DNA from: Candidatus Scatonaster coprocaballi
Lineage (GTDB): Bacteria; Bacillota; Clostridia; Saccharofermentanales; Saccharofermentanaceae
Length of the DNA stretch: 64,000 nt
Direction: 5' to 3'
NCBI GenBank assembly: GCA_018064475.1
Contig: JAGHVD010000007.1
Location: 1-64,000, forward strand
The notes below the pieces were generated by a model. It was not told where the DNA came from and ran no database searches. It saw only the letters and a list, made by a program, of their open reading frames with translations. Shown here piece after piece: positions 1-64,000 of this stretch; position 1 is the stretch's first letter; the number at the start of each line of letters is the position of its first letter. The position numbers and the translations under genes were made by a program.

Positions 1-94
1 TGGTTATGGATACCGCAACGATGACTACTTTTTCACTCTTGTTCGTTATATTTCTATTCCTTCTAGTTTTTTGTTAATCCCACAAAAAACGTGA
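1..94 (+). other. possible 3' end of an upstream gene
   Basis: Two frames are open from the left edge. One stops at 75-77 and ends in a very hydrophobic stretch (FSLLFVIFLFLLVF), as a C-terminal membrane anchor might. The other stops at 92-94 and reads GYGYRNDDYFFTLVRY and onward. Either could be the tail of a gene lying outside the window. Nothing in the visible part identifies a family, and this may be non-coding. Confidence 0.2.
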
Positions 95-137
95 AGAGCC
101 AAAAATTAGCGTCTTGATTCCATTGAATGGAATTCTC

Positions 138-166
138 TTGACATCTATCTGTCTGTATTTTTCAAT
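138..166 (+). promoter_or_regulatory. sigma-A-like promoter of the surface protein
   Basis: A perfect TTGACA at 138-143 is followed 17 bp later by TTCAAT (161-166, 4 of 6 matches to TATAAT). The AGGAGG ribosome site is at 201-206, 7 nt before the ATG at 214. Confidence 0.5.
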
Positions 167-213
167 ATAAGTGAATGTAAGCGAAGAAGGGGACAGACAT
201 AGGAGGATGTAGG

Positions 214-849
214 ATGAAGCGTCTACTGACAGCGAAAAAAGTGTGGCACTGTATCGCGATGCTTTTTCTGATGGCGGGATGCCTGCTACTCATGAACTCT
301 GTCGCTTATGCCGGATCGGCTAACCAGTATTACTATCATGTATTCCAAGATGCCTACTATTTTGAGATTCCGATCGTGGAAGGAAAGGGAATGTCTCTGG
401 CGGAATTTCTGGAAGTGGAATCAGATAGTGACGCGCTGATCTTCTCAGACTTCAATCAGAAATATTATGCCCTGTCGCGTGGCACTGCAGCGGGTTACGA
501 AGGGCCGACATCGCAGTATGTCGAAGCAGGCGAAGCTTATTTCCCAGGCGGACAGATGAGCACAGGCGGGGCCTCTGATAAAATTGTTGGACTGACATGT
601 AGCTCAGAGAACATGCCACTCAGTGCACTCCATTTCGAGGAAGACGGTGGAAAAGTCTACATCTATTTCAGGTTCAGCAATTCGAAGCAATATAGTGCGA
701 GACATTATCTGAATATCAAGCAGGACGGGACGCTGGAACTGAATGTGTCGAGCAAGACCGCGTGGAACGTTGAGCAGAAGTCAAGCGGAAGCAGATATCT
801 CCGCTTTCTTGACTCGGGGAATCAATATTATCTTGCCATTACGGATTAA
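214..849 (+). CDS. secreted surface protein, N-terminal part before an in-frame stop
   Basis: The 211-residue product starts with a clear Sec signal peptide (charged MKRLLTAKKVW, hydrophobic core to about residue 30, cleavage likely after VAYA). The rest is beta-rich and Tyr-rich with no family I can name. The start is supported by AGGAGG at 201-206. The frame ends at TAA 847-849, but the same frame continues open from 850 and leads without a break into the large downstream frame. This half is therefore best read as the exported N-terminus of one interrupted gene of about 1,212 codons (214-3852). As it stands it would be secreted without any wall anchor. Confidence 0.6.
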   Translation: MKRLLTAKKVWHCIAMLFLMAGCLLLMNSVAYAGSANQYYYHVFQDAYYFEIPIVEGKGMSLAEFLEVESDSDALIFSDFNQKYYALSRGTAAGYEGPTSQYVEAGEAYFPGGQMSTGGASDKIVGLTCSSENMPLSALHFEEDGGKVYIYFRFSNSKQYSARHYLNIKQDGTLELNVSSKTAWNVEQKSSGSRYLRFLDSGNQYYLAITD

Positions 850-1110
850 GGTCTGACCATCGTCGAGAAGGAATCGGCGGCAGATGACGGATATCTGTAT
901 GTCCATGCTTATCATGCGGCGGCAACAGACAGTTATCTGTGCTATCACACCGGAGAAGATTACATATATGAAGCATACTCGGAGAACCGTCGTAGTACGG
1001 ATCTGAACGGCGCGGAAGTACTTGGCTGGTCGGAGAATAGCACGATCGGACCACAATGGCATTATGGTTCCACGAATTTTCTTCCCGCACTGGTATCGAA
1101 TCTGAAAGGC

Positions 1111-3852
1111 ATGAAGAATGCATGTATCCACCTCTATCCAATCTATGGTGGGACACTGCATTTTACGATCGTGAATACGAATGGAGAAGCGGTGGGAACG
1201 TTTTCCAGTACGTATTGTCCTCCGGTGGGTAATGAACAGCATCACTTCAGCGACGGCCTGCGCATGGCGGAGAACTGCTGGGCGACCTTTGAAATGCCCA
1301 CGGTCAATCAGGCGGGTGGTAAGATCCTGACGGTGTCGGAAGCATACTTCTGTACGGATAACCGATATACGGAGAAGAACGATTCCATAGATACCGGTAA
1401 GTACAGTCTATCGATCCTTAACGAAGGACAGACGTTGCTTGTCGGTAGCATACCGATAAATACCGATGTATATCTGAAGATCATCGTGGAAGAAGAGGCA
1501 GCGGAAGTCGTATTTAACGGTGATGCGACTGCATACGTGGAGAACGGCTCCATGTCCGATACACCTTCGAAGAAATCCTTGAACGCATATGGTACATCCC
1601 TCATCAAATTGAAATGCACGCCACCCATCATCATTCCGGAGTTTGGTAATGAAGATACAGCGGTCTATGATTATCACGTCTTTTGGTACCTCAATGATGG
1701 GGAGGAGACATCCATGATTGCTAGTGGTGCTTACCATGAAAATATCGGAGAAGATATCCTTTACGGAAGATTGCCGGATGTGATGGCGGATACTGACGCA
1801 ACGGTCTGGGCCGTGATCAAGAGAACGAACACGGGAACCGGTAAATTTGCCATGATCGAATCGGATCATCTTACGGTTTCCATCAAGAAATTCCATGCTG
1901 AACTAATTGATGTAGATACAGTTTCCGCCTTGACTTCTGACAATCTGTATGTGACTGCACCGAAGAACAGTCAATGCTGGGTCAGCGTGGACGGTGGCAT
2001 CAAGCAGCAGCTTGATCCGTCAAACTCTTTTAAACCAGATGACCAAACTGGAGGCACCACGCTTACGTTTCAGACATACGGATTCTGTTACAAGGTAACC
2101 GAGAACGGGACATATATGTTTGAAGTTCGGGAAGGTGAATCAGAATTCAGCGCCAACCAATCGATGACGGTCACTTATAACAATATCCGCCCTGCCTATA
2201 CAGTAAATTTCGATATGAATGGACATGGAGAGGGAATCGCGGCACAGACAATCATGAGTGGCACAGTCGTGACAGAACCGGAGGAACCTTCGGAAGAGGG
2301 CTGGGAATTCGGTGGCTGGTATATCGATGCGGACTGCGTATATGCTTGGGATTTTGACGCAAATACGGTGACTTCGGCACTTACGCTGTATGCCGGATGG
2401 ACCGAACATGTCTGTTCGAATCCTACTCCTATAAAAGGTGAGCCGGCATCCTGCACCAAGGATGGATATAAAGACTGTTACCAGTGTAGTTGTGGTAAAT
2501 ACTATGAAGACGCAGAGTGTATGACGATCATCGATGATTATGCAACATGGAAGAGCGGCGCCGGTAAGATTTCAGCGGGACACACCTATGGAGAACCAGA
2601 ATATATATGGAATGCTGCGGAATGCACGGCAGTCCGCACTTGCTCCGTCTGCACAGAGAGTACGGTAGGTCACACCGAGACCGAGACTGTGACCGGGACC
2701 TATGTGAAGGACAGTGATGCTACATGTATTGAGGCGGAGAAGGGACATTATAAGGCGGCGTTTACGAACACCGCTTTTACCGCACAGCAGACAACGGAGA
2801 ATACTGCAATCAACGGTAATCCGCTCGGCCACGATTTCAACGGTGATTATAAGAATAATGGTGACGGTACGCATTCCCGCAAGTGTACTCGTTGCGACGA
2901 GTATGGCACAGCGGTACAACACAGCTACAAGGATTATGTATGTGTCTGTGGCGATGAGGACTTGGCAGGCGCAATGGAAGATGCGAAGAAAACTGCTAAG
3001 GAAGCGATCCTTGCCGAACAGGGGGATGATACCTCCGAAGCTGTAGTAGAAGCTGCCGAAGATGCGATAAACGCAATCGATACTGCGACGACCATTGATG
3101 AGGTCAATGTAGCAAAGGAGGCCGGCATAGAAGCCATTCGTGACGCAAAAGCCGGCAATGTACCGGTCCCTCCTGTGCATTACATCATGCTTAACGGTGC
3201 GAACAGTTCGTGGACAAAGGGGAGCACAACAGGCCTCCTATTTAGATCGGATGCTCCTTTTGCCAAGTTCGATCATGTTCAAGTCGATGGTGAAACCATT
3301 GTGTCAACCCATTATATCGCTGAAGAAGGTTCCACCAAGATCACGCTTACTCCAGCATATTTGGAAACATTGAGTATTGGTAGACACTCTATCAAGATCG
3401 TTTCCATTGACGGAAGTGTTGCGACGAACTTTACTGTAAAATTACCTACACTTCCTGCCACCTATATCGTAACCTTTGTAATGGGTGGCCATGGCTCAGC
3501 GCCGGCAGATCAGCGCATAATAAACGGAAATACTGCATCAAAGCCTGTTGATCCTACTGAGGAAGGATGGGCGTTCAGTGGATGGTATGTAGATGCGCGC
3601 TTCTCTACGAAGTTTGACTTCAACACTGCCATTACTTCCAATACAAAGGTTTACGCCAAATGGACGAAAGACGCTACCGATCCAATTGATCCTACAGATC
3701 CGATTGATCCGACCGATCCTGTCGATCCGATTGGCCCGAAGACCGGCGACGACAGCCACGAGTTAACATGGGTTACGCTCTTGTTAGTGAGCGGCGGCGC
3801 ACTGATCGGAACGATGGTATATGACAAGAAGAGAAAATATCATGTGATGTGA
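1111..3852 (+). pseudogene. C-terminal part of interrupted PKTG-anchored surface protein
   Basis: This is the continuation of the gene starting at 214. The frame is open from 850, and 1111 is merely its first ATG, with no ribosome site or signal peptide of its own. Visible parts in order: a beta-rich region; an InlB-B-type (Listeria-Bacteroides) repeat at about nt 2197-2403 (VNFDMNGHG to LYAGWT); a Cys-rich stretch with GHTYGEP and CSVCT motifs; a helical FIVAR-like segment at about 2960-3160; a second InlB-B repeat at about 3463-3663; a DPTDPI repeat wall spacer; then GPKTG (3733-3747), a hydrophobic helix and a KKRK tail. The ending is a sortase signal. PKTG is the core of signals used by clostridial class B sortases, and such a sortase lies at 39426-40298. 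Without readthrough or reversion this half is probably not made. Confidence 0.7.
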
Positions 3853-3919
3853 GATATATGAAATTCAAAGAGTATATTTAACACAGGGAAATCCGCAAAT
3901 AGGAAAAGAGGTCGGTTAC

Positions 3920-4951
3920 ATGAAACTGGTTCTGGAATATCTGCGTCGACATATGAAGATCTTCCTGATATCGACGATTTTTCTGACGATGGAGGCTTTT
4001 GCTGACCTTCTGCAACCAACCTTTATGTCATTGATCGTGGATGAGGGTATCCAGAATGTGGAGATTCGGACGATCTTGAAATATGGATTGATCATGTTGG
4101 CGATCGCATTGGTGGGGGCTTGCTCCGCCGTGATGAGAAATCATTTTGCCAGCCGGACATCTCAGACCGTGGGCAAAGAACTCCGTCACGATATGTATGC
4201 GAAGTCTGTGACAGCACCAAAGGGTGACATTGAATTTAAATCGGTGAAGTTCGGTTATACGGAAGAGAAGACGGTGCTTCAGGATATCACGCTGAAGATT
4301 CCGGCGGGTACACAGGTGGCCATTGTAGGACCGACGGGATCTGGTAAAACTACGATTATTAACCTTCTGACCCGATTCTACGACGTCAACGATGGCGAGA
4401 TTCTGTTGGATGGTGTGGACTTGCGAGACTATAAGCTTGGGGATCTACGTGATTCCTTCGGTGTGGTGCTCCAGGATACATCGCTATTTGCCATCTCTGT
4501 TCGAGACAACATCAGTTACGGTCACGAAGAGGCTTCTTCGGAGGACATCGTTGCTGCGGCCAAAGTTGCGGGTGCCGACAGCTTCATCCGACGTCTGCCA
4601 CAGGGCTATGATACGATTCTCGAGCAGGGTGGAAGCGAGCTGTCTCAGGGTGAGCGTCAGCTTCTCACGATTGCCCGAGCGGTACTGACCAACGCGCCCA
4701 TCATGATTCTCGACGAAGCGACCAGCTCCGTCGATACAGTGACTGAGCAGAAGATTCGTCGCGCCATGTTGAAGATCTGCGAGAACCGCACTTCCTTCAT
4801 TATCGCCCATCGCCTCTCAACCATTCGAGATTCAGACATCATCATTCTCATCGAGGACGGCCGAATTGCCGAGCAGGGAAATCACCAAGAACTCCTCGCG
4901 CTGAATGGCAAATACGCACAGATGTATAAGACGCAGATGGGCCTTGCCTGA
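3920..4951 (+). CDS. shortened, apparently chimeric ABC exporter half
   Basis: The product is 343 residues, against about 570-620 for a normal half-exporter. Residues 1-96 match the start of the first subunit of heterodimeric exporters (YfiB/MdlA type: EAFADLLQPTFMSLIVDEG, then the ASRTSQ stretch). The sequence then jumps at about residue 97 (nt 4205) into a nucleotide-binding domain of the second subunit type. That domain has Walker A GPTGSGKT (137-144), Q-loop LQDTSLF, signature LSQGERQ (241-247), Walker B IMILDEA (261-267), SSVDTVTE and H-loop H297. About 230 residues of membrane domain are absent. A deletion joining two tandem genes would explain this. The ATPase motifs are intact but transport is unlikely. 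Confidence 0.75.
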   Translation: MKLVLEYLRRHMKIFLISTIFLTMEAFADLLQPTFMSLIVDEGIQNVEIRTILKYGLIMLAIALVGACSAVMRNHFASRTSQTVGKELRHDMYAKSVTAPKGDIEFKSVKFGYTEEKTVLQDITLKIPAGTQVAIVGPTGSGKTTIINLLTRFYDVNDGEILLDGVDLRDYKLGDLRDSFGVVLQDTSLFAISVRDNISYGHEEASSEDIVAAAKVAGADSFIRRLPQGYDTILEQGGSELSQGERQLLTIARAVLTNAPIMILDEATSSVDTVTEQKIRRAMLKICENRTSFIIAHRLSTIRDSDIIILIEDGRIAEQGNHQELLALNGKYAQMYKTQMGLA

Positions 4952-5179
4952 GTGAATACGGCGATCTGTTTTTGTTTTCCGTATAATTTCCATGGAATGC
5001 AGGATCTGTGGAAAAATATGGAAAACATAACGGGGTGGGTTCACTTTAGATGACTACTTCTGAGACATTACTGTTCTTGGGAGAGACGGAGACACTTGGA
5101 AACGCAGATAAGTTTGAATCGCTTCCGCGGGTCATTTATAATGCTTACTTGATGATAGACTTAGATGTGGCAAAAGCAC

Positions 5180-5201
5180 TTGCGCCAGTTTCCTGGCGCA
5201 A
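5180..5201. repeat. perfect inverted repeat before the response regulator
   Basis: TTGCGCCAG (5180-5188) and CTGGCGCAA (5193-5201) pair over 9 bp around a 4-nt loop, 44 nt before the regulator start. No T-run follows, so it is not a plain terminator. It could be an operator or an mRNA structure. The rest of 4952-5245 holds a TATAAT at 4982-4987 without a good -35, and no gene I can support. Confidence 0.45.
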
Positions 5202-5245
5202 CTGCCGCTCGACATGTGACGTAGAAAGAGGAGAAACACGGGGAC

Positions 5246-5908
5246 ATGCTGGACATCATTATTGTAGAAGACAATCAAGAGATTGCAGGGCTGCTCTGCG
5301 ACTTCCTTCGGAAAGAGAATTATTCCGTATCTGTGGCGAGTTCTGGGGAGCAGGCCTTGGAACGGTTTGAGAAGTATGGTGCGAGACTGATCATCCTAGA
5401 TATCAGCCTTCCGGGTGTGGATGGTTTTGCCGTATGTGCCAAGATCCGTGAGACTTCCAACGCGCATATCATGATTGCCAGCGCGCGGACGGGAAAAGAA
5501 AATATGCTCAAAGGTCTGGGACTTGGCGCAGATGATTATATCGAGAAACCCTATGATATTGAAGTGTTGATCGCCAAGATCAAAGGTGTTTTTACAAGAA
5601 AATACGCGTTCAACGAGATGGTCTGTGGAGACATCAAGATCAATTCGGTGAATCATACCATTCAAGTGGGTGATCGAACGATTGAGACAACGGCCAAAGA
5701 GTTCGAGTTGCTGAAGTTCCTGATGGAAAATCAGGGTATGACGCTACGTAAGGAGTACCTCTTCAACACAATCTGGGGAAGTGACAGTGATTCGGAGATC
5801 CAGACGCTGACGGTACATATCAAGTGGCTTCGACAGAAGATCGAGGAAGATCCGAAACACCCGAAGCACATCATCACAGAGTGGGGAGTGGGATACCGTT
5901 TTGAGTAA
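5246..5908 (+). CDS. OmpR/PhoB-family response regulator
   Basis: The 220-residue DNA-binding regulator is the partner of the kinase that overlaps its end. The receiver domain (about 1-115) carries acidic E8/D9, phospho-acceptor D52 (LIILDISLPG), S79 and K101 (EKPYD). The C-terminal winged helix (about 125-220) ends in the typical WGVGYRFE. Length is normal for the family. The ribosome site AGAGGAG lies just upstream. The stop overlaps the kinase start by 8 nt, so the two should be translationally coupled. Genes downstream (permease and ATPase) suggest that it controls an antimicrobial-peptide or envelope-stress ABC system, and direct repeats at 7220-7238 are candidate binding sites. Confidence 0.9.
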   Translation: MLDIIIVEDNQEIAGLLCDFLRKENYSVSVASSGEQALERFEKYGARLIILDISLPGVDGFAVCAKIRETSNAHIMIASARTGKENMLKGLGLGADDYIEKPYDIEVLIAKIKGVFTRKYAFNEMVCGDIKINSVNHTIQVGDRTIETTAKEFELLKFLMENQGMTLRKEYLFNTIWGSDSDSEIQTLTVHIKWLRQKIEEDPKHPKHIITEWGVGYRFE

Positions 5909-7124
5909 GTTTCGTAGAATTGCTGTTTTCTTTGTCTTGCTGGAGATCGTGGGACTTGTTTTTGCCAATGTGTACGGAAAGAAGTACTGTACATCTGTCG
6001 ATTCCCATGCGTATAAAGTCGATGTGCAGCGTGTGGCTAATCGCATGCAATCCGGGGAGGCGCTGTCTACGATTCCGCTGGACGAATATCCGTCGCTTCT
6101 TGATGTGAGTGAATTTGATCCCCTTGCTGTGAGTGAGCATGAATATGAAGTAGTGGAAGTCAACGGTGTGCTATATCGTTTCTCTTATCAGAATTCAGAC
6201 TATTCGGATATTCTTCTAATGATCAATATCATCCTGATCGTGACGATCTTCTTGACGGTCATCCTTCTTCTTTACCTAGATCGGCGCGTGATTCGTCCGT
6301 TCGGAAAAATGAATGAATATGCGACGGAACTGGCAAAGGGAAATCTGACACAGCCGTTGCAGCAGGACAAGTCGCACTACTTTAAGCGGTTTGTGTGGGG
6401 CGTGGATATGCTTCGCGAGAAACTCGAGGATGATAAGAAGCGTGAGTATGAACTTCTGAAGGAGAAGCAGACGATGGTGCTCTCCCTATCACATGACATT
6501 AAGACACCGCTGGCTGCAATGGAATTGTATACCAAAGCATTGTCCACGAATCTGTATCCTTCTGAAGAAGCGCGCCAGGAAGCACTTCTTGGTATCAAGA
6601 AAAACATTGCAGAAATCAATAATTATGTTTCACAGATAGCCGAGACTTCCCGTGAAGATCTGATCCATATGCATGTGGAGAATCAGACCATCTATTTGAG
6701 TGGTGTCCTGGAAGCGATCCGCCTTTACTACCAGGACAAGTGCCAGAAACTGCATATTACACTGGATATGGCGCCTTACGACAACTGCCTGATTCAAGGT
6801 GACCATGACCGACTGGTCGAAGTACTCCAGAATCTGATCGAAAATGCCATCAAGTATGGCGACGGCCAGCGGATCAGCATCTCGGTTTCGGAGGAAGAGG
6901 ACTGCAAACTCATCGCCGTGCGCAACACGGGGTGTACGCTGCGTGAAGAGGAACTGCCGAATCTCTTCGATTCATTCTATCGCGGAAGTAACAGCGAGAA
7001 ACAGCCGGGAAGCGGTCTGGGCCTCTATATCTGTAAGTCACTTCTCCGTCGCATGGAAGGAGATATTTTCGCTTCGATGAGAAATGGAGAATTCTGCATT
7101 ACGGCAGTCGTCCGCAAAGCATAG
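5901..7124 (+). CDS. sensor histidine kinase
   Basis: The start codon is TTG at 5901, inside the end of the regulator gene. The 407-residue protein has a transmembrane helix at about 7-25, an extracellular loop of roughly 80 residues, a second helix at about 103-126, a HAMP linker, a DHp domain with the phospho-accepting H198 in LSLSHDIKTPLAAME, and a catalytic domain with N-box NLIENAIKYG and G-boxes ending GSGLGLYICK. All kinase motifs are present. The small extracellular domain does not reveal the ligand. It forms an operon with the regulator at 5246, and the ABC genes at 7283-10501 are the likely targets. Confidence 0.9.
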   Translation: MSKFRRIAVFFVLLEIVGLVFANVYGKKYCTSVDSHAYKVDVQRVANRMQSGEALSTIPLDEYPSLLDVSEFDPLAVSEHEYEVVEVNGVLYRFSYQNSDYSDILLMINIILIVTIFLTVILLLYLDRRVIRPFGKMNEYATELAKGNLTQPLQQDKSHYFKRFVWGVDMLREKLEDDKKREYELLKEKQTMVLSLSHDIKTPLAAMELYTKALSTNLYPSEEARQEALLGIKKNIAEINNYVSQIAETSREDLIHMHVENQTIYLSGVLEAIRLYYQDKCQKLHITLDMAPYDNCLIQGDHDRLVEVLQNLIENAIKYGDGQRISISVSEEEDCKLIAVRNTGCTLREEELPNLFDSFYRGSNSEKQPGSGLGLYICKSLLRRMEGDIFASMRNGEFCITAVVRKA

Positions 7125-7219
7125 ATTACGAAAACACAGAAGAGTGAGAGATTTCCTTGCACAAGGTTTGACTGCCTCACAAAAGCGAGCGCTCTGCTCC
7201 GTCAGACGAAGCAAAAATG

Positions 7220-7255
7220 TGTTTAATGATTGTTTAATAATTTCTCCGCTATAGT
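7220..7255 (+). promoter_or_regulatory. direct-repeat operator candidate and -10 box
   Basis: TGTTTAAT occurs at 7220-7227 and again at 7231-7238. The starts are 11 bp apart (about one helical turn), the arrangement bound by OmpR-type dimers. A TATAGT -10 box lies at 7250-7255 and there is no good -35, which fits an activator-dependent promoter for the permease gene at 7283. Confidence 0.5.
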
Positions 7256-7282
7256 AAGCACAACAAAGAAAGGAGTGACGAG

Positions 7283-9655
7283 ATGTTTCTGGATATTCTG
7301 AAAAAAGATATACAAAGAAAAAAGACGATGAACGTCATCTTGTTGTTGTTTACAATTTTAGCTTCGATGTTTGTATCCTCCGGGTTATCGAATGTAGTTA
7401 GTGTCTTGAATGGTACGGACTACTTCTTCGATCTGGCCGGTGTGGGCGATTATGTGGTCATCACACAGAACAAAGATAGCGGTGTAGAGGAGATCCTGAA
7501 GAATTCCGAAAATGTTGAGGAGTACTGGAAAGAAGAAGTGTGTTGGGCAACCTGCTCCGATATGAGTTTCAATGGAGAACCACTTCATTTAGGTAACACA
7601 ATATCTGTATTCCAAGCATTGAATGATCAATATGCCTTCTTCGATTCAAACAACCATAGACTTGAGAAGATCCAGCCCGGTGAAGTGTTTTTTACAGTGG
7701 GCGTTATGGAGGAAACGGGCATCCACATCGGTGATGAGGTGGAAGTGAACTACCATGGTGTATCGATGAGATTGAAGGTCGCCGGTAGTGTGAAGGATGC
7801 GTTGATGGGGTCGGAGATGTTCGGCAATAAGCGTTTCCTATTCTCTGACGAGGATTACCAGAAATTGAAGAGCGAGGAATCCCGCGATTACACGGGTGAG
7901 ATCTTCAACATACGTGTTCATGACATCGGTCAGTTGAAGACGGCTCTTTCTTCGGCACACCACGTACTGTTTGAAGGCGAGCGCAGCATGTTCAGTTTGT
8001 CCTATGTAATGGAGAGCATCGTGGCCCTGATCGTGTTAATCCTGAGCCTCTGCCTCTGTATCGTGTCATTCGTACTGATGAAGTTTGCCATCTCATTTAC
8101 CATCCATGAAGAATTCCGAGAAATCGGTGTCATGAAAGCGATCGGTATTAAGAATCGGAAGATCCGTAGTCTTTATATGGTAAAGTACCTTGCATGCGCG
8201 CTAACAGGTGGTGTCATTGGCTTTATTGCCGGCATTCCCTTCGGTAACTTCTTGATGAAGTCGGTATCGAAGAAGATGGTGCTTGGAAACGATCAGGGAT
8301 TCCTGCTGAATGTTTGCGGCGCGGTGTTTGTAGTACTGGTTACGATTGGATTCGCTTACTTCTGCACACGTGATGTGAAGAAACTGACACCGATCGATGC
8401 AATTCGCAGTGGATCGACCGGCGAGCGCTACAAGAAGAAGAGAAAGGTTTCCTTGAAACGTTCTCCATTACCGAATGCCGTTCGCTTGGCCATCAATGAT
8501 ATTCTCAGTTCTCCCAAGCGTTATGTTACGGTTATTCTCTCATTCTTCCTGTTCTCGATATTTGTGTTTGGACTAGTGGAAGTGACGGATACGATGAAGA
8601 GTGATTCGCTGACCTATACCTTTGGTAAGCCGAGTGATATGTATATCGAGGCTTCTGTCATTCTCGATCGACTTCCCTATAACGATATGGAAGTAATCTC
8701 CGAGAAAGGAAATGTTATTCTTCCTGAAATGCTCACCACAATCGAACAGGATCTTCAGAAGATGAATATCCCTGGACATGCAAGTGTGGAAATGCAGTAT
8801 AAGTACTGGGTGACGGCTGGCGAGTATTCATTCAACGTATCGTGTGAGCAGAATGCATATGTGGACACTTCACTTTATCGATTCAGTGAAGGTTCTGCCC
8901 CACAGAATGCGGGTGAGATCGCCGTGACGGAGATGGTGGCCGATGACCTTCATGTACAGATCGGTGATACAGTGGAGATCGACTTTGGCACCGAGAAGAA
9001 GGAATGTATGGTGGTTGCTTATTTCCAAAGTCTGAACCAGTTGGGGAATGTGATCCTGCTCCATCAAGATGCACCAACGGACATGAAATATGCGGCTGCC
9101 TATAATGATTTCCAAGTCGACTTCGATGACCATCCGGATGCCAAGACGATTGAAGAACGTATCAAGATGGTTCAAGCATACTATGGAAGTGACAAAGTGA
9201 AGGATGCAGCGCAGTTCTGCGTGGACTGCCTTGGCGTGGTGGATATCATGGACGCAGTGAAGTACCTGCTCCTAGTGATTACGCTAGTTGTGCTCATTCT
9301 GGTGACCATCCTGATGGAACACTCCTTCATTCACGAAGAGAAGAGCCAGATTGCGATGCTGAAGGCCATCGGTTTCAAAGATCGTTTCATTGTAAAGTGG
9401 CACACATACCGATTCCTGATTGTGACGTTCATTGCGGAAATTCTGGCGATCGCGCTCACCTATCCGATCACGAAACTCTGGTGTGACCCCATCTGGTCCA
9501 TGATGGGTTGTACGGAGGTGGACTATTACTTTAATCCGTTATCTGTAATGGTCATCTATCCATGCATCATCCTAGCAGTGAGCATCCTGACTGCTTGCCT
9601 GACTGTCCAGTCCACAAGAAAGATCAAGTGCACAGATGCACGAAACAACGAGTGA
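7283..9655 (+). CDS. FtsX/MacB-type ABC transporter permease
   Basis: The 790-residue membrane protein has the two-module FtsX layout: a first helix at about 15-37; a large extracellular MacB-like domain (IGDEVEVNYHGV, LKVAGSV); three helices at about 235-370 including the FREIGVMKAIGIKNR coupling segment; a second first-helix at about 415-435; another extracellular domain; and three C-terminal helices with KSQIAMLKAIGFKDR. AGGAG precedes the ATG by 7 nt. It pairs with the ATPase 60 nt downstream and follows a two-component system. That setting is typical of peptide-detoxification or envelope-stress exporters. The substrate cannot be read from sequence. Confidence 0.85.
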   Translation: MFLDILKKDIQRKKTMNVILLLFTILASMFVSSGLSNVVSVLNGTDYFFDLAGVGDYVVITQNKDSGVEEILKNSENVEEYWKEEVCWATCSDMSFNGEPLHLGNTISVFQALNDQYAFFDSNNHRLEKIQPGEVFFTVGVMEETGIHIGDEVEVNYHGVSMRLKVAGSVKDALMGSEMFGNKRFLFSDEDYQKLKSEESRDYTGEIFNIRVHDIGQLKTALSSAHHVLFEGERSMFSLSYVMESIVALIVLILSLCLCIVSFVLMKFAISFTIHEEFREIGVMKAIGIKNRKIRSLYMVKYLACALTGGVIGFIAGIPFGNFLMKSVSKKMVLGNDQGFLLNVCGAVFVVLVTIGFAYFCTRDVKKLTPIDAIRSGSTGERYKKKRKVSLKRSPLPNAVRLAINDILSSPKRYVTVILSFFLFSIFVFGLVEVTDTMKSDSLTYTFGKPSDMYIEASVILDRLPYNDMEVISEKGNVILPEMLTTIEQDLQKMNIPGHASVEMQYKYWVTAGEYSFNVSCEQNAYVDTSLYRFSEGSAPQNAGEIAVTEMVADDLHVQIGDTVEIDFGTEKKECMVVAYFQSLNQLGNVILLHQDAPTDMKYAAAYNDFQVDFDDHPDAKTIEERIKMVQAYYGSDKVKDAAQFCVDCLGVVDIMDAVKYLLLVITLVVLILVTILMEHSFIHEEKSQIAMLKAIGFKDRFIVKWHTYRFLIVTFIAEILAIALTYPITKLWCDPIWSMMGCTEVDYYFNPLSVMVIYPCIILAVSILTACLTVQSTRKIKCTDARNNE

Positions 9656-9715
9656 TTTTACCGAATAGAAAGAAAACCCATTGTGGAAATATTGACGAAG
9701 AAAGGTTGAATAGAT

Positions 9716-10501
9716 ATGAATACGAATACAAAATCCAACAAGACAATCCTGGAAGTGAAGGACCTGTGCAAGACATATGTGGTGGAGAAGCGCCAGAACA
9801 ATGTACTGATGAACGTGAATTTTACGATTGAAGAAGGCGAAATGGTCGCCATTATGGGTCCGTCCGGTTGCGGTAAATCTACGTTGCTGTACTCGGTTTC
9901 CGGCATGGACGTCCCGACCAGCGGCAGCGTGAAGTTTGCAGGTGAGGAGTTGACCAATATGAAAGCTGATGAGCTGGCAAGCCTTCGACTCGACAAGATG
10001 GGGTTCATCTTCCAGCAGATGTACATGATGAAGAATCTGACCATTCTGGATAACATTCTCCTGCCGGCACTGGAGAGCAAGAAATCCGAGGAGAACAAGG
10101 CGGAGAAGACCGCACGTGCAGAAGCCTTGATGCGCAAACTCTCCATTATTGATGTGGCGGACAATGATATCAATGAAGTATCCGGAGGCCAGCTCCAGCG
10201 TGCATGCATCTGCCGAAGCATGATGAATAATCCGAAGGTGCTCTTTGCTGATGAACCGACCGGCGCACTTAATCGTGCCTCTTCAACGGAAGTCATGGAT
10301 GAACTGGTGAAACTGAATTCAGAGGGAACGACCATCATGATGGTTACGCATGATGCGCGTGTGGCCGCGAAGTGTTCCCGTGTGCTCTATATGCTGGACG
10401 GCAACATCAAGGCTGAGTATATCCGCCCACAAGAAGAGGGCCTTACTGAGAAAGACTACGAAAGACGTCTCAACCACTGGCTCATGGAATTGGGGTGGTA
10501 A
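9716..10501 (+). CDS. LolD/MacB-type ABC transporter ATPase
   Basis: The 261-residue ATPase energises the permease at 7283. It shows Walker A GPSGCGKST, a Q-loop FIFQQMYMMKNLT, signature VSGGQLQRA, Walker B VLFADEPTGALN and H-loop VTHD. The ADEPTGALN form is typical of the mechanotransmission (MacB/BceA/LolD) class rather than of importers. A C-terminal tail of about 30 residues (EGLTEKDYERRLNHW) extends past the domain. It is the last gene of the operon, followed by an inverted repeat at 10535-10576. Confidence 0.9.
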   Translation: MNTNTKSNKTILEVKDLCKTYVVEKRQNNVLMNVNFTIEEGEMVAIMGPSGCGKSTLLYSVSGMDVPTSGSVKFAGEELTNMKADELASLRLDKMGFIFQQMYMMKNLTILDNILLPALESKKSEENKAEKTARAEALMRKLSIIDVADNDINEVSGGQLQRACICRSMMNNPKVLFADEPTGALNRASSTEVMDELVKLNSEGTTIMMVTHDARVAAKCSRVLYMLDGNIKAEYIRPQEEGLTEKDYERRLNHWLMELGW

Positions 10502-10534
10502 ATGAAGGGAGAAAAACACGAGATGTGAGTGGTT

Positions 10535-10576
10535 TTTCCGACTAGATGAAGCTTTCTTGCTCATTCTAGTCGGAAA
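10535..10576 (+). terminator. inverted repeat after the ABC operon
   Basis: TTTCCGACTAGATGA (10535-10549) pairs with TCATTCTAGTCGGAAA (10561-10576), with one bulged base and an 11-nt loop. Only CGTTTCC follows, so termination would be inefficient. Its position 34 nt after the ATPase stop makes a terminator the most likely role. Confidence 0.5.
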
Positions 10577-10625
10577 CGTTTCCTGCGCAGATGCAATATT
10601 GATTGCTTCTTGGCCGCCAAAGCAA

Positions 10626-10981
10626 TCACTTCGATTTTCGTTCCCTTAGCTTCGCGAGAACGGATGCTCGGCTTGACTTCTTTTGAAGATTTTCTGCTAT
10701 TTCGTTTACATTGGATTCTTCTGTTACACCAGGATAGTCTTTCTCAAACTCTATAAGAAGTTCTTTTGTTTCCTTTTCCCCGATGATCGTCTGTGTATAC
10801 AGTTCGCTAAAATGCCCGTCCTGCATCACATTGGAAATGAAGTTCTGCGACGTTTCAGAGTAATCGGATTTCCGATTCTTTCATGTTCTGCAAGAATGCC
10901 AAGCACATCGGACAAATCACTCTTATATTGTCTGCCGGATCGGAGTTTCATCGCTATGAGGTAGTTGCTCAATCGTATTGT
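10626..10981 (-). pseudogene. decayed DUF6036-like nucleotidyltransferase
   Basis: On the minus strand one frame reads LSNYLIAMKLRSGRQYKSD and on to SDVLGILAEHERIGNPITLK (from 10981 to about 10830). The homology then moves to another frame reading NFISNVMQDGHFSELYTQ and ending RASVLAKLRERKSK at 10626. The first part resembles the conserved core of DUF6036-type nucleotidyltransferases (AMKL, SGRQYK, DLSD). The N-terminal half is missing and a frameshift lies near 10820-10840. A 67-codon frame starting GTG at 10829 exists but is most likely a remnant, not a gene. Such genes are often parts of mobile defence or toxin modules. Confidence 0.5.
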
Positions 10982-11072
10982 TTAGCAGAAGGTAAATATG
11001 GAAAGGACACCTGATTTTTGAATACAAATAATCAAGAAGGCTTGACGTCAACAGATGAAAATTGTTACGCTA

Positions 11073-11107
11073 AACAGGTGGAATTCGTATTGCGAATTCT
11101 ACCTGTT
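11073..11107 (+). promoter_or_regulatory. 15-bp hairpin before the ectodomain gene
   Basis: AACAGGTGGAATTCG (11073-11087) pairs with CGAATTCTACCTGTT (11093-11107) over 15 positions with one G-T wobble and a 5-nt loop. GCCGTTTTG follows, so it resembles an intrinsic terminator. It lies 24 nt upstream of the ATG at 11132 and may act as an attenuator for that gene or end a transcript arriving from upstream. Confidence 0.5.
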
Positions 11108-11131
11108 GCCGTTTTGTGGATGAGATAGAAT

Positions 11132-12196
11132 ATGGAGCGATTTGAACGGAAAAGAATAATTAAGACAACAATAGTTCTAGTCTGTCTATTGTTGCTATCA
11201 GCTTTTGGGATGTATTTCTTTATTGAAGCGAATAACAAGAAGAAAGACTTGCGTGTTTTCCTGAACTATGGTGATAAATATGGTATTGATGATACGTGCA
11301 TTTATTTTCATTCTTTCTTCGATGACATTGACAATACAGAGACGTCTCAGAAAGAACTCATGTTGAAGTGTAAGAAGTGCGATTCGATACATGACGTCTT
11401 TCCAAGATATTTGTTTAGTGCGTACACAGGCATTTATAATGAGATCCCTGAGCATACAAAACAGTATATGCTGGATGGTCACATTCCCGCTGAAGACTAC
11501 CAGATAATGGTAGAGGAACCTTGGTTTTCTGAAACTGAGGTCGAGACACTGGCTTTAGCTTCGATAATGGTTGGAGAGGATGGAGATTTGAGATTTCCGA
11601 TTGAATTGGCTGACGGGACAATCATCAATCAGCTCCAACCGAATCAGATTCTTCTGGGATCAGAAGCGGAGAAGAAGTACACAAATGGCGACACAGTTTG
11701 GGTGCTACAAGTTGATGAATCCCGCTACTTCTCCTACTTCCCTTGTCAGGTTGTTGGTTTTATTTCGGAAGACAGCCATCTTTTCGCGGTGGGTGATCAG
11801 TTTTCATCTGGAACCTTAGACGACATATTCGTTACAATTGAAGGTGAACGACAAGTTGAAGAAGAAATTACATCTGAAGAATCATGTAGTCGCTACTATG
11901 GAGTTGTTTCTAGTATGAAAGACGAGGCCGGTCATCGAGCGCGAATGAGTAGTATGTCAGAAATTGTAATCTTTCCAGAAAGAGGTTCTAGTGTCGAGGA
12001 TATTAAGACGGATCTTCAAGATGTACTTGCAGAAACAGATCGAATTATCCCATATTCTGATATTGAAATGGCCTATCGAGAACAGATCAAACCCCAAATA
12101 TCTCGATTGAATATGCGGATGTTGGTTTCTGGTAGCGCGGTAGTTTTCCTCTGGATTGTTTATATCGTGATCAAGCTAGTCAAAAAAGGGAAATGA
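11132..12196 (+). CDS. two-TM protein with MacB-like extracellular domain
   Basis: The 354-residue protein has a helix at about 11-31, a long extracellular part, a second helix at about 330-350 and a KLVKKGK tail. The outer part contains ILLGSEAEKKYTNGDTVWV and CQVVGFISEDSHLFAVGD, which resemble the core domain of FtsX/MacB permeases (gene at 7283). The two extra C-terminal helices of a real permease are missing, so it cannot be a complete FtsX unit. The start has only a weak ribosome site (GGATGAGAT). It lies 14 nt from the lipoprotein gene 12211, so they are likely co-transcribed. It may be an accessory sensor for an exporter; function unknown. Confidence 0.6.
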   Translation: MERFERKRIIKTTIVLVCLLLLSAFGMYFFIEANNKKKDLRVFLNYGDKYGIDDTCIYFHSFFDDIDNTETSQKELMLKCKKCDSIHDVFPRYLFSAYTGIYNEIPEHTKQYMLDGHIPAEDYQIMVEEPWFSETEVETLALASIMVGEDGDLRFPIELADGTIINQLQPNQILLGSEAEKKYTNGDTVWVLQVDESRYFSYFPCQVVGFISEDSHLFAVGDQFSSGTLDDIFVTIEGERQVEEEITSEESCSRYYGVVSSMKDEAGHRARMSSMSEIVIFPERGSSVEDIKTDLQDVLAETDRIIPYSDIEMAYREQIKPQISRLNMRMLVSGSAVVFLWIVYIVIKLVKKGK

Positions 12197-12210
12197 CAGA
12201 AAGGTGAGAG

Positions 12211-14544
12211 ATGACAGATATACGTAGAAAGGTGAGGATTCTCATATGGTCGACATTAATATGTTTGACTGTTCTTTTATGTGGATGCAAAAAGAAGGGA
12301 AAACAGTACTATGTTCTGCCATTGAATAATCATCCAGCCGTGAGTTTTGAACCTTTATTCTCAGTGAAAGATGCTTATGACAGTGCATTACTCGATGATG
12401 TTCCATATGATCAATTGAGTAATCAAGGCGTGGTATCAGTTGAGAATGGTCAGGCATGTTTAGGGTATATACACACTAATCGCACGCTTTTCTCATATGT
12501 GGACCAGAATGGAGTGGTAGTCGGCAACGATACATTTGAGTTATCCGTACGAGGAGAGCCTCAAGCTTTCTTTTCCGATGGAAACAGACGATTTGTTTGG
12601 ATTGCTTCTTTAGAGAGAAATACTGTAGCAGAGATTGTCGATTCATCTTTAGGAAAAACAGTGCAGCTTCCAGATACCAACTTTGAAGAAAGTATTGGCT
12701 ACCAAGCAATGAGCATAGATGGGGATACGATTTTCTATGTCCTTGACGACAAATTAGTGGAGATGGATTGGAATGGAAATGTTATAAGCGATAGAAAACT
12801 GGAAGAAGGATTTGCGGATATCGCGATTAGCAGAAGTTGCATTTTCATACTAGAAGAAATCGGTCAGTATAATGGTATGCAGAAGTTCCGACTTACCCAG
12901 TTAAAAAGGGATTCTTTGAAACAAATGTCTATGATTGAATTTGTTGGGGAAGAAGATAATTGGATTTCACCCAGTCTCTCCAAAGATGTGGTAGAGGATT
13001 CTGTTGTCATGAATATGGGTAGCGGCATAGTACGTTGTTGTCCCCAGACGCACTCGTTTGAGTTACTTGTAAATCTTGCTGATTATGGTATTGATGATGC
13101 AAGCATCGTTGAAATAACTGAAGATGCGCTGATCATGGGAGCGAGTTTCGATGTGGTTGGAGAACGCGAAGCGTTTTCGGGGTTAATTAAGTGTTCGTTT
13201 TCTGTTGAAGGAAAGCAAAAACTGCCGGTGCGAGTAGTGCAATTCCTAGTAGGAGGCGATTATAGCTCAGTTCTAGCAGCATTCAACAGAAGCCAATCTG
13301 AATACTATTGTGAAATAATCGATACATCCAGTATTCTGGAAGGAAAAGTATCTGAAACTGCAACAGAAGAAGAAATCAAACATGCATTTCTGGAACTATT
13401 GACGAATCAGAATCAAGTAGATATGTTCTTTTTCACAATGGATGATCTGACGTATTTTACGAATAATCATGTGTTGGTTGATTTGAATCAAATACTCGGG
13501 GATAATCTTCCGGTGGTTCAGAATATTTGGCAGGCATCGGAAAAAAGCGGAAACCGATACTATATTACGCCGTTCTATTCTTTGCTTTTTGAGTCATATG
13601 ACGAAAGAATCGTTTCGGCGGAGTCGCTCGCTTATGAAAATATTAATAGTTTGGAGAATATACACCGAGTATTTCATGTAAACGACTTTCAATCATATGT
13701 AGAGATAGAACGTAGTGGCGCTTTTATTCGTAAAGAACTTGAAGAAAAAGGTGAGATTTCAGAGAAAACATTACTTGATTATATTCACATTGTAGGAATG
13801 AATAGTAATCAATACTATGAGAGCATGTCACTCCACGAAGAAATCGCGAATCGTAATGTGCTTATGATTGATTCGACCGTTTCACGGTACGATGATGCAG
13901 TCGGTCTTAGGGCTTTCTGGGGTGAACAAATGACTGTATGTGGACCTTGGGGATACTCATCTCCGGCAATAACCTCAAATGAAGTGATTGGAGTGAGTTC
14001 AGGAAGTACGAACTTTGAAGGTTGTAGTAGTTTGATATCCTTTATCTTGTCATATGAGGTGCAGTATAGTTTTGCAGGAAAAGAATTAGGTTTGCCAATT
14101 CACGAGCAAGCGCTAGAAGACTATCTGGATTACTGTGTAGAAAACTCAGACACTGAAGCGGAAGAGACATTGTTCTATGAAGAAGCGAGTAGTTTTCAAT
14201 CTGATTTCGAACGTGATGAATACGATAAAGAGTTAGAGAGAGAATTTAAGCAGATATTGTCTGAGACCGAACGTGGCGAAACGCATAGCGATGTAAAGCA
14301 AACAAAGAGACCACTTCCGAATGGAGTAGTCCTTCCTTCTACAAAAGAAGAATACGCTGGAGTTTCTAAACTTCTTCTGGATTGGATTGCCTCCGCAAAT
14401 GAGTATTATTTGATTGATAAAGAGATTAATTCCATACTGTACGAAGAGTATCTTACATTACGTAGCGGTGCTAAGAACGAGAGCGATATTGCCAGTAGTA
14501 TGAAGAGTAGGCTTGATTTGTACTGGGCGGAGCAGAATTTGTAA
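12211..14544 (+). CDS. large lipoprotein with solute-binding-like C-terminal half
   Basis: The 777-residue lipoprotein has signal MTDIRRKVRILIWS and lipobox LCGC (C26), so it should be attached to the outer face of the membrane. Residues about 50-340 look like repeated beta-strands (a propeller-like pattern of short acidic turns). From about residue 345 (VRVVQFLVGGDYSSVLAAFNR, then DMFFFTMDDLTYF and VLVDLNQIL) it resembles extracellular solute-binding proteins. The GAGAG ribosome site is close. It is the second gene of a pair with 11132. The fusion of two sensor-like domains on a lipid anchor is unusual and I know no named family for it. Confidence 0.6.
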   Translation: MTDIRRKVRILIWSTLICLTVLLCGCKKKGKQYYVLPLNNHPAVSFEPLFSVKDAYDSALLDDVPYDQLSNQGVVSVENGQACLGYIHTNRTLFSYVDQNGVVVGNDTFELSVRGEPQAFFSDGNRRFVWIASLERNTVAEIVDSSLGKTVQLPDTNFEESIGYQAMSIDGDTIFYVLDDKLVEMDWNGNVISDRKLEEGFADIAISRSCIFILEEIGQYNGMQKFRLTQLKRDSLKQMSMIEFVGEEDNWISPSLSKDVVEDSVVMNMGSGIVRCCPQTHSFELLVNLADYGIDDASIVEITEDALIMGASFDVVGEREAFSGLIKCSFSVEGKQKLPVRVVQFLVGGDYSSVLAAFNRSQSEYYCEIIDTSSILEGKVSETATEEEIKHAFLELLTNQNQVDMFFFTMDDLTYFTNNHVLVDLNQILGDNLPVVQNIWQASEKSGNRYYITPFYSLLFESYDERIVSAESLAYENINSLENIHRVFHVNDFQSYVEIERSGAFIRKELEEKGEISEKTLLDYIHIVGMNSNQYYESMSLHEEIANRNVLMIDSTVSRYDDAVGLRAFWGEQMTVCGPWGYSSPAITSNEVIGVSSGSTNFEGCSSLISFILSYEVQYSFAGKELGLPIHEQALEDYLDYCVENSDTEAEETLFYEEASSFQSDFERDEYDKELEREFKQILSETERGETHSDVKQTKRPLPNGVVLPSTKEEYAGVSKLLLDWIASANEYYLIDKEINSILYEEYLTLRSGAKNESDIASSMKSRLDLYWAEQNL

Positions 14545-14578
14545 TCCAGGCTATTATCCTTAGGTCGTCTGTGAATAA

Positions 14579-14619
14579 AGTTGTCTTTAAGTGATGAAAT
14601 CACGAAGAGGCAACTTTTT
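14579..14619 (+). terminator. intrinsic terminator after the lipoprotein gene
   Basis: AGTTGTCT (14579-14586) pairs with AGAGGCAACT (to 14615), and an inner GTGAT/ATCAC extends the stem. TTTTT follows at 14615-14619. It is similar in layout and loop sequence to the terminator at 14952-14989. Confidence 0.75.
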
Positions 14620-14698
14620 CTTCTGGTGGGCGAAGGACACTTTGTGGGTCGCATATAAAAACTTCCAAGCAATTTAGAAATTTGTAGCACTTATTCTC

Positions 14699-14713
14699 CG
14701 ACGTTCGTATAAA
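14699..14713 (+). repeat. 15-bp motif, copy 1 (before micropeptide 1)
   Basis: CGACGTTCGTATAAA. It matches the motif at 14993-15007 in 14 of 15 positions, and each copy lies shortly before a micropeptide ribosome site. The TATAAA (14708-14713) could be a -10 box. No convincing -35 is spaced 17 bp upstream. Confidence 0.55.
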
Positions 14714-14745
14714 CAAGTGAATCAAAACTCAAGGAGATTTGGAAA

Positions 14746-14814
14746 ATGACTTTTTTCTTTGGAATTATTATCGCGAGCCTAGTGACTCCTATTATTATCG
14801 ATTTAGTATTCTGA
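14746..14814 (+). CDS. micropeptide 1, 22 residues, membrane-spanning
   Basis: This short frame has a good ribosome site (AAGGAG 14731-14736, 9 nt before ATG). It encodes an almost wholly hydrophobic peptide, MTFFFGIIIASLVTPIIIDL plus VF. It would form one membrane helix with a single Asp near the end. The frame is followed 23 nt later by a second micropeptide. No homologue is known to me. Small toxins, signal peptides or subunit-like regulators are all possible. It could be non-coding, but three such frames with ribosome sites within 372 bp argue against chance. Confidence 0.5.
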   Translation: MTFFFGIIIASLVTPIIIDLVF

Positions 14815-14837
14815 TATGAGAAAGAGAGGATGAGAAA

Positions 14838-14924
14838 ATGTTTTTGGCGTATTGTGTGATCATGAGCGTTACGGTGCTTGGTTGTTGCGGAACAGTGGTT
14901 CTTGTAGGCGAAGGACTGATTTGA
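14838..14924 (+). CDS. micropeptide 2, 28 residues, membrane-spanning
   Basis: ATG at 14838 follows a GAGAGGA site. The 28-residue product (MFLAYCVIMSVTVLGCCG, then TVVLVGEGLI) is hydrophobic with three Cys residues, two adjacent. A competing ATG at 14830 gives only 9 codons. The gene sits between micropeptide 1 and the terminator at 14952-14989, so the two would share a transcript. Function unknown. Confidence 0.45.
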   Translation: MFLAYCVIMSVTVLGCCGTVVLVGEGLI

Positions 14925-14951
14925 ATACAAGAGCTCATAAGTGACTTAGGA

Positions 14952-14989
14952 TGTCTCCAAGTGGTAGAACCACGAGGAGACAACTTTTT
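14952..14989 (+). terminator. intrinsic terminator after micropeptides 1 and 2
   Basis: TGTCTCC (14952-14958) pairs with GGAGACA (14976-14982), with an inner GTGG/CCAC stem and a TTTTT run at 14985-14989. Shared features with the terminator at 14579-14619 (inner AGTG, the GACAACTTTTTC-type ending) suggest duplication of the whole unit. Confidence 0.75.
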
Positions 14990-14992
14990 CTA

Positions 14993-15007
14993 CGACGTTT
15001 GTATAAA
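14993..15007 (+). repeat. 15-bp motif, copy 2 (before micropeptide 3)
   Basis: CGACGTTTGTATAAA, differing from 14699-14713 at one position. It follows directly after the terminator T-run, so in this region terminator, motif, ribosome site and peptide come in one fixed order. Confidence 0.55.
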
Positions 15008-15027
15008 TACGAAAGGAGAATAATAAG

Positions 15028-15117
15028 ATGGTTATTGGAACAGTGATTTACTTCGGCATTATGGGTGTGATTCTTGGTGGAATCGGTTATGCATCTTGGG
15101 AGTATTTGGCAGGTTAA
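15028..15117 (+). CDS. micropeptide 3, 29 residues, membrane-spanning
   Basis: AAAGGAG (15012-15018) precedes the ATG by 9 nt. The product (MVIGTVIYFGIMGVILGGIG, then YASWEYLAG) is a Gly-rich hydrophobic helix with an aromatic end. Sequence identity to micropeptides 1 and 2 is low, although all three have one hydrophobic span and a short acidic end. After it, 15118-15213 holds nothing I can identify. Confidence 0.5.
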   Translation: MVIGTVIYFGIMGVILGGIGYASWEYLAG

Positions 15118-15213
15118 GATCGATCGGGATCAAGGGAACTCCGCGACTTGGATGACGGATTGCTGCGACATAGCGAAAAGTGATGGGTTGGGCGATCTGG
15201 TACAACTAGAAAA

Positions 15214-15222
15214 TGATATAAT
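15214..15222 (+). promoter_or_regulatory. extended -10 promoter of the LUD gene
   Basis: TGATATAAT at 15214-15222 is a perfect extended -10 element (TGnTATAAT), which can work without a -35 box. The gene starts 42 nt downstream. Confidence 0.5.
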
Positions 15223-15264
15223 TGGGCCAGAATATAGTCTGTCTACAAGTGAGGGGGAATTAAG

Positions 15265-15894
15265 ATGGAAGAGTATACCTACAAACGGAATGAGAAATTG
15301 GCAAAGAAGGTATTGGAAGGCCTTCGGTCAAGAAACATGGAAGGGTTCTATGCTGCCAATAAGGAAGAAGCGTTGAAGCAAGCGCTCGAACTGATTCCGG
15401 AGGGTAGTTCCATCTCCATGGGCGGTTCGATGAGTGTTCATGCAATCGGACTTTCGCAGGCGCTTAAAGAGGGAAACTACGACTTTATCGATCGTGATGC
15501 GTATGAAGATAAGCGTGAGGCGATGCTTCGTGCATACGATGCTGATTTCTTCCTATCAAGTTGTAACGCCATGACGGAAGATGGTGTGCTGGTCAATATT
15601 GATGGCAATTCGAATCGCGTTTCCGCCATTGCTCAAGGCCCGAAACATGTGCTATTTATTGTAGGTATGAATAAGATCTGTGCCGATATTGATCAGGCCA
15701 TGAAGCGTGCCAGAAACGTGGCAGCACCGATCAATGCGCAGCGATTCGGACTATCCACACCATGTGCCAAGACCGGCAGCTGCTTCAACTGTAAGTCACC
15801 TGACACCATTTGTTGTCAGTTCCTGATTACGCGATTCTCACGACATGAAGGACGTATCTCCGTCATTTTGGTGAACGAAGATCTAGGATATTGA
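15265..15894 (+). CDS. LUD-domain (LutC/DUF162-type) protein
   Basis: The 209-residue cytoplasmic protein belongs to the LUD family, of which LutB/LutC (lactate oxidation) are the known members. Recognisable parts are EGSSISMGGSMSVHAIGL (the conserved Gly-Ser motif), DADFFLSSCNAMTEDGVLVNIDG and the Cys-rich end CAKTGSCFNCKSPDTICC. The stand-alone gene (own promoter, no lutA/lutB nearby) is common in anaerobes and its role is not settled. The ribosome site is AGGGGGA 7 nt before ATG. A role in lactate metabolism is possible but not shown. Confidence 0.85.
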   Translation: MEEYTYKRNEKLAKKVLEGLRSRNMEGFYAANKEEALKQALELIPEGSSISMGGSMSVHAIGLSQALKEGNYDFIDRDAYEDKREAMLRAYDADFFLSSCNAMTEDGVLVNIDGNSNRVSAIAQGPKHVLFIVGMNKICADIDQAMKRARNVAAPINAQRFGLSTPCAKTGSCFNCKSPDTICCQFLITRFSRHEGRISVILVNEDLGY

Positions 15895-16028
15895 TTGCAT
15901 AAGATTCTGAAGTGATATGAAGAAGAATTCCACTAGAGAAGAATAACATGATAGAGGAGAAGAGTGTTATATGAAATCAAGTCGGATAACGCAGTAATTG
16001 ATAACAAATATAGTATACAACAAAATAA

Positions 16029-16062
16029 GGGGAGCTTCGTGAGATATCCCACGAAGCTCCCC
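16029..16062 (-). terminator. intrinsic terminator of the minus-strand lipoprotein gene
   Basis: GGGGAGCTTCGTG (16029-16041) and CACGAAGCTCCCC (16050-16062) form a perfect 13-bp stem with an 8-nt loop. Read on the minus strand it is followed by TTATTTTGTTG, a T-rich tail. It also lies 135 nt after the LUD stop and may serve both genes. Confidence 0.8.
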
Positions 16063-16107
16063 GAACCGTCATTTACTGAGAAATCGGTATTACTACCTAA
16101 GATTTGA

Positions 16108-16941
16108 TTACTTTACAGTTACGCTTGTGATGTGCGGGTTAACGCCTTCGTACCAGTAGAGGAAACCTTCCATATCGATGGTGTCACCGATCTTCAGACC
16201 CTGAACAGCCTTGTAAACATCTGTGCTCTTGTCGCAGAGGTAAGACTCAACTGTGAAGGAATATGTCTTGTCACCGAAAGATACGTTGAAGTACAGGTCA
16301 TCGCCTTCTTCACCGGAACCGTCCCACTTGTAGAGGAAAGCAACATCGTTGCCAGCAGCGTCCTTGGAAGCTTCAACCTTCATACCCTTGAATGCAACCT
16401 TCTGATTCTGCTTGTTGACCAGTTCATCTGTGCCAAGAAGCTCTGTTACATCAACCGGCTCTGCAACCCAGTTGCCATCGATGATTTCAAAAGAAGCGTC
16501 AGTGATTTCGATTTCGCCGGACCACTCAGACTTAAAGCCAGAAACCTTGATTTTCTGACCTTCTACGAGCTTTGCATAGTCTTCTTCAGAGCAAGCCATG
16601 TCGTAGCAGAAGTAAGCACCGTCTTCGTCCTGCAGATATACAGTAGCCTTGTTTTCCCACCAAGACTGCTTAGCCTGAACGAAAGCCTCAATCGTAACTG
16701 GGCTGTCAACTGCAGCTGCAGCATACTCTGCGTAAGACATCAATGCAACTGTCTCAGCGGCTGTGTCTTCAGAAGTAGCCTCAGTAGATTCTGTCGCTTC
16801 AGATGTAGCTTCAGAAGTAGACTCAGTAGCCTCAATAGTGGTCTCAGTAGCTGTGGTAGTTGTCTCTTCCTCATCCTTCTTGCAGCCGGACAGAGCCAGG
16901 AGCATGGAACAAGCGAGTACACCAGAAATTAATTTCTTCAT
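16108..16941 (-). CDS. Thr/Glu-rich lipoprotein with OB-like domains
   Basis: The 277-residue product has signal MKKLISGVLACSMLLALSGC with lipobox LSGC (C20). A low-complexity Thr/Ser/Glu/Ala stretch at about 24-65 acts as a spacer away from the membrane. The rest contains two segments of the kind KATVYLQDEDGAYFCYDMAC and EGQKIKVSGFKSEWSG, matching the OB-fold (YgdR/BOF-like) pattern seen in many clostridial lipoproteins, and LKIGDTIDMEGFLYWYEGVNPHI near the end. The gene is monocistronic, with its own promoter (17009-17036) and terminator (16029-16062). Ligand unknown. Confidence 0.75.
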   Translation of the reverse strand: MKKLISGVLACSMLLALSGCKKDEEETTTTATETTIEATESTSEATSEATESTEATSEDTAAETVALMSYAEYAAAAVDSPVTIEAFVQAKQSWWENKATVYLQDEDGAYFCYDMACSEEDYAKLVEGQKIKVSGFKSEWSGEIEITDASFEIIDGNWVAEPVDVTELLGTDELVNKQNQKVAFKGMKVEASKDAAGNDVAFLYKWDGSGEEGDDLYFNVSFGDKTYSFTVESYLCDKSTDVYKAVQGLKIGDTIDMEGFLYWYEGVNPHITSVTVK

Positions 16942-17008
16942 AATTCTTTTCTCCTATATTCTTTACCCAAAATAAGACGGTCACAGTTCTCTATCTGCAA
17001 CCGCCCCT

Positions 17009-17036
17009 ATTATACGACGAATTAAGAGTGTGTCAC
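17009..17036 (-). promoter_or_regulatory. promoter of the minus-strand lipoprotein gene
   Basis: On the minus strand GTGACA (17036-17031, 5 of 6) is followed after 16 bp by a perfect TATAAT (17014-17009). The -35 box overlaps the last codons of the solute-binding gene at 17033. Confidence 0.6.
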
Positions 17037-18667
17037 GCTTTTTTCTTGGCGATAGCCTGATAAACTACATATGCAACAATCAGAAGCCAAGAAACGGCAA
17101 TACTTATTAGCAAAATCACGGCGGTTTGAGGCATCTCCCCAAGATCTTTGATATTTCCGGTGGAATGCTGCTCAATCTGATCCAGCCTGTAGAGTGACTG
17201 AATATCTCCATATAGTTTCTCATAGTAAGCATCGTCGATGTTCTGCTTACGGCGAGCGGACTTTACCACATTCTCGATGAGCTCACCGCTCGCATTTCGA
17301 AGCGACGCAGAACCGTTAAACACGGGCGTTACGAAAGTATCTTCCGTGTGTGCAATCAAGAGCTCACAAGCTTCGATCTTCACTCGATAGTGCAACACGT
17401 CGTCCTCACTCTTCTGAGAAAGATAGTTAAGATAAGCATCACTGGTCTGCGCCTTGGAGGTAACCGGAACATAGCCTTCCGTCTGACAGTATTGCAATTG
17501 CACGTCGTTGGAGAGGAGGTATGTGGCGAACAGCCAGCTGGCCAAGACCTCCTGAGAATCCTCTTTGTTAAAGATACAGATAGACGGACCCTGAGAGATC
17601 ATCTTCGGATGAGCGGGGTCGAACTGCGGTACCGGATAGACCACGGTCTCGAAGTCGATGAGCTTTTCCTCGCTGATATCGATATTTGGTGCATGAGAAC
17701 CCATCCAAGTGGCGCCGGCGGTGGAGTCGATGGCGAAGATGCACTGCCCGGCATTCAGGAAGTTCGCCGGATAACTACTGATTTTGAATGTGGAAAAAGC
17801 ACCCGTCTTGGCGTGTGAGCTGATCTCGTCGAGGAGTGCGCGGGTGGTATCGTTGAAGAGCATGACTTCGCCGGCTGGGGTAGAGTATCCCGCATTCTTC
17901 TGCGCCAGCATCTGGATCATCATGTTGTCGGTAGACTTATAGATGAACGGGATCATGACATTCTGACCATTGATGGCAAATGTACCGTCTGCGTTCTTCT
18001 TCGTGGCCGCTTCCGAGACTTCCCAGATGAAGTCCCAAGTCAGCACCTCCGGCATCGTAAAGCCCAGCTTCTCCACATAATCCTTGTTGACATAGCAGGC
18101 TTCCGTCGAACGCATGAAGGGTAGGGCGTAGTGGTCGTTGCCGATCCGCCCTTCTTCCAGATACTCAGGAATGACTTCACTCTTCTTCGGGCTGTCGAAG
18201 CGGACTTCGCTTCCACCGAGTCCATACTTACCATTGTCCATGAGTGAATCCAGAGGAACTACGACCTGTTCACCAGTCATATACGTGGCGATATGGTCCG
18301 GATAGGTGATACAGATATTCGGTGTCGTGCCGGTGCCGATGTTCGTGATGACATCGTTATAGATCTGGTTGTAGTCCGTATAGAAGCGGATGTTGACCGT
18401 GATATTCGGGTACAACTTATGGAAGTCTTCTGCGGCCTGGTTATAGATATTCTTCTGGGTAGCGTTGGTATCGTTCTTGGCCCAGAATGTAATCTCATAA
18501 TCGCGGCTGGTATCTAGTTCAGACGGCACATCGAAAGCATCGAGTGGCTTGGCGTTGTGACAGCCAGAAAGCGGCAGACACATCGGCAGGACCAGAAGGC
18601 AAATGATCACCCATGCGCAGAATCTTCGGATATTGTTCTTCATTCCAATCAGACGAGCATTCATCAT
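17033..18667 (-). CDS. sugar-type ABC transporter solute-binding lipoprotein
   Basis: The 544-residue family-1 binding protein is the last gene of the importer operon. The N-terminal signal ends in lipobox PLSGC, then comes YEITFWAKNDTNATQKNIYNQ and EDFHKLYPNITVNIRFY, the usual opening of MalE/UgpB-type proteins. It is about 100 residues longer than typical and carries an extra C-terminal transmembrane helix (TAVILLISIAVSWLLIVAYV, then a KKKA end), so it would be held at both ends. The start overlaps the permease stop (ATGATGA), so 18667 or 18664 is the start. The substrate is probably a carbohydrate. Confidence 0.85.
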   Translation of the reverse strand: MMNARLIGMKNNIRRFCAWVIICLLVLPMCLPLSGCHNAKPLDAFDVPSELDTSRDYEITFWAKNDTNATQKNIYNQAAEDFHKLYPNITVNIRFYTDYNQIYNDVITNIGTGTTPNICITYPDHIATYMTGEQVVVPLDSLMDNGKYGLGGSEVRFDSPKKSEVIPEYLEEGRIGNDHYALPFMRSTEACYVNKDYVEKLGFTMPEVLTWDFIWEVSEAATKKNADGTFAINGQNVMIPFIYKSTDNMMIQMLAQKNAGYSTPAGEVMLFNDTTRALLDEISSHAKTGAFSTFKISSYPANFLNAGQCIFAIDSTAGATWMGSHAPNIDISEEKLIDFETVVYPVPQFDPAHPKMISQGPSICIFNKEDSQEVLASWLFATYLLSNDVQLQYCQTEGYVPVTSKAQTSDAYLNYLSQKSEDDVLHYRVKIEACELLIAHTEDTFVTPVFNGSASLRNASGELIENVVKSARRKQNIDDAYYEKLYGDIQSLYRLDQIEQHSTGNIKDLGEMPQTAVILLISIAVSWLLIVAYVVYQAIAKKKA

Positions 18668-19530
18668 CCCTTGGTACCTCCTCTGCTGACGCCTTCCATG
18701 ATCTTCTTATGGAAGATGAGGAAGAGAATGATAAGCGGAATGGAGATGACCACTACGGCGGCCATCATGGCTGGAATATTCTCACGGCCGAATCCGTTCT
18801 CGCGAATCTCGGAAATACCATTGCTGACGAGGAAATATTGCGGATCATCCGTGATCAGTCGTGGCCATACATACGAGTTCCAGCACTCGATCACCTTCAG
18901 GATGACGACGGTCACGATGGTCGGCGAACAGATCGGTACCATGACACGGAAGAGATACTTCAGGTCGGAGGTGCCGTCCACCTTGGCGGCCTTATAGAGG
19001 TCATCCGGGATCTGTTCGAAGTTTTCCTTCAGAAGGTAGATATAGAAGACGGAAGTGACCGACGGAAGGATCAATCCGGTGAAGGTGTTACGAAGTCCCA
19101 TGTCCGTAATGGTGACGAAGTTGGTGATGATCACGAGCTCCGACGGAATCATCATGAGGGACAGGAAGAGGGTGAACACCAAGTTCTTCCCACGGAACTG
19201 AAGCCGTGAGAAGGCGAAAGCAGCGAACACGATGACCAGCATCATCAGCGCGGTAGTAACCACGGTGAAGAGGAAGGTATTGAAGAAATACCGACCGAGG
19301 GAGACCTGAGTGAAGGCATCCTTATAGTTCTGAAGTGTAGGACTGGTAGTGAAGAATTTCGGTGTGAATTCCGCGTTATAGCTACCGTATCCTTTGATGG
19401 AACTTAAGATCATCCAGTAGAAAGGGAAGAGGACGATCAATCCCCAGATTCCAAGTAGTACATAGGTGACAGTGAGACGAATCGTCTTTGCAGTTCGAGC
19501 TTTCTTACCAAGTTGTGTATAATCGTTCAT
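18664..19530 (-). CDS. sugar-type ABC transporter permease (MalG/UgpE-like)
   Basis: The 288-residue inner-membrane permease has six helices. The first follows LGKKARTAKTIRLTVTYVLL and the EAA coupling loop is present as YKAAKVDGTSDLKYLFRVMVP. It starts 14 nt after its partner permease and overlaps the binding-protein gene by 4 nt. It would form the translocation pore with the product of 19545-20492, driven by the ATPase at 20489-21622. Confidence 0.9.
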   Translation of the reverse strand: MNDYTQLGKKARTAKTIRLTVTYVLLGIWGLIVLFPFYWMILSSIKGYGSYNAEFTPKFFTTSPTLQNYKDAFTQVSLGRYFFNTFLFTVVTTALMMLVIVFAAFAFSRLQFRGKNLVFTLFLSLMMIPSELVIITNFVTITDMGLRNTFTGLILPSVTSVFYIYLLKENFEQIPDDLYKAAKVDGTSDLKYLFRVMVPICSPTIVTVVILKVIECWNSYVWPRLITDDPQYFLVSNGISEIRENGFGRENIPAMMAAVVVISIPLIILFLIFHKKIMEGVSRGGTKG

Positions 19531-19544
19531 CTGATGTCACCCCC

Positions 19545-20492
19545 TTACTTCACAGATGTTTTCTTACTGATCAGCAGGTTGATGACCGTAATGGTAAATA
19601 CGATCGCAAAGAGGATCAGGGCGGCTGCTGCTGCATAGGACGGATATCCGCCTGCATCGCCGTAGAGCATATCGTAGACGTAACCTACGATGGTGTTCAT
19701 GCCGGAGGCGTTGAGGTTCGTGCCGAAGATGGCGACCTCGTCGCTATATGCTTTGAAAGCACCGATGAATCCGGTGATCACAAGATAGAAAATCATTGGA
19801 GAGATCATCGGAAGCGTAATGTGGGTGAACATACGGAATCGGGATGTACCATCGATCTTGGCGGCCTTATAGTAGACCTCATCGACCGAAGCCAGTGCGG
19901 AAGTGAGGATCAGCACCTTGAATGGGAGTACGACCCAGATGGTGTAGAAGCACATGACGAACATCTTGGCCCAGTAAGGTCCGTCGATGAAGTCGATTGG
20001 CCCACGCTTAAAGATGGCCAGTACCATGTTGATGAGACCATCGGTATACGGCGTCTTCTTGAACATGATCATGAAGACCAGACCTACGGCAAGTGTATTG
20101 GTTACATAAGGTAAGAAGAAGATCGTCTGGAAGAGTTCTTTCAACTTCTTGATCGAGTTCAATCCCAGAGAGATCAGCAGTGCCAGAAGCGTGGAGAGTG
20201 GCACGGTGATGATGACGATAATGAATGTATTCTTCACGGCCTGCATGAAGTAGGGATCGTGAAGTACATATGCGTAGTTATAGAATCCGGTACCGAAGGA
20301 AGTCTGGGATGCAGAGTTATATCCTTCTTCAAAAGAGTAGACCAGCACATCGATCAGTGGGTAGATCATGAAGACACCCAGGAAAATCAACGCAGGCAGA
20401 AGATAGAGCCAAGCTTTCAGCCCGGAAAGCCGCTTCTTCCAGTTATTCGATCGTGTCAGCGGACGATTCACTTCCGTTACGTTACTGCTCAT
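19545..20492 (-). CDS. sugar-type ABC transporter permease (MalF/UgpA-like)
   Basis: The 315-residue permease has a cytoplasmic N-terminus, a first helix at WLYLLPALIFLGVFMIYPL, six helices in all, and the EAA loop YKAAKIDGTSRFRMFTHITLP. The 4-nt overlap with the ATPase gene upstream (20489-20492) indicates coupled translation. This is the first pore subunit of the importer. Confidence 0.9.
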   Translation of the reverse strand: MSSNVTEVNRPLTRSNNWKKRLSGLKAWLYLLPALIFLGVFMIYPLIDVLVYSFEEGYNSASQTSFGTGFYNYAYVLHDPYFMQAVKNTFIIVIITVPLSTLLALLISLGLNSIKKLKELFQTIFFLPYVTNTLAVGLVFMIMFKKTPYTDGLINMVLAIFKRGPIDFIDGPYWAKMFVMCFYTIWVVLPFKVLILTSALASVDEVYYKAAKIDGTSRFRMFTHITLPMISPMIFYLVITGFIGAFKAYSDEVAIFGTNLNASGMNTIVGYVYDMLYGDAGGYPSYAAAAALILFAIVFTITVINLLISKKTSVK

Positions 20493-21622
20493 ATCAGACG
20501 CTCCTGACTCTCCTTGGAGAAGACGAAGACTTTCTTCGGATTGACGTCGAAGGCGACCTTCTTGGCTTCAGGGTCTACGTTGTTATCCGAGGAGACGATG
20601 GCACGATGACGAGTGCCGGCAATCTCAGAATCAGCGGAAGAGAAGACAACACTTGTGTCACGGCCCATGACTTCCACAGCAAGAAGTTCTGCATGGAAAC
20701 AGCCGTTCTTGCCATCCTGGACACCGTCTTTTCCTTCTCGAAGCACGAAGCCCTCCGGACGAATACCGACGAAAACTTCCTGATCTTTCACATCTTTCAC
20801 ATAATCTTTGCCGAGGAGCATGTCCTCACCGATATAGAGTTGACCATTCTTGATCTTTCCCGTGAAGACGTTGATCGGTGGTGTACCCAGGAATTTGGCA
20901 ACGAAGAGGTTGGCTGGCTGGTCATAGACCTCCTGCGGTTTGCCGATCTGGTGTACAGCACCATCCTTCATGACGACGATCAGGTCCGAGATACTCATCG
21001 CCTCTTCCTGGTCGTGGGTGACAAATACGGTCGTGATCTCGGTCTCATTCTGGATACGCTTGATCTCTTCTCGGGTCTGAATACGAAGTCTAGCATCGAG
21101 GTTCGAGAGCGGCTCGTCCAGAAGGAGGACGCGCGGCATCTTGACCAACGCACGGGCGATGGCGACACGTTGCTGCTGACCACCACTCATCTCGTTCGGC
21201 TTACGATCCATGAGTTCTTCAATCTGTACGATCTTGGCCGCCTCCAGCGCTTTGGCTTCCATGACCTCTTTTGTGAGTTTCTGATCACCCTTCAGATTCT
21301 GAAGCGGGAACATGATGTTCTTCTTTACATTCAGATGAGGATAGAGTGCATAACTCTGGAATACCATGCCAACACCACGGTTCTCGGCTGGGATGTCTGT
21401 GACATCGTCATCATCGAAGAAGATCTTTCCTTCGGTCGGTGTCTCCAGACCACAGATCAAGTTCAGGGCGGTACTCTTTCCACAACCGGAAGGTCCTAGA
21501 AGTCCCACCAGTTTTCCGTCCGGAATCTCGAAAGTAAAATTATCAACAGCCACGACTTCGGCCTTGATCTTCTTATTACGATTAGGGAAACGCTTGGTCA
21601 ACCCCTCAAATTTGATTCTCAT
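20489..21622 (-). CDS. ugpC: sugar importer ATPase (UgpC/MsmX-like)
   Basis: The 377-residue ATPase has Walker A GPSGCGKST, Q-loop MVFQSYALYPHL, signature MSGGQQQRVAIARAL, Walker B VLLLDEPLSNLDA and VTHDQEEAM. It is followed by the C-terminal regulatory OB domain (IGIRPEGF near the end) of carbohydrate importers. I chose ATG 21622 (MRIKFEGLTKRF) because CCGGAGG lies 8-9 nt upstream; an in-frame ATG at 21628 is too close to that site. It is the first gene of the operon, so this importer has a dedicated ATPase. Direct repeats upstream suggest specific control. Confidence 0.9.
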   Translation of the reverse strand: MRIKFEGLTKRFPNRNKKIKAEVVAVDNFTFEIPDGKLVGLLGPSGCGKSTALNLICGLETPTEGKIFFDDDDVTDIPAENRGVGMVFQSYALYPHLNVKKNIMFPLQNLKGDQKLTKEVMEAKALEAAKIVQIEELMDRKPNEMSGGQQQRVAIARALVKMPRVLLLDEPLSNLDARLRIQTREEIKRIQNETEITTVFVTHDQEEAMSISDLIVVMKDGAVHQIGKPQEVYDQPANLFVAKFLGTPPINVFTGKIKNGQLYIGEDMLLGKDYVKDVKDQEVFVGIRPEGFVLREGKDGVQDGKNGCFHAELLAVEVMGRDTSVVFSSADSEIAGTRHRAIVSSDNNVDPEAKKVAFDVNPKKVFVFSKESQERLI

Positions 21623-21672
21623 ACCCATTTCCTCCGGCAATTTGCCATTTACATACATATATAATGTACCAC

Positions 21673-21693
21673 ATTCTACGCGTATTCTACGCG
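21673..21693. promoter_or_regulatory. tandem operator-like repeat upstream of the importer operon
   Basis: ATTCTACGCG occurs at 21673-21682 and 21684-21693, 11 bp apart, 51 bp before the ATPase start and next to an AT-rich promoter-like region (21650-21672). Same-face spacing suggests a regulator that binds as a dimer to direct repeats. It lies between divergent genes and might control either. Confidence 0.45.
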
Positions 21694-21816
21694 CTGGAAC
21701 GGGTTCGCACAATATAATATTTAGAATTAGGAAAAGTGTTCAAACAGATTTTACATATTTATATAGGCAAAGCCTCTCAAACGTGATAGGATGAAAGAAA
21801 AAGGGGTGTTTCCAGG

Positions 21817-23001
21817 ATGCTGACCTTTTACGTGGAAGTCAACCTGATTGCGATTATTCTCGCCGCGATTCTGATTCGGCAGACAGTAAGCCGTACTTCT
21901 CGTGGTGAGTTCTCCAACATTGTCTACTTGATCTCATTGGGCATCCTGATCGTCATGTGCATTAGCGATGTGGCTGGACTTGTGTCGGACGGACGTTCAT
22001 ATCCTGGCGCACATTTTGTCGTACTTGCCGGAAACTCCATCTATCTCGCCGCATCTGCTACGATTACTTTTACTTGGATGCTGTTTTTCCAGATTCGTCT
22101 GAAACAAGTTCGAACGCTGGTTTCTTGGAAGATCATCCTGTTTGGACTTCCGTTGATCCTCTTCTTTGCTTCGCTCATCATTAACCTTCGATATGGATTC
22201 TTATTCACAGTCGATGCAAATCACACATATTTACGAGGTACCAATATCTCCTTCCACTGGATCACAGAGGTCATCTACGTAGCGGCTGCATTAGTCCAGT
22301 TGATGTTCGCAATCTTTCGGGCGAAGACCAATACGAAGCGTAAGGAGTATTTCTCATATTTGACCTACTACTTACCGGCTTTGGTAGGTGGTCTTCTGCA
22401 GGCTTTGGATATTGGCGCTTCCACTTTGCAGATCGGTACAGCGATCTCCTCACTCCTGGCATTTCTACAGTTCCAGGACAGCCAGTTGATTCGTGATGAG
22501 CTGACAGGTCTGAATAACCGTAGAGCCCTCCACAACTATGAAGAGTCCATCATTAATTCCGGCGAGACGGCTCAGCTTACGATATTCATGATCGATGTGG
22601 ATTTCTTCAAGCACATCAACGATACGTACGGCCACATTACCGGCGATGAAGCCCTGATTCAGATCGCGCAGATCCTGAAGCGCTCCCTTGCCGGATTGCC
22701 GGGTAGTCGTCTGATCCTCTTCCGTTATGCCGGCGATGAATTTGTGCTTACTGGAAATCGAATGGATCCCAAGCACATTCGCCTGACGATCGACAAGATC
22801 CATCAAGAGATCGAGAAGGCGAATAGTAGTGGCGTGAATCCCTACAAGCTGAGTCTCAGTATAGGATATGCGACGGGAGCGTGCAGTTCATCCGATGATT
22901 TTAGTAGCATTCTTCAGAAGGCAGACGAAAGTATGTATCAGGAAAAAACACTCCACAAAGAAGAGTTACTGGCAATAGATCCTTCGCTCGCAACGAGATA
23001 A
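21817..23001 (+). CDS. membrane-bound diguanylate cyclase (GGDEF)
   Basis: The 394-residue protein has seven predicted helices at about 5-220 (a 7TM sensor layout), then a GGDEF domain with LTGLNNRRAL, IDVDFFKHINDTYGH and active-site motif AGDEF at residues 305-309 (nt 22729-22743). Ala in the first position is tolerated in active cyclases, and the metal-binding D and E residues are present, so c-di-GMP synthesis is likely. It is divergent from the sugar importer and convergent with the V-ATPase operon. AAGGGG lies 10-15 nt before the ATG. Confidence 0.85.
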   Translation: MLTFYVEVNLIAIILAAILIRQTVSRTSRGEFSNIVYLISLGILIVMCISDVAGLVSDGRSYPGAHFVVLAGNSIYLAASATITFTWMLFFQIRLKQVRTLVSWKIILFGLPLILFFASLIINLRYGFLFTVDANHTYLRGTNISFHWITEVIYVAAALVQLMFAIFRAKTNTKRKEYFSYLTYYLPALVGGLLQALDIGASTLQIGTAISSLLAFLQFQDSQLIRDELTGLNNRRALHNYEESIINSGETAQLTIFMIDVDFFKHINDTYGHITGDEALIQIAQILKRSLAGLPGSRLILFRYAGDEFVLTGNRMDPKHIRLTIDKIHQEIEKANSSGVNPYKLSLSIGYATGACSSSDDFSSILQKADESMYQEKTLHKEELLAIDPSLATR

Positions 23002-23008
23002 GTTAGCC

Positions 23009-23710
23009 TTACACTTCCGAAGATTCTGCGTCGGCTGCATCCAGTTCTTGGTTACGGGCTTGACGCTCGCGGATGGTCTTCTCGATCATCATGTCCTTCA
23101 CCTTCATAAGACGGGTCGTAGCGGAACGTTCGCTCTCATCCAGTTTCATGGTGATATAACGAATTTTCTCTTCGTAGTCAGGAATCATGACGTGTTCCAA
23201 GGCGTTTACACGACGACGTGTCTTCTCGATTTCAGAGGCCATGAGCTGACATTTCTTCTCAATCTCTGCAAGTGAGATCAGGTCCGGCATGATGTCGGAC
23301 AATGCGTAGATGGCATCGTCGAGGTCGATAGGGGTGAAGGAATAGCCGTAGGAGTAGATATCGCCTTCGTCGGCAGTCGTGTACTGTGCCTTAAAGACAG
23401 GGACCTTTACGCTCATAACGTTCTTCTCGGAGACTTCCAGTGTCATACCCTGTTTATGGTACATCATGGCTACGGCAATGGCCTGATTGGACATGAGTGA
23501 ACGGGCGATGGACATGTGCTGATTGGCAACTTCCAACTTCGCTTCCACCTCACGACGGATGCGCTTGTTCTCACGAACCGCTTCCAGAAACTGACGCATC
23601 AGTTCGTCGCGCTTGTCCTTCAAGAGCTTGTGTCCGCGGCGAGCGGTCACAAGGCGCTTCTTCAAGCGTGTGAGTTCCATTCTGGTTGGATTGACATTCG
23701 TAGTAGCCAT
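23009..23710 (-). CDS. atpD: V/A-type ATPase subunit D (central stalk)
   Basis: The 233-residue, mostly helical rotor-shaft subunit is typical: NPTRMELTRLKKRLVTARRGHKLLKDKRDEL at the start and a long C-terminal coiled coil (MKLDESERSATTRLMKVKDMM). It turns inside the A3B3 ring and, with subunit F, links catalysis to the membrane rotor. It is the last gene of the nine-gene operon, 33 nt after subunit B. The Glu/Ala-rich tail after about residue 218 varies within the family. Confidence 0.95.
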   Translation of the reverse strand: MATTNVNPTRMELTRLKKRLVTARRGHKLLKDKRDELMRQFLEAVRENKRIRREVEAKLEVANQHMSIARSLMSNQAIAVAMMYHKQGMTLEVSEKNVMSVKVPVFKAQYTTADEGDIYSYGYSFTPIDLDDAIYALSDIMPDLISLAEIEKKCQLMASEIEKTRRRVNALEHVMIPDYEEKIRYITMKLDESERSATTRLMKVKDMMIEKTIRERQARNQELDAADAESSEV

Positions 23711-23743
23711 TTGCTTCTTCCTGTCCTCTGAATCTTCTTAACC

Positions 23744-25117
23744 TTATTCTGCGTCGTAGTACTTATCCAGTAACTTATCGCTGATACGCTTATGTTCAGA
23801 TCTTGGGAGGATCCTCAGAAGTTTCCAGCCCAGATCAAGTGTCTCTTCCACAGAACGATCCTGATTGAATCCCTGTGATACATATTCTTTCTCAAAAGCA
23901 TCCGCAAACTTGGCGTAGAGCTTATCCATCTCTGTCAGCGCGGCTTCACCGAGGATGACCATGAGTTCCTTCGCTTCCTTACCACGCGCGTAAGCAGAGA
24001 AGAGCTGGTTCATCGTGTTACTGTGATCCTCACGGGTCTTGCCTTCACCGATACCCTTATCTTTCAGACGAGAGAGGGAAGGAAGAACATCGACCGGTGG
24101 CATAACGCCCTTACGGTAGAGTTCACGAGAGAGGATGATCTGACCTTCGGTGATATATCCGGTCAAGTCAGGAATCGGGTGTGTCTTATCATCTTCCGGC
24201 ATGGTCAGGATCGGGATCATGGTGATGGAACCATTCTTGCCCTTCTGACGTCCTGCTCTCTCATAGAGGGAAGCAAGGTCGGTATACATGTAACCCGGAT
24301 AACCACGACGTCCCGGTACTTCCTTACGTGCGGCAGATACCTCACGGAGTGCATCGGCGTAGTTCGTGATATCGGTTAAGATAACGAGTACGTGCATATC
24401 CAGGTCGAATGCCAGATATTCTGCGGCAGTCAGCGCCATACGCGGTGTGGCGATACGCTCAACGGCCGGGTCATTCGCAAGGTTAATGAAGAGTACAGTA
24501 CGATCCAGTGCACCGGTCTCACGGAAACTGTCCATGAAGAAGTTTGCTTCCTCGAAGGTGATACCGATTGCGGCGAAAACAACGGCGAACTTCTCATCTG
24601 TGCCGCGAACTTTTGCCTGACGTGCGATCTGTGCAGCAAGATTCGCGTGCGGGAGACCGGAAGCAGAGAAGATCGGGAGCTTCTGTCCACGTACCAGTGT
24701 GTTCAGACCATCGATTGCAGATACACCGGTCTGGATGAACTCATTCGGGAAGTTTCTGGCCGCCGGATTCATCGGAAGACCGTTGACATCGAGTCTCTTC
24801 TCCGGGATGATCTCCGGACCGTCATCGATCGGACGACCGAGACCGTCGAATACACGACCCAGCATATCCTTGGAAACCGGAAGTTCCATCTGCTTACCGG
24901 AGAAGCGAACCTTGCTCTCTGCCAGGTTGATGCCGGCACCGCTCTCGAAGAGCTGTACCAGTGCGTTGGAACCATCAATTTCCAGTACACGGCAACGACG
25001 CTTCTCGCCGTTGTTGAGTTCAATCTCACCGAGTTCATTGTAGCTGACATCCGTGACACCACGGACCATCATCAACGGACCGGCAACTTCAGATATGGTA
25101 CGGTATTCTTTTGCCAT
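23744..25117 (-). CDS. atpB: V/A-type ATPase subunit B (non-catalytic)
   Basis: The 457-residue nucleotide-binding-fold subunit lacks a Walker A lysine motif, as expected for B ([17 protein letters not shown]). It shows [16 protein letters not shown]-like conserved sequence and [13 protein letters not shown]. It alternates with A in the head ring. It begins 3 nt after the subunit A stop. Normal family length (about 455-460). Confidence 0.95.
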
Positions 25118-25120
25118 GTC

Positions 25121-26887
25121 TTAGTCCTCCTTGTTCAGCAGCTCGGAAAGTTCGAAGGCCAGCTGTGCGCCGATGGAGATGTAATCATTCTCCGCATCGT
25201 CTTCTGCACAGTACTTGAAACGACCGATCTTCTCACGAACAGGCAGGGCAACGAGTGCCTCAATGTCTGCGCCCAATTCGAGGGAACTTGCTGCTTTGTC
25301 ATAATAATCCAGGATCAACTTCATCATGTAATCCTGCTTCTTTAACGATGTATGGGTATCGACTTCGTGGAAAGCCAACTGATGCAGGAAGTCTTCACGA
25401 ATTGAACGTGCAACTTCCATCTTGAGACGGTCAGAAGCAGAGAGTGCATCCATACCGACGAGCTTAACGATTTCTTCCAGTTCAGCCTCTTCCTGAAGGA
25501 TGAGCATCATGCGTGCGCGGTTACTGTTCCACTCCGGTGAGACATTCTCATCGAACCAGCTTGCCAGCGAATCGGTATACAGGGAATAACTGGTGAGCCA
25601 GTTAATTGCCGGGAAGTGACGCTTATAAGCAAGTCCGGCATCCAAGCCCCAGAACACTTTGACGATACGAAGGGTAGCCTGGGAGACCGGCTCAGAAATA
25701 TCACCACCCGGAGGAGATACTGCACCGATCGCGGACAGTGAACCTTCCAGTCCTTCGCTACCGAGTGTGGTGACACGACCGGCACGCTCATAGAACTGCG
25801 CCAGACGGGAACCGAGGTAGGCCGGATATCCTTCTTCACCCGGCATCTCTTCGAGACGACCGGACATCTCACGGAGGGCCTCTGCCCAACGGGAAGTGGA
25901 GTCAGCCATGAGGGCAACGGAATAGCCCATGTCACGGAAATATTCAGCAATCGTGATACCGGTATAGATGGAAGCCTCACGGGCGGCAACCGGCATATCC
26001 GAAGTATTTGCTATAAGTACGGTACGCTTCATCAAGCTCTCACCGGTATATGGGTCGATGAGTTCCGGGAACTCATTGAGAACGTCAGTCATCTCGTTAC
26101 CACGCTCACCACAACCGATGTAGACGACGATATCGGCCTGCGCCCATTTTGCCAACTGATGCTGGGTAACGGTCTTACCAGATCCGAAAGGTCCTGGAAT
26201 CGCTGCCACACCACCCTTAGCGATTGGGAACATGCAGTCGATGACGCGCTGGCCGGTGACCAATGGCATGGTCGGCGCGTGCTTCTTTACGTACGGGCGG
26301 CTCTTACGAACCGGCCAACGCTGATAGAGCATCAGCGGAATTTCTTCGCCCTTGTCGGTCTTCAGTGTGCCGATCGGGTCTTCTAACTTATATTCGCCAC
26401 TCTTTAACGATACGATCGTACCGCTCTGCGTAGGCGGGATCAGGATCTTGTGCTTAACGGTCTCACTCTCTTGAACGATACCGATGCAGTCACCGCCGAT
26501 GACGACATCGCCCTCGCTCTTGGTGGCTTCGAACTTCCAGACGGCCTCACGGGAGAGGGAAGGAACTTCGATACCACGGGAGAGGTTATTACCGATCTTT
26601 GCCATGATGGATTCCAGCGGACGCTGAATACCGTCGAAAATACCGCCGATGAGGCCGGGCCCCAATTCAACGGAGAGTGGAGCGCCTGTGGACTCAACCG
26701 GTTCACCGGCCTTCAAGCCTGCGGTCTCCTCGTAAACCTGGATAGAAGCACGGTCGCCGTGCATCTCGATGATCTCACCGATCAGACGCTCATTACTGAC
26801 ACGTACCACGTCGAAGAGGTTCGCATCACGCATCCCTTCTGCAATTACCAGTGGTCCGGAGACCTTAACGATCGATCCTTTGCTCAT
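25121..26887 (-). CDS. atpA: V/A-type ATPase catalytic subunit A
   Basis: The 588-residue catalytic subunit carries Walker A GPFGSGKT at 232-239, the A-type bulge region (about 110-200) that F-type beta subunits lack, [11 protein letters not shown], and [34 protein letters not shown]. It hydrolyses or makes ATP in the A3B3 head. Normal length. Located between subunits F and B. Confidence 0.97.
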
Positions 26888-26911
26888 GTTCTTACGCTCC
26901 TTTAAAGTTGC

Positions 26912-27229
26912 TTACTGATCTTTCAAAATATCGCTACCGACAGCCTTCTCGACGGACTTGGAAATGGCCTTCATGCCCATTCCCTCGTTGCCGGTCACAC
27001 CCGGAATCGGGAGAATGACGGGGAGCGGTCTGTCGCTATACTTATCGATTTCTGTTTCCAGTTGTTTGGCCAGTGACTCGGTAATCAGGATGACAGCGTA
27101 TTCGCCCTCAGCCAGATTATGTAAAGTGGTAGCCGGATTATCCATGCGGTCCAGCGGGAAGATGTCCAGACCGATGGAGGAGAAACCGTATATACTGTCT
27201 CGGTCACCCATTGCGGCAATCTTATTCAT
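26912..27229 (-). CDS. atpF: V/A-type ATPase subunit F
   Basis: The 105-residue Rossmann-like subunit binds the central shaft. Typical features are KIAAMGDRDSIYGFSSIGLD at the start and VILPIPGVTG in the second half. It overlaps the end of the subunit C gene by 8 nt, so translation is coupled. Confidence 0.92.
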   Translation of the reverse strand: MNKIAAMGDRDSIYGFSSIGLDIFPLDRMDNPATTLHNLAEGEYAVILITESLAKQLETEIDKYSDRPLPVILPIPGVTGNEGMGMKAISKSVEKAVGSDILKDQ

Positions 27230-28202
27230 ACAGCCTCCTTACACGACTCGCGACCATCTCGATCGGCAGATTGTTCTGCTTGGCAGACAGGATGATCCGC
27301 GCGTTCTTCACTTCGGCTTCTTTTCCCAGATAGAAACCAATCAACGGTTCCGGTCCCAGCGGACTGTTCTTCGTTGACAACAGGCGAGCGACCATCTCAT
27401 CGTCTACCCATTTCTCGAACTCCGACGGGGAGGAGGACAAGAATTTCGTCCCCGCGCTATAAGGAGTGGTAGCAAGGTAGTTCAGAAGGTCGTCGACTTT
27501 GCCGCCTGCAAAAGAGATCAACTTCTCGCGGCTTACGGTCGTGCAACGATCTGTTAATGCCTTCTCGACCCAGCTACTATCTTTGCCGGTCCGGATGGCA
27601 CGGAATGCCGTCTTGATATTGGTCGTGGCGGTATAGAGCTCCATCTCCTCGATGAGAAGTGGAATCTTGGTCTTTGCCGCCATCATCTGGATCTCATCGA
27701 GACACTTACGGTCCACCATGACGTCAGCCGCCTGGCCATCCTGGGTACGAACCAGCACGTCGTAGACTTCCTCCGCCAATTTGGCAAAAGGACTCGGAAG
27801 CATATCGAAATGGTTGGTCTCAATCGCTTCTTTCAATAACGTCTGGTCCAGCGTGCTCGGTGAGATGAAGTGAAGATCGACGTCAAAATCACTCAGCAAG
27901 CTCTTGATACCGGCCTTGAGATTGTGGTAGTCGTTCTTCCGAATCAGACAGTCGAACAAGGTCGGGTCCGGTGCGGATTCGAGGATCCAGCTCCAGGCAC
28001 GGGTCATCTCCAGATCCAGAATCTTTCCGATGTCACGGCTATCATCCGGCATGGTCCATCCATGTTCCGACAGCACAGCCACGGCAGCCTCGTAGGACGG
28101 GGCGGTGAGAAGCTTGTCGATGTCAGACTTTCTTAGGAAACTCTTCTCATAGACATGGGCGCCGGAAACGGAGTAGGCGTATTTTGAGATACTCTGACTC
28201 AT
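27222..28202 (-). CDS. atpC: V/A-type ATPase subunit C (rotor funnel)
   Basis: The 326-residue, all-helical subunit joins the central stalk to the proteolipid ring. It contains YSVSGAHVYEKSFLRKSDIDKLL, NDYHNLKAGIKSLL and FYLGKEAEVKNARIILSAKQN, all characteristic. Length is normal. It is encoded between E and F as in other Bacillota. Confidence 0.93.
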   Translation of the reverse strand: MSQSISKYAYSVSGAHVYEKSFLRKSDIDKLLTAPSYEAAVAVLSEHGWTMPDDSRDIGKILDLEMTRAWSWILESAPDPTLFDCLIRKNDYHNLKAGIKSLLSDFDVDLHFISPSTLDQTLLKEAIETNHFDMLPSPFAKLAEEVYDVLVRTQDGQAADVMVDRKCLDEIQMMAAKTKIPLLIEEMELYTATTNIKTAFRAIRTGKDSSWVEKALTDRCTTVSREKLISFAGGKVDDLLNYLATTPYSAGTKFLSSSPSEFEKWVDDEMVARLLSTKNSPLGPEPLIGFYLGKEAEVKNARIILSAKQNNLPIEMVASRVRRLYE

Positions 28203-28227
28203 GTTCTTGTGTCAATTCACTTTCTTA

Positions 28228-28818
28228 TTATTTCTTTGCGAGGAGCACTTGGTTGACCGCGTCGCGGATCGCATCGCTACGATCATCCGCCAGCGCGTCG
28301 AGTGTGCCGTTATACTCGCAGTCTTCGCAGATCAGGACACAACCGCAGTCGAAATCACCAGGCTCGTCGGCGAGGGTGATGGTCGATCCGGTTTTTCTAG
28401 ATAGATCCGAGAGGAATGAGGCGGGAAGTGCGTCCTTGTCCTGCTTGGACAGAATCAGTTGCCCGTCTGCCCCTTCACAGTTGGAAGCTACAAATTCGGC
28501 AACCATTGCCAGACGTTCTTCCGTTGGAAGGGCACGAATGCGTGCTTTGGCCTCTTCAACGATCTCGTTGATCAGGGCTACACGCTCTTCCAGAATCCTT
28601 CTTTGTGAACGCGTGTTCAGCGAAGCACGATTCTGACGTGTCTGCGCATCGATGGCGGCCTGGGCATCAGCAAGCATCTTCGCTTCCTCTTCCTTGGCCT
28701 GCTCCTGCTTCTTCGATATCAGCTTCGCTGCATCGGATTCAGCACGGGCTACACGTGCATCAGCACTTTCTTTCGCTTCTTTCTCAATTCGCTCAATGAT
28801 GGAATCTATACCAGCCAT
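28228..28818 (-). CDS. atpE: V/A-type ATPase subunit E (peripheral stalk)
   Basis: The 196-residue protein has a long N-terminal coiled coil (about 1-100, rich in Ala, Glu and Lys) and a globular C-terminal domain. With the small G/H subunit (31404-31718) it forms the stator stalk that holds the head still. It sits 29 nt after subunit K. Confidence 0.88.
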   Translation of the reverse strand: MAGIDSIIERIEKEAKESADARVARAESDAAKLISKKQEQAKEEEAKMLADAQAAIDAQTRQNRASLNTRSQRRILEERVALINEIVEEAKARIRALPTEERLAMVAEFVASNCEGADGQLILSKQDKDALPASFLSDLSRKTGSTITLADEPGDFDCGCVLICEDCEYNGTLDALADDRSDAIRDAVNQVLLAKK

Positions 28819-28847
28819 ATCTGCTCCTTACATTACTGTCTTAGATA

Positions 28848-29327
28848 TTACAGCTTGAGGCTGCCTACGTTCATAACCATCAGAAGAGAAGTAACCAGGC
28901 TCAAAAGAGCATAGAGCTCAACGAGGGAAGCAGAAGTAACTGCCTTACCAGAATCCTGAGGTCTCTTGGAAATGAGGTTTACACCGGTCAGTGCAACGCG
29001 AGCCTGGAACAAAGCGGAGATCAGACCACCGATGGCCATTGGCAGGCAAGCGAGAAGATAGAGAAGACCTGTAGAAGTAGAAGTAACAGGGTTTCCTCCG
29101 AGAATACCGATCTGTGTGAGTGTCAGGATCGCGATAACCAGACCATACAGTCCCTGAGAACCAGGAAGCAGCATGAGGATCAGCAACTTACTGAACTTGC
29201 TGGAATCTTCTGCGATGACCGGAGAAGAAGCCTCCGCCACCATTCCTACACCCTTGGACGAGCCGATACAATTTGTTGTAACCGCAAGTCCAGCTCCTGT
29301 TAATGCTAGTAACATACCCCAGTTCAT
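28848..29327 (-). CDS. atpK: V/A-type ATPase proteolipid subunit K
   Basis: The 159-residue rotor subunit has four helices, a fused double hairpin as in Enterococcus hirae NtpK. The ion-binding Glu is E137 (LVELYALL) in the last helix. The first hairpin has Q58 (LPGSQGLYG) instead of a carboxylate, and Q108 (ALFQARVAL) is also present. These positions match the Na+ ligands of E. hirae (Q65, Q110, E139, with Ser/Thr next to Q65), which suggests Na+ rather than H+ coupling. That is an inference from residue pattern only. Confidence 0.93.
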   Translation of the reverse strand: MNWGMLLALTGAGLAVTTNCIGSSKGVGMVAEASSPVIAEDSSKFSKLLILMLLPGSQGLYGLVIAILTLTQIGILGGNPVTSTSTGLLYLLACLPMAIGGLISALFQARVALTGVNLISKRPQDSGKAVTSASLVELYALLSLVTSLLMVMNVGSLKL

Positions 29328-31397
29328 TTAATTGTCCTCCTTAATTTTGAAGTGTTTGGTGTTACCAGTAAAGGGGTGGAACATCGTTCCGCCGCCTTCG
29401 TAGAACTTTGCGAAAAATTCTACATACTGAAGTCTATTAACATGGACATATGCGCCGAGTGCGCTGATGCCCAGATTAATCGCATGGAAGAACAGGAAGA
29501 TTGGAATGAAGATTATAAGTTTCACGACTCCTGTTCCGAAGAGTGTGCCGATCATGTTGGCAACACTACCGATGATACCTGTAACCAGACCCAAAGCCAT
29601 GAGTCGGGAATAGGAAAGAAGATCACTGAAATAACCGGTGACGCCGTAGATGGAACCTACACCGCCGATGGCTTTACCAACGATACCCTTTGCATTTCTA
29701 CCGCCGGTAAGAAGAAGTCCGGCTACACCTGCAATGGCGACCCACTTGCCGATCTCTGCGATCGGGCAGGAATCCGGGATCGATACACCTGCGAGCATCG
29801 GAAGCAACATCGGAAGCACGATCATCGCGACACCACCGAAAGCCACATACCAGAAGCCGACATCACAGAGGGCACCGACCTTATCGCCATTCTTCCACAT
29901 CTTGTAGAAGTTGGCACCCAGACCCACCAAGATGTGTACGAAACCAAGTACAAAGCTCAGAATGAGTAACTTCATCGGGTCCTTACTTGGATCGAACCAG
30001 ATTGGCGGGAGCCAACGGGAACCGTCGAAGAAAGCAGTAGAGATGACACCAATGAGGTCACCGAAGAAACTACCATACATGAAGCCCCAGAATGTGGTAG
30101 CCAGACCACAGTAGAAGAACTTCATCATATTCTTCTTATTATTGCCTTCCGGTTTGCGCTTCAGGAGTACGAAGAGTGTACCGATCATGAGGAGAATGCC
30201 GTAGCCGGCATCGGAAAGCATCATACCGAAGAAGAAATAGTAGAAGAAGCTGGCCACCGGATTCGGGTCAATATCACCGCGAGTCGGCGCACTATAGGAT
30301 TCAACGATATCCTCCATCGGTGCAACAAAAGCATTGTTCTTAAACTTAACCGGAACTTCTTCCTCTTCCAGCGGATCGCGAAGATCAACATAGAGATCAA
30401 ATTTCTCATTCAGCGCATCCACGACCTGCTGACTGTCTTCTTCCGCAACGAAACCATCCAGAATGAAGGTCTTATTGGAGAAGAGAAGCTTGCCCAGCAT
30501 ATCGTATTTCTCATGTCTCATGGACAGATAGTCAGATAGGAAATAAAGATCATCCAGTTTGTCTGCATAGGCATGTAATTGCAGACGCGCATCTTCCACA
30601 TTCATCTCCGCGTCTTTCATACGCTTGGTCAGACGGTCAATGCGTACTTGCGGTGCGTGCTTGGTCGGATCCGCCGGTGATACGAATGACATACGGCGGA
30701 ACGTGGCCATGACATCCTGATAATCTTTCTTATGGACCAAGAAGGTTGCACAGGTCTGGTCCGCTACGGAAGATACGATCTCTATATAGAATTCGGGGAT
30801 CGTTAATTCTTCCTGCTTGGCATCGGCATGGAGAACGGCTTCCGCCTCTTTCATAGCGGTGTAGTTCTGACAGAATGCGGCGTAGAAAGAAGACTCATTG
30901 TAATGTTCGGGAAATTGACCCACGATACAGCAGGACTTCTCTGTTCCTTCAAACTGCATCGGAATATCGAGCTTCTCCCAAGGAAGAATGGCGTCAAGTT
31001 GACGCTTGGCATGGATGCCGGCTGCTCTTTCAGAAGAGATCTTACGGTCCAGCCCCTCGATGTCGTAGACGATCTTCATGGTCTCATCGATACTTTCGGA
31101 ACGGGCTTCAAAGTCCTCCAATGTGAGTTCTTGGCGACCGGCAAAACCAGATAGGAAAGGCTTCTTCACTTGCGAATAATCTTCGACCAATGCGATGGCA
31201 TGGTCTACGGATGCAGATGTCTTCTCCAGTTGAGTGAGACTGTTCTTGGAAGGGAAGAGGGATAGTTCCTCCGTTACATCTTCCTGATCTCTTTCTGTCA
31301 CATCGACAGTACCAAAGCGTTGCAGAAGATCCACGATATTCTTCGCGTCTTTCTGCGAGGCAATGATCTCGATATGCTTCATAGGAAGAATAGCCAT
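29328..31397 (-). CDS. atpI: V/A-type ATPase membrane stator subunit I (a)
   Basis: The 689-residue subunit has a cytoplasmic N-terminal half (two alpha-beta lobes joined by coiled coils, about 1-340) and a C-terminal membrane half with seven to eight helices. The conserved Arg of the ion channel is in LSYSRLMALGLVTG, and GYFSDLLSYSR precedes it. It directs ions to and from subunit K. It directly follows subunit G/H (6 nt) and abuts subunit K, whose start lies next to its stop. Confidence 0.93.
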   Translation of the reverse strand: MAILPMKHIEIIASQKDAKNIVDLLQRFGTVDVTERDQEDVTEELSLFPSKNSLTQLEKTSASVDHAIALVEDYSQVKKPFLSGFAGRQELTLEDFEARSESIDETMKIVYDIEGLDRKISSERAAGIHAKRQLDAILPWEKLDIPMQFEGTEKSCCIVGQFPEHYNESSFYAAFCQNYTAMKEAEAVLHADAKQEELTIPEFYIEIVSSVADQTCATFLVHKKDYQDVMATFRRMSFVSPADPTKHAPQVRIDRLTKRMKDAEMNVEDARLQLHAYADKLDDLYFLSDYLSMRHEKYDMLGKLLFSNKTFILDGFVAEEDSQQVVDALNEKFDLYVDLRDPLEEEEVPVKFKNNAFVAPMEDIVESYSAPTRGDIDPNPVASFFYYFFFGMMLSDAGYGILLMIGTLFVLLKRKPEGNNKKNMMKFFYCGLATTFWGFMYGSFFGDLIGVISTAFFDGSRWLPPIWFDPSKDPMKLLILSFVLGFVHILVGLGANFYKMWKNGDKVGALCDVGFWYVAFGGVAMIVLPMLLPMLAGVSIPDSCPIAEIGKWVAIAGVAGLLLTGGRNAKGIVGKAIGGVGSIYGVTGYFSDLLSYSRLMALGLVTGIIGSVANMIGTLFGTGVVKLIIFIPIFLFFHAINLGISALGAYVHVNRLQYVEFFAKFYEGGGTMFHPFTGNTKHFKIKEDN

Positions 31398-31403
31398 AAT
31401 GTC

Positions 31404-31718
31404 TTACCTTCCCATCAGAATATTCATTGCGACGGAGATGGCTTCTTCACGGTTAGGTGCTGCCTCTTCGCGCATTTTCTTTGCGGCATTCTCAGCTTCG
31501 GAAACGCTGGCATTGTCCTCGTCGGAGTCGTCCGTCTGATGCTTCTCATAAAGCTCAGCGACACGTTTTCTAGCTGCAGACAGGGATTCCTGGTATTCGT
31601 TCTGGGCTTTCTTCTGTGCTTCTGCAAGAATAGCATCGGCTTTCGTTCTGCCTTCCTGCTCAATCTCTGCAGCTTTCTTCTCTGCTTCAAGTATGCGATT
31701 CACTTGTTCTGAGGCCAT
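31404..31718 (-). CDS. V/A-type ATPase small stalk subunit G/H
   Basis: The 104-residue coiled-coil protein (EQVNRILEAEKKAAEIEQEG, rich in Ala, Glu, Lys) is the partner of subunit E in the peripheral stalk. I place the start at ATG 31718 because GGAAAGGAT lies 6 nt upstream; the longer frame to 31760 has no ribosome site. It is the first gene of the V-ATPase operon. An internal acidic stretch (TDDSDEDNASVSEAE) is unusual for the family. Confidence 0.8.
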   Translation of the reverse strand: MASEQVNRILEAEKKAAEIEQEGRTKADAILAEAQKKAQNEYQESLSAARKRVAELYEKHQTDDSDEDNASVSEAENAAKKMREEAAPNREEAISVAMNILMGR

Positions 31719-31987
31719 AGTCGATCCTTTCCGAAAAACCAAATTCCCACTAATTAACAATTACACCTATTTTCACATAAGAACACAGAGAAATCAAGTG
31801 GGATTTTGTGCAAATTGTTCAAATAATGATAATCGTTTTCAACACGTGATTTTTGAAGGCCACAGAACTTAACTTTTTCTTTATAATTGTTTAGTATTCG
31901 CTTGAAGAATGTTTCCTATAATGAGGGATGTTTGAGTGGTATTCAGTTCGTATGAAGGCGGACCTGAATGGAAAAGGAGTAATCATT
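31719..31987. promoter_or_regulatory. divergent promoter region between V-ATPase and ABC-2 operons
   Basis: This is an AT-rich spacer of 269 bp. For the plus strand, TATAAT occurs at 31883-31888 and again at 31917-31922, the latter 66 bp before the ABC ATPase start; neither has a good -35 box. Minus-strand promoter elements for the V-ATPase operon must lie here too, but I cannot pick one with confidence. Confidence 0.4.
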
Positions 31988-32704
31988 ATGTTAAGTATCT
32001 ATCATCTTTCAAAGACATACCCAGGTGGCAAGATTGGCGTGCAAGACCTTACGCTTGAAGTCAAAGCGGGCGAAATCTACGGCTTTATCGGTCATAATGG
32101 TGCCGGTAAGACAACAACGATCAAGGCGATTGTCGGACTTCACAAGTTTGATGAAGGTTCCGTTACGATCGACGGGGTGTCTATCTTAGATGATCCGCTT
32201 CGGGCGAAGAGCTTGACGGCTTATATTCCAGATAACCCGGAACTTTACGATAATCTGACCGGCATGCAGTTCCTGAATTTTGTGGCGGATATTTTCCGTG
32301 TATCGAAGAGCGACCGTCAGGCACGCATTGAGAAATATGCAAACGAACTGGAAATCGTGTCTGCTCTGAATGACCAGATTTCTTCCTACTCACATGGTAT
32401 GAAGCAGAAATTGGCGATCATTGCGGCTTTCGTACATGAGCCGAAGCTGCTGATCATGGACGAGCCTTTCGTAGGCCTCGACCCGAAGGCGGCTTTTATC
32501 GTGAAGAACATGATGAGAGAATTCTGTGATAAGGGCAATGCCATCTTCTTCTCCACGCATGTTCTGGAAGTGGCAGAGAAGCTCTGCGACAAGATTGCGA
32601 TTATTAAGGGCGGTCGTCTGATTGCGGCCGGTACCATGGAAGAGGTCAAGGGTAATGCTTCTTTGGAAGAAGTTTTCTTGGAAGTAACGGAGGAGGCTCA
32701 CTAA
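31988..32704 (+). CDS. ABC-2-type transporter ATPase
   Basis: The 238-residue ATPase (MLSIYHLSKTYPGGKIGVQD) has Walker A GHNGAGKTT, Q-loop YIPDNPELYDNLTG, signature YSHGMKQKLAI and Walker B LLIMDEPFVGLDP. The YSHGMKQ form is typical of BcrA/CcmA-like exporters and of gliding/antibiotic types. I start it at ATG 31988 after AAAGGAG (31973-31979); the frame is open further upstream to 31928 without a ribosome site. It is followed by its permease after 1 nt. Confidence 0.88.
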   Translation: MLSIYHLSKTYPGGKIGVQDLTLEVKAGEIYGFIGHNGAGKTTTIKAIVGLHKFDEGSVTIDGVSILDDPLRAKSLTAYIPDNPELYDNLTGMQFLNFVADIFRVSKSDRQARIEKYANELEIVSALNDQISSYSHGMKQKLAIIAAFVHEPKLLIMDEPFVGLDPKAAFIVKNMMREFCDKGNAIFFSTHVLEVAEKLCDKIAIIKGGRLIAAGTMEEVKGNASLEEVFLEVTEEAH

Positions 32705-32705
32705 T

Positions 32706-34322
32706 ATGCGTACATTAGCGATTCTGCTTCGTACGAATTTCCTCTCTTTAGTGGGAAGCTATCGTAAGAAGAGTAAAACAAGTATTGTCATCACAGCAAT
32801 TGCGATGTTGCTCTTGGTGCTGTTCCTGGTGGGCTCATTTGCTTTTATCGGCGGATCCTCTACACTCCTTCTTGTGAAGAAGGACTTAGGTGAATATAGT
32901 ATCTTCCTTTCCATTATCATCAGTATGGTCATTGCATTAATGTTTGGTGTGGTGAATTCAACGCGAGATGCGCGTGGTAACGATACGGATATGTTGCTGT
33001 CCATGCCGATCCCGAAGAGTAGCATAGTGCTCTCCAAACTTCTGGGCATGTATCTTCTGGATGTCGTATGCTCCTTGGTCATGCTTCTGCCGACATACAT
33101 TATTCTCTATGTAAAAGATGGCCAGCCAGGCGCGATGGTTGCGCGAGGCATTCTGATTGCGATGCTTCTTCCTGCAATTCCGCTGTTTGTGTCACTCGTA
33201 GTTGGCGCGGGAATTGCTTACCTGAAGCGAACGACGAAGTTCGGTCAGATGATCTCTTCGGTCGTATTCATCCTTGTGTGGCTTCTTTACATGTTCTCTG
33301 TGACACGTATGAGTTCTATGGCAGAAGATATAGATCTTACACCTGCTGAGTCCGTCACCAGAATGAAGAAATTCGGGCCACTCTACTGGTTTACTGAAGC
33401 AATCTATCGCGGCAACTTGAAATATTTCATCTTTACACTCTTGCTTACGTTGATCCCACTTGCCATTGCGGTGGTGATCCATTCACGTGGCCTCAATGCG
33501 GTGAATTATCACGCAGATCATTCCAAGAAAGCACGTAAATATGAGGCGAATTCCGTTCGCGTAGCGACACTGAAGATGGAGTTACGCCGCTATCTCTCTT
33601 CAACGAATTATGTAATGAACACCATACTGGGTACGTTGCTGCTTCTTGTGATGGCGATTCTGGTCGCGGTAAAAGGACAAGGAATCATTAATTCTGTGGG
33701 CGCATCAGAAATCGACGTCAACGGCGAAACGAAGACATTCGCTGAATACATGACCGGTCCGATGATCGCCACTATACTTGCAGCATTGATGAATTTCTTC
33801 GCTGTGATGACGATTACGACCACGCCCTCTGTGTCCATCGAAGGCAAGCGACTCTGGATCTCCAAGACGTTGCCGGTGGAAACCAAATTCCTTCTGGATG
33901 CCAAAATCATCGTTAGTCTGTTGATCTATCAGCCGATTTCTATTCTGAGTTGCATCGTTATGTCCATCGCTTTGAGACTGGGTGTGATGTCATGTATCAT
34001 GATGATTCTGGTCACTTCCGTATTCCAGCTTCTTACGTCGCTGATCGGTCTGATCTTTGGCCTGATATATGTACGGCTCGATTGGACCAACGATGCGCAG
34101 GTGGTGAAGAGCGGCATCGGTATTTTCTTCACGCTTATCGTGAACTTTGTTCTGGCCATCATTGCACTGATCGTGCTTATCTTCACGGCATTGACGGGTC
34201 ACGCATGGATCACCTACGCACTCTGTGGAGCCTTTTTCGTGGTCAATGCAGGACTTTGTGTCGGTGCGTATGCTATAATTACTCACTATGGGGTGAGAAA
34301 ATATGAATCCTTGAACGGCTGA
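32706..34322 (+). CDS. ABC-2-type multi-spanning permease
   Basis: The 538-residue membrane protein has about 12 helices and no signature other than hydrophobicity and pairing with the ATPase that ends 1 nt before it. Features include NSTRDARGNDTDMLLSMPIPKSSIVLSKLLGMYLLD, typical of large ABC-2 type permeases in Clostridia, and a second half with KLWISKTLPVETKFLLDAKI-like sequence (R before LWISKTLPV). The AAGTAACGGAGGAGG ribosome site lies inside the end of the ATPase gene. Substrate unknown. Confidence 0.8.
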   Translation: MRTLAILLRTNFLSLVGSYRKKSKTSIVITAIAMLLLVLFLVGSFAFIGGSSTLLLVKKDLGEYSIFLSIIISMVIALMFGVVNSTRDARGNDTDMLLSMPIPKSSIVLSKLLGMYLLDVVCSLVMLLPTYIILYVKDGQPGAMVARGILIAMLLPAIPLFVSLVVGAGIAYLKRTTKFGQMISSVVFILVWLLYMFSVTRMSSMAEDIDLTPAESVTRMKKFGPLYWFTEAIYRGNLKYFIFTLLLTLIPLAIAVVIHSRGLNAVNYHADHSKKARKYEANSVRVATLKMELRRYLSSTNYVMNTILGTLLLLVMAILVAVKGQGIINSVGASEIDVNGETKTFAEYMTGPMIATILAALMNFFAVMTITTTPSVSIEGKRLWISKTLPVETKFLLDAKIIVSLLIYQPISILSCIVMSIALRLGVMSCIMMILVTSVFQLLTSLIGLIFGLIYVRLDWTNDAQVVKSGIGIFFTLIVNFVLAIIALIVLIFTALTGHAWITYALCGAFFVVNAGLCVGAYAIITHYGVRKYESLNG

Positions 34323-34357
34323 TTCAAGGAGTGCCCCTGATTGAAGGAGCAAAGAAG

Positions 34358-35050
34358 ATGGACCTTTTTCATCGGTCACAGGAGACGCCACAACGGACGC
34401 TTACGTGGATCAAACCATTCGATACCCGAATGGATGAGATCACGCGGCTTTCGGATAAAGCGGAGTCCTGTCCTAAGGAGATGAAGAAGGTCTTTCTGTC
34501 TGCGTGGCAAGAATTGGCAAGTCAGATCAAGATGCATCAACGACTTGCTGCCACGATCGTCGAGACAGCGCTCCCACTGAAGGTCTACTACAATCTGGTC
34601 CTCAATACTGATATGGGTGGAGGTACCGTAGATTTTCTGATTATTTCTGACGAGTATATCATTGTGGTCATGGTGAAGAAGACGGAACATTTTGAGTGGG
34701 ACCGATACGATACCCGATTTTGCCAGGCGCCTTCCGGCGTGGATATCCGCTCTGTGGAGAACGCGGCGGGACTGGTGTCGGAGTGGCTCCTTGATGCGAG
34801 AGCACTTCCCAAGAAAGACTTGATCCGAGTTGTTCCGCTTCTCATTGATGACGAAGCGCCGGAGGAGTGCGGAAAGAAGTTCCCAACCGGACGAAGTGTG
34901 CTTTTCCCAGATATTCGACCGACCATGACGGTGTCCGCAGAACATTTCGGTGAATGGCTTCAGACCAACTGCGCTGTATATGACTCGCGGGGACTGACGG
35001 ATAAGAAGCAGAATCGTATCGTCGAAGCACTGGACAAGATGCCCCGATAA
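34358..35050 (+). CDS. NERD-like protein of unknown function
   Basis: The 230-residue cytoplasmic protein has no signal and no helices crossing the membrane. Residues about 70-110 (YYNLVLNTDMGGGTVDFLIISDEYIIVVMVKK) resemble the core of NERD (nuclease-related) domains, where an Asp and a Glu/Val-x-Lys pair on neighbouring strands; the match is partial. I chose ATG 34358 because AAGGAG lies 8 nt upstream, instead of the GTG at 34331. It follows the ABC-2 permease by 35 nt. Confidence 0.5.
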   Translation: MDLFHRSQETPQRTLTWIKPFDTRMDEITRLSDKAESCPKEMKKVFLSAWQELASQIKMHQRLAATIVETALPLKVYYNLVLNTDMGGGTVDFLIISDEYIIVVMVKKTEHFEWDRYDTRFCQAPSGVDIRSVENAAGLVSEWLLDARALPKKDLIRVVPLLIDDEAPEECGKKFPTGRSVLFPDIRPTMTVSAEHFGEWLQTNCAVYDSRGLTDKKQNRIVEALDKMPR

Positions 35051-35274
35051 GCCTCTCATACTAGGCAAATTTCCCTAAAAATCAAATATTTCCGTACAAT
35101 TTGCGCACCAGTTTACAAAATGGACATACAAAGTACGCAACTTGGCCTTTTTGTTTTTGATATTTCCGAAGAATATTCAATTTTTCATTTGATAATTAAA
35201 GCAAGAAGTTTTTTAGAGGACTTCAAAGTGGATAGAGGAAAATTGGATCGATGACCCGAGAGGGGGGAATGAGG

Positions 35275-36306
35275 ATGACGAAATACCTAGTTACTGGCGC
35301 AACTGGCCAAATTGGAAATACAATCGTTCGCATGTTATTGGATAATGGTAAAGATGTTCGTGTTCTGGTTCATCCAGAGGAAGACACGACTCCGTTGGCA
35401 GGACTTCCTGTTGAGGTGCGCTATGGCGACATCCTCGTGAAGGACTCCTTGAAGGAATTCTTCGATCTGGAAGAACCCCGTGAAGCTATCTTGATTCACG
35501 CACATGAGCGAAATGTGATCTCAGAGAAACAGGATCTGTTGGTTCGTAAAGTAAACGTCCACGGCACAATGAATATTACAGATACTTGCGTGAAGAAGAA
35601 AATCGGTAAGCTGATCTATATCGGCTCTGCACGAGCAATCCCGTTGAACCCAGAGAGTCAGGAACCGGTCAAGGACGTGACTTTCTTCGATCGTAACCGA
35701 GTAGTCGGTGACTATGCAAAGTCGAAGGCAGAAGCGACACAGTATATCCTCGATAAGGTCTCCCTGAACGGATTGAATGCAGTAATCCTTCTTCCGTCCT
35801 TGGTACTTGGACCTTTCGAATATGGCAATTCAGATATCTTAAGTCTGATCCGTGCATACCTCTCCGGTGACCTGAAGGTCTCCATCCCCGGTGGCGTTGA
35901 TTTTACCGACGTACGAGATGTTGCTTCCGGTGTACTGCAGGCCGCAGAACATAGTGAGAAGGGCACATGCTATATTCTCTCCAACACATACGTGAGCACC
36001 CAGGATTTCCTGCACAGTCTGCATGAGATCACCGGTAGAGATGAAGTTACGAAGACTGTTCCGAACTTCATGCTCAACGATAAGGGCATCATGAAACTCT
36101 ATTACAAGATTACGAAGAAAGAAAACCCGAAGCTCAAGTATGGTCCTTTCACCTCGCCGGAACCGCTCTATCGTAGCGAACGTGCCGCAGAGGAACTGAA
36201 CTATACACCGAGAGACCTCCGAACCTCCTTGGAAGATACCATTGATTGGGTCGAGAACAATGAACCGATCGAGATTATGCCGGAGAAGAAGAAGAAGGCT
36301 CAGTGA
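35275..36306 (+). CDS. NAD-dependent epimerase/dehydratase (SDR) family protein
   Basis: The 343-residue extended short-chain dehydrogenase has the NAD motif GATGQIG (8-14), S118 in IYIGSARAI and YAKSK (147-151) as the catalytic Tyr-x3-Lys. It resembles the sterol-epimerase and nucleoside-sugar epimerase branch. Substrate cannot be set from sequence. Start chosen at ATG 35275 (GGGGGG 7 nt before); 35269 and 35251 are also in frame. The C-terminus is Lys-rich (EKKKKAQ). It is a single gene with a strong terminator at 36401-36443. Confidence 0.82.
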   Translation: MTKYLVTGATGQIGNTIVRMLLDNGKDVRVLVHPEEDTTPLAGLPVEVRYGDILVKDSLKEFFDLEEPREAILIHAHERNVISEKQDLLVRKVNVHGTMNITDTCVKKKIGKLIYIGSARAIPLNPESQEPVKDVTFFDRNRVVGDYAKSKAEATQYILDKVSLNGLNAVILLPSLVLGPFEYGNSDILSLIRAYLSGDLKVSIPGGVDFTDVRDVASGVLQAAEHSEKGTCYILSNTYVSTQDFLHSLHEITGRDEVTKTVPNFMLNDKGIMKLYYKITKKENPKLKYGPFTSPEPLYRSERAAEELNYTPRDLRTSLEDTIDWVENNEPIEIMPEKKKKAQ

Positions 36307-36400
36307 GCAATATCAGATAGGGAGAGATGGAGGAAATCTCCCAATTACTTAATTCGAAAGACACATACCCCAACATAAATCCTCTACTTCCTTGTTCCAA

Positions 36401-36443
36401 GAAGGCTGCATCGATATCATCCCCGATGCAGCCTTCATTTTTT
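36401..36443 (+). terminator. intrinsic terminator after the SDR gene
   Basis: GAAGGCTGCATCG (36401-36413) and CGATGCAGCCTTC (36424-36436) pair perfectly over 13 bp, followed by ATTTTTTC. A smaller GGGAGA/TCTCCC hairpin lies at 36320-36342. Confidence 0.9.
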
Positions 36444-36452
36444 CTTTAAATG

Positions 36453-36461
36453 TGGTATAGT
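36453..36461 (+). promoter_or_regulatory. extended -10 promoter of the hydrolase gene
   Basis: TGGTATAGT at 36453-36461 fits TGnTATAAT with one mismatch, 50 nt before the ATG at 36512 and directly after the terminator. Confidence 0.45.
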
Positions 36462-36511
36462 ATATGTGCTGAAGAAGCGCCTGAAATTCGAATGCAAAGG
36501 AAGTGTCTACC

Positions 36512-37030
36512 ATGCCCAAGACCGCATTACTGGTCGTAGATATGCAGAATGCCCTGATTCTAGAGCATCCTTTCGATGAGAAAAGATTAGTCAAGACAGT
36601 GGCACAGATGGAGGACATCTGCCGAAACAAGGGAATCGAAGTGATCTTTGTTCGCCATGAGGACAATACGTTAGTGCCGGGTGAGAGCGGATTCGAGATC
36701 TATAGTAAGGTCGCACCGCGTGATGGTGAGAAGATCTTCAATAAGCGTTTCAACAGTGCTTTCCGCGGAACAGGACTTCTGGATTATCTCCATGAGCAGG
36801 GAATCGAACGCATAATCGTGTGTGGCATGCAGACGGACTTCTGTGTAGATGCTACGGTCAAGGCTGGATTCGAACATGGTTTCGAAATCATCGTCCCACG
36901 TGGCGGACACACGACATTCGATAATCGCTATCTTTCCGGCGAAGAACTCTACCATTACTACAGTTATGAAATCTGGAATCACCGCTATGCGCAGGTGATG
37001 TCTGTGGACCATATTGAGGAGTGCTTATGA
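36512..37030 (+). CDS. isochorismatase-fold cysteine hydrolase
   Basis: The 172-residue enzyme has the Asp-Lys-Cys triad of nicotinamidase and isochorismatase-fold hydrolases: D10 (VVDMQNAL), K78 (IFNKRFNSAF) and C111 (GMQTDFCVDATV). Substrate is not determined; nicotinamide or a related amide is possible. I chose ATG 36512 with AAAGGA about 10 nt upstream; GTG 36503 is in frame. Its stop overlaps the next gene by ATGA, so the two are coupled. Confidence 0.87.
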   Translation: MPKTALLVVDMQNALILEHPFDEKRLVKTVAQMEDICRNKGIEVIFVRHEDNTLVPGESGFEIYSKVAPRDGEKIFNKRFNSAFRGTGLLDYLHEQGIERIIVCGMQTDFCVDATVKAGFEHGFEIIVPRGGHTTFDNRYLSGEELYHYYSYEIWNHRYAQVMSVDHIEECL

Positions 37031-37677
37031 AATCACAGTTTTTTCCATACGATCAGAACTGGCCAAGAATGCAGCATTTTCACTACTATGCGAAGATGTT
37101 CCCGACGAATGTCTCGTTGAATAAACGCATAGATGTGACGGAACTGCTTGCAGCCATTGAGAAGAAGGGACTTCGTCAGGATGTTGTCTTCTACTACATG
37201 GTGACGAAGGCAATCAATAATCAGGGTGAACTCAGTGTGGCCTATAAGGATGGACAGATCGGCTGGTGGAACTACCTGAATCCGGCTTATCCGGTCTTCC
37301 ATGAAGATGACGAGACGACGACGATCCTGTGGACGGAGTACGACAATGATTTTGCCGTGTTCAATGAGAAATTCCTCTGTGATCTTGAGAAGTACGGGGA
37401 TAGCAAGGGTGTTTTCGCCATGAAGGGCATGCCTCCGACGAACAGTTACAATGTGTGCTTCAATCCGTGGTTCTCATTCGATGGATATTCTGTTGATCTT
37501 CATGAGATGAAGGATTACTTCTTCCCAACGGTAGATATGTGTAAAGTCATTGAAGAGAATGGCCGGAAATACCTGCCGATTGCAATCACGGTTCATCGTG
37601 CGGCGACAGATCTGATTCATCTGAAGAAGTTCTTCGACGATGTCGAGAGTTATATCCCGATGTTCACGGAAGGCTGA
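37027..37677 (+). CDS. chloramphenicol acetyltransferase-fold protein lacking catalytic His
   Basis: The 216-residue protein matches the CAT family over its length: start Y-x-x-NWPR, FYYMVTKAIN, and FNPWFSFDGYS equivalent to the SSLPWxSFTGF region. In the active-site motif HHAVCDG, however, this protein reads HRAATDL (H190-R191-A-A-T-D195-L). The general-base His is the second of the pair, and it is Arg here; the following Gly is Leu. Classical acetyl transfer is therefore unlikely. ATG 37027 overlaps the upstream stop (ATGA) with AGGAG 5 nt before it. A binding or regulatory role is possible. Confidence 0.8.
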   Translation: MKSQFFPYDQNWPRMQHFHYYAKMFPTNVSLNKRIDVTELLAAIEKKGLRQDVVFYYMVTKAINNQGELSVAYKDGQIGWWNYLNPAYPVFHEDDETTTILWTEYDNDFAVFNEKFLCDLEKYGDSKGVFAMKGMPPTNSYNVCFNPWFSFDGYSVDLHEMKDYFFPTVDMCKVIEENGRKYLPIAITVHRAATDLIHLKKFFDDVESYIPMFTEG

Positions 37678-37707
37678 ATCTTATAGAACCAAGGGAGTTA
37701 GAAATAC

Positions 37708-38463
37708 ATGCTGGAATTACAACATGTTTCATTTGAGGTAAATGATGAAGGAAATGGTAAAGAGATCCTTCGAGATATTAGTCTGACCATTCCGGACGGG
37801 GCGCTGACTGTTATTACGGGACCGAACGGTGGTGGTAAGTCCACACTGGCGAAGTTGATTGCCGGTATTATTACGCCGACGTCGGGCAAGATCCTCTTCG
37901 ATGGAGAGGATATTACGACAATGTCGATCACGGACCGTGCGAAGAAGGGAATTGGATTCGCCTTCCAACAGCCGGTGCGATTCAAAGGTATCCAGGTCTT
38001 CGACCTGATCAAGCTTGCGACAGGCGAGAAGCTCTCCTCTGTGGATGCTTGTAAGTACCTGTCTGCGGTGGGACTTTGTGCCCGCGATTATATCAACCGT
38101 GAAGTGAATGCGAGTCTTTCAGGCGGTGAACTGAAACGTATTGAGATTGCGACCGTTCTGGCCAAGGCTTCGAAGTTGTCTGTCTTCGATGAGCCGGAGG
38201 CGGGCATTGACCTTTGGAGTTTCCAGAACCTCATTGAAGTGTTCGAGGATATGAGAAGAACGATCTCGGATAGCTCAATCCTGATCATCTCGCACCAGGA
38301 GAGAATCCTGAATATTGCAGATGAGATCATCGTGCTGAAAGAAGGACAGCTGCAGTATTGTGGACCGAAGGAAGAAGTGCTGCCGAAGTTGAACGGTACG
38401 GACTCTTCGATTCCGGGCTGTGGCAAAGGAATGCTGAAGAAAGGTGAGGATCAGAAATGCTGA
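37708..38463 (+). CDS. sufC: SufC-like ATPase of a minimal SUF system
   Basis: The 251-residue ATPase resembles SufC: Walker A GPNGGGKST (38-46), FAFQQPVRFKGI, signature LSGGELKR (137-144) and Walker B VFDEPEAGIDLWSF. The last motif is the form found in two-gene SUF-like (SmsC) systems of archaea and anaerobic Clostridia. It would drive conformational change in the scaffold encoded by the next gene, overlapping by 7 nt. No sufS, sufU or sufD lies near, so the sulfur donor must come from elsewhere. Confidence 0.85.
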   Translation: MLELQHVSFEVNDEGNGKEILRDISLTIPDGALTVITGPNGGGKSTLAKLIAGIITPTSGKILFDGEDITTMSITDRAKKGIGFAFQQPVRFKGIQVFDLIKLATGEKLSSVDACKYLSAVGLCARDYINREVNASLSGGELKRIEIATVLAKASKLSVFDEPEAGIDLWSFQNLIEVFEDMRRTISDSSILIISHQERILNIADEIIVLKEGQLQYCGPKEEVLPKLNGTDSSIPGCGKGMLKKGEDQKC

Positions 38464-39383
38464 ATTTGGATGCGGCCTCTGACCGCTTACTAGAAGAAGT
38501 TGCAGACCTGCACAAGGTGCCGGTCGGAGCTTTTAACATCCGTGCGAACGGAAAGGCTGTGGCTCGAAATACCACGGCAAATATTGATATTGTCCAGAAA
38601 GAGGATGGTTCCGGTATCGACATTAAGATCGCCCCCGGAACGAAGAATGAGAGCGTCCATATTCCGGTGGTCCTGACGGCCAGCGGCATCAAGGAGACGG
38701 TCTATAACGATTTCTACATCGGCGAAGGTGCAGACGTAGTCATCGTGGCTGGTTGCGGCATCGACAATTGTGGCCCGAAGGATTCTGAACACGATGGTAT
38801 CCATCGTTTCTATGTAGGGGAAGGTGCCAAGGTCAAGTATGTGGAGAAACACTACGGTTCCGGTGAGGGAACCGGCAAGCGCATCCTGAATCCTGGTACG
38901 GAAGTCTACATGGAAGCAGATAGCTACATGGAGATGGAAATGGTTCAGATCAAGGGCGTAGACGATACGGTTCGCGATACGAAAGCGGAACTCAAAGCAG
39001 GCGCGAAGCTCATTGTTCGTGAGCGTCTGATGACGCACGGCAGTCAGCGTGCAATCAGCAACTATCGTGTCGATCTAAATGGCGAGGGATGTACCTGTGA
39101 TGTGGTCTCCCGTTCTGTGGCCAGAGACGATTCTTATCAGAAATTCGATGCGATCCTGACCGGTAATGCACCATGCTCCGGCCATACAGAATGTGATGCG
39201 ATTATCATGGACAACGGTAAGATCTTGGCTGTGCCGGGTCTGGAAGCGAATGACGTGGATGCGGCATTGGTTCATGAGGCTGCAATCGGTAAGATTGCCG
39301 GCGAGCAGCTCATTAAGCTTATGACCCTCGGACTGACCGAGCAGGAAGCGGAAGAGCAGATCATTAACGGTTTCTTGAAGTAA
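38457..39383 (+). CDS. sufB: SufB/SufD-like scaffold of a minimal SUF system
   Basis: The 308-residue beta-helix protein is shorter than SufB (about 470). Conserved core: CSGHTECDAIIMDNG and GLEANDVDAALVHEAAIGKI, containing the His and Glu involved in cluster assembly, then GEQLIKLMTLGLTEQEAEEQI. Together with the ATPase upstream it fits the SmsB/SmsC pair, which works without a SufD. It likely builds and delivers Fe-S clusters. RBS: AAAGGTGAGG before the ATG inside the end of sufC. Confidence 0.87.
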   Translation: MLNLDAASDRLLEEVADLHKVPVGAFNIRANGKAVARNTTANIDIVQKEDGSGIDIKIAPGTKNESVHIPVVLTASGIKETVYNDFYIGEGADVVIVAGCGIDNCGPKDSEHDGIHRFYVGEGAKVKYVEKHYGSGEGTGKRILNPGTEVYMEADSYMEMEMVQIKGVDDTVRDTKAELKAGAKLIVRERLMTHGSQRAISNYRVDLNGEGCTCDVVSRSVARDDSYQKFDAILTGNAPCSGHTECDAIIMDNGKILAVPGLEANDVDAALVHEAAIGKIAGEQLIKLMTLGLTEQEAEEQIINGFLK

Positions 39384-39425
39384 CAGGACCCAGGTGCTTT
39401 TACCGTATAAGAAGAAGGCGGACGC

Positions 39426-40298
39426 ATGAAGAAACATCAATATATTAAGAAGAAGCGACGCAAATACTGGCATAGATTCAGAATTGTTCTCGCGATCATT
39501 TTTGCATTGATTTTCTGTATCTCGGCGTTCTTCCTGTTGCGGGATTATCTCGAAAGTCGTAAAGAGAAGTCGGCATTCGAGAGCCTACAAGAGCTTGTGT
39601 CCCAAGGTACTACGGGCGAACCTGCGCAGACTTCTGCACCTTCGATCCATCCAGACGGCTCAGCTACGACACCGACTTCCGAAGAATCTTCGGAGACGGT
39701 ACCAACCGCTCCGACAGAACCGACCATGCTGCCACAGTATGCGCCGCTTTACGAACAGAATGCGGATTTCTTCGGATGGATCTCAGTCGATGGGATGAAC
39801 ATCAACTACCCGATCATGTATTCTCCCTACGAGCCACAGTTCTACCTCCGCAAAGCTTTCGACAAATCCTACTCCCATAGCGGCGTGCCTTTTCTCGATG
39901 CCAAGTGTGCGCCGAACGGAAACTGTCTGCTGGTCTATGGCCACCACATGAAGGACGGCACCATGTTCGGACACCTTACCGACTATACGGAGAAGGACTT
40001 CTATCTGAGCCACCAGACGATCCACCTGGATACGCTCTATGAGCAGCGGGAGTACCAAGTGTTTGCGGCCTTCTACTGTGATGTCAATGAAGAAGCAAGC
40101 GACGAGGATTTCCTCTTCTATAACTACACGAATCTCACTAATGATGAGGTCTATGAAGAGTATATTGCCAAGCTCCGCCTGGCCACCATCTATGACGCAG
40201 ACTTCGAAATCGAGACTGGAACGGATATCCTCATGCTTTCTACCTGCTCCTATCACACCAGCAATGGTCGATTCGTTGTCGTGGCCAAACGTGTGTAA
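39426..40298 (+). CDS. srtB: class B sortase
   Basis: The 290-residue enzyme is anchored by one N-terminal helix (about 20-40) after a KKKRRKYWH stretch. A Thr/Ser/Pro linker (about 60-103) follows, then the sortase domain with catalytic H173 (YGHHM), C274 (MLSTCSY) and R282 (GRFVVVAKR). YGHHMK and LSTCSY mark class B. It would attach proteins with NPQTN-like or PKTG-like signals to the cell wall. The protein at 214-3852 ends in GPKTGD and is a candidate substrate. The gene stands alone. Confidence 0.93.
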   Translation: MKKHQYIKKKRRKYWHRFRIVLAIIFALIFCISAFFLLRDYLESRKEKSAFESLQELVSQGTTGEPAQTSAPSIHPDGSATTPTSEESSETVPTAPTEPTMLPQYAPLYEQNADFFGWISVDGMNINYPIMYSPYEPQFYLRKAFDKSYSHSGVPFLDAKCAPNGNCLLVYGHHMKDGTMFGHLTDYTEKDFYLSHQTIHLDTLYEQREYQVFAAFYCDVNEEASDEDFLFYNYTNLTNDEVYEEYIAKLRLATIYDADFEIETGTDILMLSTCSYHTSNGRFVVVAKRV

Positions 40299-40322
40299 TC
40301 ATCACGAAGTAATCTGAAATAG

Positions 40323-40388
40323 AAATCTTCCCAGCGACTTCAGACAACATTTTGCTTCGCAAAATGAAACTTGTCGCAGGGAAGATTT
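40323..40388 (+). terminator. large nested hairpin after the sortase gene
   Basis: Three stems are stacked in perfect register: AAATCTTCCC/GGGAAGATTT (40323-40332, 40379-40388), GCGAC/GTCGC (40334-40338, 40373-40377) and CATTTTGC/GCAAAATG (40348-40355, 40359-40366). A run TTTTCTGTTTC follows. It begins 25 nt after the sortase stop and is most likely its terminator, though larger than usual. Confidence 0.75.
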
Positions 40389-40441
40389 TCTGTTTCATTG
40401 TCAGTTCGCGAGGTGGGTTACACGAGGTGATTGCGATAAGA

Positions 40442-40477
40442 AAAGAGACGAATTCACTTGCGCGAAATCGTCTCTTT
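40442..40477 (-). terminator. terminator of the tRNA-Ala gene
   Basis: AAAGAGACGA (40442-40451) and TCGTCTCTTT (40468-40477) form a perfect 10-bp stem with a 16-nt loop. On the minus strand it lies just after the tRNA and is followed by a T-rich tail. Confidence 0.65.
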
Positions 40478-40485
40478 GTTTGTAG

Positions 40486-40561
40486 TGGTGGAGCATATGA
40501 GGATCGAACTCACGACCCCCAGATTGCGAACCTGGTGCTCTCCCAGCTGAGCTAATGCCCC
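40486..40561 (-). tRNA. tRNA-Ala (anticodon CGC)
   Basis: The 76-nt minus-strand tRNA begins GGGGCATTAGCTCAGC and ends in encoded CCA. The acceptor stem has the G3-U70 pair that marks alanine tRNAs. The anticodon arm is CCAGG, loop TTCGCAA, TCTGG, so the anticodon is CGC (codon GCG). The T-arm contains GTTCGATCC. All stems pair. Confidence 0.95.
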
Positions 40562-40665
40562 GAATCACTCCATTATTATGGTGGCAAGTATGGTAATTGT
40601 CAAGGCGATTTTTGCGGGGGTGTGTTATAGTGGATAAGAAAGATAGCCAATTTTGGAGGACGAAT

Positions 40666-41895
40666 ATGAATTTTCGAAGAACCCTTGGAACCATGATTTG
40701 TGTGGTATCACTATTGGGCGTAAGCGCTGGACACGTGTTGGCTTCAGACGGAGCAGGATGTGTGGGAGAGACTTCTTTCGGGCACAGTAAGCTTCCGAAT
40801 ATGAATTTGGCAATGGTGGAAGATCCGGAAGAAGGAACGATCATCGTCGATGGTAAGGCTTTCTCGGTGCTTCAGAATTGCAAGGGAGAGAATTGGAAGT
40901 TCGTGGCAGAGGAACACACGCTCTATCTTGAGAACTACGATGGTTTATATATTGATATGGGAAAACAGGAGGAGGCCAAGATCGTCCTGACTGGCTCGAA
41001 CCGTGCTTCTTCGAATATGAAGTCTCCGGCGATTCTTGCAGATGGTAATCTGGCGATCGAGGGCGAGGGAGATTTGACACTTCAGGTCACCGCCTGCCAT
41101 AGTGCGATCTACGTGCGGAATGGAAAACTTACGATTCAAGATACGACATTGAAAGCGGAAGTAACGGGTGAGGTCAGAGATGCAGACGACCTGATCATGG
41201 CAGATAAGAGCGTGATCCTCTCTCATGCTGAGGTGACGTTGAACGATGAGATTGCTTGCGGTGGCGCGGCCATTGGTTCTCGTCAACTCAATATTTCCAT
41301 TACGAATGGGACGCACTTATCTATTTCTTCTAAGGAAAAAGCACTTGCCACATTCTTTGGTAAGGTTTCGATCGATGGCGCGGATACTTCGGTGGAGATC
41401 ACATCGGAAGAGAACGCTGTATATGCCAAGGAAGGATTTATTCTGGAAGGCGGTGCGTCATTTGCCGCAAAGACTACGGGCGAACTGACTACCGCGGTGT
41501 ATTGCCCGGAGGGCGAGATTCAGGTGAATGCTTCCGATCTGAAGGTCGATGCGGTCCGCACGGCGATGGCGGGTGTTGAGATCACTACATCGGGTGCGTA
41601 TATTACCGAACCACAAGAGGGCGTGAAGCAAGAAGTATCCTCACTGATGACGATTGTGGTGGATGGTGAAGTGACCGGTAGTCTACACATTGTCCCAGGT
41701 GTGGCACCAACCGCGACACCTACGCCAACACCGTCTCCTACGCCTTCTCCTGTTCCAACAGTAGCAGAAGAGGTCAAGCAACTCGATCAACCAAGTATTA
41801 CGCCGAGGATGCTCCTTGGAGCAGGCCTGATTCTAACAGGTCTTGCAGTGGTTGCAGTTGTGCTCATCATGCGTATTCGTGGAAGAAACGAATAA
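40666..41895 (+). CDS. surface protein with beta-helix (Cthe_2159-like) domain
   Basis: The 409-residue protein has signal MNFRRTLGTMICVVSLLGVS with cleavage near VLAS. Repeats of the kind GNLAIEGEGDLTLQVTAC and GKLTIQDTTLKAEV resemble the carbohydrate-binding beta-helix domain (DUF4353, Cthe_2159). A Thr-Pro/Ser-Pro linker (PTPTPSPTPSPVP) and a C-terminal helix with RIRGRNE follow. No LPxTG-type signal is visible, so it would be membrane-anchored. ATG 40666 has GGAGGA 5 nt upstream. Convergent with the GH31 gene, 12 nt apart. Confidence 0.7.
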   Translation: MNFRRTLGTMICVVSLLGVSAGHVLASDGAGCVGETSFGHSKLPNMNLAMVEDPEEGTIIVDGKAFSVLQNCKGENWKFVAEEHTLYLENYDGLYIDMGKQEEAKIVLTGSNRASSNMKSPAILADGNLAIEGEGDLTLQVTACHSAIYVRNGKLTIQDTTLKAEVTGEVRDADDLIMADKSVILSHAEVTLNDEIACGGAAIGSRQLNISITNGTHLSISSKEKALATFFGKVSIDGADTSVEITSEENAVYAKEGFILEGGASFAAKTTGELTTAVYCPEGEIQVNASDLKVDAVRTAMAGVEITTSGAYITEPQEGVKQEVSSLMTIVVDGEVTGSLHIVPGVAPTATPTPTPSPTPSPVPTVAEEVKQLDQPSITPRMLLGAGLILTGLAVVAVVLIMRIRGRNE

Positions 41896-41907
41896 ACGAG
41901 TCCTTCC

Positions 41908-44286
41908 TTAAGCCAGATCTATGACAATATTATCGGTATCCATCATGATGAGTGAACCCCATTCGTTAAGTTGTGGAATACCGGAACTACAGGATGCAAT
42001 GCGGAAAACATTGGCCAATACTAATCGTGTCTGACCATAGAATCCCTCGATGCTGATCGTGAGACGCTTGTCCTGTTTGAGGACTTTGACGATGGCGATA
42101 CTCTTTAAGTCAGCGGAATAGATATCGGCACTGAGTTCTTTACCATCAGCAATCTCAAAGAGCGTGATAGTGGCATTCTCCATATAGCTATAGATTGGCT
42201 TTGCGTTGAAGTTTCCGGTAACGAGAATGGTATTCGGACGTGCTAGGATCGGCATGGTGTTGTATGTGTGCTGCTCGTTCTTCCAGATTGGTCCTTCGAT
42301 CCGTTCGCGCGTCTGCAGGTTGGTCCAAACCCCAGATGGAACATAGTAACGAACGATGCCCTGTTCCGAGGTGATGGGGGCGATGAGAAGCGAAGCCCCC
42401 AACATGTATTGCTGATCCAACATCGCGGTATTGGGGTCTTCAGGGAACTCGAGTACCATGGGACGTGTCATCGGAAGGCCCAGCGAACTGGACTCAACCG
42501 CACTTGAGAAGATATAGGGCATGAGGACATTCTTGAACTTGGAGAAACTTATGGTCTCATTCAGTGCATCTGGTCCCAATGTCCAAGGCGTTTTTTCTTG
42601 TTCGATTCCGGTGAGGATGGACATCGGCACGAACATGGCGGCTTGATGCCAACGCATATAGAGGTCAGGTGATACCACATCGGCTGTACCTGAGATGTTC
42701 TCGCCCCAGTATGGAAAACCACTCATTGAAAGGGATAGACCACTCTGAAGCGTAGAAGCCATACCAGCATAAGAAGAGTCTTCGTTGTCCAGCACCAGGA
42801 ACGGATATTTCTGTGAACCAACAAAGCCGGCGTGAGCAAGCAGACATGCATTATTCTGACCGAGACGTCTTTCTAGAATTTCGAATACGGCCTCGGCAAA
42901 AAGACTTGGATAGACGTTGTGCATGCTGACGCTGTCGAGTTCGTTCTTGTAGGTGATGCCACTTGCTACTGCAGCCGGACCGAAAGCCGGAGCAGGTACC
43001 GGTGCATCTGCACCATAATCTAGATGGAAAGAGTCCACACCCATGTTGACCAGATCGTTAATGCTCTTCTGATACCAAGCGCGAGCGACCAGGTTCGTGA
43101 AGTCCATCATGGCCGCGCCGGGTTGAACGTAGTCGGACTGCCAGAGATTGCCGTCGCCGGTATTGATGAAGTAGTTGCCATCAAAACCTTCTTGGAACAT
43201 GGGCGAACGTTGCGAGATATAAGGGCTGATCCAGAGACAGATTCGGACACCGTTCTCGTGAAGTTTCTTAATCATGACTTGTGGATTTGGGAACCGCTGT
43301 TGATCCCACAGAAGACTTGTCCACTCGAATTCTTTCATCCAGCAGGGCCCAAGGTGGATCACGGACAGCGGCATACCGGCGTTCTTGGCGTACTCAACCA
43401 GGTTTAGAATGGAATCCTGATTGAATTCACCATACGGCGGGCATGAGAGCCAAGTGCCGAATGACCACGCCGGCGGGAGCGCCGGACGACCAATCATCTC
43501 AGAGTAGATGTCGAGCACATGCTTCATGGAAGCACCACCGATGAAGATATATTCCAAGGTCTCACCGCGAAGTGAGAACTGGGTGCGCATTTCGGTTCCG
43601 TTCTCGTCTGTCGCTGTGGTGCAGGCATTACCGATCTCATAGGAGACACATTCTGTGCTGTTTACGAATACGCCATAACCACGTGAAGAGAGGAAGAATG
43701 GGACGGCCTTGGCAGAGCGGCCATAGCGCATACCGGCATCTTCGTTCCAGATGTTGTAACTGCCGCCATTTCGGACAATCGGACCAGGTTGTTCGCCTAA
43801 TCCATAGATGTATTCACCTTCGCTTAGACGGAATTGCTCGCGAATGTAAGTACTACCGTCTGCGGCGATAATATGTGCCATGCCACCGAATTCTGTAGCG
43901 GTCAGGAAACGTCCGGAATAATAGAATGAGAGTCCCCATTCACCACTCTTGCGGAAATGCACTTCCAGAAGGCTGGAGGTGTAGACATATTCTTCTTCGG
44001 TTTCACTGCTGACGGGCTTGATGATCGCCTCATTCAACTCCATAGTAGCCTTGGCTACACGGGAACCGCGATGGTTGACGATTTTGACAGAGAATGTGTT
44101 GGCACCAATCGAAGAGATGTGAACGGTGAGTAGTCCACAGCCGACCGAATCAAGGTGACGGTGCTGAGCCGTGTATGGCGCGAGTAATGTAATTCCGGTA
44201 TCGGAATAGTCGATATCAGCAATCTCTTTCGGGTATTCTACGGTAAAGCCCTCTTTTACCGCCCATAAACCATCTGTGAATTCCAT
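41908..44286 (-). CDS. glycoside hydrolase family 31 (alpha-xylosidase/glucosidase-like)
   Basis: The 792-residue cytoplasmic enzyme has the GH31 layout of N-terminal beta domain, catalytic barrel and C-terminal beta domains. Nucleophile D423 lies in DSFHLDYGAD and the probable acid/base D503 in LDNEDSSYAGMASTL. PAWSFGTWLSCPPYGEFNQ opens the barrel, and LHENGVRICLWISPYISQRSP is the conserved strand. It resembles YicI more than maltases. There is no signal peptide, so substrates must be imported, for example by the importer at 17033-21622. It is transcribed away from the ADH gene at 44523. Confidence 0.88.
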   Translation of the reverse strand: MEFTDGLWAVKEGFTVEYPKEIADIDYSDTGITLLAPYTAQHRHLDSVGCGLLTVHISSIGANTFSVKIVNHRGSRVAKATMELNEAIIKPVSSETEEEYVYTSSLLEVHFRKSGEWGLSFYYSGRFLTATEFGGMAHIIAADGSTYIREQFRLSEGEYIYGLGEQPGPIVRNGGSYNIWNEDAGMRYGRSAKAVPFFLSSRGYGVFVNSTECVSYEIGNACTTATDENGTEMRTQFSLRGETLEYIFIGGASMKHVLDIYSEMIGRPALPPAWSFGTWLSCPPYGEFNQDSILNLVEYAKNAGMPLSVIHLGPCWMKEFEWTSLLWDQQRFPNPQVMIKKLHENGVRICLWISPYISQRSPMFQEGFDGNYFINTGDGNLWQSDYVQPGAAMMDFTNLVARAWYQKSINDLVNMGVDSFHLDYGADAPVPAPAFGPAAVASGITYKNELDSVSMHNVYPSLFAEAVFEILERRLGQNNACLLAHAGFVGSQKYPFLVLDNEDSSYAGMASTLQSGLSLSMSGFPYWGENISGTADVVSPDLYMRWHQAAMFVPMSILTGIEQEKTPWTLGPDALNETISFSKFKNVLMPYIFSSAVESSSLGLPMTRPMVLEFPEDPNTAMLDQQYMLGASLLIAPITSEQGIVRYYVPSGVWTNLQTRERIEGPIWKNEQHTYNTMPILARPNTILVTGNFNAKPIYSYMENATITLFEIADGKELSADIYSADLKSIAIVKVLKQDKRLTISIEGFYGQTRLVLANVFRIASCSSGIPQLNEWGSLIMMDTDNIVIDLA

Positions 44287-44464
44287 GATCGAAGCTCCTT
44301 CCCTGCCGTCAGACAGCGAACAATATGAATATAAATAGATATCCTTGTTCAGTATATCAGAGGGTGGTCGACGAAAAGGAACAGAATTCCTACCGATGTA
44401 TTTCAGTTGTGTAAAAAAACTCCGTTTTAGGTGAAAAATGAGGAAACGCGGTGTGGGTCCATGA

Positions 44465-44487
44465 TATACTAAACAGAGAAACGTTTC
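44465..44487. promoter_or_regulatory. -10 box and palindromic operator candidate
   Basis: TATACT (44465-44470) is followed by the 10-bp palindrome GAAACGTTTC (44478-44487), 35 bp before the ADH start. LacI/GntR-type operators often have such AAACGTTT cores. The region 44287-44522 is a divergent promoter for GH31 and ADH. Confidence 0.4.
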
Positions 44488-44522
44488 ATTGCTCGATTAC
44501 GACAAGCAAGGAGAAAATTGCG

Positions 44523-45707
44523 ATGACTTCATCAAGAAGAATGATGCAATATGCGAAGAGTATTCATGGCTGCCGTCAGGAACTGGTGGTGGATAGCGGA
44601 GCTTTTCGTCAATTGCCGGAGAAACTTGTCGAACAAGGAAGACGCCGAATACTCTTGATCTCTGGTAGACAGACGCAGAGATTGGGCCTGTATGACAAGT
44701 TTGTGAGCAAACTCCAGAACAATGGTGCGAAGTGCTTCGTATGGCATATTGAAAAAAGTGATTCCGATCATCAGACTGTCGAGAAATGTACGAAGTTCTG
44801 TAAATCATACAATTGTGATGTCATAGTAGCTTTCGGCGGAGGAAAAGTAATCGATGTAGCGAAGATGGTTTCGGTATGGGTGAACAACCCCGATCTTTCG
44901 CTCTATCAGATGCGCGGAATTGGACAGATCAAGAATGCCGGCATGCCGCTGTATGTAGTGGCTTCTACCGGAAGCGGAGCCGAGAGTTCAGCTTGTTCAA
45001 TGCTCCGTAACAATCATCAGATCCTGATGTACTATAGCAAGTATCTGGTGCCGAGTACAGTAGTGTTGGACCCAGAACTATTGTTGAGACTGCCGACCGA
45101 CAGTATGGCGCAGTCCATGATTCAAGCATTGACGCACGCGATCGAGGTGTATATCAGCCCTAATGGCAAGAAATATCAAGCCGATCGAGCCAATGTACTG
45201 GTAGCCATTCCAATCTTTTTCTCGTATCTTGAGAAATGTTATCGACATGATGCGAATCCAGACGTATACCTGCAGATGATGATGGCCCCTTACTACTCCG
45301 GTGTATCTACGCGCCGGATCGGCTTTGGCTACACGCATTGCCTATCGATGTATATTTCTGAGAAATACAATATTGCTCCAGGCAAGGTGAGTGCCACACT
45401 ACTACCGGTGATTCTAAATTACGAGTTCGATGAAATCAAGGAAGATCTAGCTGATCTTGCTCGTGCGGCGGGATTGTGTTCTGTCCATGCAAGTGTAGAA
45501 GAGGCGGGACAGGCGTTTATTACGGGCTTCTGTAGTCTGTGTCATCGAATCGGTATTACGAACAGCCTTCGCCAGATTCGTCCGGATGATTGCAGTGAGA
45601 TCATTCAACTTGCTTTATATGACGCAGAGCAGTGGAAACATCCGAAGAAAATGAATGGGAAGGTTGCACTGGCCCTGCTTCGCAAGGCGCAGCATGCAGA
45701 AGGATAA
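44523..45707 (+). CDS. iron-ADH-family protein with altered metal site
   Basis: The 394-residue protein has the fold of iron-containing alcohol dehydrogenases (FucO family): FGGGKVIDVAKM for NAD binding and VASTGSGAESSACSM. The four metal ligands in FucO are D196, H200, H263 and H277. Here the matching positions are Q201, H205, H272 and P286, so two ligands are lost. I chose ATG 44523 (AAGGAG 9 nt upstream); an earlier in-frame ATG at 44451 has none. It may be an NAD-dependent enzyme with another mechanism or an inactive paralogue. Confidence 0.8.
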   Translation: MTSSRRMMQYAKSIHGCRQELVVDSGAFRQLPEKLVEQGRRRILLISGRQTQRLGLYDKFVSKLQNNGAKCFVWHIEKSDSDHQTVEKCTKFCKSYNCDVIVAFGGGKVIDVAKMVSVWVNNPDLSLYQMRGIGQIKNAGMPLYVVASTGSGAESSACSMLRNNHQILMYYSKYLVPSTVVLDPELLLRLPTDSMAQSMIQALTHAIEVYISPNGKKYQADRANVLVAIPIFFSYLEKCYRHDANPDVYLQMMMAPYYSGVSTRRIGFGYTHCLSMYISEKYNIAPGKVSATLLPVILNYEFDEIKEDLADLARAAGLCSVHASVEEAGQAFITGFCSLCHRIGITNSLRQIRPDDCSEIIQLALYDAEQWKHPKKMNGKVALALLRKAQHAEG

Positions 45708-45708
45708 G

Positions 45709-47073
45709 ATGACTGAAGACAAGATGAGACGAAGTGAATCCGCACTTCCTGTTCAAGTGGTGGGACTCTTGTCCACAATAGAAGAGCATGGATATGAAGC
45801 ATATGTGGTGGGCGGAGCCGTACGTGACCTGCTGTTGGGAGAGTCCCCGGAAGATTACGACGTTACGACCTCGGCCACCCCAGAGGAAGTACAGATGATC
45901 TTTGGCGAGAAGGCTTGCCACCTAACTGGACTATCACACGGAACGATCACTGTAGTTATCGATCACTATCCAATTGAAGTGACTACTTTCCGTGTAGAGT
46001 CTACTTATTCCGATGCGCGTCATCCGGATGAAGTCCACTTCACACGTTCGTTACAGGAAGACGTCAAGCGTCGAGATTTTACCATCAATGCCATGGCCAT
46101 GGATGCTCGCGGGAATATATTGGATTATTGCGGTGGTAAGGAAGACCTGGAACGCGGCATAATTCGTACAGTCGGAGATCCGAAGCAGCGATTCGAAGAA
46201 GACGCACTTCGTATTCTGCGTGCATTACGTTTTGCCTCGGAACATGGTTTTGCAATAGAGGATGAGACGGCCAGAGAGATCTTGGCACAGAAACAGGCAC
46301 TTACTCGTCTATCAGCCGAGCGGATCTGGAAAGAATTCTCGCGCTTGATCTGTGGAATGTATTGTGTCCCAATTCTTCGTAGATATTTTGATGTATTTAC
46401 CGTGTTCATTCCTGAACTTGCCCCTATGCAAGGCTTTGATCAACGGAACCCACATCACATCTATGATGTGTGGGAACACACGCTGGTTTCGGTGATTTCT
46501 GTTCAGCCGGAATTAATACTACGACTGACAATGCTGCTTCATGATGTTGGTAAACCAGCTTGCTTTACTACCGATGAGGATGGCGTGGGTCATTTTCTCG
46601 GACATATGCAAATCAGTGCGGAGATGGCCGATGCGATTCTTCGCCGCTTGAAGGTGGATAATGAAACCCGTGAGACGACGGTATTGTTGATTAAGGCTCA
46701 TGATGTGGCGATGACCCCTGTTTCCATCCGAATCATCCGACGCCGACTGGCACAGTATGGCGAGACGAATCTCCGCCGTTTGCTGGAAGTGAAGCGCGCG
46801 GACACCATGGCCCACTCACCGAAGAGCGCGTACCGCCTGATTGAATTGAATCATTTTGAAGAACTTCTGGACAAAGTGCTTGAAGAGAAAATGTGTTTTT
46901 CCTTCGATGAATTGGCTATCACGGGTAAGGACCTGATTCGAATTGGTATGAAGCCCGGTGTAGGAATCGGACAGGTCAAGAAACAACTTCTCAATGAAGT
47001 GATTGATGGCCAACTTCAGAATGAGAAAGAGATACTGCTAGCCCGCGCGCAGGAACTGAGAAAAACCCTCTGA
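45709..47073 (+). CDS. cca: CCA-adding tRNA nucleotidyltransferase
   Basis: The 454-residue class II enzyme adds or repairs the 3' CCA of tRNAs. It shows GGAVRDLLLG (35-44), catalytic DYD (49-51), RRDFTINAMA, EEDALRILRALRFA and an HD domain (H278-D279 in LLHDVGKP). The start ATG 45709 lies 1 nt after the ADH stop, with AAGGA just before; in-frame ATG 45694 is possible. It probably shares the ADH transcript. The window's tRNA-Ala already encodes CCA, so repair is a likely role. Confidence 0.93.
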   Translation: MTEDKMRRSESALPVQVVGLLSTIEEHGYEAYVVGGAVRDLLLGESPEDYDVTTSATPEEVQMIFGEKACHLTGLSHGTITVVIDHYPIEVTTFRVESTYSDARHPDEVHFTRSLQEDVKRRDFTINAMAMDARGNILDYCGGKEDLERGIIRTVGDPKQRFEEDALRILRALRFASEHGFAIEDETAREILAQKQALTRLSAERIWKEFSRLICGMYCVPILRRYFDVFTVFIPELAPMQGFDQRNPHHIYDVWEHTLVSVISVQPELILRLTMLLHDVGKPACFTTDEDGVGHFLGHMQISAEMADAILRRLKVDNETRETTVLLIKAHDVAMTPVSIRIIRRRLAQYGETNLRRLLEVKRADTMAHSPKSAYRLIELNHFEELLDKVLEEKMCFSFDELAITGKDLIRIGMKPGVGIGQVKKQLLNEVIDGQLQNEKEILLARAQELRKTL

Positions 47074-47079
47074 TATGCA

Positions 47080-47271
47080 TACAAAAAATACGGACTTCAC
47101 AATTTGACACAATTGGAGAAGAAAATCCGCTGTACTAGATGCATGCACGTAAGGCACGTAAAGTAAACAACAAGAGGCTCTGCGGTTTACAAAAAATACA
47201 TAATCTGGATACAAAATGTGGCAGAAATGTGACAAAAACGACAAGATTTCTAATTTCTCCCTTGTTAGAAT
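47080..47271 (+). promoter_or_regulatory. repeat-rich leader upstream of the prepilin
   Basis: This is a 273-bp gap (47074-47346) with no gene. It holds TACAAAAAATAC twice (47080-47091, 47188-47199), GCACGTAA twice (47145-47152, 47154-47161), an inverted repeat GTAAAC/GTTTAC (47163-47168, 47185-47190) and a -10-like TAGAAT (47266-47271). TTGACA at 47104-47109 has no correctly spaced -10. Regulated expression seems likely, though no known riboswitch motif was found. Confidence 0.4.
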
Positions 47272-47346
47272 GAATACATAAACAACAAGACAACATGGCG
47301 ACAGACATCAAGGCAATGAATGTTGAACGAAAAGGAGGGGAATCCC

Positions 47347-48114
47347 GTGAAGAATAGAAAAGGTTTTACGCTAATGGAAATGATGTGTGTCGTTGCAATT
47401 ATTATCTTTATATCTGCAGTGGCGATTACAAATGTTTCTGGATATATGAAGAAAGCAAGAGATTTGGATGCGAGCGTGCAAGCACATTCTGCACAGGCTC
47501 GTGCACAGCAGGCAGCGGTTGACGAATATCTCAATTTCAGCCGTGATTATGCGGTTCCTGCAACCGCTGATACCAAGAAGAAAGCAGATAAACCAGCTCC
47601 CGCTCCAGAACCGTCGGCTCCACCGATGGAAGCCCCAACATTGCCTCCAGAAGGAACACCATCGGAACCCACATCTCCAGAGTCCCTGCCTCCAGAGACT
47701 ACAACACAACCTTCTACAGAACCTGAGACGACCCCGTCCCAACCGGCTCCGGACAGTAAGCCTGACAACATTTCCAATCTTCCTGGCAAAGTAACGAAAG
47801 GCGACAACTCGTCAGCTGTAGTATCAGTAGGCAACGCGAATGACTGGGGCGCAGATGCAAGACAGGTCAACGTGAAAGGTAACAAACCAATCTACAGTAT
47901 CACCGTAAGAGTGGAAGGCGGTTCTCCGAAAGTTCAGGACGTTGAGTGGAGATACGAGGTGAAAGATTTAGGAAACGGTGTATTTGAAGTTACATACAAA
48001 GTAAATGATAAGTACAATCTTCCAATCGATTCGCTGTCCTTCATGTATATGAGTGATCGTGGAACTTCTACCGCAAATATTCAGGTTCAGGAAGTTCAGT
48101 ACTACGAAGCATAA
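47347..48114 (+). CDS. orphan type IV prepilin-like protein
   Basis: The 255-residue protein starts with GTG at 47347 (AAGGAGGGG 6 nt before). It has a class III signal: leader MKNRKG, then FTLMEMMCVVAIIIFISAV, with Glu5 of the mature part in place. The prepilin peptidase cleavage site is Gly-Phe. After the hydrophobic helix comes a Pro/Thr/Glu-rich linker (about 75-150), then a beta-rich domain with YSITVRVEGGSPKVQDVEW. No pilin assembly genes are near, so it depends on a distant machine. Confidence 0.8.
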   Translation: MKNRKGFTLMEMMCVVAIIIFISAVAITNVSGYMKKARDLDASVQAHSAQARAQQAAVDEYLNFSRDYAVPATADTKKKADKPAPAPEPSAPPMEAPTLPPEGTPSEPTSPESLPPETTTQPSTEPETTPSQPAPDSKPDNISNLPGKVTKGDNSSAVVSVGNANDWGADARQVNVKGNKPIYSITVRVEGGSPKVQDVEWRYEVKDLGNGVFEVTYKVNDKYNLPIDSLSFMYMSDRGTSTANIQVQEVQYYEA

Positions 48115-48243
48115 GAACAGACAATGCGTGATATGACGAACATTCATCAGTCGTAGTTAGGTAATGGATAGAATGGATTCCGTGACAGATCGTTGACAGT
48201 TGAGAATTGACAGCATTGGGAATCATCAAGTCACCTTCAATAG

Positions 48244-48282
48244 AAGGCCACTTCAAAGAAGATTTGAGGTGGCCTTTCTTTG
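48244..48282 (+). terminator. intrinsic terminator after the prepilin gene
   Basis: AAGGCCACTTCAAA (48244-48257) pairs with TTTGAGGTGGCCTT (48263-48276) over 14 positions with one G-T pair, followed by TCTTTG. Confidence 0.8.
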
Positions 48283-48334
48283 TGTATTCACAAATCAGTA
48301 AAAAAACCGTGCCTTTTACGTCATAAGGTACTAT

Positions 48335-48340
48335 TATAAT
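48335..48340 (+). promoter_or_regulatory. -10 box before the CAP-domain gene
   Basis: TATAAT (48335-48340) lies 72 nt before the ATG at 48413. No -35 of good match is spaced 16-18 bp upstream, so support is moderate. Confidence 0.35.
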
Positions 48341-48412
48341 ATGTAGCAGAGGTGCAAAATCGGCGTGTATAGCGTAGAAGCGTGTTCTGAAATATAGCGG
48401 AAGGTGAGAAGT

Positions 48413-49465
48413 ATGAAATTTCAACGGTTTGTTAAACTCATTACGAAAAACTTGTCTTTGATATCGATACTTCTTGCTTTTGTGCTGGGCGTCATTGGTA
48501 TGACCGGCTTGCGTTCGAAGATCCTTGACACTTCAAACTGGTTCATGAGCGAAGAAGAAGTGGAAGAGAAATTCGGAAGTGATGGCGAAGATGATCCGAA
48601 TCTTGCAAGTAACACGTCAGTCGCTGCAAACGAATCTTCATCGGATACCCAGCATTCTGAAACGGCGCTCTCTTCTGAAATGTCCAGCTCTTCTGAGACG
48701 GCCCTTTCTTCCCAATTGAGTGTTTCGGATCCGTCCGATTCTCAGGATACAACTTTGAGTGATGCTTCGCTAACTACAGCGGACAGCTCGCAGAAGGAAG
48801 AGGAAATGACCAGCTCGACGAAGATCCCTTCTGAAACAACGAAGAAACCGAAAGAGACGAAGACTTCTTCTATATCACGTGAGACCGAGACACAGCAACC
48901 GGCTGATTCCACCACTGCGACCGCACCGGATGCAACGACTACAGAAGCAACAACGGCTGCCACAGAAGCAACGACAGCGGCCGCGACGGAAGCGACGACA
49001 GCTGCTACAACGGAAGCGACGACGGCAGAAACAACGACTGTTGCCACAACGGAAGCGACAACGACTAAGTCCAACACTTCCCTCGGAAATTTAAATGGTT
49101 CATATGACTATGATATGGCTAGACAGGTTCTGGATCTGGTCAATGCAGAGCGAGCTGCGAACGGTCGTGCCCCACTTAAGTGGAACGACACACTGGCTTC
49201 GGATGCTGCGATTCGTGCGACGGAACTGCCGGTCAATTGGTCGCATACGCGTCCGGATGGTTCAGATTGGAGTACTGCGGGTTCGGGAAGAGCTTGGGGC
49301 GAGAACCTTGCAATGGGTCAGACTTCTCCGGCACAGGCGCTCAGTGATTGGATGCAATCCCCAACACACAAGTCCAACATTCTCGACAGCGATTATACCA
49401 AGATGGGTGTGGCTTGCTACTACTGTGAGGGAACCTATTATTGGGTACAGGAGTTTGGTGGCTGA
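48413..49465 (+). CDS. secreted CAP-domain (SCP-like) protein with Thr-rich spacer
   Basis: The 350-residue protein has an uncleaved or signal helix at about 14-32 (ISILLAFVLGVIGMTG) and a long Ser/Thr/Glu spacer (about 50-220) with TEATTAA-type tandem repeats at about nt 48940-49070. A C-terminal CAP domain follows: VLDLVNAERAANGRAPLKW, WSHTRPDGSDW, WGENLAMGQ, SPTHKSNILDSDYTKMGVAC, YWVQEFGG. The two conserved His are present. CAP proteins are secreted and may act on the wall or on neighbours. Start: ATG 48413 after AAGGTGAG. Followed at once by the DUF2752 gene. Confidence 0.82.
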   Translation: MKFQRFVKLITKNLSLISILLAFVLGVIGMTGLRSKILDTSNWFMSEEEVEEKFGSDGEDDPNLASNTSVAANESSSDTQHSETALSSEMSSSSETALSSQLSVSDPSDSQDTTLSDASLTTADSSQKEEEMTSSTKIPSETTKKPKETKTSSISRETETQQPADSTTATAPDATTTEATTAATEATTAAATEATTAATTEATTAETTTVATTEATTTKSNTSLGNLNGSYDYDMARQVLDLVNAERAANGRAPLKWNDTLASDAAIRATELPVNWSHTRPDGSDWSTAGSGRAWGENLAMGQTSPAQALSDWMQSPTHKSNILDSDYTKMGVACYYCEGTYYWVQEFGG

Positions 49466-49918
49466 TTGAACGAACAGAAGAAACAGGATTCCCCATTCAT
49501 TTATCGCAATTATGTGCGTTGGCCAATAATCGTCGCCATGATTCTCGTGGTTGCGGCGGGCCTTGCCTATATTTTTGTTATCGATCCAACTCAGGCCGGT
49601 TCTCCGACGGTACCATGTCTGTTCCACCGTATGACCGGTCTTTACTGTGTAGGCTGTGGGAACACTCGTGCGCTGCATGCGCTGGTACATGGTGAGATCC
49701 TAGAGATGTTCGGTTACAATATTCTATTTCCATTTGTCGTCGTCATTCTGGCCTGGTGTTACATCGTCGGGTTGACGACTTTGCTCTGGCGAAGACGGAT
49801 ACTATGGCTACCTGAAGGTATATCGAATCGAACACTGGTGATCGTATTTACTGTGGTGATTCTGTTCGCGGTGCTGCGGAATATTCCAATGTGGCCATTT
49901 ACCATTCTGGCACCGTAG
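49466..49918 (+). CDS. DUF2752 membrane protein
   Basis: The 150-residue protein has three helices and the family motif C-x-F-H-x-x-TGLYCVGCGNTRALHALVHGE, where DUF2752 proteins carry a Cys-rich CPGCG loop (here CVGCG) beside a membrane helix. The start is TTG at 49466 directly after the stop of the CAP gene, so translation is probably coupled. DUF2752 genes often sit beside zinc-ribbon proteins, as here (50019, 50580). Function unknown. Confidence 0.8.
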   Translation: MNEQKKQDSPFIYRNYVRWPIIVAMILVVAAGLAYIFVIDPTQAGSPTVPCLFHRMTGLYCVGCGNTRALHALVHGEILEMFGYNILFPFVVVILAWCYIVGLTTLLWRRRILWLPEGISNRTLVIVFTVVILFAVLRNIPMWPFTILAP

Positions 49919-50018
49919 GTTTATAAAAAATCTTGCGTTCATGAATTTGCGGCATTATCATTGAATGGATGAGCCGAATTGGACATTGTGATCGATTGAG
50001 ATGTAGAAGGAGAGTAAT

Positions 50019-50564
50019 ATGGCAATTTGTAAGTTTTGCGGAGCAGAATCCGGAGATACGAAGTTCTGTCAGAATTGTGGTGCACAGATGGAGGTGGTCG
50101 CACAGCCGATTCAACCTCAGATCCAGCAACCTGTATTGCAACAGCAGCCTATGGGCTTCCCTTCCCAGCAACCAATAAATGCGGCTCAATCAAATGGTTA
50201 TATCCCGAAATCGGCGGCTGGACTTGTAGCCGGAAACGTCATACTTATCGTTCTCGGAACACTTTGCTGTTGCTGTGTGTTTTTCACGATCATCAGCACA
50301 GTACTTGGTATTATCGGCGTAGTGAATGCGTCGAAAGTTAGAGGTTGCACAAGTCCAGAAGAAGAACAACATTGCCGCGGAATCGCACGCCTGATGATGA
50401 TTATCGGCTATGTGCTTCTGGTGGTCATCGTAGTCACGGTTTTCTCTGTAATAACGGCCAAGTTTGGTAGTATTAGTGAAGGCGTGGATCAGATTGAGTC
50501 GTGGTTCGAGTCGGTCGCCGAATCGATCGAGGAGGAAGCGGATTTCGCTTTGAGATTTCGTTAA
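50019..50564 (+). CDS. zinc-ribbon membrane protein 1
   Basis: The 181-residue protein has an N-terminal zinc ribbon (C4, C7, C17, C20: CKFCGAESG and CQNCG), a Gln/Pro-rich linker, two transmembrane helices (about 68-98 and 130-152) and a cytoplasmic or outer tail. The layout matches DUF4190-like zinc-ribbon proteins. Part of the run 49466-53394. No known substrate. Confidence 0.7.
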   Translation: MAICKFCGAESGDTKFCQNCGAQMEVVAQPIQPQIQQPVLQQQPMGFPSQQPINAAQSNGYIPKSAAGLVAGNVILIVLGTLCCCCVFFTIISTVLGIIGVVNASKVRGCTSPEEEQHCRGIARLMMIIGYVLLVVIVVTVFSVITAKFGSISEGVDQIESWFESVAESIEEEADFALRFR

Positions 50565-50579
50565 GGGGAGAATGCAGGA

Positions 50580-51077
50580 ATGAGATGTGCGTATTGTCAT
50601 GCGGATTTGTCACCGGAAGCGAGGTTCTGCCCAGAGTGTGGACTCGCGATTACGACGTGTCCGCCTTTCATGCCAGCACCCAATATGCAGATGATGCCGA
50701 CACCCAATATGCAGATGATGACTCCTCAGATCGTTGAAGAGAGTGAGTATTATCACATCGATGCGATGGAGAAGCCGGATTTTGATGCGATGCGGGGCAT
50801 CTCGATCGTATTGATCGTCCTGTCCGTTCTGTTCTTTGTGACGATACTTTTCCCATTGCCGTTGGCAATCATAGCCTTGGTGAAATCATGCTCCGGTGCG
50901 GTGGAGACGAATCCGTATGAAGCGAAGAAAACATTCAACACTTGCCGTGTCCTAATCATTATTAGTATTGTAGTGATGGCTTGCGTGTTGGTCGGCTTCT
51001 ATATCTACGAAGAATATTTGTTGATTCAGAATCCTGTGACAGAAATTGGTAACATAGTGAAGTATATGTTCCATTAA
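50580..51077 (+). CDS. zinc-ribbon membrane protein 2
   Basis: The 165-residue protein starts with a zinc ribbon (C3, C6, C17, C20: CAYCHADLSPEARFCPEC), then a Pro-rich linker in which PNMQMM is repeated, then two helices (about 81-105 and 122-145). It appears related to 50019-50564 in layout but not in detail. GGGGAG is 10 nt before the ATG. Function unknown. Confidence 0.7.
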   Translation: MRCAYCHADLSPEARFCPECGLAITTCPPFMPAPNMQMMPTPNMQMMTPQIVEESEYYHIDAMEKPDFDAMRGISIVLIVLSVLFFVTILFPLPLAIIALVKSCSGAVETNPYEAKKTFNTCRVLIIISIVVMACVLVGFYIYEEYLLIQNPVTEIGNIVKYMFH

Positions 51078-51231
51078 TCTAGCTCCGTCAGTACCCCGAT
51101 GATTGATACGGATCTCCCTATCTTGTGAAAAATCTTTGCTAATTTGTTGTGAAATTATACAGTAAAGAATGAAAAATGACGAAAAACGTTGTATAATTGT
51201 CTTACAATTCGAGTTGTGAGGAGAGTTTGAG

Positions 51232-53394
51232 ATGAAGAAGTGTCCTGTATGTGGCGTAATGATGGGCGATAACGTGGCACGTTGCTTCATGTGTAAGTAC
51301 GATTTCCAGAAGGCTGCACGTGAGGGCGAAGAGGTTGCTCGTCAGGAAGCCAGTGCAAATATAAAGAAGAATGAACAGGAAACGAACGCACGTGTAGAAC
51401 AGAAACGTTCCGAGGAAGAGAAAGTTATCGCTGAGATGAAGCAGAGAAATGCTCGAGAAATCGAGACATTGAACTCGCAGTTAGAATCAGAGAAACTTCG
51501 TATCGAGACAGAATATGTAGAGATCCGTAAGCGTGCACTCGACGAACGTAAGAGTTTGGAGAAAGAACTCGACGAGTTGAGAGAACTCGTTGAGATCGAG
51601 AAGAAGCGTTCAGCAGACGCCGGGGCAGAAGCTGAGAAGGTACGTGAGCAGACTCGTAAGGAGATGGAAGTTGAGCGCAATCAGATGATTGCGGATGCGA
51701 AGAAAGAGCAGGAGAACATCCTTCTTGAAGCGCAGAAAGAGACAGAGAAACTGGCGATTCAAGTCCAGAAAGAATACAAAGATGCAATGGCCAGACGTCA
51801 GCAGTTACTTGAGGAGGCTCAAGCGGCTGAGGCGGCCACGAAGGAAGCTTTTGCAGCACGTGAGAAGGCAGTGAAGGAGAAGGAAGAACTTGAGAAATCC
51901 TTGTCCGCATTACAGTCTGACTATGAGGCGGCTCGCAAGAAGTTGGAAGCAGAAGCAGACGAGACATCCCGTGCCAAGATTAAAGAGGGCGAAGATGCTA
52001 AGGCTGCAGCGTTGGCCGAGGCGCAGCAGATTGTTGCGGAGATCGAGCAGACCAAGAAGCAAGCTTCATCCGAATTGGAAGCTTATGTGAAGGAAGCAAA
52101 GCTTGCAATTGAGGAAGCGAACAAAGCGCAGGAGATGAACCAGAAGATTACGGAGGAGAATACCCGTATCAAGGCTGAACTCGATGAGACACAGAAATCT
52201 TATGAGACCATCGCGCAAGAGAAGGAAGCACTTGAGGCTGCGGTTGCGAAGTTGAAAGCAGATGCAGAAGCAGAGAAGGCGCGTATCCTGAAAGAGGCGG
52301 AAGACGAGCGTACCCGTATCACTTCGGAGACGCAGGCTGAGTACGATCGTGTGACGAAAGAGACTGCGGCGGAACGTGATCGCATCACGAAGGAAGCTGA
52401 GGCAGAACGTGATCGCATCACGAAGGAAGCCGAAGAAACACGTGCTCGAATCACCAAAGAGACGGAAGATGCGCGCGCGAAGACCTTGAAGGAGACGGAG
52501 GACGAACGCGTACGAGTAACGACTGCGGCCAAGCAGGAACTGGAACGCTCACAGCAAGAGAAAGCACGTCTGGATGCAGAAGCTTCCCAGGTTCTGCAGT
52601 TGGCTCAACAGCAGAAACAGCAGATGGAGGCCGAAGCGAAGCAGAAGATGGATGCTGCAAACAAGGCCATTTCCGATGCACAGCATGAGAAAGACAGACT
52701 GCAGGCAGAAGCCAAGGCAGGATGTGAGGTTATTGCCAATCAGAAGAGCGCACTGGAAGCCGATATCGCTCGTATGACCAAAGAACAGACAGAAGCGAAG
52801 AATGGTTTTGCTTCACAGATTGCTGCACTTCAGACTGAACTGGCTACAGCGAAGACGATCATCGCAGATTCTAAGAATGCGAAGAAACTGGCTGAAATTG
52901 AGGCACAGGAAGTTCTGCTGAAGGCGGAAAAACGAGCAATTTCACTCAAGGAAGCGGCACTTTCCGAAAGCGAGAAGGGCAAGCTGCAGGATGAGCTGAA
53001 GAAGAAGGAGAGTGAACTGGCAGAAATGGCGAAGTCGAAAGAAGAATTAGAGAAGCAGTTGGATGAGACGCAGAAAGCCATCAAGAAACTGCAGGATCAG
53101 GTAAATAATATGCCGGCCGGTGGCGGAGTAATGGCAATTGCGGATGGAAAGAAAGAATATTCAGTTATTCTGATTCCACATCGTTCAAATGGTGAAGTAA
53201 ACTCTGAACGTATGGCAGAAGTGCTGGCCAAGAAGGCAGCAGATGGTTGGAGACTCCATAGCATCATCAACGATGAAGGCGGTAAGCTTCAGGCTTCTCT
53301 GGGCGGAAGCGATGGCATCTCGCTGAATGCAGGTTCTTCGACGACCAAAGAGGACCGCGTACTCATGATCTTCGAAAGAAGTATCGATTCGTAA
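51232..53394 (+). CDS. zinc-ribbon, long coiled-coil protein with DUF4177-like end
   Basis: The 720-residue soluble protein has an N-terminal zinc ribbon (C4, C7, C18, C21: CPVCG and CFMCKYDF). About 600 residues of continuous Lys/Glu/Ala coiled coil follow, with near-perfect 11-residue units (ITKEAEAERDR type) at about 360-420. A globular end (about 650-720) has KKEYSVILIPHRSNG, VLAKKAADGWRLHSIIND and VLMIFER, resembling DUF4177. GAGGAGAG precedes the ATG by about 7 nt. Probably a structural or scaffolding protein; no enzymatic motif seen. Confidence 0.75.
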   Translation: MKKCPVCGVMMGDNVARCFMCKYDFQKAAREGEEVARQEASANIKKNEQETNARVEQKRSEEEKVIAEMKQRNAREIETLNSQLESEKLRIETEYVEIRKRALDERKSLEKELDELRELVEIEKKRSADAGAEAEKVREQTRKEMEVERNQMIADAKKEQENILLEAQKETEKLAIQVQKEYKDAMARRQQLLEEAQAAEAATKEAFAAREKAVKEKEELEKSLSALQSDYEAARKKLEAEADETSRAKIKEGEDAKAAALAEAQQIVAEIEQTKKQASSELEAYVKEAKLAIEEANKAQEMNQKITEENTRIKAELDETQKSYETIAQEKEALEAAVAKLKADAEAEKARILKEAEDERTRITSETQAEYDRVTKETAAERDRITKEAEAERDRITKEAEETRARITKETEDARAKTLKETEDERVRVTTAAKQELERSQQEKARLDAEASQVLQLAQQQKQQMEAEAKQKMDAANKAISDAQHEKDRLQAEAKAGCEVIANQKSALEADIARMTKEQTEAKNGFASQIAALQTELATAKTIIADSKNAKKLAEIEAQEVLLKAEKRAISLKEAALSESEKGKLQDELKKKESELAEMAKSKEELEKQLDETQKAIKKLQDQVNNMPAGGGVMAIADGKKEYSVILIPHRSNGEVNSERMAEVLAKKAADGWRLHSIINDEGGKLQASLGGSDGISLNAGSSTTKEDRVLMIFERSIDS

Positions 53395-53469
53395 AGCTCT
53401 TCAACGGACACCGTGTTTGCATGAGGCGAAAGCGCTATTCCGTATAAAGAATGTTATGTAGAAAAGAGG

Positions 53470-53507
53470 CACCCCTTGTGTGACGATTGTCACGCAGGGG
53501 GTGTTTC
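53470..53507 (+). terminator. intrinsic terminator after the coiled-coil gene
   Basis: CACCCCTTGTGTGAC (53470-53484) pairs with GTCACGCAGGGGGTG (53489-53503) over 15 positions with two wobble pairs and a 4-nt loop, followed by TTTC. Confidence 0.8.
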
Positions 53508-53605
53508 ACTATAAGATTATTTGATATCCGTCCGTTCTTGTGATTCTACAAATTGAAATGCTGTTAAGTATCACAAAAAAATTTTGTCGATGTGCGGAGT
53601 TTTTG

Positions 53606-53634
53606 TAGAAAATGTTTATATTATCGGTTATAAT
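53606..53634 (+). promoter_or_regulatory. promoter of the EF-G-like gene
   Basis: A perfect TATAAT (53629-53634) lies 35 nt before the ATG. The hexamer 17 bp upstream (TAGAAA, 53606-53611) is a weak -35; TTGTAG at 53603-53608 has a 20-bp spacer. Confidence 0.4.
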
Positions 53635-53669
53635 ATTCACATTGAAGTTTGAATTAGGAGGACGAATAC

Positions 53670-55754
53670 ATGACCAATTATTCGGCAGACAAGATCCGTA
53701 ATATCGCGTTATTGGGACACGGCGGATCCGGCAAAACAGCACTGGCAGAAGCAATGCTCTTCTGCTCCAAAGCAATCGATCGTCTGGGTCGTGGAGTAGA
53801 TGGTAACACTACACTGGATTTTGACCCAGAAGAAGTGAAACGCCAGATTTCTATCAACACATCCGTAGCGGCATGTGAATGGAAGAACACGAAGATGAAT
53901 ATCATCGACACACCAGGTGATTTCGATTTTCTCGGCGAGACCATGGCAGGTATTCGTGTAGCGGGTAGTGCAATCGTAGTGATTAGTGCCAAGGGCGGTA
54001 CGTCCGTTGGTTCAGAGAAGGCCATCCGCCTTCTGAATAAGAGAAAAGTTCCGTTCATGTTCTTCTTGAACCGTATGGACGAACCGAACGCGGACTTCGA
54101 GGGTGTAATCTCTCGTATGATGGCTCGTTATGGCCGTGGTGTCATCCCACTTTCTTTCCCGATTATGACCGATGATAAGATGACGGGTATCGTTGACGTA
54201 ATGAATAAGCGTGCTTTCACACTGGATGAGAAGACCGGCGCGCAGACTGAGATTCCGCTTCCGGCAGAATTCGAAGATCGTGTCAATGAACTTCAGGATA
54301 AGGTAAATGAAGTCGTTGCGGAGAGCGATGAAGAACTGATGGAGAAGTACTTCGCAGGTGAGCCTTTCACCGAAGATGAATTCCGTCGTGGCGTACATGC
54401 CGGATTTGCAGACGGCGTGCTGCACCCGATCTATTGCGGTTCAGCTTACAAGAACTGGGGCGTCGAGTTCCTGATGAACTGTATCTCCAAGGATACACCG
54501 CCGGCCTCGACAAAACCACCGCAAGAAGGTGTAACACCGGACGGCGAGAAGTTGACTATCGTTTGTAAGGAAGAAGATCCGCTTGCAGCATTTATCTTTA
54601 AGACCATTGCAGACCCGTTCGTTGGTCGTATCTCCCTGTTCCGTGTATATGCCGGTGTGCTGAAGAGCAACGCGACAGTATACAATGCGGTCAAAGAGAA
54701 GGAAGAGCGCATGGGCGGCTTGTTCTACATGGTTGGTAAGAAGCAGATCCCGACGGATCAGGTTGTGGCCGGCGATATTGGTGCGGTTGCAAAGCTTGTA
54801 ATCTCTCAGACGAACGATACACTCTGTGACAAGTCCCGTATTGTGACACTGACCAAGATCAACTTCCCGACACCGTGCTTGTCGATGGGTATCGTCCCGA
54901 AGGCTCGTGGCGAAGAAGATAAGATCATGGCAGGCCTGAATAAGCTGAAGGATGAGGATCCGGTATTCACAGTAACGAATAACGCGGAGACGAAGCAGAT
55001 GGTAATCGCAGGTCTTGGTGAGCAGGAAATCTCTGTATTGAAGAGTAAGCTGAAGACCAAGTTCAATGTAGATGCAGATCTGGAAGAACCTCGTGTGCCA
55101 TACCGTGAAGCGATTCGTAAGAAGGTCAAGGTACAGGGCAAGCATAAGAAGCAGTCCGGTGGTCACGGCCAGTATGGTGATGTGTGGATTGAGTTCGAAC
55201 CGAATCCGGAGTCAGAAGAACTGGTATTCGCAGAGAATGTATTCGGCGGCGCAGTTCCGAGAAACTTCTTCCCAGCTGTTGAGAAAGGACTTCAGGATGC
55301 AGTCAAGAAGGGTACGCTGGGCGGCTATCCGGTTGTAAACCTCAAGGCTACCTTGGTCGATGGTTCCTACCACGATGTAGACTCCTCAGAAATGGCATTT
55401 AAGATTGCTGCAAACTTGGCTTTCAAGGCTGGTATGGCTGCAGGTAACCCGGTTCTCCTTGAGCCGATCAGTTCTGTATCCGTTCATGTTCCGGAAGAGA
55501 AACAGGGCGATATCATGGGCGACATGAACAAGCGTCGTGGCCGTATTATGGGTATCGACAGTGATGAGACAGGTTCGGTCATCAACTGCGAAGTACCGAC
55601 ATCTGAGATGGCTACCTATGCAACAGATCTTAAGTCCATGACACAGGGCCGCGGCTGGTACACCATTGAGCACGCTCGTTATGAGCAGGCTCCGGGTGAT
55701 GTACAGGCGAAGGTCATCGAAGCCAGAAAGGCTTTCTTGGAGGATGAAGATTAA
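53670..55754 (+). CDS. elongation factor G paralogue (EF-G2-like GTPase)
   Basis: The 694-residue translational GTPase has all EF-G domains, but its G1 motif is GHGGSGKT (16-23), not the classic AHIDAGKT. G4 is NRMD. In switch II, where canonical EF-G has DTPGHVDF, it reads DTPGDFDF (80-87), so the catalytic His is Asp84. These traits place it in the EF-G2-like branch, whose members often bind ribosomes but hydrolyse GTP differently. Normal EF-G sits in the str operon, not here. AGGAGG precedes ATG by 9 nt. It ends with a strong terminator. Confidence 0.87.
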   Translation: MTNYSADKIRNIALLGHGGSGKTALAEAMLFCSKAIDRLGRGVDGNTTLDFDPEEVKRQISINTSVAACEWKNTKMNIIDTPGDFDFLGETMAGIRVAGSAIVVISAKGGTSVGSEKAIRLLNKRKVPFMFFLNRMDEPNADFEGVISRMMARYGRGVIPLSFPIMTDDKMTGIVDVMNKRAFTLDEKTGAQTEIPLPAEFEDRVNELQDKVNEVVAESDEELMEKYFAGEPFTEDEFRRGVHAGFADGVLHPIYCGSAYKNWGVEFLMNCISKDTPPASTKPPQEGVTPDGEKLTIVCKEEDPLAAFIFKTIADPFVGRISLFRVYAGVLKSNATVYNAVKEKEERMGGLFYMVGKKQIPTDQVVAGDIGAVAKLVISQTNDTLCDKSRIVTLTKINFPTPCLSMGIVPKARGEEDKIMAGLNKLKDEDPVFTVTNNAETKQMVIAGLGEQEISVLKSKLKTKFNVDADLEEPRVPYREAIRKKVKVQGKHKKQSGGHGQYGDVWIEFEPNPESEELVFAENVFGGAVPRNFFPAVEKGLQDAVKKGTLGGYPVVNLKATLVDGSYHDVDSSEMAFKIAANLAFKAGMAAGNPVLLEPISSVSVHVPEEKQGDIMGDMNKRRGRIMGIDSDETGSVINCEVPTSEMATYATDLKSMTQGRGWYTIEHARYEQAPGDVQAKVIEARKAFLEDED

Positions 55755-55793
55755 TTACTCATCGCGTCAGACAAGTGAGGGTTGAGATATGGG

Positions 55794-55830
55794 GACTGGC
55801 TTGGAAGAGATTCCAAGCCAGTCTTTCTTT
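55794..55830 (+). terminator. intrinsic terminator after the EF-G-like gene
   Basis: GACTGGCTTGGAA (55794-55806) and TTCCAAGCCAGTC (55811-55823) form a perfect 13-bp stem closed by a GAGA (GNRA) tetraloop, followed by TTTCTTTG. Confidence 0.9.
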
Positions 55831-55895
55831 GTTCGAAAAAGAATACGGAAAATACTTGTTTTGAACTGCAAGCGCGGTGTGCAAAGCAGGAGTTT

Positions 55896-55904
55896 TGGTA
55901 TAAA
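55896..55904 (+). promoter_or_regulatory. extended -10 promoter of hprK
   Basis: TGGTATAAA at 55896-55904 matches TGnTATAAT with one mismatch, 37 nt before the hprK ATG and after the previous terminator. Confidence 0.45.
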
Positions 55905-55941
55905 ATAGAACATAGACTAATATTGACGGAGGAGCGCCCCC

Positions 55942-56871
55942 ATGCCCTATTCGAGTGTTTTTCTCACAGAAATCATCAAATACTTCGATCTGGAACAGGT
56001 CTATGCACCGGCAGATCTTGAGAAAGTCAGAATACACGTTGCCGACGTAACCCGTCCAGGCTTACAGCTGGCGGGATATTACGACCATTTCGGTCCGGAT
56101 CGTATCCAGCTGATCGGTAACATGGAGCACGCATATCTGGACAAACTTACATCCGAACAACGTGAACAGCGTCTGGCGGCACTCTTTGACAAGAACATTC
56201 CGTGCCTGATTCTGACTCGAAATCACGTGGCTCATGATGAATTGATCCGTGTGGCGGAGAAGACCGGTATCCCGGTACTTCGCACGCACCAGGCCACGAG
56301 TGAATTTATGAGTTCACTGGTAAAATATCTGAATGTAGAACTTGCTCCACGCATCTCCATGCACGGTGTACTCGTCGAGGTCAATGGTGAAGGTATTCTG
56401 ATCTTGGGTGAGAGTGGCGTCGGTAAATCTGAAACCGCGTTGGAGATCGTTAAGCGTGGTCATCGACTGATTGCCGACGACCAGGTCGAGATCCGTCGTG
56501 TATCGGAGACCACACTGCTTGGCCGCGCGCCGGAAGTGATCCGACACCTGATTGAGATCCGTGGTATCGGTATTCTGGATGTAAAGGAATTGTACGGTGT
56601 TTCTTCTGTTAAGCTTCAGGAGAACATTGACTTCGTAATCAACTTGGAACTGTGGGATGAGAAGAAGACCTACGATCGCCTGGGTATCACGGATGAGACA
56701 ACGGATATTCTGGGTATCAAGGTGCCCTCCATCACAATTCCGGTTGGACCTGGCCGAAATCTGGCCATTATCGTTGAGGCGGCTGCAATCAACTATCGTG
56801 TGAAGAAGATGGGTTATAATGCGGCCAAGGATCTGGTTACCAGGGTTTTCCCAGGTGGACTGAATCCGTAA
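55942..56871 (+). CDS. hprK: HPr kinase/phosphorylase
   Basis: The 309-residue enzyme phosphorylates or dephosphorylates HPr on Ser46 and so controls carbon catabolite repression. It has an N-terminal MurF-like domain, H141 (MHGVL), P-loop GESGVGKS (156-163), D179-D180 (IADDQVEI) and the K-signature LIEIRGIGILDVKELYGVSSVK. All catalytic residues are present. It opens the conserved run hprK-murB-rapZ-whiA; the 38-nt gap to murB implies one transcript. Confidence 0.95.
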   Translation: MPYSSVFLTEIIKYFDLEQVYAPADLEKVRIHVADVTRPGLQLAGYYDHFGPDRIQLIGNMEHAYLDKLTSEQREQRLAALFDKNIPCLILTRNHVAHDELIRVAEKTGIPVLRTHQATSEFMSSLVKYLNVELAPRISMHGVLVEVNGEGILILGESGVGKSETALEIVKRGHRLIADDQVEIRRVSETTLLGRAPEVIRHLIEIRGIGILDVKELYGVSSVKLQENIDFVINLELWDEKKTYDRLGITDETTDILGIKVPSITIPVGPGRNLAIIVEAAAINYRVKKMGYNAAKDLVTRVFPGGLNP

Positions 56872-56909
56872 GTGAAGTTTGAAGTAGGAGTAGGAAAGGG
56901 GTATATCTC

Positions 56910-57878
56910 ATGAAGACAGGCAGCAATACGATCGAGGCTTTGAAGCGGAAGCTGATCGATGCCGGAATGGTAGAACTTGCAAAGGGGATTCGGCTGGATG
57001 AGCCGATGAAGTTGCATACTTCTTTCCGGGTGGGTGGTCCTGCAGATATTTATGTTACCCCTTCTCGTAAAGAAGAGATCCTTGCGCTGATTGATGCGGC
57101 TCAAATACTGCATATCCCGTACTTTCTCATGGGAAATGGATCAAATCTGGTGATTTCGGATGAGGGAATGGAAGGCCTGGTGATTCACCTGAGCGAGCCG
57201 TTCTCGAGCATCGAGGCGAAACCGGATGATTCGATTCCGGACACAGAATTGATTCGTGTCTCGGCCGGAACCCTTCTGATCCGACTGGCTTCTTTTGCCA
57301 CGAAGGCGGGCTTGAGTGGGCTGGAGTTTGCTTCCGGCATTCCTGGATCGGTCGGTGGCGCAGTGTTCATGAATGCGGGGGCCTATGACCACGATATTTC
57401 TGAAGTGATTGAAGAAGTGACGTATATCACATCGGAAGGCGAAGTGAAGACCAAGAAGGGCGAGGAACTTCAGTTCGGTTATCGAAAAAGTATATTCATG
57501 ACGGAGGGCGGCATCGTACTGGAAGCGTTGGTTCGTCTGAAGCGTGGCAATCGGGAAGAGATCGAAGAGCAGGTACGCACTTATTCTGAGAAGCGTACGA
57601 AGTCTCAACCACTGAATTTCCCGAGTGCGGGCAGTATGTTCAAGCGCCCGACCGGACACTATACCGGTGCATTGATCGAACAGTGTGGGCTGAAGGGTGC
57701 ATCCGTCGGCGGTGCACAGGTTTCGGAGAAACATGCAGGATTCGTCATCAATAAGGGTGATGCGACTGCGAAGGACATTGACGAACTGGTGAAGAAGATC
57801 CAGAAAGAGGTCAAAGCGAAGTTCGATGTAGATCTGGAACGCGAAGTGAGATTCATCGGAAGAGGATTCTCTTCCTAA
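56910..57878 (+). CDS. murB: UDP-N-acetylenolpyruvoylglucosamine reductase
   Basis: The 322-residue FAD enzyme makes UDP-MurNAc in peptidoglycan synthesis. FAD site: HTSFRVGGPADIYV, MGNGSNLVISDEG, GIPGSVGGAVFMNAGAYD. Catalytic Ser242 is in PSAGSMFKRP and Arg192 in YRKS. SAGSMFKRP points to the type II form. ATG 56910 follows AAAGGGG. It is the second gene of the hprK run and ends 21 nt before rapZ. Confidence 0.95.
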   Translation: MKTGSNTIEALKRKLIDAGMVELAKGIRLDEPMKLHTSFRVGGPADIYVTPSRKEEILALIDAAQILHIPYFLMGNGSNLVISDEGMEGLVIHLSEPFSSIEAKPDDSIPDTELIRVSAGTLLIRLASFATKAGLSGLEFASGIPGSVGGAVFMNAGAYDHDISEVIEEVTYITSEGEVKTKKGEELQFGYRKSIFMTEGGIVLEALVRLKRGNREEIEEQVRTYSEKRTKSQPLNFPSAGSMFKRPTGHYTGALIEQCGLKGASVGGAQVSEKHAGFVINKGDATAKDIDELVKKIQKEVKAKFDVDLEREVRFIGRGFSS

Positions 57879-57899
57879 TAGTAAGGAGAAGGTGGAAGC

Positions 57900-58799
57900 A
57901 TGGATGTCATTATTCTGACAGGTATGTCTGGCGCTGGTAAAAGCCAGGCAGCGCATTTTCTAGAAGATCAGGGGTATTTCTGTATCGACAATCTTCCGCC
58001 GATCGTTCTGCCGGAATTGGTGCGAACCTTCCTGAAAGGACAAGGTGGCGAAGGCTTCGCTGTGAATAAGCTTGCTTTCGTGGTGGATATTCGAAGCAAG
58101 GAATTCCTGAAAGACTTTGGCAAAGCACTCACCGAGTTGGAGAAACTGGAGTCGCCGTATCGGATCATTTTCCTAGAGGCTAGCGATCATGTGCTGGTAA
58201 GCCGCTATCGCCAGACCAGGAGAAAGCACCCGCTGTCGGATGGCCTGTCACTTGTCGAAGCCATTGAGAAAGAACGTGCGTTGATGCGAGGAATTCGTGC
58301 ACGTGCGACACACATTATCGATACTTCCATGATCGCGTTGAGCGCGCTGCGCGATGAATTACAGTACATCATCGAGATCGAAGACGAGATGACGATGGAC
58401 ATCCATGTTGAGTCCTTCGGCTTCAAGTATGGTATTCCAGGTGACAGCGATGTGACCTGTGATGTGCGTTTCCTACCGAATCCGTTCTACATTCCGGAAT
58501 TGAAGATGCTCTGCGGTAAGGACCAGGGAATCATTGATTTTCTTGAGTCTCATGAAGAGACGGAAGAATACTATAAGAAGATGATGGATCTTCTTTGCTT
58601 CTCGGTTCCGCTCTATATCCGTGAGGGGAAAGCCCGCCTGTCGATTGGCGTCGGCTGTACCGGCGGACGTCACCGCTCGGTATATTTTGCCGAGCGTCTG
58701 GCTTCCGGACTGAAGGAGGCCGGCTATCGTGTGTCCCTCCATCATCGTGATATTGAGAAAGATCCACGCTATTCACGCATTGAGGATAAGAAAGCATGA
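57900..58799 (+). CDS. rapZ: RapZ/YvcJ family RNase adapter, nucleotide-binding
   Basis: The 299-residue protein has a P-loop GMSGAGKSQ (8-16), SDGLSLVEAIEKERALM and the C-terminal motif VGCTGGRHRSVYFAERLA, both characteristic. In Gram-negatives RapZ delivers GlmZ RNA to RNase E; in Bacillota the homologue YvcJ binds and hydrolyses nucleotides and affects competence. The stop overlaps whiA (ATGA), so translation is coupled. Confidence 0.95.
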   Translation: MDVIILTGMSGAGKSQAAHFLEDQGYFCIDNLPPIVLPELVRTFLKGQGGEGFAVNKLAFVVDIRSKEFLKDFGKALTELEKLESPYRIIFLEASDHVLVSRYRQTRRKHPLSDGLSLVEAIEKERALMRGIRARATHIIDTSMIALSALRDELQYIIEIEDEMTMDIHVESFGFKYGIPGDSDVTCDVRFLPNPFYIPELKMLCGKDQGIIDFLESHEETEEYYKKMMDLLCFSVPLYIREGKARLSIGVGCTGGRHRSVYFAERLASGLKEAGYRVSLHHRDIEKDPRYSRIEDKKA

Positions 58800-59695
58800 G
58801 TACGGAGACGTATTCTCAGAGAATCAAGTCGGATATTCGTAAAACATCCTATAAGACCAAAGAAGAGTGGGCGGCCGAGATGGCGGCCCTCTGCCTCTGC
58901 AGTGGTTTTACCGAGGACATGATCGAAGATATCATCCATGTACACTGTACGAGCGAAGAGGTGGCGCAACGGCTTCTTCAGGATGCGAAGAACAGCCAGC
59001 TTTCTATGACTGCCCAAGGTCCTAACCGAATCGGACGCCGCGGCGGAAGTGTGTACGAAGTGCTTTTCCCAGCGATTGAATTCGAGAATTTCATTACGCC
59101 GTACCTGATGCCGGATGTGATTGCCGATGAGATCTCGGCGGATGAGGCCTTGCGCCGTGCGATGCTGCGCGGGGCGTTCATGGCGCGTGGGTCGATGAGT
59201 GATCCCAATCTTCGGTTCCGAATGGAGATCCTCTGTAAGACCGATGCGTTTGTCAAAATGCTTGTGCTGCTTATGCATGCGGAGAATATCCAGCCGTCGA
59301 CGCGTGTGCTGGATACCACATGGTCGATCTACTTTAAGAAGATGGATGAGATCTGTGATTTTCTAGTTATTCTGGGAGCGGTGAGCCTGATGTTCGAACT
59401 TCAGAATATTCGTGCCCAGCATGAGGTGAATCGGATGGTCGCGCGCTCGGTCAACTTGGATAACTGGACCATGCAGCAGCAGTCGGAGGCGAGTGCGAAG
59501 CGTACGCAGAAACTGGAAGCGCTGCTGGCCTCGGAACAGGCGGCCAGAATTCCGAAGGAACTACTGGACGTGGCACGCATCCATATCGACAATCCGGGTC
59601 TTTCTCTGACGGAACTGGGTAAGCTGATGGATCCGCCGATCAGTAAGTCCGGTATGAATCACCGTCTTCGTAAATTGATGGACCTGCTCGATTAA
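58796..59695 (+). CDS. whiA: WhiA family DNA-binding protein
   Basis: The 299-residue protein has an N-terminal LAGLIDADG-like domain (LRRAMLRGAFMARGSMSDPNLRFR) and a C-terminal helix-turn-helix (LSLTELGKLMDPPISKSGMNHRLRKLMDL). WhiA acts in cell division and chromosome segregation in Bacillota. In most Bacillota yvcK (glmR) lies between rapZ and whiA; here they overlap, so yvcK is absent from this cluster. Confidence 0.95.
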   Translation: MSTETYSQRIKSDIRKTSYKTKEEWAAEMAALCLCSGFTEDMIEDIIHVHCTSEEVAQRLLQDAKNSQLSMTAQGPNRIGRRGGSVYEVLFPAIEFENFITPYLMPDVIADEISADEALRRAMLRGAFMARGSMSDPNLRFRMEILCKTDAFVKMLVLLMHAENIQPSTRVLDTTWSIYFKKMDEICDFLVILGAVSLMFELQNIRAQHEVNRMVARSVNLDNWTMQQQSEASAKRTQKLEALLASEQAARIPKELLDVARIHIDNPGLSLTELGKLMDPPISKSGMNHRLRKLMDLLD

Positions 59696-59722
59696 CCATT
59701 CTTATCTCTCCACAGCGACGTA

Positions 59723-59752
59723 TTGACATATTACTTAATACCAGTCTATAAT
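59723..59752 (+). promoter_or_regulatory. promoter of the PadR operon
   Basis: TTGACA (59723-59728), an 18-bp spacer and TATAAT (59747-59752), all perfect hexamers. An inverted repeat TTGAAT/ATTCAA (59761-59766, 59784-59789) lies just downstream and could be an autoregulatory site for the PadR protein. Confidence 0.7.
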
Positions 59753-59840
59753 CAGTATTGTTGAATATACAGTAGTGAACATGATTCAATAATTTCGAGT
59801 TCAGCATATTCACGAATGAAGAAAAGGAGGAGACGTGCAA

Positions 59841-60158
59841 ATGAATGTACAGTTCAAGAAGGGCGTGCTGGATCTGTGTGTACTAGCGATGCTCAAGGAT
59901 AGCGACCGATACGGATACGAATTGGCCAGTACATTGTCCGAGACGATTAAAATTTCAGACGGCACCGTATATCCGCTTCTGAGAAAACTCGCAAGTGACG
60001 GTCTGGTGGCCTCTTATCTACAGGAATCACAGAGTGGCCCGCCGAGGAAATACTATAGCTTGACGGCATCAGGCAAGATCCGACTCCAGGAATTACTGGA
60101 TGACTGGAATGCTTTTACCGCAAGCGTAAATAAGATCGTAGGAGGAAGAAATGCATGA
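59841..60158 (+). CDS. PadR-family transcriptional regulator
   Basis: The 105-residue regulator starts MNVQFKKGVLDLCVLAMLKDSDRYGYEL and includes ISDGTVYPLLRKLASDGLVASY, the PadR winged-helix pattern, with a short C-terminal dimer helix. Start ATG 59841 fits AAGGAGGAG about 8 nt upstream; GTG 59835 is also in frame but very close to that site. It overlaps the next gene by 4 nt. PadR genes next to DUF1700 genes are a common pair in Bacillota; the PadR protein likely represses its own operon. Confidence 0.88.
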   Translation: MNVQFKKGVLDLCVLAMLKDSDRYGYELASTLSETIKISDGTVYPLLRKLASDGLVASYLQESQSGPPRKYYSLTASGKIRLQELLDDWNAFTASVNKIVGGRNA

Positions 60159-60979
60159 ATAAGAATGAATATATTTCAGCACTGCGTTCGCAGCTCCGTA
60201 GACTTCCTTCCAATGATGTCGATGAGATCGTGAAGGAATTCGAGGCACATTTCGATATGGGCATCGCAGACGGCAAGACTGAGTTCGAGATCGCGCAGAA
60301 ACTGGGTGCGCCGGAAGAAGTTGCACAGTACTATCTGAGTGATGAGGTGCCGCAGTTCGAGGTGAAGAACGATGGAAATGGTACATCCGCCGGCTTCCCA
60401 ATCATTCCGGTCAAGACCGGTTGGGTGATCGATCGCGGCGTAGGTCCGCAGACTGCAGCTGGTTTTGCCAACGGACAGTATGCTAGACCGGTAAATAATC
60501 AGCCGCCAAAGCCGGAACCGAGTGATGCACCCAATGCTCACGTTGGTGCGAAGGCGAAGGAAACTTATGAGAAGGTTGGTCCGCAGGGTCAGAAGAACAT
60601 CCCGCTGCCGCCTTATCCGGAATATCCGTCACAGAATCCCGGACGAGTTACGAAGCAGCCGAAGGATTGTCACATCCTCTTTGCTTGGCTCTTCACCATC
60701 TTCGTATTTATTCCGGTATGGATCTTGGCGCTGGCTCTCGTACTTCTGTTGATTGCAGCTCCAATCGGACTTGGCGTACTTTGCGTAGGCCTCTTCACAT
60801 GGGTACCGGGTATGTCGGTTGGCGTAGGTGGAACAGTCTGCTTGGCGATTGCCTCAGCTTTTGCGGCGATTGGCGCGGCGTTCGTAGCTTTCTTCGCCCT
60901 CAAGGGCTTCGTACTTGGAACGATTGCTTATATTCGCTACATTGCGAGCGGATGTAAGTCGAAAGGAGGCAATGTATGA
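60155..60979 (+). CDS. HAAS/DUF1700 membrane protein
   Basis: The 274-residue protein has the HAAS domain (about 1-60: MNKNEYISALRSQLRRLP, EIVKEFEAHFDMGIADGKTEFEIAQKLGAPEEVAQYYL), a Pro-rich linker (about 110-160) and then helices at about 175-205 and 225-265. The HAAS domain marks DUF1700 proteins, which pair with PadR regulators and small membrane proteins. The next gene overlaps by 4 nt. Probably a membrane-stress or signalling component. Confidence 0.82.
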   Translation: MNKNEYISALRSQLRRLPSNDVDEIVKEFEAHFDMGIADGKTEFEIAQKLGAPEEVAQYYLSDEVPQFEVKNDGNGTSAGFPIIPVKTGWVIDRGVGPQTAAGFANGQYARPVNNQPPKPEPSDAPNAHVGAKAKETYEKVGPQGQKNIPLPPYPEYPSQNPGRVTKQPKDCHILFAWLFTIFVFIPVWILALALVLLLIAAPIGLGVLCVGLFTWVPGMSVGVGGTVCLAIASAFAAIGAAFVAFFALKGFVLGTIAYIRYIASGCKSKGGNV

Positions 60980-61281
60980 GAAAAGGAACTGCTGTATGTA
61001 TTGTAATCATGGTGCTGAGCTTTGTTCTCTCCCTGATTTTCCTGTTCGCCAGTGCCACGATGTATATTGCGTCTGGTACCAAAGAGGTGGCGGAGCACAT
61101 TATTTCCGGTGACGTCACGAAGTGGTTCGGTAAATTCGACGGCATTGATGTGGATAAGGATGGCGTAACTGTTGATCTGCCGGGTCTCGATATTATTGCG
61201 GATGACGAGGGTGTGGACTTTGACTTCCTGTTCATCCACGTCAATACAAGAGACACAGAAGAAGAGAAGGCAGGTAACTAA
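60976..61281 (+). CDS. small membrane protein of the PadR operon
   Basis: The 101-residue protein has one helix at about 6-30 (GTAVCIVIMVLSFVLSLIFLF) and a short outer part with FDGIDVDKDGVTVDLPGLDII, which looks like the start of a DUF4097-type beta-helix but is too short for that family. It ends with a Lys/Glu tail. Start overlaps the previous stop by 4 nt. Unknown function. Confidence 0.6.
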   Translation: MRKGTAVCIVIMVLSFVLSLIFLFASATMYIASGTKEVAEHIISGDVTKWFGKFDGIDVDKDGVTVDLPGLDIIADDEGVDFDFLFIHVNTRDTEEEKAGN

Positions 61282-61371
61282 GAAGAGGTAAGGAATTCTT
61301 CCGGTCAAGGAGACTTCGGGAACCCGTCATTGGAACCCGAAGGACCGAGGAGAAGAGACTGAAGGAGGACG

Positions 61372-61408
61372 GGAGTCGTCTCGATTACGAGACGGCTCCT
61401 CTCTTTTT
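61372..61408 (+). terminator. intrinsic terminator after the PadR operon
   Basis: GAGTCGTCTCG (61373-61383) and CGAGACGGCTC (61388-61398) pair with one G-T wobble around an ATTA loop, followed by CTCTCTTTTTC. Confidence 0.88.
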
Positions 61409-61418
61409 CGCAAAAATC

Positions 61419-61447
61419 TTGACATCGGGGATTTTTCGCCGCATAAT
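61419..61447 (+). promoter_or_regulatory. promoter of the T-box leader
   Basis: TTGACA (61419-61424, perfect), 17-bp spacer, CATAAT (61442-61447, 5 of 6). Transcription should start near 61454, about 360 nt before the ligase ATG. Confidence 0.7.
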
Positions 61448-61453
61448 CTGCTT

Positions 61454-61785
61454 ATCTGTTATAGATGAAATGCGTTGACGGAGATAAGTAGCGATTGGAA
61501 GTCGTACAGGGCGTGTGGGTCTAGATTGAGAGCCTACATACGAACGGAGAATCAGACGAAGTTCCCTCCCGAGCAGATCTGCTGAACATTGTGGTTCCGG
61601 AAATCGGAGTGATAAGTAGGTGGATACGGTGTTGCTCACCGTTACGAGGAGCAGAGGCTGATAGGCCTTATAAGTGCGAGTGGTTCTCCCAAATTGTTGG
61701 GAGCCTTCGAAAATGGGTGGTACCGCGAAATTGTTTATTCGTCCCATTGCTGTTTTGTAGGAGAACGGCGATGGGCTTTTTTGTT
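61454..61785 (+). promoter_or_regulatory. T-box riboswitch, predicted tRNA-Phe (specifier UUC)
   Basis: The conserved T-box core is at 61712-61727 (AATGGGTGGTACCGCG). It is followed by a terminator stem CCCATTGC (61743-61750) with GCGATGGG (61768-61775) and six T (61777-61782). In Stem I, GGAGATAAGTA at 61475-61485 faces the specifier strand at about 61558-61567, where GAA-G-TTC-C matches the GAA-x-specifier pattern of known T-boxes, giving TTC (61562-61564). The UGGU bulge fits a tRNA with discriminator A73, as tRNA-Phe has. Uncharged tRNA should open the leader and turn on the ligase gene at 61814. Confidence 0.85.
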
Positions 61786-61813
61786 GCCGTTCATGCGAAA
61801 GGAAGGTATAGAA

Positions 61814-63136
61814 ATGAGAAGAGAATCGAGAAGCTGGATCTGGAATCCGAAGGCCGAGTGCATGTCCGATGACGAACGTGCGAAGGTGCAAAGTGAGCGA
61901 CTCATCAACTGCGTGAACCGTATGTACGAGCATGTGCCGTACTACAGAAAGAGAATGGAAGAGAAGGGCGTGGAGCCGGGCGATATCAAGAGCATCGCTG
62001 ACCTGCCGAAACTTCCTTTCTCGGATAAATTCGATTTCCGTGATAATTATCCGTTCGGAACACTGGCTGTGCCGAGAACGGAATTGGTTCGTGTCCATGC
62101 GTCTTCCGGAACGACCGGTAAGATGAAGGTGGTCGGCTATACGGCCAATGACGTGGAACTGTGGAACGAGGTATTGTGCCGTGCGATGGCCAGAGCCGGC
62201 GTACAGAAGGGCGACCTGGTGCATATTGCCTATGGTTATGGACTCTTCACGGGCGGCCTGGGACCACATTTCGCTTGCGCAAAGCTCGGTGCTGTAGCGA
62301 TTCCGGTGTCCGGTGGTAATACGGCTCGTCAGATTCAGATCCTGCGTGAGTGGAAGCCGGAAGTTATCATGTGTACACCGACTTATGCACTTCACATTGC
62401 CGATCAGCTCCAGGAAGCCGGCATCGACAAGTCTGAACTGAACTTGAAGACGGGTATTTTCGGCGCGGAAGCATGGACGACCGAGATGCGTGACCAGATC
62501 GAGGAACGCCTGAACCTGCGTGCATTCGATATCTATGGTTTGACGGAGGTCTGTGGACCTGGCGTTGGCTGCTGTTGCGATCAATCCGACTTGATCCATA
62601 TCGAGTCCGATCACTTCATTCCGGAAATCGTGGATCCAGAGACTGGGGAGACGCTGCCGGAAGGTCAGTTGGGTGAACTGGTGTTCTCTTCTGTTTCTAA
62701 GGAAGGTGTGCCGCTTCTGCGTTATAACACGCATGACTTGACACGTATCTATTATGGAAAGTGCGCGTGCGGACGTACTTCTCCTCGAATTGAGAAGGTA
62801 ACAGGACGTGCAGATGACATGATGATCATCCGTGGCGTGAATGTATTCCCGTCGCAGATCGAAGCGGTCCTCCTGGCCCACAGTGAGGTCGAACCGCATT
62901 ACCTGATTTATCTGGATCGTGTGAATAATCTGGACCGTGTGACGGTCAAGGTCGAGATGAACCCGTCGTTCTTCTCGGACTCCATTCGTGCGATTGAAGC
63001 GACCGAGCGCATGCTGGAGGGTGAGATTGCATCCATGACCGGTATCCATGCGAAGATCAAGTTGGTTGAGCCAAGATCCCTGCCGAGAAGCGAAGGCAAG
63101 ATGAAGCGTGTCATTGACGAACGTTTCAAGAAATAA
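61814..63136 (+). CDS. paaK: phenylacetate-CoA ligase
   Basis: The 440-residue AMP-forming ligase turns phenylacetate, ATP and CoA into phenylacetyl-CoA. Motifs: DKFDFRDNYPFG, HASSGTTGKMK (95-105), GYGLFTGGLG, DIYGLTEVCGPGV and GRADDMMIIRGVNVFPSQIE. Length is typical. Start ATG 61814 follows AAGGAAGG; the frame is open upstream into the T-box and the earlier ATG at 61694 must be ignored because it lies in the leader. Control by a Phe-type T-box implies that it is needed when charged tRNA-Phe is scarce. Confidence 0.92.
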   Translation: MRRESRSWIWNPKAECMSDDERAKVQSERLINCVNRMYEHVPYYRKRMEEKGVEPGDIKSIADLPKLPFSDKFDFRDNYPFGTLAVPRTELVRVHASSGTTGKMKVVGYTANDVELWNEVLCRAMARAGVQKGDLVHIAYGYGLFTGGLGPHFACAKLGAVAIPVSGGNTARQIQILREWKPEVIMCTPTYALHIADQLQEAGIDKSELNLKTGIFGAEAWTTEMRDQIEERLNLRAFDIYGLTEVCGPGVGCCCDQSDLIHIESDHFIPEIVDPETGETLPEGQLGELVFSSVSKEGVPLLRYNTHDLTRIYYGKCACGRTSPRIEKVTGRADDMMIIRGVNVFPSQIEAVLLAHSEVEPHYLIYLDRVNNLDRVTVKVEMNPSFFSDSIRAIEATERMLEGEIASMTGIHAKIKLVEPRSLPRSEGKMKRVIDERFKK

Positions 63137-63139
63137 GTG

Positions 63140-63145
63140 TATAAT
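63140..63145 (+). promoter_or_regulatory. -10 box before glnA
   Basis: TATAAT (63140-63145) starts 4 nt after the paaK stop; the best -35 candidate (TTGACG, 63114-63119, within paaK) is 20 bp away, so the promoter is possible but not strong. No hairpin separates paaK from glnA, so readthrough is also likely. Confidence 0.35.
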
Positions 63146-63211
63146 GGATTTGTTGGGCACAGGATTGGGTGCTTGGTAAATTAGGTGAATGGGATTATAG
63201 GAGGAACGACC

Positions 63212-64000
63212 ATGGCTAAGACGTTAGAGGATATTCGCAAGATGATCGAAGAGAATGGAATCGATATGATCGATTTCAAGTTGACGGATATTGACGGAAG
63301 ATGGAGACATCTTGCAATTCCGGCAGAACGATTGACGGAAAGCACGATGACACAGGGTATCGGTTTCGACGGCAGTAACTATGGTTATGCACCGGTTGAG
63401 AATAGTGATATGGTGTTTATTCCGGTTCTGGATTCCGCTGTGATCGACCGTTATTGTGGTGTACCGACACTGTCCATGATCGGTGATGTTCGCGTTATTG
63501 CGCTTCCTGAGAATAAGCCATTCGACCAGTATCCGAGAAATGTTGCGATCCGTGCACTGGAATACATGAAGGAGACTGGCGTTGCGGATCAGATGATCAT
63601 TGGACCGGAGTATGAATTCTACATCTTCGACGATGTTCGCTATAAGACGAATTATTATGATATGTCTGCCAGCATCTATACCTCCCAGGCACATTATGCT
63701 TCCGGTGATGAGACCAACAATAACGGTTACCAGGTATTGCCGGGTGCAGGATATCACAACAGCCTGCCGACCGATATCCGTAACGACTTGAGAAGCTCCA
63801 TGTGTCTCTCCATGAAGGATTGGGGCATCGGCGTGAAGTATCACCATCCGGAGGTAGGCGGTTCCGGTCAGATGGAGATCGAAGTCGAGTTGGGCGATAT
63901 GCTGAAACTGGCGGATGATACCATGGCTGCAAAATATGTAATCAAGAACGAGGCACTCCTCGAGGGTGCAACGGCTACCTTCATGCCGAAGCCATTGGCG
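63212..64000 (+). CDS. glnA: glutamine synthetase, type I, 5' part
   Basis: ATG 63212 has a perfect AGGAGG (63199-63204) 7 nt upstream. The first 263 codons lie in the window and run off its right edge without a stop. Recognisable parts: IDFKLTDIDGRWRHLAIP; TQGIGFDGSNYGYAPVENSD (the conserved G-x-x-FDGS loop); IIGPEYEFYIF with the metal-binding Glu; and SGQMEIEVELGDML. The FDGSNYGYAPVENSDM form is typical of one clostridial/thermotogal branch. The enzyme assimilates ammonia. The catalytic C-terminal half is not visible. Confidence 0.93.
   Translation, partial: MAKTLEDIRKMIEENGIDMIDFKLTDIDGRWRHLAIPAERLTESTMTQGIGFDGSNYGYAPVENSDMVFIPVLDSAVIDRYCGVPTLSMIGDVRVIALPENKPFDQYPRNVAIRALEYMKETGVADQMIIGPEYEFYIFDDVRYKTNYYDMSASIYTSQAHYASGDETNNNGYQVLPGAGYHNSLPTDIRNDLRSSMCLSMKDWGIGVKYHHPEVGGSGQMEIEVELGDMLKLADDTMAAKYVIKNEALLEGATATFMPKPLA

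Follow-up and report, generated by a model that had tools for sequence, protein, structure and literature searches.

A probable deletion remnant of a heterodimeric ABC exporter gene pair in a draft genome of Candidatus Scatonaster coprocaballi

Sequence comparison indicates that a short open reading frame (ORF) in the 64,000-nucleotide stretch of Candidatus Scatonaster coprocaballi DNA analysed in this study (the window) is what remains of a two-gene heterodimeric ABC exporter. The ORF appears to be the in-frame scar of a deletion through the exporter operon, and it is most likely a recent and non-functional pseudogene. Automatic annotation would name it an ABC transporter ATP-binding protein/permease, and it would be wrongly counted as an exporter. 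Deletions that wreck a gene in this way are nothing out of the ordinary, and this one was seen in a single draft genome.

Results

Pfam analysis of the 343-aa ORF (Table 1) detected an ABC_membrane domain cut short to profile positions 2-87 of 274, its first third, and after it a full-length ABC_tran domain. Hydropathy places TM1 (residues ~14-32), TM2 (residues ~52-70) and the start of the first intracellular loop in the N part. The frame is open across all 343 codons and the ATPase motifs are intact, as a first-pass annotation of this DNA had stated: Walker A (GPTGSGKTT), the signature (LSQGERQ), Walker B (IMILDEATSSVD) and the H-loop (IIAHRLST) are all present. Walker A, the Walker B Glu and the H-loop of this NBD are canonical and the signature is degenerate (LSQGE). 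A purine-rich AAAAGAGG stretch that precedes the ATG could be a ribosome-binding site. Promoter and terminator scans found no more than in shuffled sequence.

Table 1. Predicted parts of the chimeric ORF, in window coordinates
Feature	Position	Strand	Extent	Basis
Chimeric ORF	3920..4951	+	343 aa	ORF list; split homology to two adjacent genes (53 loci); Pfam
Subunit 1-derived N part (TM287/BmrC-like)	3920..4204	+	95 codons	Identity to gene 1 start; hydropathy
Junction zone, AKSVTA	4202..4219	+	codons ~95-100	Parental regions aligned in relatives
Subunit 2-derived NBD (TM288/BmrD-like)	4208..4948	+		Identity to gene 2 NBD; motif counts, 53 loci

A scan of genome contigs gave 80 relatives, of which the 56 closest were numbered L099-L154. 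Both subunit genes could be read in 53 of these 56 loci, while the contigs of the other three begin inside the pair and do not contain the start of gene 1. In the 53 loci, genes 1 and 2 form an adjacent tandem pair. Residues 1-95 of the window ORF match only gene 1 (E <= 1e-3), at its start and with 51-77% identity, and no match to gene 2 was found at E <= 1e-3 in any of the 53 loci. Residues ~97-343 match the ATPase end of gene 2 in the same loci with 67-81% identity and 312-399 bits, compared to 154-204 bits for residues 97-343 against the NBD of gene 1 itself, where gene 1 is intact. When gene 1 of the closest relative in the same family was compared with the PDB, its best match was TM287 (3qf4_A, E 3e-139), and the best match of gene 2 of this relative was TM288 (3qf4_B, E 1e-152). 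The window protein matches TM288 more closely than TM287, and TM288 is its best match among bacterial PDB chains. These comparisons bear out the assignment made in the first-pass annotation, with the N part derived from the first subunit and the ATPase half from the second.

The Pfam order of a membrane-domain start and then an ATPase is also the order expected from a simple internal deletion inside one subunit gene. However, the N part matches gene 1 only and the C part matches gene 2 far better than the NBD of gene 1 in 53 of 53 loci, so that the two halves belong to different subunits. This split homology refutes an internal deletion, the probability of which is close to nil. Split homology, together with the tandem order conserved in the 53 loci, is the reason why the ORF is read as a chimera of two tandem neighbours fused by deletion, as had been proposed.

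The short fused form was found in none of the 53 related loci, and the only other carrier of the subfamily among 188 genomes of the order has a full-length pair, so that for these loci the earlier question of whether relatives share the short form is answered in the negative. The closest relative from the same family (L101, on G071 contig C97; JAKSRF010000034, a horse faeces MAG) is 73% identical to the window ORF in the N part and 79-80% identical in the C part. This locus has an intact pair of 572 and 608 aa and a different upstream neighbour, whereas the window has one fused ORF. In a rumen MAG (L108:2502-4233), an apparent frameshift divides gene 1 into ORFs of 414 and 169 aa, and the window may therefore not be the only place where the exporter pair is damaged.

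Alignment of the parental regions places the join at codons ~95-100, nt ~4202-4219, in agreement with the earlier estimate of about nt 4205, though the exact breakpoint is blurred by variable linkers. In the relatives, 2476-2717 nt lie between the two join points, with 2488 nt as the commonest value. On this comparison, the ORF is the in-frame scar of one non-homologous deletion (~2.5 kb) that runs from codon ~95 of gene 1 to codon ~355-360 of gene 2 in a tandem heterodimeric ABC exporter operon of the TM287/288 or BmrCD type. Gene 1 has lost about 476 codons, those for residues ~96-571, and gene 2 its initial ~355-360. Compared to the relatives, subunit 1 is without TM3-TM6 and NBD1, and subunit 2 is without its entire membrane domain. 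The first-pass annotation was therefore right about the loss of the first ATPase domain, but its figure of some 230 membrane-domain residues was too low.

No repeat longer than 8 nt common to both deletion ends was found in 51 relatives, which means that neither homologous recombination nor an assembler repeat easily explains the join. Homologous recombination between the two NBDs was rejected because the points brought together by the join do not correspond: one is residue ~95 in the membrane domain and the other is in the linker before NBD2. As for a repeat-mediated deletion, the length shared by the ends in the relatives leaves room only for microhomology.

The assembly is a draft of 105 contigs, and a wrong join made by the assembler, with both genes intact in the organism, is formally possible in place of a true deletion. 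However, a shared stretch of at most 8 nt is too short for assembler bridging, the missing pieces were found on no other contig, and the join is in frame, all of which make an artefact quite improbable. When each full gene was compared with the rest of the assembly, the best match reached 38% identity in both cases, and these matches are different exporters. The ORF thus consists of the 5' part of gene 1 and the 3' part of gene 2 in their original order, with the intervening part absent from the genome, and on these alignments it is classed as a deletion-fusion remnant.

In exporters of the TM287/288 and BmrCD type, the hydrolysing site is made up of Walker A and Walker B of subunit 2 and the LSGGQ of subunit 1. 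In gene 1 of the relatives, Walker B reads LDD and the signature LSGGQKQ, with Q for the H-loop His wherever this motif was scored; in gene 2, Walker B and the signature are LDE and LSQGERQ without exception. The stump is without a consensus ATPase site because the LSGGQ of gene 1 was deleted and only NBD2 with LSQGE is left. Heterodimeric type I exporters (TM287/288, BmrCD-like) are defined by two six-helix membrane domains, two NBDs of which one has a degenerate Walker B, and two separate subunit genes, which in this subfamily are adjacent. The window has one fused ORF with two transmembrane helices (TM1 and TM2 of subunit 1, 10 of the 12 being gone) and the NBD of subunit 2 only. The deletion would have left no translocation pathway, and this anatomy and the known mechanism indicate that the stump should be unable to export, because 10 of 12 helices and the LSGGQ partner of the hydrolysing site are lost. 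A homodimer of the stump would pair a canonical Walker A/B with a degenerate LSQGE. The isolated NBD of TM288 binds MgATP (PMC7756269), and the PDB holds chains of the TM288 NBD alone (4q7l, 4q7m). This suggests that the stump may keep ATP binding, and it may fold as a membrane-tethered NBD.

No departures were found at 137 near-invariant columns (28 in the N part and 109 in the ATPase part). Had the stump drifted neutrally since the deletion, the lack of any change in these 137 codons would cap the drift, and with it the age of the event, at about 0.01 substitutions per site by a simple Poisson bound (95%). At least 69% of four-fold degenerate sites differ from the relatives compared, and the terminal branch of the window protein is of ordinary length (rank 21 of 54). 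The absence of departures at the 137 positions suggests that the deletion is recent or that the product is constrained. The same dichotomy was put forward in the first-pass annotation, and it holds on these sequence data.

Discussion

A recent, non-functional pseudogene is the preferred reading of the ORF, with some points against it. There is no stop, no frameshift and no decay of conserved sites, and a gene under selection would look alike. The deletion also kept the frame, which by chance happens one time in three. Alternatively, selection would have kept the short protein as an NBD anchored in the membrane, perhaps one that pairs with another ABC exporter subunit in a regulatory or dominant-negative role. 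Retention of 137 of 137 near-invariant positions in a frame open across 343 codons, the putative ribosome-binding site and the binding of MgATP by an isolated TM288-type NBD (PMC7756269) all fit such a protein. However, recency explains the conservation equally well, the short form occurs in no relative, a homodimer would have two degenerate LSQGE signatures, and the docking surfaces of the membrane domain for the subunit 2 NBD are gone. Selection on the short protein is therefore considered unlikely. That the fusion is a new small membrane-tethered ATP-binding protein modulating another exporter of the same cell is very doubtful. If selection did act on the stump, the ORF would be a clear example of how a deletion spanning two subunits can give rise to a new gene.

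With the pseudogene as the preferred reading, loss of the exporter would have been tolerated because the genome has at least one other degenerate-site exporter pair. An intact pair with DD/DE asymmetry is found on contig C32, and further exporter genes are on contigs C1, C35, C54 and C91; this suggests that the loss could be tolerated. The subfamily is frequent among the Lachnospiraceae records of the contig scan but rare in the window's order, where 2 of 188 genomes carry it, and no close homologue of the pair was found in the 22 other genomes of the genus. This rarity suggests that the exporter pair was acquired horizontally, with loss in the other genomes as the alternative. In several relatives, an ORF that by its appearance encodes a MarR-like regulator lies directly upstream of gene 1 and overlaps its start. 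No regulator lies directly upstream of the window ORF.

The gene upstream (window 1111-3852) encodes a surface-type protein of 913 aa. It contains two stretches of Listeria-Bacteroides repeats, a DPTDPIDPTDP linker and, at the C-terminus, a PKTGDD segment and a TM helix. A comparison with 112 other genomes of the family found no match to it at E <= 1e-40.

Between genes at window 4973-5026 is a ~53-nt element (TTTCCATGGAATGC..GAT..GTGGAAAA.ATATGGAAAAC) with an imperfect TTTCCA/TGGAAA inverted repeat. A second copy with 83% identity is located at C25:15280-15332, and the core has only two copies in the genome at <=3 mismatches, compared to 0 for a reversed control pattern. A response regulator, a histidine kinase, an FtsX-type permease and an ABC ATPase are encoded in one direction at window 5246-10501, which looks like a peptide-sensing and resistance module of the BceRS/BceAB type. 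A second histidine kinase like the one in this cluster is on contig C92 of the same genome. Further along, the ORFs at window 23009-31397 (- strand) have the appearance of an A/V-type ATPase operon.

A search of the literature on comparable fused exporter remnants found nothing relevant, and the nearest known systems are intact exporters. TM287/288 of Thermotoga maritima (PDB 3qf4) has the same degenerate/consensus asymmetry as the intact relatives of the window ORF. However, it is composed of two full half-transporters, whereas the fused stump in the window has one NBD and two TM helices. BmrCD of Bacillus subtilis, EfrCD and PatAB are heterodimeric multidrug exporters (PMC4046567, PMC4997860, PMC9541285). 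Like the relatives of the window ORF, these systems have two subunits and one degenerate site; in the window, by comparison, both subunit genes are destroyed.
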